A stretch of DNA of 32,116 bases from Candidatus Gastranaerophilales bacterium (lineage in GTDB: Bacteria > Cyanobacteriota > Vampirovibrionia > Gastranaerophilales > Gastranaerophilaceae), in NCBI GenBank assembly GCA_944324185.1, contig CALUVI010000024.1, positions 1 through 32,116 of the forward strand, read 5' to 3'. Made by a program: the position numbers and the translations under genes. Shown here piece after piece: positions 1-32,116 of this stretch (position 1 is its first letter; each line of letters starts with the position of its first letter). Below the pieces are notes generated by a model. The model saw only the letters and a list, made by a program, of their open reading frames with translations. It searched no databases and was not told where the DNA came from.

Positions 1-116
1 AAGTTATTGAATCCCAAATCAAGAATAATCTGCGCTCCGACTCCGTAGTTCCTTAAATCCGGCGCAAACCCGAGAGACACATTAGCTTCAACCGTGTCCT
101 GCCCCTGTTCTTGGAG
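1..116 (-). other. Possible edge fragment of a coding region (partial)
   Basis: An open frame on the minus strand starts after a stop at 117-119 and runs off the left edge. It reads about 38 residues, including [20 protein letters not shown], whose alternating polar/hydrophobic pattern resembles a beta-strand of an outer-membrane barrel. No ATG is visible and no ribosome binding site was found, so it may be a truncated remnant or start at a rare codon. The product is not recognised. Confidence 0.25.
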
Positions 117-143
117 TTATTTTCGGGCTGGAATAGAAAAGCA

Positions 144-182
144 GTGCAGGGTGGGAATGTTAACGCTTGTCTCACCCTGCAC
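144..182. repeat. Perfect 10-bp inverted repeat (hairpin), dispersed element
   Basis: GTGCAGGGTG at 144-153 pairs perfectly with CACCCTGCAC at 173-182 around a 19-nt loop. The inner part (GTGGGAATGTTAACGCTTGT) closely matches a second hairpin at 2669-2694, so this looks like a copy of a dispersed intergenic element. It is not directly followed by a clean T-run, which argues against a simple terminator. Confidence 0.6.
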
Positions 183-273
183 CTGTTTACTGGTTTCTTT
201 TTTAAGTTTATTAACCTGATTTCACACAAAAGAAATCTTATGATATGATTATATAAGAATAAGGGGAGAATGT

Positions 274-969
274 ATGGAAGAGAATAATAAACCGGTTGTT
301 CATCTGATTTCCAGACCGGGAAATATGCTTAAGACTATATACACGGCAGCCAGAACCTGCTATAGTGCAGACACGCCGTTTAATATTTATAACAGTACTG
401 ATGATGAAGAAAAAATGCTCAAGCTTATCGAAAGAGTGGTCTCATCAGGACATTATTCCGTAATTGAACATATTCAAGTAACTTTTGCAATCTCTAATGT
501 TTCAAGAGCCTGCACACACCAGCTTGTAAGACACCGTCATATGTCGTTTTCACAAAAATCCCAGAGATATGTCAAAGAAAAAGGGCAGTTTGACTACATT
601 ATTCCGCCTACCATAGAAAAAAATGAAGAATTAAAAACAAAATTCGTTAATTTTATGGAAGAAGTTTCCAAACTATATACTGAATTTACGGAAGCCGGAA
701 TTCCTGCGGAAGATGCGAGAGCAGTTCTTCCGAACGCTGCTGCCAGCTCTATTGTTGCAAGTTTGAACCTGAGAGAAATGATTCACCTTGCGAATTTAAG
801 ACTCTGCACGAGAGCCCAGTATGAAATAAGAACCATGGTGAAAATGATGTGTGATGAATTAATCAAAGCTGAGCCGTGGTTAAAACCTTATCTTGTACCA
901 AAGTGTGAAAGACTTGGTTTTTGCGACGAAGACAAATCCTGCGGAAGGAAGCCTAAACTTAGCTTATGA
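274..969 (+). CDS. thyX: FAD-dependent thymidylate synthase ThyX
   Basis: Makes dTMP from dUMP using methylene-tetrahydrofolate as carbon donor and FAD/NADPH for reduction; a cytosolic homotetramer in known members. The 231-aa length is normal for the family. The ThyX signature RHRxxSxxxxSxRY is intact at residues 86-99 (RHRHMSFSQKSQRY). SGHYSVIEH at 58-66 and the C-terminal ANLRLCTRAQYEIR stretch are also typical. The start is supported by AAGGGGAG at about 261-268. Its stop overlaps the start of the next gene by 4 nt (ATGA), so the two are probably translationally coupled. The presence of ThyX suggests the organism may not use classical ThyA, but that cannot be judged from this window. Confidence 0.96.
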   Translation: MEENNKPVVHLISRPGNMLKTIYTAARTCYSADTPFNIYNSTDDEEKMLKLIERVVSSGHYSVIEHIQVTFAISNVSRACTHQLVRHRHMSFSQKSQRYVKEKGQFDYIIPPTIEKNEELKTKFVNFMEEVSKLYTEFTEAGIPAEDARAVLPNAAASSIVASLNLREMIHLANLRLCTRAQYEIRTMVKMMCDELIKAEPWLKPYLVPKCERLGFCDEDKSCGRKPKLSL

Positions 970-1760
970 AAAAACTGGCAATAATTCTTACAATTTTATT
1001 CCTGATGCTGGTTGCGATATATTTTCTTATCTTCAAACCGGAAAAATATCCTGAGAAGGATTTATACGATTCAATTCTGGAAAAGGGGGTAATTAAAGTC
1101 GGAATAAACACGGATTCCAAGCCGTTTGGTTTTTTCAACGAAAAGTGGGAAATACAAGGGTATGATGCTGATTTAGCCAGATATATAGCCCAGTACATTC
1201 TTAAATCCCCTAATGCGGTTGAATTTTATCCGGTAACTCCTGCTAACAGAATGTTAAAAGTGTCAACCGGTGAAGTTGACATTGTTATTGCAACAATGAC
1301 TATTAATAAACAGAGACAGGAAATTATAGACTTTTCTGTTCCGTATGATGCTGCAGGGCAGGCTCTTTTAGTACGTTCAAACAGCAAAATAACTTCGCTT
1401 GCGGATTTGGCAGGTCAAAATGTCGGGGTTATATTCGGAACAACAGCGGAAAAAAACATGCTAAACCTTGCGCCTACCGCTAATATAATCGGATTCAGAA
1501 ACTACCGTACCGCTTATCAGGCGCTAAAAGCCGGAAAGATTGACGCACTCACTTCCGATGATACTATTTTGAGCAGATTTGTTTATGAAGATAAGTCGGT
1601 CAAACTTCTCCCTAAAAGATACACAAAAGAACCTTACGGCATTGCTTTCAGAAAAGGCAAAACTACAAAAAGGCTGAAAGAAAATATTGATTTTGCAATA
1701 CAGGATATGCAGAGAAAAAACGTTATTTTGCGTTTACGTAGAAAATGGCTGCACGCCTGA
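966..1760 (+). CDS. Amino-acid ABC transporter substrate-binding protein (SBP family 3)
   Basis: A 264-aa periplasmic solute-binding protein of the family that binds polar amino acids. An uncleaved-looking signal anchor (residues 3-23, very hydrophobic, no lipobox Cys) is followed by the bilobed SBP_bac_3 fold: GVIKVGINTDSKPFGF, GYDADLAR, PANRMLKVSTGEVDIVIATM and IDFSVPY. Near its C-terminus EPYGIAFRKG is the usual hinge segment. It starts inside the thyX stop codon (4-nt overlap). No permease or ATPase gene is adjacent, so it is either an orphan receptor or served by a transporter elsewhere. The specific ligand cannot be told from sequence. Confidence 0.88.
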   Translation: MKKLAIILTILFLMLVAIYFLIFKPEKYPEKDLYDSILEKGVIKVGINTDSKPFGFFNEKWEIQGYDADLARYIAQYILKSPNAVEFYPVTPANRMLKVSTGEVDIVIATMTINKQRQEIIDFSVPYDAAGQALLVRSNSKITSLADLAGQNVGVIFGTTAEKNMLNLAPTANIIGFRNYRTAYQALKAGKIDALTSDDTILSRFVYEDKSVKLLPKRYTKEPYGIAFRKGKTTKRLKENIDFAIQDMQRKNVILRLRRKWLHA

Positions 1761-1762
1761 GA

Positions 1763-2161
1763 TTACACGCGTACTTTAAATGCAAATTTTTTGAATACAA
1801 TATAAGTGAAAATTGATGCGATAAGTGTTGCAAGAATTTGTGACACAAAAACATTTATGTGCAAAATTTTTACGATAATTTCCAGAAGTCCGGCATTAAT
1901 CAGGTAACTGAAAAACCACGTTGTACAGCATTTAACATACTCTTTCTTCCAGTTCCCTTTTCCTCTGAATACGAGGAATTTTTGTGTTGTGAAAGACACA
2001 ACGGAAGAAATTATCCAGGCTGAAGCGAGTGCAACCTGATAAAAATGTGCACCCAGAATCAAGCATATTACTGAATAAATAACGTACGATACGCCGGCGT
2101 TAAACCCGCCGACGAGTAGAAATCGTATTTTATCAGATATTTTAAACCAGTATTCTTTCAT
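1763..2161 (-). CDS. GtrA-like membrane protein
   Basis: A 132-aa protein with four predicted membrane segments and the GtrA family pattern: an N-terminal FLLVGGFNAGVSYVIYSVIC helix, a central KFLVFRGKG loop after helix two, and a final TYIVFKKFAF. GtrA-family proteins are thought to help flip or handle polyprenyl-linked sugars during surface glycan modification. It converges with the preceding gene with only 2 nt between the stops. No bactoprenol glycosyltransferase lies next to it, so its role here is inferred from family only. Confidence 0.85.
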   Translation of the reverse strand: MKEYWFKISDKIRFLLVGGFNAGVSYVIYSVICLILGAHFYQVALASAWIISSVVSFTTQKFLVFRGKGNWKKEYVKCCTTWFFSYLINAGLLEIIVKILHINVFVSQILATLIASIFTYIVFKKFAFKVRV

Positions 2162-2306
2162 AATTTAGTTAAAGTTATTCTTCGTCCCTGAATTGCTGTC
2201 GGGCTCTGAATGACGGCAAGTTTGTAGGCTTACTTTCAAGTTTGTCGTCATTGCGAGGCGCGTGAGCGCCGCGGCAATCCATTCTATTTAATTGTCAATT
2301 TTATTT

Positions 2307-2377
2307 CCTCGCCCCTTGCGGGAGAGGGAAGAATTTCTTAGTGAGCGTTTAGCGAACTTAGAAATTCGGGTGAGGGG
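2307..2377. repeat. Compound hairpin intergenic element
   Basis: AATTTCTTAGT pairs with ACTTAGAAATT (one mismatch) around GAGCGTTTAGCG, nested inside outer arms CCTCGCCCC and GGGTGAGGGG. This nested palindrome is typical of non-coding dispersed bacterial repeats that form RNA or cruciform hairpins. Only one copy is present in the window. Confidence 0.6.
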
Positions 2378-2421
2378 TTAACCTCGTTTAAGATTGCTTC
2401 GGGCTGTTTTGGTTGTTCCCT

Positions 2422-2577
2422 CGCAATGACGCCAGGCTTGTAGCTTCACTTCATGCCTAAAATCATTTACCCCCGCAATGTCGCCAGGCTTGTAGCTTCA
2501 CTTCATGCCTAAAATCATTTACCCCCGCAATGACGCCAAGCTTGTAGTCTCACCTGACCAACCCAAATACATTTACC
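2422..2577. repeat. Tandem repeat, three units of 52 bp
   Basis: Units begin with CGCAATG(A/T)CGCCA at 2422, 2474 and 2526. The first two are almost identical across 52 bp, including CTTCATGCCTAAAATCATTT; the third keeps its first half and then diverges. There are no unique spacers, so it is not a CRISPR array. Confidence 0.8.
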
Positions 2578-2707
2578 CCTGTCGTCATTGCGAGGCGCGT
2601 GAGCGCCGTGGCAATCCATTTTTATTTAGTTTTTGTCGGACTTCCGACCTATTTACTTTTTCATTCCGGTGGGAACGCTAACGCTTTTCCCACCCTACTA
2701 CTCTTGA

Positions 2708-4993
2708 TTACCCAATCACTTGATTACTGCCCAAAAATTTGTACTCCGGAATGACAAATACTTCATTATTTGCGTCTTTTTCCACAAACTGCAAATAATA
2801 ATCCAGTGCTTTTTCCTTCGCGCTTTCATAAAACTCGTCGGAAATAAGTTCTTTATGAAGTTCTGTTCTTTCACCGGAGTAATTTCCGAGAACTCTTGAG
2901 AATTTTTCTATATTTTCAAGGTTCTCACCGCCCGCGTAAGCTTTTGTTTTGGCATCTGTTCCGGAAGGTCTGATTTCTACGTACTTGTCGGTAAATTGAA
3001 GATAAGTTCCGTCTCCGACAAATTTTACAGACATTAAGTTGTCAAATTCAAGTTCTGCAAACGCGCCGTTCAGAACTTTTTTTACAGATTCTAAGTCAGC
3101 TTTTCCTTCTCTGATTGCAATTGCTAAAGAGAGATAGAAAAGGTCATTTTTAGTTCTCTGCTTTTCGCCTTCAATTTTTGCCTGTTTTAATTTTTCTATA
3201 TCAGGCTCAGACTCGTTATAGTAAGAAATATCTTCTCTAACATCGTATTTTGCAATGATATTATTTTCATCAAAAATTTCAATCAAATACTCGGAAAGAG
3301 TTTTGTTGTCTTCTTCCAATTTTGCAGCAAGGGAAGACGCAACAATTATAGCTTCTGTTGCGCTCTTTTCGCGCATTGCAATAGCTTTTCTTCCTGCAAG
3401 AGATTCAATCAAATCTTCCGAACCCATAATCATGCCGCCGGATTCTTCACCGCCGAAGATTAAGCGCGGCTGAACGCCCAAATTGATTGAGTTTCCGAAA
3501 ACATCATCCACAACAACATCTTTATCAGGATTATTTTTAATCTGGAGTTCGACTTTTTTCATAATATTGGCAATTTCTTTGAACCCGACAGGAACATTAA
3601 CAACTTTGATTCCGTGCGCTTTTGCCCACTCATCCCATGAAAGCGCCGATGCGGTTGTTTTTATCATAAATCTCGGATGGTTTTTGAACTTCCCATGCGC
3701 TTTAAGTTGTTTTACCCTGTAGTTCATAAGCATTAAAAATGCCTGATTTGCGCTGTATACGGTTAAAATCCTGTCATCATCAAGAGTGATATAAGATATT
3801 CCGTAGTCATCAAGCGCCATGGAGCTTCCCGCTGGCTCTATCTGGCAGACAGTAAGCCTGTCATGGTCAGGGTCTGTAATCAAAACGATTGTGCCCAGAG
3901 GATAATCCTTAAGAACTTTTTCATAGTGCAAAGATTCTATTACAGGGAAGAATTTTTCGCCATCCGGTCTTTTTGCAACAACGGTCGCATCAACTGAATA
4001 GTCATAAAAAACCTTATTTCCTTTAGGGTCGGTATTGTATTTGCCGATTGAATGGAAAAACGGGTCTTCTTCCGTATTGTTCCAGACGTATTTGTCCTGA
4101 ATCCCGAGTTTTTCAAGCACACGGCTCAGGGTTCTGTAAGCACACCCGCCGACACTTTCGATAAACAGTTTGGACTTCATTTTCTTAACACCGTCCAAAT
4201 TCTGCGCAACACCTGATTTAAGGTATTCAACATAAAGGTCAATTCCGTCATTAAGCTTTGTCATAACAGCTTCGTCAATAAGCGGGGCGTTTTTCGGCGC
4301 AATTTTGATTTCATAAGCGCCGTCACGTTCGGTTTTATCAAAAATTTCCTGAATTTTGTCTACAAACTCAAGGGATTCCTCCGGTAAATACTGGCTGCCT
4401 TGAGAGTTTAAATCTTTTGTAGCAGTCTTTACTGAAATTCCGTGGCTTGAGGTAATATATTCACCGCCCAGAAGGTCAAGTTTAAACGCCAGAAAGGATG
4501 CAAGCCATATAGGAATAGTCTTACGACCTTCCGGAAGCAGAGTCCTTATGCCTTCTGCCGCCTGAATTCTTGCAATAGCGTCAAGATATAGAGCAGAATT
4601 ATATCTGACTTCGCTTCCTGCAAGCTTTACAATCTCCTGATTCGGGTATTTTTCTCTTGCAACAAGCGCTTTGGCTAAAGTTGCAAGCACAATTCCCACA
4701 AGGTTAATCGGAAATCTTGTATCCTGCGGGTACAAAATATTCTGCGGTCCTCTAATCCCTGCTGTCGAAACTTTTGCCTCTTTAGAATAGTTTGCAAACC
4801 ACTCTTTGAGGTTCAATCCCTCAGGATTAGCGTCAGAGTGCGGATACAGGTGCTCTTTTTTCAGTGTAAAAGTGAATCCGCCTTCATTATCAAAATTCAA
4901 TAAGTTCAAATTCTTTATATAATCAGGAGTTTTGTCAAAAACATTCTGAAACAATTCTCCTTCCAATTCACAGCCGGGTTTTAATTTATACAT
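2708..4993 (-). CDS. Alpha-D-phosphohexomutase (phosphoglucomutase/phosphomannomutase family), long form
   Basis: Interconverts 1- and 6-phosphates of a hexose through a phosphoserine enzyme. All four family motifs are present: the active-site loop TSSHG at 181-185 (Ser183 the likely phosphoserine), the Mg-binding loop DPDHDR at 374-379, the sugar-binding loop GEESGG at 515-520, and the phosphate-binding loop RPSGTD at 675-680. At 761 aa it is far longer than the usual 450-580 aa; the extra length lies in the first ~180 residues, in insertions between motifs and in a helical tail after 690. The start is backed by AGGAGAGGA upstream. Whether the substrate is glucose or mannose phosphate cannot be read from sequence. 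Confidence 0.9.
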   Translation of the reverse strand: MYKLKPGCELEGELFQNVFDKTPDYIKNLNLLNFDNEGGFTFTLKKEHLYPHSDANPEGLNLKEWFANYSKEAKVSTAGIRGPQNILYPQDTRFPINLVGIVLATLAKALVAREKYPNQEIVKLAGSEVRYNSALYLDAIARIQAAEGIRTLLPEGRKTIPIWLASFLAFKLDLLGGEYITSSHGISVKTATKDLNSQGSQYLPEESLEFVDKIQEIFDKTERDGAYEIKIAPKNAPLIDEAVMTKLNDGIDLYVEYLKSGVAQNLDGVKKMKSKLFIESVGGCAYRTLSRVLEKLGIQDKYVWNNTEEDPFFHSIGKYNTDPKGNKVFYDYSVDATVVAKRPDGEKFFPVIESLHYEKVLKDYPLGTIVLITDPDHDRLTVCQIEPAGSSMALDDYGISYITLDDDRILTVYSANQAFLMLMNYRVKQLKAHGKFKNHPRFMIKTTASALSWDEWAKAHGIKVVNVPVGFKEIANIMKKVELQIKNNPDKDVVVDDVFGNSINLGVQPRLIFGGEESGGMIMGSEDLIESLAGRKAIAMREKSATEAIIVASSLAAKLEEDNKTLSEYLIEIFDENNIIAKYDVREDISYYNESEPDIEKLKQAKIEGEKQRTKNDLFYLSLAIAIREGKADLESVKKVLNGAFAELEFDNLMSVKFVGDGTYLQFTDKYVEIRPSGTDAKTKAYAGGENLENIEKFSRVLGNYSGERTELHKELISDEFYESAKEKALDYYLQFVEKDANNEVFVIPEYKFLGSNQVIG

Positions 4994-5124
4994 AACTTAG
5001 TCCTCTCCTAATTCAGTATAACTATTATACCATGAACTAAAAGCATTAGAAGAGGTGGCGGATTGACAGCAGGAATGTTAAAAAACAATAATGTATTTAG
5101 TTTTTTAGAAAGGAATTTAAGCAT

Positions 5125-5802
5125 ATGAATAATCTACTTATTATTACAACTAACTATTCCGGCTGTGATTGCGGAAAATCTGAGTGCAATTGTATCCGGA
5201 ACACAGGAGTTTATCTGGAAGAATTTGCAGTGCCGTATCTTGTTTTTCAAAAATCTGGCGTGAAAACCGTTGTTGCAAGTCCCGCCGGAGGGCTGTCGCC
5301 GGTTGATGAAAATTCAATGTCCTGCTCAAACCCGGAAGAATGGGATGATTGTATAAAAGTTTTGCGCGCGACAAAGAAACTGTCAGAAATAAATCCAGAA
5401 GAGTTTGACGGAGTTTACTTTCCGGGCGGTCACGGACCTATGTTTGATTTAGCGGAAAATCATGAAGCCGCGGAAATAGTAAGCCGGTTTTATGCGGAAG
5501 GTAAGCTTGTAAGTGCGGTATGCCACGGTCCTGCCGGACTGATTAACGCAAAAACTCCTGACGGTGAATCTATTTTCAAAGGCAAGAGGGTAACGTGTTT
5601 CACGAATGAAGAAGAAGGTATTGTAAAATTAAGAGAACTTGTTCCGTTTTTGTTGGAAACAAAAATCCGCGAACTCGGGGGAATTTTTATAGCGGAAAAA
5701 CCCTGGGCAGAACATGTTGAAGTTGACGGAAATTTGATTACAGGTCAAAATCAGAATTCAGCTTTGTTAATTGCGGAAAAAATTCTGGAATTTTTTAAAT
5801 AA
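5125..5802 (+). CDS. DJ-1/PfpI superfamily protein (Hsp31-like)
   Basis: A 225-aa class I glutamine-amidotransferase-like protein of the DJ-1/Hsp31 group, whose members act as glyoxalase III/deglycase, chaperone or amidase. The nucleophile elbow AVCHGPAG places the catalytic Cys at 133 and His at 134; the conserved acidic residue is Glu32 or Glu33 in GVYLEEFAVPY; FDGVYFPGGHGPMFDL (94-109) is the typical oxyanion segment. The odd feature is a Cys cluster, CDCGKSECNC at 14-23, where relatives carry a short G-rich loop. Ribosome binding site AAAGGAA lies upstream. It converges with the next gene with 6 nt between stops. Confidence 0.87.
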   Translation: MNNLLIITTNYSGCDCGKSECNCIRNTGVYLEEFAVPYLVFQKSGVKTVVASPAGGLSPVDENSMSCSNPEEWDDCIKVLRATKKLSEINPEEFDGVYFPGGHGPMFDLAENHEAAEIVSRFYAEGKLVSAVCHGPAGLINAKTPDGESIFKGKRVTCFTNEEEGIVKLRELVPFLLETKIRELGGIFIAEKPWAEHVEVDGNLITGQNQNSALLIAEKILEFFK

Positions 5803-5808
5803 GCTAAC

Positions 5809-6951
5809 TTATTCTAAATCCAGCAGCCGGTAGAAATCCCGGCGCGAAAAATTGCGAATTTGTCTGTTGAGTTTTTTATTAAAGCAAAAACAATAAGAAA
5901 TTAAAAAGAAAAAGATATCCGCGGCTTTGTTCGGTTTGTAGTCCAAAATCCGGCGAAGCTTTTTATTGTCTTTGATTTCCGGTTTAACAGTTATTGTTTT
6001 GTTATATTCTGCAAGAATACTTTCTTTTGATTCCGAAAAATAACGCTTTAAAGTATCAAATTCAGGAATATAACTGTCATAAAGTGCGAAAAACTTTTTA
6101 TAATTAAGTCCTGCATCTGAATGATACAATTCCTTCATCGGTAAATTCACCGCCGGAATATTTCTGTAATGAGGGAGTGATACAAGCGTGCCTGAATATG
6201 AACCTGCAGCAGCATCAAAATTGTAATCATATATTTCTATTGGTAAAGTGCTGTTTAAAATATGAAAATTTTTCTTATTCTCAAAATATGACTTCAATTC
6301 AGGCAGAAGTGTATCAACATCACGCGGGTGGGCTTTAAAATATACATCATATTCAAGGTTAATAAAATAATTAATATACTTTTTGTAATATTCTAATGCT
6401 CTGTTTTCACCAATGCTTCTGTAAATATAATGTCCTATAAATAATATATTTTTCTTTGTAGGAAGTTTTTGCGGTTCATCAAGGAGCAGAAGTATTTTAT
6501 TTGATATTTCAATGAACTTTTCTTTATCAATGTATAAATATTCACACCCGACGGGAAGATTTATAAGGTCAAATTTGTTTAAAAATTTTGTAACATAGCA
6601 TTTTTTAAGGTTATTAAATTTACGAAAATCGGCAATTGCATATCCCGGTCCTTCATCAAAAATACACCATGCGGGATGTCTGTTTAAAAAACCGAAAAGC
6701 TTCGACATGACCGTCGAGTATATTTCATCATAGTCCGATAAACGGATATTTTGTATAATCTCGCTTTCTTTTTTGAAAAACAATACTTTTTTAAACTTAT
6801 GCAGACCGGCAATTTTTAATGATGTTTCCCGAAATCTTTCATTCTGAGAAAACGAAAGTATTATTAAAACGTCCTCTTCTGCTTTTCCGTTAATCATTGC
6901 AAGGGCATTTACCAGAGATATAAGCCCTGTTGTAATAAATAATCTTTTCAT
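5809..6951 (-). CDS. Sialyltransferase/polysialyltransferase-like glycosyltransferase (GT38/GT52 type)
   Basis: A 380-aa protein with the motifs shared by bacterial sialyltransferases of families GT38, GT52 and GT80: the D/E-D/E-G motif as FDEGPG (residues 98-103), the HP motif as KAHPRD (206-211) and a Ser/Thr-rich motif as GSYSGT (250-255). The start at 6951 gives MKRLFITTGLISLVNAL, the beta-strand/helix opening expected for these enzymes; an in-frame ATG 51 nt upstream at 7002 would read through a palindromic operator-like region and is less likely. It probably adds a sugar to a surface glycan, but the donor (CMP-sialic acid or other) is inferred. No sialic acid synthesis genes are nearby. 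It diverges from the XRE regulator at 7104. Confidence 0.75.
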   Translation of the reverse strand: MKRLFITTGLISLVNALAMINGKAEEDVLIILSFSQNERFRETSLKIAGLHKFKKVLFFKKESEIIQNIRLSDYDEIYSTVMSKLFGFLNRHPAWCIFDEGPGYAIADFRKFNNLKKCYVTKFLNKFDLINLPVGCEYLYIDKEKFIEISNKILLLLDEPQKLPTKKNILFIGHYIYRSIGENRALEYYKKYINYFINLEYDVYFKAHPRDVDTLLPELKSYFENKKNFHILNSTLPIEIYDYNFDAAAGSYSGTLVSLPHYRNIPAVNLPMKELYHSDAGLNYKKFFALYDSYIPEFDTLKRYFSESKESILAEYNKTITVKPEIKDNKKLRRILDYKPNKAADIFFFLISYCFCFNKKLNRQIRNFSRRDFYRLLDLE

Positions 6952-6970
6952 TTTTCTTAATTCCAATAAT

Positions 6971-7025
6971 GTTGTATAGTATATTTTTTGTAAATTATAC
7001 AATTACATACTATATATTATACAAC
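6971..7025. promoter_or_regulatory. Inverted repeat in divergent promoter region (operator candidate)
   Basis: GTTGTATAGTATAT at 6971-6984 and its near-perfect reverse complement ATATATTATACAAC at 7012-7025 (13 of 14 pairs) flank the region between the glycosyltransferase and the XRE regulator. More TATACAA/TTGTA half-sites lie at 7041-7067. The position between a DNA-binding protein gene and a divergent gene suggests an autoregulatory operator; this is inference. Confidence 0.5.
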
Positions 7026-7103
7026 ATTACTCTATAAGTCTATACAATTTATAGTGTATTGTTGTATTTATTTTCATAATTAAACACCCGATAATAAAAA
7101 ATT

Positions 7104-7418
7104 ATGAGCAATATAAAGAAACTACTCGGAAAAAGAATTCAAGAGTTGAGAAAATCCAAAAATTTTACTCAGGAAAAACTGGCAGAAATGATAGGTATCG
7201 GAACGCCTAATATCAGTTATTTTGAGACAGGTAAATTTTCCCCGTCAATAGAGACGATGGAAAAACTTGCCGGTGCTTTAGGGGTAGAAATTTATGAGTT
7301 ATATATGTACAAGCCCCAAAAACCGGCAGAAGAAATAAGGGAAGAGTTAGTTAAAGTTATTAATTCAGATGAAAAAATATTAAGACTCTTGTATAAGTTT
7401 TATTTAACAATCAAATAA
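7104..7418 (+). CDS. XRE-family helix-turn-helix regulator
   Basis: A 104-aa protein with a Cro/C1-type HTH in residues 4-60: GKRIQELRKSKNFTQEKLAE, then IGTPNISYFETGKFSPS as the turn and recognition helix. The remaining ~40 residues form a charged helical tail that may serve for dimerisation. It has no good Shine-Dalgarno; GATAAT lies 8 nt before the ATG, so it could be nearly leaderless. It is divergent from a glycosyltransferase and faces an inverted repeat that may be its operator. Confidence 0.9.
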   Translation: MSNIKKLLGKRIQELRKSKNFTQEKLAEMIGIGTPNISYFETGKFSPSIETMEKLAGALGVEIYELYMYKPQKPAEEIREELVKVINSDEKILRLLYKFYLTIK

Positions 7419-7553
7419 TCTTTTGCATAGTCTTGTTATTGCGTAATATTTATATCAAGGGTTTTTGTAAAATTTTGTAAAATTAGGTAGCCACCCGGTC
7501 AATTTTTCATTAAAAAAATACTTTATATGACTATAAGTGGAAAAAATTAGTGT

Positions 7554-8315
7554 GTGAAAATGAGTTTTGTATATAATACCCCGATAATAAATCGTATAAA
7601 TATTCCTAACATACAGTTTCGCCAGACAGGTGCGGTGAATTATGCAGCACCTGAAAGAATAAAACAGGATTCATTTGCAACAAATCCTTTATATAAAAAT
7701 TTTGTTGACAAAACCGTTCTGACGCAGATTGCTAAATCAAATCCGCGGATTATGGATATTTTGAAAGAGAATAACATCAGGTTGAATGTTAATTCGCAGG
7801 AGCTGGAGAAGCTTAAAAAAGGGCATTTGATGGATACACGTATTACAGCTGCAAAAATGTATTCAGAGCTTCCGCAGGATTTAAAATCCACCGTTAATTT
7901 AGAGGATTTGCAGCAGGCGGCAATGCTGCATGACTATGGCAAAGTTTTGATTCCTGAAAAAATATTAAATAAAACAACAAGGCTTAATGATTCGGAACGT
8001 GAAATTATGAAACTGCATTCGGAACTCGGATATGAACTTTTAAAATCCCAGGGTGTTAATGAAAATGTTTTAAATCTTGTAAAATATCACCATCAAACAC
8101 CTGCAGGTCAGGGTTATCCTGAAATTACAAACGGATTTAAACCGGGGGCGGCATCGGAAATTATTACAGCTGCAGATAAATATTCGGCCCTTAGAGAAAA
8201 AAGAAGTTATAAAGACGCTCTTTCACGTGAAGAAGCTCTTAATACAATCAGGAAAGATGTAAACAACGGTTTGATTTCTCAGGACGTTTTTAACGCGCTT
8301 GAGAAAAGTGTTTAG
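7554..8315 (+). CDS. HD-GYP-type domain protein with N-terminal F-R-Q motif
   Basis: A 253-aa protein (GTG start at 7554, or ATG at 7560) with a predicted cyclic-di-GMP phosphodiesterase-like HD-GYP domain. Metal ligands appear as His91, His126-Asp127 (LHDYGKVLIPEKIL), His155, His179-His180 and Asp208. The GYP triad is at 187-189 (AGQGYP), but the usual HHE is HHQ here. The first ~45 residues are poorly ordered and contain NIPNIQFRQTG, related to the N-terminal motif seen in four other proteins of this window. There is no receiver or sensor domain, so input would have to come from elsewhere. It converges with anmK, 12 nt between stops. Confidence 0.82.
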   Translation: MKMSFVYNTPIINRINIPNIQFRQTGAVNYAAPERIKQDSFATNPLYKNFVDKTVLTQIAKSNPRIMDILKENNIRLNVNSQELEKLKKGHLMDTRITAAKMYSELPQDLKSTVNLEDLQQAAMLHDYGKVLIPEKILNKTTRLNDSEREIMKLHSELGYELLKSQGVNENVLNLVKYHHQTPAGQGYPEITNGFKPGAASEIITAADKYSALREKRSYKDALSREEALNTIRKDVNNGLISQDVFNALEKSV

Positions 8316-8327
8316 ATTACCGGAAGA

Positions 8328-9443
8328 TTAATAAGTTATTTTCCCTAATATCGTACGTTTATTTGCGCCGGTACAGGAAGGAACGTTATTAGGAATACCG
8401 TAGAATGTACAGTACCCGAGAAGTGCAAAAGCCATGACTTCCTTAAAATTGTTGGAGATTCCGTAATCTTCGTGAGTTTTAAGTTCCAGTCTTTTAGGCA
8501 GATAACTTTTCAAAAACTTCATCATTGTTTTATTATAAGCCCCGCCTCCTCCTATGATTACGGTATCTGCATGAACATTTGGATATACAAACCGTTCATA
8601 CGCCTGAGCAATTGTTTTTGCAGTAAGTGCCGTTAATGTTGCAATAATATCAGCCGGATCAGAAGGAGCAGTTTTTAGAATATTTTCTGTATATTTATTT
8701 GAGAAGTATTCTCTTCCCGTTGTTTTAGGCGGTTCAATAAAATAATATTCATCCTGCAAAAGGCAGTCCAGCCAGCTTTCGCAAATGTTTCCCGAAGCTG
8801 CAATTTCTCCTCCATGGTCATATTTTTTAGAGAAAAATTTTTGCACGCAATAATCAATCATCAAATTTCCGCATCCCGTATCAAATCCGAAAGTTTCACA
8901 CTCATCCGAAACAACCGTTACGTTGGAAATTCCGCCGATATTTTGGACGAGCGAATTTTTGAACCATTTTTCATCAGCAAAACATACAAGCGGTGCGCCC
9001 TGACCACCGGAGGCAATATCATTTTCGCGGAAATTTGATATAACCGTGCAGCCGGTTTCTTTTGCAATAACAGAACTTTCACCTATTTGCAGAGTGCTTT
9101 TTAGTGAAATATTGTCTAATTTTTCATCGTAAGGATAATGGTAAACCGTCTGACCGTGGCTTGAAATCAAATCAGGTTTTCCGAACTCTTCAATAAGAAT
9201 CCTGGCAGCATCTGCAAAACATTTCCCCACTGCAAAATTAAGCTGACACAATTCCTTAATTGAAATTTCTCCTCTGAATGCTGAGAAAAGTTTAGCCCTT
9301 ATATGTTCGGGATAAGAATAATTTATTCCGTGAATAAGTTTTACAGACATATCGGGATTAACTTCGCATAAACCTGCATCAATTGAATCACAGGATGTGC
9401 CGGACATTAAACCTATAACTCTTTTTGTAACTTTTTCTTCCAC
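8328..9443 (-). CDS. anmK: Anhydro-N-acetylmuramic acid kinase
   Basis: Phosphorylates and opens 1,6-anhydro-MurNAc to MurNAc-6-phosphate in peptidoglycan recycling. The 371-aa length is normal. Visible family features are GLMSGTSCDSID at 11-22 (the consensus has G at residue 20, here S), SSHGQTVYHYPYD, GGQGAPLVCFAD, NIGGISNVT, GFDTGCGNLMIDYC and GGGGAYN. The start is GTG at 9443; the next in-frame ATG would cut off the ATP-binding loop. No Shine-Dalgarno is present. Instead TGT-TATAAT (extended -10, 9451-9459) ends 7 nt before the GTG, suggesting a leaderless mRNA. murQ is not adjacent. Confidence 0.94.
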   Translation of the reverse strand: MEEKVTKRVIGLMSGTSCDSIDAGLCEVNPDMSVKLIHGINYSYPEHIRAKLFSAFRGEISIKELCQLNFAVGKCFADAARILIEEFGKPDLISSHGQTVYHYPYDEKLDNISLKSTLQIGESSVIAKETGCTVISNFRENDIASGGQGAPLVCFADEKWFKNSLVQNIGGISNVTVVSDECETFGFDTGCGNLMIDYCVQKFFSKKYDHGGEIAASGNICESWLDCLLQDEYYFIEPPKTTGREYFSNKYTENILKTAPSDPADIIATLTALTAKTIAQAYERFVYPNVHADTVIIGGGGAYNKTMMKFLKSYLPKRLELKTHEDYGISNNFKEVMAFALLGYCTFYGIPNNVPSCTGANKRTILGKITY

Positions 9444-9450
9444 AAATGAA

Positions 9451-9459
9451 ATTATAACA
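9451..9459 (-). promoter_or_regulatory. Extended -10 promoter of anmK, leaderless spacing
   Basis: TATAAT (reverse complement of 9451-9456) preceded by TGT, ending 7 nt before the GTG start at 9443. No clear -35 is seen, which extended -10 promoters tolerate. Confidence 0.55.
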
Positions 9460-9488
9460 CAATGTGTGTTTTACAGAACAAATAAAAA

Positions 9489-9515
9489 AAGGTTCCCTAT
9501 AAAATAGAAAACCTT
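9489..9515 (-). terminator. Rho-independent terminator of an upstream small transcript
   Basis: On the minus strand AAGGTT...AACCTT arms with inner CTAT/ATAG pairing form a hairpin followed by TTTTTTTATT. It lies upstream of anmK and so ends a transcript coming from the 9.5-9.8 kb region, or acts as an attenuator. Confidence 0.65.
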
Positions 9516-9632
9516 CTTAACCCAATAATCTCCTACCCCAAAAATTAACATTCCTCAAATCTCATATTGATTTGTGATAAAAATAATTCTTGTTTTAAGG
9601 TAAATGTCTCTCCTCATAATTGATTTGTGTTG

Positions 9633-9740
9633 TCAAAATTTCAAAATAAACTCAAAATAATCTGTTAAAATTTTCTCTTTCTCCTCCGGATAATTTTCAG
9701 AAAAGTTTTGTAAAATTTTTCTATCTTTTATCCTTCCCAA
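9633..9740 (-). CDS. Possible 35-aa small protein (TTG start)
   Basis: A short frame that begins at TTG (9740) and ends at TGA (9633-9635). It reads a charged, helix-prone peptide containing NFSENYPEEKEKILTDYFEF. AAAGGAG lies about 15 nt upstream, further than ideal. It sits between a promoter and a terminator of the same orientation. The composition looks protein-like, but in AT-rich DNA such a frame can occur by chance. Confidence 0.2.
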   Translation of the reverse strand: MGRIKDRKILQNFSENYPEEKEKILTDYFEFILKF

Positions 9741-9776
9741 GTCTTGTAGCCATCACTCCTTTCAGGTATGTGTATA

Positions 9777-9807
9777 TAGTATAATTTTCCAATCTTTTAA
9801 TCAAGTA
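9777..9807 (-). promoter_or_regulatory. Promoter of the small transcript
   Basis: On the minus strand ACTTGATT precedes TATACTATA: either ACTTGA-17-TATACT or TTGATT-17-TACTAT. It is directly followed by an AAAGGAG stretch. Confidence 0.5.
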
Positions 9808-9809
9808 AA

Positions 9810-10184
9810 GAATTTGGTAAAAATTTTTACAATTCCCCATGCTTCCCGTAATTATTAAATAATATCCGATTTAACAAAAGTTTACGTTAAAAAAGGGGGT
9901 AAACTATATTGACAAACCTTTTTCAGAGTGAAAACCTCTTGTTAATAATTATATGAAGTTTTCTTTATTTTTAAAGCGAAATAAAAAGAAAAAAGTTGTT
10001 CATTTATGTTAACAAAGATGTATAATTTTTATTATAAAGCGATTACAGGAATTGTAAAAATTATGGTAAATTAAAAGACAAAATTGATAAATATGTGTAT
10101 TATTACAATACAAGCCGGTATGAGCAGAATAAAAATATTTTAATTACAGAATTGTAAATCAGATAATAACGTTATGACATAAGT
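9810..10184. other. AT-rich gap before the FkbH-like gene
   Basis: No convincing gene. A 19-codon basic frame at 9953-10012 lacks a ribosome binding site and is not called. An extended -10, TGTATAAT at 10019-10026 with TTGTTC at 9996-10001, could start a ~155-nt leader for the FkbH-like gene. A second weak box (TATGAC, 10173-10178) lies 6 nt before its ATG. Confidence 0.4.
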
Positions 10185-11951
10185 ATGAATTTAACAGGAA
10201 TGAAAAATTACGATATAACAAAAGCAAAATTAATCATATGGGATTTAGACGAAACCTTCTGGGAGGGAACTCTCGGAGAAGGCGGGATTAAATTCAAGCC
10301 TGAAACAATAAGGTTTATGGCGGAACTTATTACAAAAGGGATTATGAATTCTATTTGTTCCAAAAATGATATGGCAAGGGTTCAGGAAGAGTTTATAAAT
10401 AACGGATTTAAGAACCTTCTTGATTTGTTTGTTTTCCCGTCAGTTAATTATTTCCCTAAAGGTGAAAGGATTAGGGAAATAATCAATAGTATGAATTTGA
10501 GGGAAGAAAACGTTATTTTTATTGACGATAATATTTCCAATCTCAATGAAGCAAAATTTTACTGTCCGAAAATTATGACGGCAATGCCTGAAAACGTTAC
10601 AAAAATGGCAGAAGAGCTTTATCTTGTAAATGATTATGATTTTGAGCATACAAGATTAAAGCAGTATAAAATTCTTGAAAAGAAATCTGCTGCGCTTAAA
10701 AATAGTTCTAATGAGGATTTTCTGAGAAGCAGCGGAATAAAAATCTGTATAAAAACAGACTGCCTTGAAAATATTGAGCGGATTAAAAAACTTATTTTGA
10801 GAACCAATCAACTTAATTTTACAAAGTTCAGGGATGAGAATATAGAAGAGACAATAAAAAATAATAATGCGGCGTATATTATTGCTGAGGATAAGTTCGG
10901 AAACTACGGGATTTGCGGGTTTTACGTTATAGATAAAAATACAAATAAACTTATTCATTTTCTGTTTTCCTGCCGGATTATGAATATGGGAATAGAGCAG
11001 TTTGTGTATTCTTATCTGGGTAAACCCGATATTGAAATTCAAGGTGAAGTTGCGTCAATTCTTGAAGGAACGCCCGACTGGATAGAAATTGTTGAAAATC
11101 TGGATATCAAGCCTGTCGAGACGAAGGCGGAAAATAATATAAACATACTTTTCAAAGGTCCTTGTGATTTGTATTCCGCATTGAGTTATATAGATTCCGA
11201 CTGCAATATTGATACGGAATTTCCTTACTGGAACAAGCAGCTTGTGTATATTTTAGCCCATACACATACCGCTTTTATAGAGCAGACTCACAAATTTTCG
11301 CCGGAAAAATTGAATGAAATATCGAACCGCTTTCCGTTTCCTAACAAAGACGAATTTAAGACAAAGTTTTTTGATGAAAAGTACAATATAATTTTCCTGA
11401 GTCTTTTGACTGTAACCCATAGCGGGCTTTATATTAACAAACATGACGGGGCGTATGTTGTTTTCGGATATGCAGATTGCGATATAACAGATGAAAACAA
11501 TTGGGAAAAAATTCTTGCTCCGCTTCCGGAGGAAGCCAAAGCGCCGAATTTGCTGATGTTAAAAGAGTTTAAAAAAGATTATATTTTTGCCGGAAATCCT
11601 CCGGTAGAGACAGTTTTAGGTAATTTAAAATATATAAGAGAAAATTTAGGCGCGGAAACGAATCTTGTTTTGATTCTCGGGAGTGAAATTCCGACTGACA
11701 AAGTTCAGGCAGGGTATGAAAATATGGCTGAAAGACACAAAGGTTTAAACGCTAGCGTGAGAGAGTTTGCAAAACAAAATAATATTAAAATTATAGAGCT
11801 TACTGATTTTATAAAATCAGATGAGGATTACACAACCTGTATCAACCATTTTTCAAGAAGAGTGTATTCTTCTCTTGCGGAAAAAATAATTGAAACCTCT
11901 AATAATTTTCTAAAAGGCGAGCATTTAAGATTTAAAAGTATTGAAGATTAA
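10185..11951 (+). CDS. FkbH-like HAD-superfamily protein with C-terminal SGNH-like region
   Basis: A 588-aa protein. Residues 14-130 form a HAD (IIIC/FkbH) domain: LIIWDLDETFW with Asp20 and Asp22, SICSKND (motif II, 56-62) and VIFIDDN (Asp114/115). Residues ~180-270 resemble the GNAT-like middle part of FkbH proteins (KKLILRTNQLNFT, YGICGFYVI). From ~320 an SGNH-like region follows, starting at ILFKGPCDLYSAL and ending with INHFSRRVYSSLAEKII. FkbH proteins load glyceryl groups from 1,3-bisphosphoglycerate onto acyl carrier proteins in polyketide pathways, and some serve glycan or lipid modification. No carrier-protein or synthase gene lies in this window, so a surface-glycan role is only a guess. 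It ends at a strong terminator. Confidence 0.82.
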   Translation: MNLTGMKNYDITKAKLIIWDLDETFWEGTLGEGGIKFKPETIRFMAELITKGIMNSICSKNDMARVQEEFINNGFKNLLDLFVFPSVNYFPKGERIREIINSMNLREENVIFIDDNISNLNEAKFYCPKIMTAMPENVTKMAEELYLVNDYDFEHTRLKQYKILEKKSAALKNSSNEDFLRSSGIKICIKTDCLENIERIKKLILRTNQLNFTKFRDENIEETIKNNNAAYIIAEDKFGNYGICGFYVIDKNTNKLIHFLFSCRIMNMGIEQFVYSYLGKPDIEIQGEVASILEGTPDWIEIVENLDIKPVETKAENNINILFKGPCDLYSALSYIDSDCNIDTEFPYWNKQLVYILAHTHTAFIEQTHKFSPEKLNEISNRFPFPNKDEFKTKFFDEKYNIIFLSLLTVTHSGLYINKHDGAYVVFGYADCDITDENNWEKILAPLPEEAKAPNLLMLKEFKKDYIFAGNPPVETVLGNLKYIRENLGAETNLVLILGSEIPTDKVQAGYENMAERHKGLNASVREFAKQNNIKIIELTDFIKSDEDYTTCINHFSRRVYSSLAEKIIETSNNFLKGEHLRFKSIED

Positions 11952-11958
11952 AAGCAAT

Positions 11959-11990
11959 AAAAGCGGCTGCTGAATTCAGCAGCCGCTTTT
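11959..11990. terminator. Bidirectional Rho-independent terminator
   Basis: A perfect 32-nt palindrome with stem AAAAGCGGCTGCTG and its complement, centred on GAATTC. T-runs flank both ends, so it can stop both the FkbH-like gene and the convergent SLH gene. Confidence 0.92.
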
Positions 11991-12005
11991 GTATTTAATA
12001 ATAAA

Positions 12006-13142
12006 TTATTCGTAAATATAACCGTTTGTTAAATCAATCTTCAATGGTCCGAGAAGTCTTATATTAACAATTTGTCCCGGCATTGTAAGAACTTTAGCTC
12101 CTTTGAATAACTTTCTCCAGAAACCTAGTTTGCCCGGATCGATTGTTGCGACACCGTATAGCATTACAGCCTGATCATTCGGAGTTACAAGAAGTTCATT
12201 TTTAACAATTACTTCACCGTTCTGTCTGAACAATTTAGCTCTCTGAACATGTTTAACCTGACCTTTTAAGTCGCTGCCTTCGGAAATTAAAAGATACTTG
12301 TCTTTTGTTACAATGTTCTTAGGAGCTTTAGCTGTATAAATATCAGTTACATTTGAAATTTGTGAACCTACAACAGTTTCAAGCTTGATAGGAAGAATCG
12401 CGCCGGCAGGAATGATACCTATTGAACCTTGAACTCTTACGTTGTCAACAATATATCCTTCAGCGGTTCTTTTCTGCATGCTTTCAGCTAATTTCGCATT
12501 TGGATTAAGCTTAGCTTCCTGCATCATTTTGTAAAGAATAGCTGCAACTTCTGCTCTGTTAGCAGGTCTGTCAGCTTCAAGCTTGCCTTCGTTACCCGGC
12601 ATAACTATGATTAAGTCAAGTAATTGTGCTTTGCCTGCCGCAATCAAAAACCATGCCGGCATCTGGGTATAATCTTCATAACTTTTGGAGATAATTTCCT
12701 GAGCTCTTTGTTCGCTGATTTGTTGTGTTGTAAGAGCATTAACCGCAATTGTAATAGCTTCTGCTCTTGTTACGGAGTCATATGGTCTGAATCTCTGACC
12801 GTCTGCATCCGGAATCAAGTCAAAATAAACAGCTTTTCTTATAATATCGTATGCCCAAAAATCCTTATCTACGTCAGAAAAGTGGATGTCTTGAGTTACA
12901 TTTGCATCTTCCTGACCGAGAGCCTTGATAGCCATTGAGGCAAATTCAGCTCTTGTTACAGGGATGTCAGGTTTGTAAGTGCCGTCCGGATATCCGACAA
13001 CAACACCTACTTCTGTTAGAAATTTGATTGACTGATATGCCCAGTGGTTTTCGTTCATATCAGAATAAAAAGCCTGTGCAGGGTTGTTGAGCATTAACGC
13101 TACTGCCAATGCAAACACTCCCTTTAATAAATTTTTGAACAT
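12006..13142 (-). CDS. S-layer homology (SLH) domain envelope protein
   Basis: A 378-aa secreted protein. A signal peptide (residues 1-24, cleavage after AQA) is followed by three SLH repeats at roughly 26-75, 88-145 and 150-205, recognisable by FYSDMNENHWAYQSIKFL, GYPDGTYKPDIPVTRAEF, FRPYDSVTRAEAITIA and RPANRAEVAAILYKM. SLH modules anchor proteins to pyruvylated or other peptidoglycan-linked polymers. The C-terminal ~170 residues are beta-rich (IPAGAILPIKLETVVGS...), lacking the long barrel of cyanobacterial SLH porins. A strong AAGGAGG precedes the ATG, suggesting high expression, and a promoter (TTGCAT-17-TACTAT) is visible at 13179-13207. Confidence 0.9.
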   Translation of the reverse strand: MFKNLLKGVFALAVALMLNNPAQAFYSDMNENHWAYQSIKFLTEVGVVVGYPDGTYKPDIPVTRAEFASMAIKALGQEDANVTQDIHFSDVDKDFWAYDIIRKAVYFDLIPDADGQRFRPYDSVTRAEAITIAVNALTTQQISEQRAQEIISKSYEDYTQMPAWFLIAAGKAQLLDLIIVMPGNEGKLEADRPANRAEVAAILYKMMQEAKLNPNAKLAESMQKRTAEGYIVDNVRVQGSIGIIPAGAILPIKLETVVGSQISNVTDIYTAKAPKNIVTKDKYLLISEGSDLKGQVKHVQRAKLFRQNGEVIVKNELLVTPNDQAVMLYGVATIDPGKLGFWRKLFKGAKVLTMPGQIVNIRLLGPLKIDLTNGYIYE

Positions 13143-13178
13143 TAAAAGTCCTCCTTATCATATCTCCTATGTTCTTCA

Positions 13179-13207
13179 ATAGTATATTAAATAAGTGGTG
13201 AATGCAA
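13179..13207 (-). promoter_or_regulatory. Promoter of the SLH gene
   Basis: TTGCAT (reverse complement of 13202-13207), a 17-nt spacer and TACTAT (13179-13184), with TATACT overlapping at 13181-13186. It lies about 35 nt before the start codon and upstream of a strong Shine-Dalgarno. Confidence 0.5.
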
Positions 13208-13298
13208 TTATTCTCAAATAGTTTTAACAATTCTACATAATCGAGATTTTAAGATTTTTTTGAGCTGCAAGAGCTATTCCGGTGTTAAATATTTATGT

Positions 13299-13304
13299 TA
13301 TTAT
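13299..13304 (+). promoter_or_regulatory. -10 box directly upstream of a start codon (leaderless)
   Basis: TGT-TATTAT (extended -10) ends 6 nt before the ATG at 13311. There is no Shine-Dalgarno, so transcription would start at or next to the start codon. Confidence 0.45.
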
Positions 13305-13310
13305 GATTTT

Positions 13311-13613
13311 ATGAGAAAGCTTTTATTATTAATATTAATTTTATTTTCAACCCTATCGGCAAATGCAACCTGCTGTAGTGATTATCTTACTGATTTGTAT
13401 TCAAAAGAATACAATACAAAAGTTAAAATCGTATCTAAAAAAGAGCATATTGACAAATACGAGCAAAAAATCGGTGATTATTTTGTCTCGTCTGTTGTAT
13501 ACGGTGTCGGTTATATGAAACGCCCGAAGTGCAAAAAAGTCCGTATTACATATATTTGTTTACTGGAAAGTTGCGACAAACCGCCGATTTGGGGTTATGT
13601 AATCCCGCGCTGA
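13311..13613 (+). CDS. Small secreted protein of unknown function
   Basis: A 100-aa protein. An N-terminal signal peptide MRKLLLLILILFSTLSANA is followed by CCSDYLTDLYSKEYN, a Lys-rich middle and a C-terminal part with CKKVRITYICLLESC. The four or five Cys residues may form disulphides after export. An in-frame start 51 nt upstream would put a non-signal tail before the signal peptide, so 13311 is chosen. The first 16 coding bases are identical to those of the secreted protein at 18925. No family is recognised. Confidence 0.7.
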   Translation: MRKLLLLILILFSTLSANATCCSDYLTDLYSKEYNTKVKIVSKKEHIDKYEQKIGDYFVSSVVYGVGYMKRPKCKKVRITYICLLESCDKPPIWGYVIPR

Positions 13614-13617
13614 TTTA

Positions 13618-13890
13618 TTATTCCGCTGATTTTTTGCGCATGCACATTATTCCGGTTACAATTCCTGCCCCGCTTCCGATAAGCCCGTTTACTGCAAGCG
13701 AGTTTTTCATCGGTGATTTTGAAAACTGTAATTTTCTTGAAACCAGATCCAGAGCAACGCCAAATCCGAACCATGCTCCGGCTGTAGTTAACCCGTCTTT
13801 CATCGGATTAACTTTTTTAGCTGCAGCCGGTCTTGAATTTGCCGCCCGGAAATAAATCGCAGATTTATGTTGTATATTTTGTATTCGCAT
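13618..13890 (-). CDS. Small membrane protein with N-terminal F-R-A motif
   Basis: A 90-aa protein of unknown function. Residues 1-18 (MRIQNIQHKSAIYFRAAN) carry the aromatic-basic-small motif also found in other proteins here. Two hydrophobic, Gly-rich segments follow (about 34-50 and 66-82), ending in a basic tail MRKKSAE. The layout (short N-terminal motif, polar linker, small-residue-rich membrane helix) matches that of the 122-aa protein at 19848. It converges with the secreted protein ending at 13613. No clear ribosome binding site is seen. Confidence 0.55.
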   Translation of the reverse strand: MRIQNIQHKSAIYFRAANSRPAAAKKVNPMKDGLTTAGAWFGFGVALDLVSRKLQFSKSPMKNSLAVNGLIGSGAGIVTGIMCMRKKSAE

Positions 13891-13910
13891 AGTGTAAATA
13901 TTTTCTCATT

Positions 13911-13936
13911 AAAAAATACCCGATAATTCAGGTATT
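13911..13936 (-). terminator. Terminator after tRNA-Leu
   Basis: On the minus strand AATACC and GGTATT arms (13931-13936 and 13915-13920) are followed by TTTTTT. It lies 14 nt downstream of the tRNA 3' end. Confidence 0.75.
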
Positions 13937-13949
13937 TTATATAAAAATT

Positions 13950-14033
13950 TGCCGATGGCCGGGGTCGAACCGGCACGTAGTTGCCTACACCAGATTTTGA
14001 GTCTGGCACGTCTACCAATTCCATCACATCGGC
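13950..14033 (-). tRNA. tRNA-Leu (anticodon CAA)
   Basis: An 84-nt class II tRNA. The acceptor stem GCCGATG pairs with CATCGGC, plus discriminator A at 13950. The anticodon stem CCAGA/TCTGG encloses loop CTCAAAA, giving anticodon CAA (reads UUG). A long variable arm (TGTAGGCAACTACG) and a T-arm with GGTTCGACCC follow. The 3' CCA is not encoded. Partial copies of its 5' part lie just upstream at 14050-14212, and a terminator follows downstream. Confidence 0.95.
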
Positions 14034-14212
14034 ATATTTAGTTTTCAATTTTTATGATTATTGTTCTGTGATGGAATTGGTCTCATATCTATAAACGCTA
14101 GAATTATTACCAACTACATCACCCGTACAATCTGCCTCAATAATACTTCTCTGCGTAATTTATTGTCAATCTACCCGCTCTGGCATCACATCGGCATATT
14201 TAGTTTTCAATT
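14022..14212. repeat. tRNA-Leu-derived direct and inverted repeats
   Basis: A 29-bp segment covering the first 12 tRNA bases plus upstream flank (14022-14050) recurs exactly at 14184-14212. In addition TGTGATGGAATTGGT at 14067-14081 is an exact inverted copy of tRNA bases at 14014-14028, and ACCAACTACATCAC at 14109-14122 is a 12/14 copy in tRNA orientation. The rest of the 310-bp gap up to 14343 has no gene. This looks like duplication and inversion of the tRNA 5' end. No integrase is present. Confidence 0.75.
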
Positions 14213-14343
14213 GACGACCTATCCGGAACTCAGCCGGTAAAAGCAATTGCCCTTCTGAATTATTGCCTCAAACCAAATTAAAACAAAAACAAAATTAAAT
14301 TTCAAGAGTAGTTTATGCTAAAATACTTATCGGAGGTCTTAAA

Positions 14344-15141
14344 GTGGCAGCGTATAACGTACTTATTATAGGAGATGAAAATGCCCGATCGCTCCGGATG
14401 GTTCTTAACTCTAAATATCTGAAAAAATTGTATACAAATTTTGAGTATTGTAATACTGCTGATATTCATTTTAATACATTTACGGAACTTGCTCAAAAAT
14501 GCAAATCCCTTAAAATTGATATTGTTCTGGTTGAAGATAAAAAGCTCATACTGCAGGGAATTGCAGAGGTTTTGAGAAAAAATTTTGTTAACTGCATAGG
14601 AGTCAGTGCAAAATGGACAAATCTTGTTCTTTCTAATAAATTTGCAAGAGAAATGAAAGAAAAATACGGAATTAATTTCCCTGAAAAATTCCTCTACCCT
14701 AAAGAATTTCCCCTTATAGTGAAGGCAGACGGGGTTATCCGAAAAGCAAACTCGCTTGAAGAAGTTATACAAATTAAGCGGAAAATCTTTGAATATTCTC
14801 CGGAAATCGCTAAATCCGTTTTTCTTGAAAAATTTATATACGGGGAAAAGTATACTCTAACGTCGCTTTATGACGGAAAAACCCTTGCAACTCTTCCGGC
14901 TGAAGAGCTGGATAAAGAATTAATTATTGACTATAACAATAAACTGTATTCAATGTTTAAGGGTGAAAATGCCGATTTTATCGGATATATAAATTCCGAA
15001 GTTATCCTTTCAAATAATAAAATATACAATACCGGCTTCAATTTTGATTTCCCGAAATTGAATGCCGATATTCTGTTTATTTTAAATTCAATGATTTATC
15101 AAAAGCTGGATGAAATTGATTTATTCATTAGAATCTTCTAA
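14344..15141 (+). CDS. Degenerate PurD-like (phosphoribosylamine-glycine ligase) ATP-grasp protein
   Basis: A 265-aa protein starting at GTG, with CGGAGG 8 nt upstream. Its order of segments follows PurD: a Rossmann-like N-terminus NVLIIGDENARS (PurD has GGREHA here), KIDIVLVEDKKLILQGI (like VGPExPLxxGI), SNKFAREMKEKYGI, FPLIVKADG and FLEKFIYGEKYTLTSLYDGK. It lacks the GKGV phosphate loop (reads VIRKAN after KADG) and the GPNTGGMG segment, and ends ~150 residues before a normal PurD. It is therefore probably not a working ligase; a regulatory or repurposed paralogue or a decaying gene are both possible. It overlaps the convergent neighbour by 21 nt. Confidence 0.65.
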   Translation: MAAYNVLIIGDENARSLRMVLNSKYLKKLYTNFEYCNTADIHFNTFTELAQKCKSLKIDIVLVEDKKLILQGIAEVLRKNFVNCIGVSAKWTNLVLSNKFAREMKEKYGINFPEKFLYPKEFPLIVKADGVIRKANSLEEVIQIKRKIFEYSPEIAKSVFLEKFIYGEKYTLTSLYDGKTLATLPAEELDKELIIDYNNKLYSMFKGENADFIGYINSEVILSNNKIYNTGFNFDFPKLNADILFILNSMIYQKLDEIDLFIRIF

Positions 15142-16473
15142 AACATCTTTAAACCATTGTTTTAGTCTTTCCCGGAGACCCGGTTTTTTCGGCTTTTCAG
15201 GTGCATTTCTCCAGACTTCTTCGTATTCTTGTCGTTTGACTTTATCCTGCTCTTTAAGCCACTTTGCATTGCGTTTATCACTTGCCTTGGCTGCGGATGC
15301 TATTTTTTTATCCATAGTATTTATTTCTTTATTAATCTTCTTTTCTTTGCGCTTAAATTCCCTATCAAGCTTGTTTTCGTACCAATTTACCTGAATGGTG
15401 TTTTTTAAACGCGTGAACAATCCGCCTTTTTTAGCCTTTTCTTCTTTTTTTGCAGCTCGTCTTGCTTCTTTTTCAGCATTTAATTTAGCTTTTTCCTCTT
15501 TTTTTGCAATACGCTCTGCTTCCTTTTTAGCATTCAATTCGGCTTTTTTCAGTTCTTTTGCCTCTTTTTTTGCAGCTTTTTGGTCTTTATATTTTGCAAA
15601 TTTATTTTTTAAATGTGTAAAGAACCCGCTTTTTTTCTGTTTCAAAAAAGGCTCAGCCTTGTTTTCGCCGTTTACGGTATTTTTGTCAACATTTAAATTT
15701 ATAGTCTCACCGGAATTGTTTATTGCAGTTTCACCCGGATTGTTTGCAGTTTTTTTCAAATTTTCCGCTTTTTCTGCACGGGCTTTGTCTGCATTAATAT
15801 CAATAACTCTTGTATTTTTATTTTCTATATCTATATTATTGTTAATATTTTTGTTTTTATTTTTTACTTTAAATTTGTTTTTTATTTTTGCAAAAAATCC
15901 AACTTTTTGTTCTTGTGCATTATTTTTCTGTTGTTTTGACTCGACGGTTAATTTTGTAATTTTTTCCTGAGCTTTCTTAAGTTGTTTTTCTAATTTTCTT
16001 ACAGTTTTATTTGTTCTGTAATCATTATTTGTTGTTACTGTTTTTTCTTTATTTTTAGGAGTTAACTTTTTGCCGGCTTTTTTGAAGAACTTTTTTGTTT
16101 TTTTCCACACTTTTTTACCGGTTTTTTTTATCTTTTTTGTAAAGTTATTTTTTGAAGTTTTTTCTTCTCCCGCTGCGGAAGCATTATCCAGTTTCTTTTG
16201 CGTTTCAGCAATCTTTTCTTTTGCGGAGTTTAAGCTGTTTTCTGTATCTTTTAATTTGTTGAGAGTGTCTTTTAAAACTTTTCCGGTTTTATGGTTTTTA
16301 TAGAGTGCAATGCCTGCGACTGCTGCCGAAGCTGCTGCAACAGTACCTAATAACACGCCGCTGCCGTTTCCTGTTTTTGAACCTTCATTTGCCTGAAATG
16401 CCGGCTTTGTTGTTTTGGAGTAATTCTGATAATTTTTGTTAGCTTCAAATGTTTTAATTTCTGCGATTTTCAT
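15121..16473 (-). CDS. Lys/Ala-rich repeat protein with N-terminal F-Q-A motif and one membrane helix
   Basis: A 450-aa protein of unknown function. The N-terminus holds KPAFQAN at 23-29, then a membrane helix at about 38-58 (VLLGTVAAASAAVAGIALY). The rest is very basic and coiled-coil-like (KDTLNKLKDTENSLNSAKEK...). A short motif, G-[FL]-F-x-x-[LI]-K-N, recurs: VGFFAKIKNKFK, SGFFTHLKNKFA, GGLFTRLKNTIQ and, weaker, PGLRERLKQWFK. Between the second and third copies a ~21-residue unit rich in AKKEEKAK is duplicated. TAGGAAA serves as ribosome binding site. It may bind nucleic acid or membrane surface; no function can be assigned. Confidence 0.75.
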   Translation of the reverse strand: MKIAEIKTFEANKNYQNYSKTTKPAFQANEGSKTGNGSGVLLGTVAAASAAVAGIALYKNHKTGKVLKDTLNKLKDTENSLNSAKEKIAETQKKLDNASAAGEEKTSKNNFTKKIKKTGKKVWKKTKKFFKKAGKKLTPKNKEKTVTTNNDYRTNKTVRKLEKQLKKAQEKITKLTVESKQQKNNAQEQKVGFFAKIKNKFKVKNKNKNINNNIDIENKNTRVIDINADKARAEKAENLKKTANNPGETAINNSGETINLNVDKNTVNGENKAEPFLKQKKSGFFTHLKNKFAKYKDQKAAKKEAKELKKAELNAKKEAERIAKKEEKAKLNAEKEARRAAKKEEKAKKGGLFTRLKNTIQVNWYENKLDREFKRKEKKINKEINTMDKKIASAAKASDKRNAKWLKEQDKVKRQEYEEVWRNAPEKPKKPGLRERLKQWFKDVLEDSNE

Positions 16474-16593
16474 ACAAAATTTCCTACACTTTTTTATATA
16501 TAGTAAAACACCTGATAGTTTAAAATTGCCAAAAATTATTTTCTCCTGTTACAAATGTTTACAATTAAGGACAGTTCGGAAGTAAACAGTGTA

Positions 16594-16622
16594 TTGAAAC
16601 CCGCCTGTTTTTACAGTAAAAA
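16594..16622 (+). promoter_or_regulatory. Promoter of GT9 gene, leaderless spacing
   Basis: TTGAAA at 16594-16599, a 17-nt spacer, and TAAAAA at 16617-16622, ending 6 nt before the ATG at 16629. Confidence 0.45.
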
Positions 16623-16628
16623 TAAGGT

Positions 16629-17621
16629 ATGAGAAAAAAGATTTTGTTTATAAATTTTGGCGGATTAGGTGATGAAATTCTGTTTTTACCGTCTATAATT
16701 TCGGTCAAAAAAGAGTATCCGGATTCTGAAATCACACTTGCGCTGGAGCCGAGAAGCAAAGGTGTCGGAACGCTTACAGGTATAATAGATGAAATGATGT
16801 TTGCGGATATTAAAGGTAAGCAAAAGTATTTTGAGCTTTTTAACCTTTTGCGTGTTATCAGAAAAAAGAAATTTGATATAGTTGTATCATCAGGATCAAA
16901 TAAATTCATATCAGTATTTTTATTTCTGACAGGAATAAAAACTCGTATCGGATATGATTCAGGGAAATTAAGCCGTATATTACTCACAAAAGCTGTTTTG
17001 TTAAATAAAAATCAGTATGCCGCAAAAATGTACCATGATTTAGTCAGGAGTATAACCGGTTTTAATACGGAACTCCCGGAGATTGAGATTGAACGAAAGC
17101 CGTGCAAATCTGATACTGTTCTTATTCATCCCGGGGTAAGTCTTATGAGTATTAAAAAGGGGATGATAAAAACTATTCCGGCAGAAGTCTGGGCAGAAGT
17201 TACAGAGAAACTTGCGGATAAAGGTAAAAAAGTCATTATAGCGGGCGGACCTGATGATAAAGAAGTTATTGAAACGATTGAGCGCCTTGTTCCGTGTGAA
17301 AAATATGTAAATATGTATGAGAAAACAAGAAATCTAAAAGAGCTTGCAGAGTTGATTTCCGGCGCGGAAAAGTTTTTATGCTCGGATTCTGCTCCGCTTC
17401 ATATTGCAGTTTCTCTGGGCGTAAAAACTTATGCAATCTTCGGTTCTACCGATGATAAAAAACTTATCCCCGCAAATGGCAGAGTCGTTCCTGTAAAGGC
17501 TAAGAATTGTAACTGTCCGCTGCGTCCTTGCCTGTGGGAGAGGCGGCATACAACCTGTGAAACTTTGGAGTGTTTGAATATTTCATCAGATGATGTTGTG
17601 GAAGCTGTTCTTGAACAGTAA
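16629..17621 (+). CDS. Glycosyltransferase family 9 (heptosyltransferase-like)
   Basis: A 330-aa cytoplasmic GT-B enzyme of the ADP-heptose:LPS heptosyltransferase family, used in LPS core assembly. The N-terminal FINFGGLGDEILFLPSI is the acceptor-domain loop; VLIHPGVS and AGGPDDKEV mark the C-terminal Rossmann domain, and CSDSAPLHIAVSLGVKTYAI (251-270) with Asp253 is the donor-binding signature. The C-terminus carries NCNCPLRPCLW...CETLEC, the Cys-rich tail common in this family. No other LPS core gene is adjacent, so the acceptor is unknown. Confidence 0.9.
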   Translation: MRKKILFINFGGLGDEILFLPSIISVKKEYPDSEITLALEPRSKGVGTLTGIIDEMMFADIKGKQKYFELFNLLRVIRKKKFDIVVSSGSNKFISVFLFLTGIKTRIGYDSGKLSRILLTKAVLLNKNQYAAKMYHDLVRSITGFNTELPEIEIERKPCKSDTVLIHPGVSLMSIKKGMIKTIPAEVWAEVTEKLADKGKKVIIAGGPDDKEVIETIERLVPCEKYVNMYEKTRNLKELAELISGAEKFLCSDSAPLHIAVSLGVKTYAIFGSTDDKKLIPANGRVVPVKAKNCNCPLRPCLWERRHTTCETLECLNISSDDVVEAVLEQ

Positions 17622-17758
17622 CATTTCCCTGCTGCCGGCATTCATTATCAGAGAAAAAGCTGTAATATAATATTTTGTAAATTTATGTAAAGTTGTTTCT
17701 AAATAAGAGCAATTATTTATAAAGAGTATACTTCTTATATATAAGAGGAATATTATTT

Positions 17759-18208
17759 ATGGGATTTGGAACAATATCTAATACTTTTATAAATTGCAGC
17801 GGACGTTCTGTAAGTATACACAGCAACAGTATGAGTTCATTTGGCTGCTGCGGGTTTGGAGGATTTACTCCGGGATGTTTCGGATTCGGCTTTCCGCCCG
17901 TTGTATGCGGCAATCCTTATGCCTTCGGAGCCGGCGCCGGAGTCGGATTTGCAGCGGGTGTTGCATTATTACCATTACTTCCGGGGATTTTTAAAGGTAT
18001 TGGAAAAGGCTGCTCATGGCTCTGGAATAATGCTATTTCTCCGGTTTTTAAAGGCATAGGCAAGGGTTGTTCCTGGTTGTGGAATAAAGCTATTGTTCCG
18101 GCTGCAAAAGGAGTCTGGAGCGGAATAAAGTGGGTCGGAAACGGTATTGCTGCCGGCGCCAAATGGGTTTGGAACGGAATAAAGAATCTTTGGAATAAAA
18201 TTTTCTAA
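17759..18208 (+). CDS. Gly/Cys/Trp-rich protein with tandem amphipathic repeats
   Basis: A 149-aa protein, not recognised. Residues 1-48 are Gly/Ser/Cys/Phe-rich (FGCCGFGGFTPGCFGFGFPP); 50-76 form a hydrophobic Gly-rich segment (GAGAGVGFAAGVALLPLLPG). Then comes an exact-length tandem repeat of 19 residues, FKGIGKGCSWLWNNAISPV (78-96) and FKGIGKGCSWLWNKAIVPA (97-115), with degenerate copies rich in KWV-N-GI to the end. The DNA repeat is 57 bp (17990-18046, 18047-18103) but differs mostly at third codon positions, which indicates selection on the protein. Ribosome binding site AAGAGGAA is present. It could be a membrane-active peptide or an envelope protein. It converges with a HAD gene (4-nt overlap). 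Confidence 0.75.
   Translation: MGFGTISNTFINCSGRSVSIHSNSMSSFGCCGFGGFTPGCFGFGFPPVVCGNPYAFGAGAGVGFAAGVALLPLLPGIFKGIGKGCSWLWNNAISPVFKGIGKGCSWLWNKAIVPAAKGVWSGIKWVGNGIAAGAKWVWNGIKNLWNKIF
17990..18103 (+). repeat. 57-bp in-frame tandem repeat
   Basis: Two 57-bp units encode near-identical 19-residue repeats; most base differences are synonymous. Confidence 0.85.
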
Positions 18209-18885
18209 CAAACGGGCGCCGTAAACAGGGTTCTGTCAACTTCGCTGAAATTTGTGATTATTCCGGAAAGCCCTTCAATGCTTTGATAGAATTCAGGCGG
18301 CTCTATTGAATCAACGGCTATAATTTTTCCTATGCCTGCTGCTTTTGCGGCGTTAATTCCTGCAATTGCATCTTCAAATACCAGACAGTCTTGCGGGTTT
18401 AAATCAAGATTTTTTGCCGCAATCAGGAATATGTCAGGTGCAGGCTTGCCCGGAATTTTGCCGTTTGAATATACAATTTTGTCAACATCAAACCATTTTG
18501 ACAGATTAAATTCTCTGATATAAAACTCGACATTATCCCACTCGGACATTGTTGCAATTGTCATAGGAATATTATTTTCTTTAAGAAAATCCAGAAACTC
18601 TTCTGCCCCCGGAGCCAGTTTGAAATTCTCTCTGTCAATCAGACATCTTTTTCTGTACAGAGATTCTTTTTCTTTTGCGTACTTTTCAACCATCTCAGCA
18701 GTCGGTTCTTTCCCTATAGCATATTGGATAATGTCTTTGTTTGTATGCCCGAACATCTTGTCGCGCATTTCTTCACGGGTAAAGGGTGTTCCTCTCAAAA
18801 TCTTAGAATACTCAACCCACGCATCATAATGAAGCTGCGAATCCCAGTACAAAGTTCCGTTAAAATCAAAAATTATACCTTTCAT
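18205..18885 (-). CDS. HAD-superfamily hydrolase (beta-phosphoglucomutase-like)
   Basis: A 226-aa subclass I HAD with an alpha-helical cap. The catalytic loop is IIFDFNGTLYWDS: nucleophile Asp7 is present but the usual second Asp is Asn9. Motif II is IATMSEWDN, motif III lies around GKPAPD, and motif IV is FEDAIAGI. A substitution at the general-acid position is seen in a subset of these enzymes and may alter or slow phosphatase activity. It is divergent from the small secreted protein at 18925, with 39 nt between starts. Substrate unknown, probably a small sugar phosphate. Confidence 0.85.
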   Translation of the reverse strand: MKGIIFDFNGTLYWDSQLHYDAWVEYSKILRGTPFTREEMRDKMFGHTNKDIIQYAIGKEPTAEMVEKYAKEKESLYRKRCLIDRENFKLAPGAEEFLDFLKENNIPMTIATMSEWDNVEFYIREFNLSKWFDVDKIVYSNGKIPGKPAPDIFLIAAKNLDLNPQDCLVFEDAIAGINAAKAAGIGKIIAVDSIEPPEFYQSIEGLSGIITNFSEVDRTLFTAPVC

Positions 18886-18909
18886 ACAAATGATTATACT
18901 ATAAAAACG

Positions 18910-18918
18910 TGGTATAAT
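18910..18918 (+). promoter_or_regulatory. Extended -10 promoter, leaderless spacing
   Basis: TGG-TATAAT with the hexamer at 18913-18918, ending 6 nt before the ATG at 18925. There is no Shine-Dalgarno, so the mRNA likely starts at the ATG. Confidence 0.6.
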
Positions 18919-18924
18919 AATGGT

Positions 18925-19146
18925 ATGAGAAAGCTTTTATCTTTAGTATTAATACTCGGGTTTGCAATGCCTGTTCTGGCAGAGCTTCCTCCCAAAAGGC
19001 AGTATGTGCCGGTTAACAGGATGAAAAATCCTCCGGTCGGGACTTTTAAAAAGAAAAAAGACGGTACAATAGTCCAATACAACGACAAGGGAAAAAAAAT
19101 CGGCGAGTACAAATTTGAAAATAACAATTACAGAAAAGTAAAATGA
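18925..19146 (+). CDS. Small secreted basic protein
   Basis: A 73-aa protein: signal peptide MRKLLSLVLILGFAMPVLA, then a mature ~54-residue part rich in Lys, Pro and Asn (FKKKKDGTIVQYNDKGKKIG resembles a single beta-hairpin of the kind repeated in MORN or YD-type proteins). No family is assigned. The start at 18925 is fixed by the signal peptide and the -10 box. Its stop overlaps the next ATG (ATGA), so it is coupled to the PilZ gene. Its first 16 coding bases match those of the gene at 13311. Confidence 0.75.
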   Translation: MRKLLSLVLILGFAMPVLAELPPKRQYVPVNRMKNPPVGTFKKKKDGTIVQYNDKGKKIGEYKFENNNYRKVK

Positions 19147-19766
19147 AATTCAATCTCAATTTAGAAAACATAAATTACATAAAAATTGTCTACAGTGATT
19201 CCGCAGGCGTCGGACACTATGCAAAGGTTGCAATAAAACGACTCGGAGAAAAAGAAATTTTTGCCTGCATGAAGTATGAAAAAGAATTGCAGATTTCGAT
19301 TCCGCAGGAAGTTTCAATAAGTTTTGCATGTGATAATGCTCTTTACACGGCAAAAACTACTTTAAAAATGGTGGAGAATGACGATCCGTATATCTTTTTT
19401 ACGCTAAAGACTCCTGATGAAATTGAATACCGGCAAAATAGGGAATATTTTAGAGTCAAAATGAATGAAGATGTTATTTTGAGTTTCAGCGGAACAGTTT
19501 TGCCGTGCAAAATTCATGATATATCTGCAAACGGAATCAGCCTTAAGCTTGATAAAGAAATGCAAATTCCGGAAAGCGTTATGCTTGATATTCTTTTAAC
19601 TCCGAAAAATATTAAAACAAGAGCTAAATATATTCGTACAGATAAAGAGGACGGTATTTTAAAAGCGTCTTTTACTTTTGTTAATATTTCCGAGCAAAGT
19701 CGTGATTTAATTTCACAGAAATGTATACAAAAGCAGTTACAGGACAAGCGTAAGACCCTGATGTAA
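19143..19766 (+). CDS. PilZ domain protein (YcgR-like)
   Basis: A 207-aa cytosolic protein. Residues ~1-90 form a YcgR-type N-terminal barrel; the PilZ domain follows with the cyclic-di-GMP binding motifs RxxxR (Arg100-EYF-Arg104) and D-x-S-x-x-G (Asp126, Ser128, Gly131 in HDISANGISL). It probably changes partner proteins on c-di-GMP binding. It is coupled to a small secreted protein and lies in the same window as an HD-GYP protein, hinting at a c-di-GMP circuit. No motility gene is adjacent. Confidence 0.9.
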   Translation: MKFNLNLENINYIKIVYSDSAGVGHYAKVAIKRLGEKEIFACMKYEKELQISIPQEVSISFACDNALYTAKTTLKMVENDDPYIFFTLKTPDEIEYRQNREYFRVKMNEDVILSFSGTVLPCKIHDISANGISLKLDKEMQIPESVMLDILLTPKNIKTRAKYIRTDKEDGILKASFTFVNISEQSRDLISQKCIQKQLQDKRKTLM

Positions 19767-19847
19767 ATTTTTGTAACAAAAAGGCAATATTTTCTTCCTT
19801 AATGTTTTACATGATATAGAAGTGTGTAAAGCCTTAAGGAGGTTTGT

Positions 19848-20216
19848 ATGAATTATATTTCATTCAACGGAAGCGAAACTGCGGGGGGTGTAGGTTTCTA
19901 CGGTCCAAAAACTAATATTATTCGTAATACTCCTGTTTCTGTACAATCGCCCGCTGCTGATACAATAAATTTTCGCGGGCGTGATGATGATAAATCTTCA
20001 GCAGGTTCAATATTGTTAAAAGGTGCTGCCTCTATTGCTCTAGTTATTGGAGCTTTAGGGCTTGCGCATAAGAAAGATATCTTTTCGAAAATTAAAAATG
20101 CAAATGTGAAAAAATATTTGAACAAAGTAACCGAACCTTGCTATAAGATTTGTCATAAAGCAAAGGACTTTGTTATTTCTATTTACAATAAAATAAAGGG
20201 AAATTTTTCAAAATAG
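19848..20216 (+). CDS. Small membrane protein with N-terminal F-R-G motif
   Basis: A 122-aa protein of unknown function behind a perfect AAGGAGG, 6 nt from the ATG. The N-terminus has two motif copies: YISFNGSE (3-10) and TINFRGRDD (39-47). A membrane helix follows at about 54-72 (SILLKGAASIALVIGALGLA), then a basic helical tail (KIKNANVKKYLNKV...). The design matches the proteins at 13618 and 15121. Confidence 0.7.
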   Translation: MNYISFNGSETAGGVGFYGPKTNIIRNTPVSVQSPAADTINFRGRDDDKSSAGSILLKGAASIALVIGALGLAHKKDIFSKIKNANVKKYLNKVTEPCYKICHKAKDFVISIYNKIKGNFSK

Positions 20217-20298
20217 GCTTAGAAGAAATAAAGTGATGAGGAAGCGAGCGGGCAATGATTAAAACGTTGTCCGTTTTTGTTAAATATGCGGAATCTGT

Positions 20299-20628
20299 TT
20301 ACATGCTGCCGGTTGAGAAAGATGCAGCTTCTTCGTAAGGATTGTTAACTCCGGCATCTTGAGCGGCTTTGAAAGCTGTTTCAAAAGTTTTGTCCGAATT
20401 TTCCGCTATCTGCGGGTTTTCAAGAAGTGCTTTTAAATCGTGCATGGTGTCATCTGCTCCCTTGAATAGCATGGAGCGACCGAGAGCTTCAGCTTTCGGG
20501 TCGGAAAAATCACTTAATTGAGGAGCTTCTTTTTCCGGTGCTTCCTGCTGTGTTTCCGGCTGCGGTTTGGATATGCCGTTAAAATTTACCTGATTAACAC
20601 TAAATTTTGGACCATTCACTTCACTCAT
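20299..20628 (-). CDS. Small acidic protein with V-N-F-N-G motif
   Basis: A 109-aa hydrophilic protein with no membrane helix. N-terminal NQVNFNGIS (12-20) and a second site SMLFKGADD (52-60) carry the F-x-G motif. The linker (QPETQQEAPEKEAPQ) is acidic and Pro/Gln-rich; the rest is helical. It has a visible promoter (20656-20683) and an AGGT ribosome binding site. Function unknown. Confidence 0.65.
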   Translation of the reverse strand: MSEVNGPKFSVNQVNFNGISKPQPETQQEAPEKEAPQLSDFSDPKAEALGRSMLFKGADDTMHDLKALLENPQIAENSDKTFETAFKAAQDAGVNNPYEEAASFSTGSM

Positions 20629-20655
20629 ATAGTTTTTACCTCGCTAGTTTATTCA

Positions 20656-20683
20656 ATTATATCATATTTAGACTTTAATCAAC
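20656..20683 (-). promoter_or_regulatory. Promoter of the 109-aa gene
   Basis: TATAAT (20656-20661) with GTTGAT (20678-20683) at 16-nt spacing, followed by a normal ~28-nt leader that carries GAGGT. Confidence 0.6.
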
Positions 20684-20798
20684 CATCCATTAGTTCTAAA
20701 ACGCAAGATTAATTTTTTTTGCTAGTCAGGTTAAAAATTTTTACATTTTTTAATAAAAACCAGGGTAAATTTAAATCTATACTGATTTTTATGTGAAA

Positions 20799-21926
20799 TT
20801 AAATTCTGGTTTTTAGTTTGCCTAATTTTGCGCGTTTTTTACGGCGCATAAGGTCTACAAACGCCTCAAGACGGGTTATATATCCGGCTTTACCGGTCTG
20901 CTCGTCCATAATAAGAGTCAAAATAGGTATCTCATGTTCTTCTCTCATTGTAGGGAAAATATTTTGAGACATAATCTCCGGCATGCAGGTGAACGGAGAA
21001 ATATGGATAATTCCGTCCTTGCCTTTTTCATCTGCAAAAACTACATCTGAGACACACTCCAGAGCATCTCCTCCGATGTCTCTCATCAGATAAGGTTTTG
21101 CCATTCTCTCTGCTCTTTGTAAGTGAGTTTCCGGCGGTCTGAAGGCTTTAGGAATAATTGCATCCTTAAGAAAGCTTCCGACAGTCAGGCTTCTTCTTGT
21201 CTGAACTCCCATTCTGCCGAGTTCGCGTTCTATATTCTGGTTAGAAAACTCATCGTTTACAAGGAAAATTTCACCGGTAATATCAACGTTTAAAACTTCC
21301 CTGTTCGGATCGATTTCCGTTTTTTCAATTTCTTTTAATGCTCTTTCATACGCTTTTTTAAGATCATGTGTCGAATCAGCTTTGTCAATAAGTTTAAGCG
21401 CCTTTTTATAATTCTTTTCAGCCTCGCCGAATCTTACTTCACGGGCTCTGTAGTATGAAAGCGCCGTATCCAGATCATCAATTGCAAAGATTTTGCGCAT
21501 AGTAATATTTATTGCACGCAGAATCAAAATCGGATCATTTTTGCCTGAAATTTCTTTTAAGAATTTATACAAGCCTTTTATTCCATCGTAAAGAGAGAGT
21601 TCAATGTAGTTTGCATTGTACCCTAAATCTTTAAGCGTAGTGTGGATATTTGTTCCGTATTCTCCGAGACGGCAAATCCCCGGCGAGGTAATCATTGCAA
21701 CATAATCCGCCCCGCCCTGGATAGCTTCTATAAAGTTACCCAAAATAAGTTTATAAGGCAGGCATATAGCCTCCGGAGAATTTTTTGTACCGTAAGACAG
21801 GGTCTTTTTGCTTGTATAAGGCGGAACGTAAGGCTCTACTCCGATTTTCCTGAGCCCTGCAGACCACGCTATTGATATTGTCCCCATATGCGGAAATGCT
21901 ACTTTGATTTTTTTATTCTTTGCCAT
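20799..21926 (-). CDS. CoA-dehydratase-activase-related protein (DUF2229)
   Basis: A 375-aa protein resembling the 2-hydroxyacyl-CoA dehydratase/activase-associated COG3580/3581 group. Conserved cysteines likely bind an Fe-S cluster: Cys55 in AICLPYKLILGNF, Cys85 in TSPGICRLGEYG and one in HISPFTCMPEIMSQ near residue 320. Related proteins occur fused to an ASKHA-type activase ATPase in very long polypeptides; here it stands alone and no ATPase is seen. Its reaction is unknown. AGAGGGA serves as ribosome binding site. Confidence 0.75.
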   Translation of the reverse strand: MAKNKKIKVAFPHMGTISIAWSAGLRKIGVEPYVPPYTSKKTLSYGTKNSPEAICLPYKLILGNFIEAIQGGADYVAMITSPGICRLGEYGTNIHTTLKDLGYNANYIELSLYDGIKGLYKFLKEISGKNDPILILRAINITMRKIFAIDDLDTALSYYRAREVRFGEAEKNYKKALKLIDKADSTHDLKKAYERALKEIEKTEIDPNREVLNVDITGEIFLVNDEFSNQNIERELGRMGVQTRRSLTVGSFLKDAIIPKAFRPPETHLQRAERMAKPYLMRDIGGDALECVSDVVFADEKGKDGIIHISPFTCMPEIMSQNIFPTMREEHEIPILTLIMDEQTGKAGYITRLEAFVDLMRRKKRAKLGKLKTRI

Positions 21927-21942
21927 TTATTTATCCCTCTTT

Positions 21943-22030
21943 TGAGTTGAGAAGTTTAGTAGAAGTTCCAAAAGTCAGCCGGTGCTTATTTATAATTGTC
22001 TTCTCAACTCCTAAACTTCTAAACTTCTCA
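21943..22030. repeat. Dispersed inverted-repeat element, copy 1
   Basis: Arms built from TTTAG/AAGTT units flank a unique centre; GAGTTGAGAAGTTTAG near 21943 is mirrored by CTAAACTTCTCA at 22019-22030. The segment 21999-22024 is an exact 26-nt reverse-complement match to 24821-24846 in copy 2. Confidence 0.75.
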
Positions 22031-22066
22031 CCTATATCATCATACCACAATTAAAAGATTTTGGAG

Positions 22067-22072
22067 TATAAT
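22067..22072 (+). promoter_or_regulatory. -10 box 7 nt before mutL start (leaderless)
   Basis: A consensus TATAAT ends 7 nt before the ATG at 22080. There is no Shine-Dalgarno and no clear -35. Confidence 0.5.
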
Positions 22073-22079
22073 AAAATTT

Positions 22080-23864
22080 ATGGGGAGAATCGTTCAGCTT
22101 TCAAAACATTTAATAAACCAGATAGCAGCGGGAGAAGTTATTGAACGTCCGTATTCCGTTGTTAAAGAACTTGTTGAAAATTCTATTGATGCAGGGGCTT
22201 CCAAAATCAGTGTTGAAATTTCAAATGAGTGTAGAAATATTCGCGTGGCAGATAACGGTTCCGGAATCCATCCGGATGATATTTTGCTTGCATTTTCTAA
22301 ACATGCAACAAGTAAAATTTCTACGAGCGAAGATTTATATTCCGTCAAAACCATGGGGTTCAGAGGTGAGGCGCTTGCAAGTATAATTTCTATTTCTAAG
22401 CTTACCTGTATTACAAGAACGAAAGATTTTGACTGCGGAACAAAAGTAGAATGCGAAAACTCGGAAGTAAAACAGGCTAAAACGGGCTGTGCAGTCGGTA
22501 CGATTATGGAAGTTCGTGAGTTGTTTTATAATATTCCGGCAAGACTTAAATTCCTAAAATCTGCCAAAACAGAATTTGCATATATAAACGAGCTTGTTCA
22601 GTCTCTTATTCTGGTTCATCCGGAAATCGCGTTTGAACTTAAAAACAATGGTAAAACAGTTATAAAAACCACTGGTCAGGGGGATACGCCGCAGGCGCTT
22701 AAGGAAGTTTTTTCGGATGAAATTTCCAAAAATTTAAGACAGGTTTTAAAAACAGATAAAATGTCAGGATTGAAGCTTTCCGGATTCGTGAGCACTCCTG
22801 ATTATACCAGAGCGAGCAAAAAAGATTATTATACCTATGTGAATTCGCGCATTGTCAAATGTCCGGTTTTTCAAAAAGCGGTTGATATGGTGTACAAAAA
22901 CCTTATCGGCTCCCGCTATCCGTTTATTATATTGAATCTTGAAATTCCGCCGGAAGATGTGGATGTGAATGTCCACCCCTCCAAGAAAGAAGTGAGATAT
23001 AAAAATCCGAATCAGGTTTTTAATTTTATATACTCAGCTATAGATATGGCACTTTCAGGACTTGCGGAAAAAGAAAATAAAGATGAAGTAATTTTTTCAA
23101 GAAAAGAACAGCCTGAATCCGACGACATTTATGTGAGCGGAACACTTGATTTGAACAGAGTTTTAACTAAACCGCGGGAAGAAGAGAAGATAATAACTTT
23201 TCCAAAACAGCAAGCTCCCGCTGTTCAGCCGCAAAAACCGGCGGAACAGCCGAAAATTGAACCGAAAATTTTTGAACAGGCAAAGTTTATAGAAGAAAAA
23301 CATATTGAGCAAGAAGAACAGATTATCGGGCAATACAGAAAAACATATATTCTTATTGAAAGAGAAGAAGGTTTAGAAATTGTTGACCAGCATATAGCCG
23401 AAGAAAGGTATATATACGAAAAGTTGAAAAAATCTAAAAACATTGACTGCCAGCTTCTTTTTATTTCGGATGTTATTCCTGTATCACCGTGTGATAAGGC
23501 TCTTCTTGAAACAAATAAAGAAAAGCTGGAGAAATTTGGATATGAAATTGATTTTCTCTCTGAAACTGAAGCTATTTTCAGAAAGGTTCCGCAGCTTATC
23601 TCAAAAATTTCGCCAAAGGAAATACTGGCGGATATTCTGGAAAATATTTCCGGAAATATTGACAATATCGAAGAAAGTATTCTTATAACAACTGCCTGCA
23701 AAGCTGCCGTAAAAGCAAATACTTATCTTAATCAGTTTCAGATGCAGGAAATAATTAAAAATTGGCGTGCATGTGAAAAACCGTTTACCTGTCCACACGG
23801 CAGACCTATATCAAAAATTATTGAACATAAAGATATTGCTAAATTTTTCCAGCGTAATGTCTAG
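22080..23864 (+). CDS. mutL: DNA mismatch repair protein MutL
   Basis: A 594-aa MutL that links mismatch recognition to strand cutting. The N-terminal GHKL ATPase has NQIAAGEVIERP (13-24), Glu30 in VVKELVENSIDAGA, ADNGSGI (57-63) and MGFRGEAL (92-99). A Pro/Glu/Gln-rich linker covers about 370-410. The C-terminal endonuclease motif DQHA(x2)E(x4)E appears as DQHIAEERYIYE (436-447), and CPHGRPI (571-577) supplies further metal ligands, so it should be a nicking MutL, as in bacteria lacking MutH. mutS is not in the window. Likely transcribed as a leaderless message. Confidence 0.96.
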   Translation: MGRIVQLSKHLINQIAAGEVIERPYSVVKELVENSIDAGASKISVEISNECRNIRVADNGSGIHPDDILLAFSKHATSKISTSEDLYSVKTMGFRGEALASIISISKLTCITRTKDFDCGTKVECENSEVKQAKTGCAVGTIMEVRELFYNIPARLKFLKSAKTEFAYINELVQSLILVHPEIAFELKNNGKTVIKTTGQGDTPQALKEVFSDEISKNLRQVLKTDKMSGLKLSGFVSTPDYTRASKKDYYTYVNSRIVKCPVFQKAVDMVYKNLIGSRYPFIILNLEIPPEDVDVNVHPSKKEVRYKNPNQVFNFIYSAIDMALSGLAEKENKDEVIFSRKEQPESDDIYVSGTLDLNRVLTKPREEEKIITFPKQQAPAVQPQKPAEQPKIEPKIFEQAKFIEEKHIEQEEQIIGQYRKTYILIEREEGLEIVDQHIAEERYIYEKLKKSKNIDCQLLFISDVIPVSPCDKALLETNKEKLEKFGYEIDFLSETEAIFRKVPQLISKISPKEILADILENISGNIDNIEESILITTACKAAVKANTYLNQFQMQEIIKNWRACEKPFTCPHGRPISKIIEHKDIAKFFQRNV

Positions 23865-23929
23865 AGGCGGAGGGAAATATATTGCCGGTAATTGCAGCTT
23901 ATATCTTAATTACCTGATGATTCGCATAA

Positions 23930-24391
23930 TTAATATTCCGTTTGTCCGGAACTTGTCGTTACGGTGCAAATCTGCGGGTCTTGCATATATTTGCTCCAAA
24001 CCTTTGCGACAGGATTATTTTGTGCTGTATCAAGGCTTGAAAAATCAGGTGATTCTCCGGAATAACCCGCCAGAAGCTCATATGCTTCTATCACGGATGC
24101 AAGTTCTTTTATTTGTGCCTGTGTGAATTTGCAGACGACATTTGATTCTATACCCATAAAACTCACTTTTTCGTTATAAATACACCTGTCGCCTACCCAG
24201 CCGGATATTCTTTTAGAAGAATCAACCGTAGTTTGCAGCATGTTTATTTTATCATTGCCGGAAAAAGAAGAACACATTTTAAGCGCATCTGTAAACTTGT
24301 TTCCCTGCGCGTATACTGTGATTCCCAGAACCGTAAAAAATACAGCTAAAAAAATTTTTTTATTAAACATAAGTTTTTTACCGGCAAGCAT
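23930..24391 (-). CDS. Small secreted protein downstream of atpC
   Basis: A 153-aa protein with a signal peptide (MFNKKIFLAVFFTVLGITVYAQ from residue 8). The mature part has four Cys (CSSF, RCIYNE, VVCKF, QICTV) that could pair after export. The start at 24391 overlaps the atpC stop as TAATG and has AAGGGA inside atpC, so translation is probably coupled; a start at 24370 is also possible. No family is recognised. Why it sits in an ATP synthase operon is unclear. Confidence 0.7.
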   Translation of the reverse strand: MLAGKKLMFNKKIFLAVFFTVLGITVYAQGNKFTDALKMCSSFSGNDKINMLQTTVDSSKRISGWVGDRCIYNEKVSFMGIESNVVCKFTQAQIKELASVIEAYELLAGYSGESPDFSSLDTAQNNPVAKVWSKYMQDPQICTVTTSSGQTEY

Positions 24392-24789
24392 TAATTTCCC
24401 TTATTAAGAGCTGCTTTCAGTCTTGCAAGAGAACGCGCAAGCGCTGCCTGTGCCCTGTCCGCATCAATCTTTGCAGTTGCATCCGCTAACCTTGCCTCTG
24501 CCCTGTTTTTAGCAGCATTTGCTCTTGTTACGTCAATATCACATCCGTCCTCGCAAACATCCGTAAGTATTGTTGCCTCATTGTCTTTAAACTGAAAAAC
24601 ACCGCCCATTGTCGCAAAGTACTTATACTTATCGCCCAGCTTAGCCTTGGTAACACCGATTGCAAGCGCGGTCGTCATCGGAATGTGGTCTTTTAATATA
24701 CCCATCTGACCGCTTGTCGTCTGAATAACAAGCTCATCAACTTCGCCTTCAAAAACAATTTTTTCGTGTGTAATTATTTTTAGTTTCAT
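24391..24789 (-). CDS. atpC: F1F0 ATP synthase epsilon subunit
   Basis: A 132-aa subunit: N-terminal beta-sandwich (KLKIITHEKIVFEGEVDELV, QTTSGQMGILKDHIPMTTAL) and a C-terminal two-helix hairpin rich in Ala/Arg (RANAAKNRAEARL...ARSLARLKAALNK). It couples the central stalk to catalysis and can inhibit ATP hydrolysis. It follows atpD with a 132-nt gap that holds a dispersed repeat. Confidence 0.95.
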   Translation of the reverse strand: MKLKIITHEKIVFEGEVDELVIQTTSGQMGILKDHIPMTTALAIGVTKAKLGDKYKYFATMGGVFQFKDNEATILTDVCEDGCDIDVTRANAAKNRAEARLADATAKIDADRAQAALARSLARLKAALNKGN

Positions 24790-24810
24790 ATTTCTACCTA
24801 TATTCTACAA

Positions 24811-24921
24811 AAGTTTAGTAGTTTAGAAGTTTAGGAGTTGAGAAGAAGTTATAAAGACCTTATGAGTGTTAGCGAATCTATTTTCTTCTAAACTTCTAAA
24901 CTTATCTCCTTCTAAACTTCT
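24811..24921. repeat. Dispersed inverted-repeat element, copy 2, between atpD and atpC
   Basis: Left arm 24811-24846 and right arm ~24881-24921 are made of TTTAGAAG/CTTCTAAA units around a unique centre. An exact 26-nt match to copy 1 (21999-22024, opposite strand) is contained in the left arm. The transcript would carry it as a large hairpin between the two cistrons. Confidence 0.8.
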
Positions 24922-26328
<1,407 letters not shown>

Positions 26329-26394
26329 TTATTTCCCCTCTCAATTTCTCTCTTCATGTCTTCAGTATCTCTATTATATAATACAAAATTTTAA

Positions 26395-26422
26395 TTGACA
26401 ATGTAATCTTTTCATATAAAAT
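26395..26422 (+). promoter_or_regulatory. Promoter with leaderless spacing for the GT39-like gene
   Basis: A consensus -35 TTGACA at 26395-26400, a 16-nt spacer, and TAAAAT at 26417-26422, ending 6 nt before the ATG at 26429. The upstream stretch has no Shine-Dalgarno. Confidence 0.65.
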
Positions 26423-26428
26423 GAATAA

Positions 26429-27907
26429 ATGCTTAAGCAGAAGTTTAGTCTAAGTTTTGTTTTTTTTATACTTATATTTTGTACGGGTTTATTTTTCAGG
26501 TTAAAGCTATATTTTTTAAATCCTGGCTTACACTGTGATGAGGCAAATCTTGCATTAAATATAATAAGCAAATCATATACTGAACTTTTTAAACCGCTTG
26601 ATCGTCTGCAAGTTGCGCCGCCGTTTTTTCTTATTATATCAAAGCTTTTTTACTCTTTAGTTAATTTTCGTTTTACGGCAAGATTTTCAGATCTGATTCT
26701 CAGATTATTTCCGCTTCTGTCGGGAATTGCTGCAATTCCGGCATTCGGGTATTTACTTGCAAGGCTTTTTAAGAATAAATTTGTTACGCTGCTTGGTATG
26801 CTGCTTCTTGCGCTCGCACCGTCAGTCGTACTCTATTCCTGCATATTTAAGCAGTATTCTACAGAGCTTTTAATTACAATTATTACATTGATTATATTTT
26901 CAAAAATCGAACTAAAAGAGAGAAGCTGCAAGTATTTTATTCTCCTCGGGCTTATGCCGTTCTTTTCGTTGTCCTCATTTTTTATTCTGGCAGGCGGATT
27001 TGGTTATCTTTTTATTAAATCATGTAGAGAAAAGTCTTTCAAAAATTTGTTTTACGGTGTTTCTGCATTCTCAGCCGTCTTTATTATATATCTTGCAATA
27101 TTTTTGATACCGGTATACTCTCGCTATTTTCAGGACATGACTCATTATTGGAATGCCAGCTTTTATAAAGCTTCCGGTTTTTTCAGTTATATAAAAATCT
27201 TATTTTCATACTTTTTAAGACCTGAGCATGGGTTAAATATCTATACTTTGGTTGTCTGTATTTCTTCTTTGTTTATGTTAAAGAATATAAAATCTTTTTG
27301 TTATACCGTAATTCCGCTTATATTAACCTGTATAGGAGTAAAAACCGGACATTATCCGCTTGATGAAAGGCTTATGATCTTTATGGCTCCGGTATTGATA
27401 ATGATTTTACTCTATCCTCTCACTGTAATTCCGCAGAAATTCTACAATCAACGTATTCAAGCTGTGTATTTAATTTTGTTTCTTTTTCTAACATACGGTT
27501 GTATAAAATTTCTGTCGCCGATTCAATACATTGTTACAAAACCGGAAGCAGCCAGAAATATCTGGGAATACCTTGATGAGCATTATGACGGTAAAACTCC
27601 GGTAATCCCGGGCTATTCTTTAAATTCAAACGTATATTATAAAATGTTTTACAAAAATTTAAACTACAGCCGCTTTATGCTGATAAATAACACCGGCGAA
27701 ACTCTCGGAAATCTTCCTGCAGGAGATTATTATATAGTAATTACCGGATATGAATTCTACCGGAATCTTCTCGGTAAAACTCTTGATGAATTTTTGAAAG
27801 AAGCTCCGAAAATTGAGATTCTGGAAATGAAAGAATTTATTCCGCCGCATATAGAAGGATTTACTGAAATGAATACAGGCAGACTGTTGAAAATCAGAAA
27901 AACATAA
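26429..27907 (+). CDS. PMT/ArnT-like membrane glycosyltransferase (GT39 type)
   Basis: A 492-aa integral membrane protein with ~10 hydrophobic segments. After the first helix, PGLHCDEANLALNIISKSYT carries the conserved Asp-Glu of the PMT/ArnT family, and FKPLDRLQVAPPFFLII follows as in these enzymes. A soluble C-terminal part (~390-492) faces the periplasm. Such enzymes transfer a sugar from a polyprenyl phosphate to protein, lipid A or glycan. The acceptor is unknown. The gene ends at a strong terminator. Confidence 0.82.
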   Translation: MLKQKFSLSFVFFILIFCTGLFFRLKLYFLNPGLHCDEANLALNIISKSYTELFKPLDRLQVAPPFFLIISKLFYSLVNFRFTARFSDLILRLFPLLSGIAAIPAFGYLLARLFKNKFVTLLGMLLLALAPSVVLYSCIFKQYSTELLITIITLIIFSKIELKERSCKYFILLGLMPFFSLSSFFILAGGFGYLFIKSCREKSFKNLFYGVSAFSAVFIIYLAIFLIPVYSRYFQDMTHYWNASFYKASGFFSYIKILFSYFLRPEHGLNIYTLVVCISSLFMLKNIKSFCYTVIPLILTCIGVKTGHYPLDERLMIFMAPVLIMILLYPLTVIPQKFYNQRIQAVYLILFLFLTYGCIKFLSPIQYIVTKPEAARNIWEYLDEHYDGKTPVIPGYSLNSNVYYKMFYKNLNYSRFMLINNTGETLGNLPAGDYYIVITGYEFYRNLLGKTLDEFLKEAPKIEILEMKEFIPPHIEGFTEMNTGRLLKIRKT

Positions 27908-27953
27908 TGTCCGGTATACTAGGGAGATTTAATTTTGTGCAATTAAATGTAAG

Positions 27954-27992
27954 ACAAGAAGGCGGGGTAAAATAGTTGCCCCGCCTTCTTGT
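27954..27992. terminator. Strong bidirectional terminator
   Basis: A perfect 14-bp stem (ACAAGAAGGCGGGG and its complement) with an 11-nt loop, lying between the GT39-like gene and the convergent rpmH. Confidence 0.92.
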
Positions 27993-28008
27993 AATAAAAC
28001 TTTAAAAC

Positions 28009-28161
28009 CTAGGCTCTTTTACTGCCGGATATTGCTATTTGATGTCTGCCTTTAGCACGACGTCTGTTCAAAACTTCCTGTCCGCCCGGAGTTGACATCC
28101 TGGCTCTGAAACCGCTAACGTGCTGTCTTTTAGTCTTTGTTCCTTCTAGTGTACGTCTCAT
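28009..28161 (-). CDS. rpmH: 50S ribosomal protein L34
   Basis: A 50-aa gene. It reads MRRTLEGTKTKRQ, then HVSGFRARMSTPGGQEVL, then NRRRAKGRH, matching the L34 signature (KRTLxGTxxKRxxxSGFRARMxTxxGxxVLxxRRxKGR). It has a short C-terminal extension (QIAISGSKRA). AAAGGAA lies before the ATG. It is bounded by a strong terminator and is not followed by rnpA, its common partner. Confidence 0.93.
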   Translation of the reverse strand: MRRTLEGTKTKRQHVSGFRARMSTPGGQEVLNRRRAKGRHQIAISGSKRA

Positions 28162-28268
28162 TGTTCTATTTCCTTTTCAGCTAATTTTACTTATGATGTT
28201 CTCATGCTATACAAAACATAATTATTAGTCAAATAAAAGGTTAAGTAATATGAAGCGTACTTGAGAGG

Positions 28269-28487
28269 CTAGCTTTCAATAATTTGTGGCAAATCAACAT
28301 TAGGAGCGCCGATTGTTCTTACAAGTTCCAAAACAGCAGCCTTCATCTGACATTTTTGAGCCGTTGCACTAAAGAAGTCGCTATAAAAGCAGCCTTCACA
28401 CACACATCCTCTTTTGTAACATTCTAACGCCGTAGGAGTCCATCTCTTCACGGCAATAGCTCTTCCCATATCACGACTCTTAAACAC
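28269..28487 (-). CDS. Small Cys-rich protein
   Basis: A 72-aa protein starting at GTG (GGGAGG 6 nt upstream). Its five Cys lie at 23, 28, 30, 33 and 46: C-x4-C-x-C-x2-C-x12-C, in WTPTALECYKRGCVCEGCFY and AQKCQMKAAVLELVRTIGAP. The spacing suggests a zinc or Fe-S site. The C-terminal helix is followed by an acidic tail. I cannot name a family; it may be a small regulator. It has a clear promoter 85-112 nt upstream. Confidence 0.8.
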   Translation of the reverse strand: MFKSRDMGRAIAVKRWTPTALECYKRGCVCEGCFYSDFFSATAQKCQMKAAVLELVRTIGAPNVDLPQIIES

Positions 28488-28571
28488 TTATTCCTCCCAA
28501 AGTATTATTTCTTAATTTATATATTATCTCTGCTTATTAAGGAAATCCCCAAAACTCCTTAACATATTTCT

Positions 28572-28599
28572 ATTATATAGGTTAAGAATCCTTTTACAA
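28572..28599 (-). promoter_or_regulatory. Promoter of the Cys-rich gene
   Basis: TATAAT (28572-28577) and TTGTAA (28594-28599) with a 16-nt spacer on the minus strand. Confidence 0.65.
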
Positions 28600-28603
28600 C
28601 CCA

Positions 28604-28620
28604 TTACAAGCCAATTGTAA
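28604..28620. promoter_or_regulatory. Operator-like inverted repeat next to the -35 box
   Basis: TTACAA-GCCAA-TTGTAA, a perfect 6-bp inverted repeat starting 4 bp upstream of the -35 box, which itself is a third TTACAA half-site. Confidence 0.4.
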
Positions 28621-28724
28621 CGTTTTCTTAACCATCTTGCAAACTCTTGAATTTATTGACTATTGTGAATTTGGGACATGCGTATTGCCTGTCATTGCAT
28701 GGTTTGCGCTTTTTAAAACATGAA

Positions 28725-28755
28725 AACCCATGCTGCTTGCATGTTTGCATGGGTT
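28725..28755 (-). terminator. Terminator downstream of ade
   Basis: AACCCATGC and GCATGGGTT form a perfect 9-bp stem; on the minus strand TTTTCATGTTTT follows. Confidence 0.65.
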
Positions 28756-28808
28756 CAATCTTTAATTAAGTTTTGTAACGATGTTGGCATGTCGAATTTT
28801 TATAAAGT

Positions 28809-30551
28809 TTATTTGAGAATTAAATTTGTTTCTAATGGTTTAAATATATTAACAAATCCGAATTTGTTTGTATCAAAAACTCCTTTATCCGTGACTTTCA
28901 GTTCAGGAATTACAGGCAGAGACAAAAATCCCATTGTCATAAACGGATCGTTTAATATACAGCCGATTGAAGAAGCAGCTCTGTTAAGTTCTTCGCACTT
29001 ATCTACAACATAATCAAACTCTTTGTCCGACATCAAGCCTGCAATCGGAAGCGAAAGCTGCGATAAGATTTCTCCGTTATTAACTACAACCTTGCCGCCC
29101 TGACATTTGATTAAAGCAACTGCAGCTTCGTACATGTCTGCATCATTTGTACCTATAACAATCATGTTATGTGAATCGTGAGCAACGGTTGAGGCTATAG
29201 CACCGCATTTGAGATTAAACCCTTTAACAAAGCCTTTGCCGATATTTCCGGTTGCCCGATGTCTTTCAATAACACAAATTTTCAAAGTATCGTTGTCTAA
29301 ATTGCTTACAGCGTTACCGTTTACGACTCTGACTTCCGACTCAACCGACTTAGTAATCAATTGATGAGGAATGACTTCTATTGTACGGACTTTTATATTT
29401 CCGCTCTCAACTCCCGCCTCGATTTTGAAGTCCTCCGGAGTAATCCATCTTACATTAACCGAGTTTCTCATTGAAAGCTCTTCGTTTTCCCTGAGCGGAG
29501 CCGTCAGTTTGCCGTTTTGTGCAACTACATTTCCGTTTTTTATTACAACATCCGGCTTAAAGCTTTTTAAATCCGGCAAAATAAGCATATCCGCTTTATA
29601 CCCCGGAGCAATTGCACCGAGATTGTTCAGCCCAAAATACTCTGCTGTATTCAAACTTGCAACCTGAACCGCTTTTATCGGATCTACTCCCGCTTCAACC
29701 GCGCGCCTTACCATACCGTTAATATGTTCTTTTAAATCTGCAGGATGTCTGTCATCCGTTACAAAAATACATTTTCTTGTGTTGCAGTTTTTAAGAACCG
29801 GAATAAGCGCGTCCAAATCCTTAGCAGCCGTACCTTCTCTAATCATGACATACATTCCGAGCCGGATTCTTTCTATTGCTTCCTCCGGAGTTGTGCATTC
29901 ATGATCGGATTTTACTCCGCTTGCAATGTAAGCGCACAAGTCTTTTCCGCCCAGATACGGCGCATGACCGTCAATTCTCTTGCCTTTAGATTTTGCAAGT
30001 TCTAATTTTGCCATAACGTTTTTATCTAAATTCAAAACCCCCGGAAAATTCATCATCTCCGCAATACCTAAAACCCACGGCTTATCAATCAAAAGCGACA
30101 GGTCGTAGCTGTTCAGATCAAAACCTGATGTCTCATAAGGTGTAGCCGGAACGCAGGACGGAAGCATTGTATAAACATCAATCGGAAGATTTCTGACTGC
30201 CTCGTGCATAAAGCTTATTCCGTGAAGTCCGAGTACGTTTGAAATCTCATGCGGGTCAATAATTACGGTTGTAGTACCGGCAGGAAGAACAATTTTTGCA
30301 AACTCACGCGGAAGCATCATCGTACTTTCCAGATGCACATGTCCGTCAATAAATGAAGGGGTCACATAAGCACCGTTTATATCAATCTCTTTTTCGCCTT
30401 GATAATTCCTGCCGATTCCTGCAATTATTCCGTCAGTAATTGCAATATCACATTTGTGTATTTCTTCTGACAAGACATTTACAAGGTTTGCATTTTTTAT
30501 AACTAAATCCGCTTTTTCTATACCGCGCGCAACATTTATTAAATTCGCCAT
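28809..30551 (-). CDS. ade: Adenine deaminase
   Basis: A 580-aa amidohydrolase that converts adenine to hypoxanthine and ammonia for purine salvage. Length and layout fit the Ade family: metal-binding GHVHLESTM (after FID), IDPHEISNVLG, RIDGHAPYLGGKDLCAY, SGVKSDHECTTPEEA and FVTDDRHPADL, then the C-terminal domain with ATGNIGKGFVKGF and AHDSHNMIVIGTND. It follows an unknown gene with 1 nt between them, so the two probably form an operon. Confidence 0.96.
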   Translation of the reverse strand: MANLINVARGIEKADLVIKNANLVNVLSEEIHKCDIAITDGIIAGIGRNYQGEKEIDINGAYVTPSFIDGHVHLESTMMLPREFAKIVLPAGTTTVIIDPHEISNVLGLHGISFMHEAVRNLPIDVYTMLPSCVPATPYETSGFDLNSYDLSLLIDKPWVLGIAEMMNFPGVLNLDKNVMAKLELAKSKGKRIDGHAPYLGGKDLCAYIASGVKSDHECTTPEEAIERIRLGMYVMIREGTAAKDLDALIPVLKNCNTRKCIFVTDDRHPADLKEHINGMVRRAVEAGVDPIKAVQVASLNTAEYFGLNNLGAIAPGYKADMLILPDLKSFKPDVVIKNGNVVAQNGKLTAPLRENEELSMRNSVNVRWITPEDFKIEAGVESGNIKVRTIEVIPHQLITKSVESEVRVVNGNAVSNLDNDTLKICVIERHRATGNIGKGFVKGFNLKCGAIASTVAHDSHNMIVIGTNDADMYEAAVALIKCQGGKVVVNNGEILSQLSLPIAGLMSDKEFDYVVDKCEELNRAASSIGCILNDPFMTMGFLSLPVIPELKVTDKGVFDTNKFGFVNIFKPLETNLILK

Positions 30552-30552
30552 T

Positions 30553-31137
30553 TTATACCTGCAAAATCAAATTTTTGTAATCACAGAGTCTGGAAAGATT
30601 TTTCCCCTCCAGAACTTCTTCAATTATATCCTTGAATTTCTCAGCCCCTTCTGTTTTCATTCCCTGAGGAAGTTTAATATCAGTATTTGTTTTAGTATTC
30701 ACAAACCCTTTATTTATCACCAGAAACTCCCTGTACATTTCAAGGACTTTTAAATCCTCTTGATTAACATTGTAACTAATCCCGAGAAAATATTTCATAT
30801 CTTTAGGCAAAAGTTCCAGAAACTTAATCATAAAATCTGTTTCGGAAGTATTTTCTTCTTCATTGTATTCTCCCCCGAGGCAGTGATTATTCAGAATTTC
30901 CTGCTCCGGCTGCGTCTTAATATAAGCTGCCCACATAAGGCATCCGATATAAAAACCTAAATTATTATATAAAAGTTCCAGAAATTTTTTGTAATACTGC
31001 CGGAATTTCATTTTTCTCTGGGAAAGATTTTTAAATCTGTTAATATCAAGATAAAGATACTCGACCGTACCTCTGAACGCCAGAATATACGGCGCAAACC
31101 CCGGATCAAATTCCAAGCCTTTTAATTTTGTTTCCAT
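30553..31137 (-). CDS. Uncharacterised protein in an operon with ade
   Basis: A 194-aa soluble, helical protein. The start at 31137 has AAGGGA 8 nt upstream; longer starts at 31143 and 31173 are possible but have no usable ribosome binding site. Visible segments are FDPGFAPYILAFRGTVEYLY, a Lys/Arg/Tyr-rich helix (KMKFRQYYKKFLELLYNN), GCLMWAAYIKT and an acidic stretch (GGEYNEEENTSETD). No family is recognised. Confidence 0.75.
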   Translation of the reverse strand: METKLKGLEFDPGFAPYILAFRGTVEYLYLDINRFKNLSQRKMKFRQYYKKFLELLYNNLGFYIGCLMWAAYIKTQPEQEILNNHCLGGEYNEEENTSETDFMIKFLELLPKDMKYFLGISYNVNQEDLKVLEMYREFLVINKGFVNTKTNTDIKLPQGMKTEGAEKFKDIIEEVLEGKNLSRLCDYKNLILQV

Positions 31138-31240
31138 AAACATTGTCCCTTCAATTTTATAATATATTACCATAAAAAGCAGGAATCATGTAATAAGAGG
31201 GGAATGTATCCGGTTTTGAGCAAGAACCTTTCAGAGTGCC

Positions 31241-31281
31241 GTCATTCTGAACCCGTTAGCAATTCAGGGGAGAAGAATCTC
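31241..31281. repeat. GTCATTCTGAA-type intergenic repeat, single copy
   Basis: GTCATTCTGAACCCGTTAGC followed by AATTCAGGGGAGAAGAATCT resembles short repeats common in bacterial intergenic DNA. Only one copy is in this window, so the call rests on resemblance. Confidence 0.4.
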
Positions 31282-31291
31282 TAAAAAACGG

Positions 31292-31325
31292 TTAATGTTG
31301 GGTTAGTAAACTTAACCTACATTAA
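31292..31325. repeat. Imperfect palindrome
   Basis: TTAATGTTGGGTTAG and CTTAACCTACATTAA form a long hairpin with a one-base bulge and one mismatch, followed by an A-run. It may be a repeat element or a weak terminator. Confidence 0.45.
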
Positions 31326-31367
31326 AAAAGAAAGATTTGTCTGTGGAATGTAATTATAATAAATAAC

Positions 31368-31383
31368 TCGGGCTTTAGCCCGA
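31368..31383 (-). terminator. Probable terminator after malQ
   Basis: TCGGGCT-TT-AGCCCGA hairpin 11 nt past the stop; on the minus strand GTTATTTATTATAATTA follows, a T-rich but interrupted tract. Confidence 0.5.
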
Positions 31384-31394
31384 CAAAAACTTGC

Positions 31395-32116
31395 TTAAAC
31401 AGTTTCGTTTATAATCTTTGCAGAGTTGTCCAAATCTCTCATAAGCGCTTCATTACCTTTGTCAAGCCCTCTGTGTCTTAAAGCGCGTGAAATTGCATCC
31501 GCAAAATTAGGAGCTTTTCCTTCCGATGCTGCTTTATAGTAATCATCCTCAAAATTTTCTCCGAGTCTTAACGCCCAGTTACCGTGAGTTGTACCCGGAC
31601 GGTTGTATGTTTTTCCGATTCCCCAGAAATCCGTGAAGAAAATCTGTATTCTTTTAGCAGGACTTGCAAAAAGTTCGGCAAAACTTGCTGCTAAAAATTT
31701 CTTTTTATCTTTGCGCAATTCTTTAGAATATTGTTTAATTTCTTCTTTTGTTGCTCCCATAGGCGCTGTGTCTTCTGCAAGATGGTTTGTTTTTTTCATA
31801 AAGCGACCTGTCTCTCTTGAATCATTTTTATTTTTGTAATTAAACAAATCTTCGATAAATTCCAAGAAAGAGCTATTGTCATGCGAACCTATCATAATTA
31901 CGTTATTTGCAGGCGCTTTGCTTCCTCTGTCATCAAATTGCGTCATTGAAATACCGGAAAGATTAAGTTTTTTCATAACACGTTTGACCGGAGCAGTTTT
32001 GTCGCCAAGATCTTCACATATAATATCTGACTTATTTAAGCCGTATTTTTCTGCTGCAGGTATGATAATTTTTGTGAATAAATTTGCGTATTCGTCATCA
32101 TTCTTTTTCTGATATT
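31395..32116 (-). CDS. malQ: 4-alpha-glucanotransferase MalQ (GH77), 3' part
   Basis: The last 239 codons of a gene whose start lies beyond the right edge. It moves maltodextrin segments between glucans. IICEDLGDKTAPVKRVMKKL carries the general acid Glu (EDLG), and VIMIGSHDNSSFLEF the transition-state Asp (HDN). The C-terminal RIQIFFTDFWGIGKTYNRPG and GNWALRL match the end of GH77 enzymes, where the product closes. An in-frame ATG at 31976 is internal and not the start. A hairpin follows the stop. Confidence 0.88.
   Translation of the reverse strand, partial: YQKKNDDEYANLFTKIIIPAAEKYGLNKSDIICEDLGDKTAPVKRVMKKLNLSGISMTQFDDRGSKAPANNVIMIGSHDNSSFLEFIEDLFNYKNKNDSRETGRFMKKTNHLAEDTAPMGATKEEIKQYSKELRKDKKKFLAASFAELFASPAKRIQIFFTDFWGIGKTYNRPGTTHGNWALRLGENFEDDYYKAASEGKAPNFADAISRALRHRGLDKGNEALMRDLDNSAKIINETV

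Follow-up and report, generated by a model that had tools for sequence, protein, structure and literature searches.

The tRNA-Leu(CAA) gene of a Candidatus Gastranaerophilales bacterium is preceded by a 162-bp unit that carries both a copy of the start of the tRNA and an exact complement of part of it, and units of the same design recur in front of other tRNA genes. We tentatively assign this unit to a family of leaders that precede tRNA genes in Candidatus Gastranaerophilales and would act in cis as an attenuator-like folding switch on the pre-tRNA, a reading to which we give somewhat less than an even chance. The anatomy, the frequent co-occurrence of copy and antisense, the tandem repetition of units, the covariation with the tRNA and the absence of the leaders from the sampled genomes outside the order are all read from sequence; what we infer is that the leader may serve as a switch or brake. 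Below, 'the window' denotes the whole stretch of DNA that was analysed (32,116 nucleotides, contig CALUVI010000024.1).

Anatomy of the unit at tRNA-Leu(CAA)

On the tRNA strand a predicted promoter is followed by an AT-rich motif joined to tRNA bases 1–12, by a core and by an imperfect sense stretch, and further 3′ by the antisense of bases 6–20, the AT-rich motif and the tRNA (Table 1). The repeated 29-nt block is made up of the AT-rich motif AATTGAAAACTAAATA, which we take to be boxA-like, and the tRNA start. An earlier note on this DNA had described a duplicated 29-bp block holding the first 12 bases of the tRNA and, between the two copies, an exact antisense of tRNA bases 6–20. Both descriptions are borne out: the block is a perfect direct repeat (14022–14050 and 14184–14212, start-to-start spacing 162) that includes bases 1–12 when G1 is placed at 14033, and the antisense forms a perfect 15-nt inverted pair (14014–14028 and 14067–14081), which corresponds to bases 7–21 in ARAGORN numbering and to bases 6–20 with G1 at 14033. 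The second sense stretch, the motif-plus-start composition of the repeat, the recurrence at other tRNA genes, the tandem arrays and an upstream copy that takes the 3′ acceptor strand in many folds are features beyond that note.

Table 1. Features of the tRNA-Leu(CAA) locus, in positions of the window
Feature	Position	Strand	Basis
tRNA-Leu(CAA) gene	13949..14034	-	ARAGORN; Rfam RF00005, 52.7 bits
AT-rich motif AATTGAAAACTAAATA, downstream copy, directly before the tRNA	14035..14050	-	part of 29-nt repeat
Whole 162-bp repeat unit	14051..14212	-	repeat search; comparison with relatives
Antisense stretch, exact complement of tRNA bases 6–20	14067..14081	-	repeat search; covariation across loci
Variable core of the unit	14082..14183	-	by-eye comparison with relatives
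Imperfect sense stretch GTGATGTAGTTGGT, able to pair with the antisense within the leader	14109..14122	-	near match; fold of leader
Upstream copy of tRNA bases 1–12	14184..14195	-	repeat search; kept in relatives
Upstream copy of the AT-rich, presumably boxA-like motif, with the T preceding the tRNA start	14196..14212	-	repeat search
Predicted promoter (TTGAAA-17-TTTAAT, -10 preceded by TG) on the 5′ side of the entire unit	14277..14305	-	by eye

The Rfam tRNA match in the window spans 13950–14033 on the minus strand, and the tRNA-Leu(CAA) locus is a single match in its genome, with the sole CAA tRNA found there in the tRNA census. The locus scores 15 for the antisense and 13 for the copy (in ARAGORN numbering, the copy beginning one base before G1). 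By way of a chance control, an antisense score of 10 was reached in 2 and an 11-nt copy in 0 of 1180 shuffled leaders derived from 236 loci. The variable core includes a GCG...AGATA-type loop between the sense stretch and the antisense, and when the window leader is folded without most of the tRNA, GTGATGTAGTTGGT is predicted to pair with the antisense; this fold is no more stable than those of shuffled sequences (z -0.76). Unit length ranges from about 90 to 165 bp across the gathered loci. Among leader-bearing loci, 53 of 68 have a loose form of the AT-rich motif at most 60 nt from the tRNA, versus 21 of 115 leaderless loci of the order, 0 of 30 loci of an outgroup genome and 1 of 115 control windows. 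At four loci (L003, L009, L028 and L033) a T-arm-like sequence of the GGTTCGAGCGCGAGTGAGCGGAGGCTGGA kind recurs just downstream of tRNA-Leu.

Distribution of the leaders

The locus search covered 57 genomes, the window's own and 56 relatives. Five relatives (L002–L006) match the unit along the greater part or the whole of its length with 78–82% identity, one of them (L005, genome G020) carrying two units in tandem, and a further locus at a contig start (L029) likewise has the unit. Many relatives of the same genus possess the tRNA after a promoter with only a short leader. The leader is patchy within the genus, and therefore dispensable. The earlier note had made much depend on whether close relatives share the arrangement; it is not absent from them, though patchy, and several genomes have the same layout. 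At another tRNA-Leu(CAA) locus (L039/L310, G038:C1:184300-186800) a 182-nt unit with a 14-nt copy and the repeated motif lacks an antisense, and its core appears unlike other unit cores.

A strict Leu pattern, the antisense followed by the start of tRNA-Leu, was scanned in 84,980 species genomes and returned 52 stretches, of which 32 are titled Candidatus Gastranaerophilales, two Melainabacteria and one each Adamsella, Galligastranaerophilus and Butyricicoccus, the other 15 bearing no taxon name. The Butyricicoccus stretch (L068) was rejected as a chance match; by eye its antisense overlaps a promoter, and a copy was not found. In an order-wide sample the Leu pattern occurs in 41 of 383 genomes and 12 of 52 genera, and the reversed control pattern has 0 matches in the same 383 genomes. 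A second pattern, designed for tRNAs with the common D-arm, occurs in 45 of these genomes and 11 genera, which brings the two patterns combined to 21 of 52 genera (a count from two listings). In a phylum-wide sample the second pattern was found in 18 of 386 genomes, all of them inside the order and none among the 213 genomes outside it. Viral contigs gave 0 matches with either pattern.

Within the window's genome, a copy of at least 11 nt stands before 10 of 35 tRNA genes, and in nine of these it is accompanied by an antisense scoring at least 10 (the census required at least 60 nt of upstream sequence; the genes number 37 without that limit). These nine are Val-TAC, Met, Phe, Gly-TCC, Lys-CTT, Ala-GGC, Pro-TGG, Leu-GAG and Leu-CAA; Asp has the copy only, and the antisense scores of the remaining 25 genes do not exceed 7. 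The tRNA-Leu(GAG) locus of this genome (L167, G000:C37) has two tandem units. Genome G098, from another genus, has a copy or an antisense at 14 of 42 tRNA genes, with both parts at eight (Thr-CGT, Val-TAC, Lys-CTT, Gly-TCC, Met, Arg-ACG, Trp and Pro-CGG), the copy alone at five and the antisense alone at one. Either part occurs at 4 of 37 tRNA genes of G310 (both at 2), and a leader at 1 of the 33 tRNAs examined out of 43 in G044 (Leu-TAG), where a Thr-TGT antisense with a score of 10 at a distance of 149 nt was left uncounted. No leader was found at the 30 tRNAs examined (of 42) in G056, a genome outside the order.

Of the 348 unique loci that offer 60 nt or more of upstream sequence, both parts are present at 106, neither at 209, the copy alone at 15 and the antisense alone at 18 (some of these last being cut by a contig or stretch end), and either part was found at 19 isoacceptors. 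This set is enriched in leaders because many loci were gathered through the pattern, which does not apply to the per-genome censuses. The 15 copy-only loci include five of the 14 in G098, the Asp locus of the window's genome and four Val loci of same-genus genomes (L242, L244, L247 and L249), in which 15-nt copies of the tRNA start lie 52–107 nt upstream without an antisense; perhaps these four are remnants of units.

Tandem arrays and the island at tRNA-Val

At least two exact 11-nt copies lie upstream of the tRNA in 32 of 125 antisense-positive loci, with up to four at one locus. In the arrays that were compared the units are mostly near-identical and the antisense is kept. In the Phe array of L350 (G292:C8:47900-49000) three units are alike and one is of another type, the antisense of the odd unit covering tRNA bases 7–21 and that of the others bases 13–29. 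Flanks of some carriers match those of non-carriers, upstream at L002 and L005 and downstream at L001, L005 and L006, so that a single position on the chromosome seems to gain and lose units. Related cores are also found at different tRNAs of one genome.

An island of approximately 28 kb with a Phage_integrase gene lies inside the tRNA-Val leader of G007 (L313/L314, G007:C7:3300-32200). Among the ten island proteins scanned are a glycosyltransferase, an SLBB export protein and a Wzy_C-like protein just below the cut-off. A tRNA copy plus core of about 44 bp is present at both ends of the island, and its right end bears a promoter-like sequence, identified by eye, that faces the tRNA. Searches of the relatives with the Val and Gly leaders placed leader fragments away from a tRNA, contig ends aside, only at this island junction among the matches listed. 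No integrase or recombinase was found among the ten window proteins scanned.

Two further observations concern neighbouring sequence. A tRNA-Val leader locus with at least 1215 identical upstream bases stands on two contigs of one genome (G318:C6 and G318:C16; L345 and L346), which is either a duplication or an assembly artefact. Fragments of the tRNA 3′ half occur away from the tRNA gene at G000:C3:44337-44382, G011:C3:515-559 and G013:C77:20813-20857, and these are probably attachment sites of ordinary integrated elements.

Fit of copy and antisense to their own tRNA

Typically a unit repeats the first 11–19 bases of its tRNA and has, 19–60 nt before the gene, an antisense of the D-arm region; in 105 of the 106 loci with both parts the antisense ends 19–45 nt before the tRNA. 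The copy ends at position 12–14 in most Leu and Phe loci and at 18–19 in Val and Gly. When leaders are paired with the tRNA of another amino acid, the antisense matches in 68 and the copy in 65 of 2832 combinations (236 loci), probably owing to shared D-arm sequence.

The covariation test was applied to loci with an antisense score of at least 10 and a recognisable D-arm anchor, 51 of them Leu and 63 for other tRNAs; the score threshold builds some pairing into the test, though not at any given position. Across the Leu loci, bases 8–20 are each paired in a fraction of 0.98–1.00 and base 7 in 0.96, and pairing drops sharply to 0.22 just beyond base 20. At the three clearly variable Leu positions permutation lowers the pairing to 0.81, 0.83 and 0.76, the observed value being reached in 0 of 200 permutations, and in the loci of other tRNAs base 25 is paired in 0.95 versus 0.71 after permutation (maximum 0.81). 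The antisense of Arg-ACG even contains the complement of the extra D-loop base of that tRNA. In Leu, Gly and Val, 14 of the 19 non-Watson–Crick positions are G.U, which fits selection on RNA pairing, some of these changes being common to related genomes and hence representing fewer than 19 independent events. On the alignments compared, the antisense covaries with its own tRNA across isoacceptors and genera.

Substitutions in the acceptor part of the copy preserve the pair in six cases and break it in eight, with no clear rule of pair preservation. The identity of 71 copies with the real 5′ strand (14 positions differ among the remaining scored cases) suggests homogenisation, and copy and motif look homogenised by recombination.

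Predicted promoters and probable transcription of the leader

The predicted promoter that we favour, at 14305–14277, is missing from the consensus scan because the scan demands an A at position 2 of the -10 element; in relatives that lack the unit, a comparable element (by eye) immediately precedes the tRNA. A promoter-like site lies no more than 110 nt upstream of the first copy in 44 of 74 loci versus 17.6 in shuffles, leaving 30 without a match, and such sites precede 66 of 115 leaderless tRNAs versus 31.9 shuffled. The interval from copy to antisense has one in 5 of 99 loci versus 2.8. Inside the window's unit the scan gives an 11-of-12 match at 14169–14140, from which a transcript would keep the antisense and lose the copy. 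The earlier note had envisaged a promoter that excludes the antisense from the transcript; the window does contain one match of this kind, a weak 9-of-12 at 14086–14057, but such sites are not enriched between antisense and tRNA (6 of 99 loci versus 4.8 shuffled). A consensus scan of 13800–14400 found no terminator-like site within the window leader, its one site (14398–14384) lying outside. On these predictions the leader is probably transcribed.

Computed folding of the precursors

The folding model treats the RNA as unmodified and leaves out proteins and tertiary contacts, and 52 of 171 leaderless tRNAs misfold under the same method. Pairing of antisense with tRNA was computed for 68 loci, and copy capture and energies for 63 loci each. 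In folds from the copy onwards the predicted mean probability of antisense:tRNA pairing is 0.98 for 38 Leu, 0.96 for 17 Gly and 0.98 for seven Val loci. If the folded sequence begins with the copy, the predicted partner of the 3′ acceptor strand is this upstream copy, at probabilities of 0.96, 0.94 and 0.82 (36 Leu, 15 Gly and 6 Val loci), and not the real 5′ strand (0.00). With up to 40 nt of extra upstream sequence, the native acceptor stem exceeds a probability of 0.5 in 0 of 90 leader-bearing precursors versus 119 of the 171 leaderless tRNAs folded with 150 nt upstream; the 90 were taken from the 106 loci with both parts, omitting those in which the copy does not start at base 1 or lies more than 175 nt from the tRNA. 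In this extended context the copy holds the 3′ strand (probability above 0.5) in 56 of the 90, the window's locus being among the 34 that lose it. Within the folding method, the predicted loss of the native fold is robust, while the hold of the copy on the 3′ strand depends on the sequence context.

Folding leader and tRNA jointly yields a predicted gain of 13.0 kcal/mol with the tRNA's own leader, 1.5 with a foreign and 2.4 with a shuffled one, and the gain falls to 5.5 when the antisense and to 11.0 when the copy is masked (63 loci). In the leader alone, the antisense is paired internally at a probability of 0.72. In growing transcripts the antisense:tRNA helix has a mean probability of 0.58–0.95 once 22 nt of tRNA have been made and of 0.96–0.98 at 30 nt; with capture predicted this early, a default-off state is therefore hard to reconcile with growth. 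The earlier note had suggested that the antisense competes with tRNA folding, and had wavered between decay after an insertion and inversion and a control element. Because the predicted pairing dominates (0.96–0.98) and promoters are enriched upstream of the unit, competition and control stand as hypotheses. Simple decay is unlikely: relatives share the arrangement, there is covariation with the tRNA, and copy or antisense is found at 19 isoacceptors.

A possible folding switch and its rivals

We propose that the nascent tRNA may adopt either of two folds that rule each other out. In one, the captured fold, the 5′ third of the tRNA would be bound by the antisense and its 3′ acceptor strand could be taken by the upstream copy, whereby the native acceptor stem, which RNase P needs, would be lost; in the free fold the sense stretches of the leader would keep the antisense and the tRNA would fold normally. 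The leader would then serve the cell as a switch or brake that governs tRNA maturation in cis, much as an attenuator does, its strength set by the length of the antisense and perhaps by the number of units. A factor bound to the AT-rich motif between antisense and tRNA, possibly NusB/S10, might favour the free fold, which is a guess. A cis-acting RNA switch, attenuator-like in its logic, is the simplest account of anatomy, covariation and position. Its main weakness is the escape of functional tRNA from capture: some tRNAs detected a single time in their genome carry the leader, for instance Trp in G098 and Phe in the genome of the window, some of them being the sole tRNA found for their amino acid, and a permanently captured precursor would therefore be lethal. 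Further points against it are the small energy cost of masking the copy (11.0 versus 13.0 kcal/mol), the substitutions in the copy (six preserving and eight breaking the pair), the homogenised look of copy and motif, the copy-only loci, the patchy presence within the genus, the early predicted capture and the 30 of 74 loci that lack an upstream promoter match. An intron reading, in which the copy and the downstream tRNA are spliced together, was also considered; the captured fold does resemble a tRNA with an insertion, but this reading is not favoured because the ends of the copy vary.

The strongest rival, unlikely in our estimation, is a DNA-level element: small repeats, mobile or derived from an integrase, would insert themselves at the 5′ ends of tRNA genes and multiply there in tandem while playing no part in tRNA expression, the antisense being an inverted recombinase site or a product of template switching. 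The tandem arrays, with two unit types mixed at Phe, the patchy presence at seemingly the same chromosomal site, the related cores at different tRNAs of one genome and the integrase island within the Val leader all agree with such an element. Yet the antisense follows the sequence of each tRNA and a moving element would have to rewrite it for every target, the substitutions tend to keep G.U pairs (14 of 19), none of the ten window proteins scanned is an integrase, a single island was seen, and its junction is the sole leader fragment off a tRNA among the matches listed. The reading as a mobile repeat is compatible with the switch. A neutral relic, produced by recurrent slippage and inversion where tRNA genes begin and maintained through recombination without function, we hold to be quite improbable: copies mostly identical to the real 5′ strand are what homogenising recombination would give, and the copy-only loci (15 of 348) and the patchy presence suit it too, but covariation over genera, the occurrence of either part at 19 isoacceptors, the fixed geometry (105 of 106 loci) and the confinement to one order in the samples searched argue against it.

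Two readings grant the RNA another task. The leader might briefly hold the 5′ part of the tRNA during transcription and release it once the 3′ part emerges, a folding-helper role similar to that proposed for rRNA leaders. The antisense is indeed complementary to the part of the tRNA that is made first, the predicted pairing arises at 22–30 nt of tRNA and a putatively boxA-like motif stands between antisense and tRNA; given that the helix is predicted to be the most stable state at full length, by about 13 kcal/mol, the handover would need help, and 25 of the 35 tRNA genes of the same genome do without a leader, so that we think this role very doubtful. Least probable to our minds is that RNase P releases the leader as an anti-tRNA or sponge RNA acting in trans, like rtT or external transcribed spacers. 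Such an RNA would find a poor target in the mature folded tRNA, its antisense fits its own downstream tRNA best, which favours action in cis, and the window's leader, the one scanned, has no terminator-like site. In its favour are the enrichment of promoter-like sites before leaders and the precedent of the RtT family, described as an RNA that is liberated from the transcripts of tRNA operons and influences the stringent response (PMC4986893).

Comparison with known systems

At gathering thresholds Rfam finds only the tRNA in the window. With E values up to 1, the region 13900–14330 additionally gives snoZ196, TCL6_2, mir-2329 and isrF, and six other leader loci give two miRNA matches besides the tRNA; all lie far below the cut-offs and are read as chance. 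Neither the RtT model nor the T-box model has a match in the window at gathering thresholds, or in its leader and the six leader loci at E values up to 1.

The nearest known case is rtT of the E. coli tRNA operons. The repeats of the tyrT operon are likewise tandem, adjoin the tRNA, contain a piece of it and are part of the same transcript; they carry the tRNA 3′ end and lie downstream of the tRNA, whereas the units here carry the 5′ end, lie upstream and have an antisense in addition. Attenuators of the trp type work by exclusive 1:2, 2:3 and 3:4 pairings. The leaders resemble them in their mutually exclusive predicted pairings, within the leader (0.72) or with the tRNA (0.96–0.98), and differ in that the regulated product would be the tRNA itself rather than a terminator or reading frame, the window leader having no terminator-like hairpin. 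T-boxes, which reside in mRNA leaders and bind tRNA in trans via its anticodon and 3′ end, are also leader RNAs whose fold concerns a tRNA; they differ in acting in trans from an mRNA and, as stated, their Rfam model has no match here. Integron cassette arrays consist of small tandem units whose attC sites have inverted repeats. The likeness lies in tandem arrays of small inverted-repeat units, one array having two unit types; in contrast, the units described here are about 90–165 bp without an obvious gene, and sit at tRNA 5′ ends carrying a copy of that very tRNA.

The AT-rich TTGAAAACTAAATA in front of an RNA gene resembles what we take to be the non-proteobacterial form of boxA, the NusB/S10 site of rRNA leaders. 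The AT-rich motif has no match around the Ile and Ala tRNAs in four loci of G044 and G056. TTGAAAACTAAATA does not match the consensus GYTCTTTAANA, given as the gamma-proteobacterial boxA (PMC5725501). A search of the open-access literature yielded no description that we recognised as being of such tRNA leaders.

Significance

tRNA genes are usually thought to be controlled at the promoter and by processing enzymes. If our reading is right, leaders holding a copy as well as a complement of their own tRNA would set tRNA supply in a new manner, and the reach of this possible control is indicated by the 10 of 35 and 14 of 42 tRNA genes with a copy or an antisense in two genomes. In its broader form the idea, which we hold to be possible and a little less probable than the switch itself, is one of lineage-wide self-mimicking tRNA leaders, in which a precursor swaps its real 5′ part for the copy and ends as a dead-end pseudo-tRNA, several tRNAs being placed under a common tunable switch with the number of units as a possible setting. 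Should the unit prove to be a mobile repeat, this repeat would fit every tRNA at which it sits, which would be equally unusual. Misfolding seems to be built in here, and the leaders may therefore offer a handle on how cells keep tRNA precursors from misfolding.
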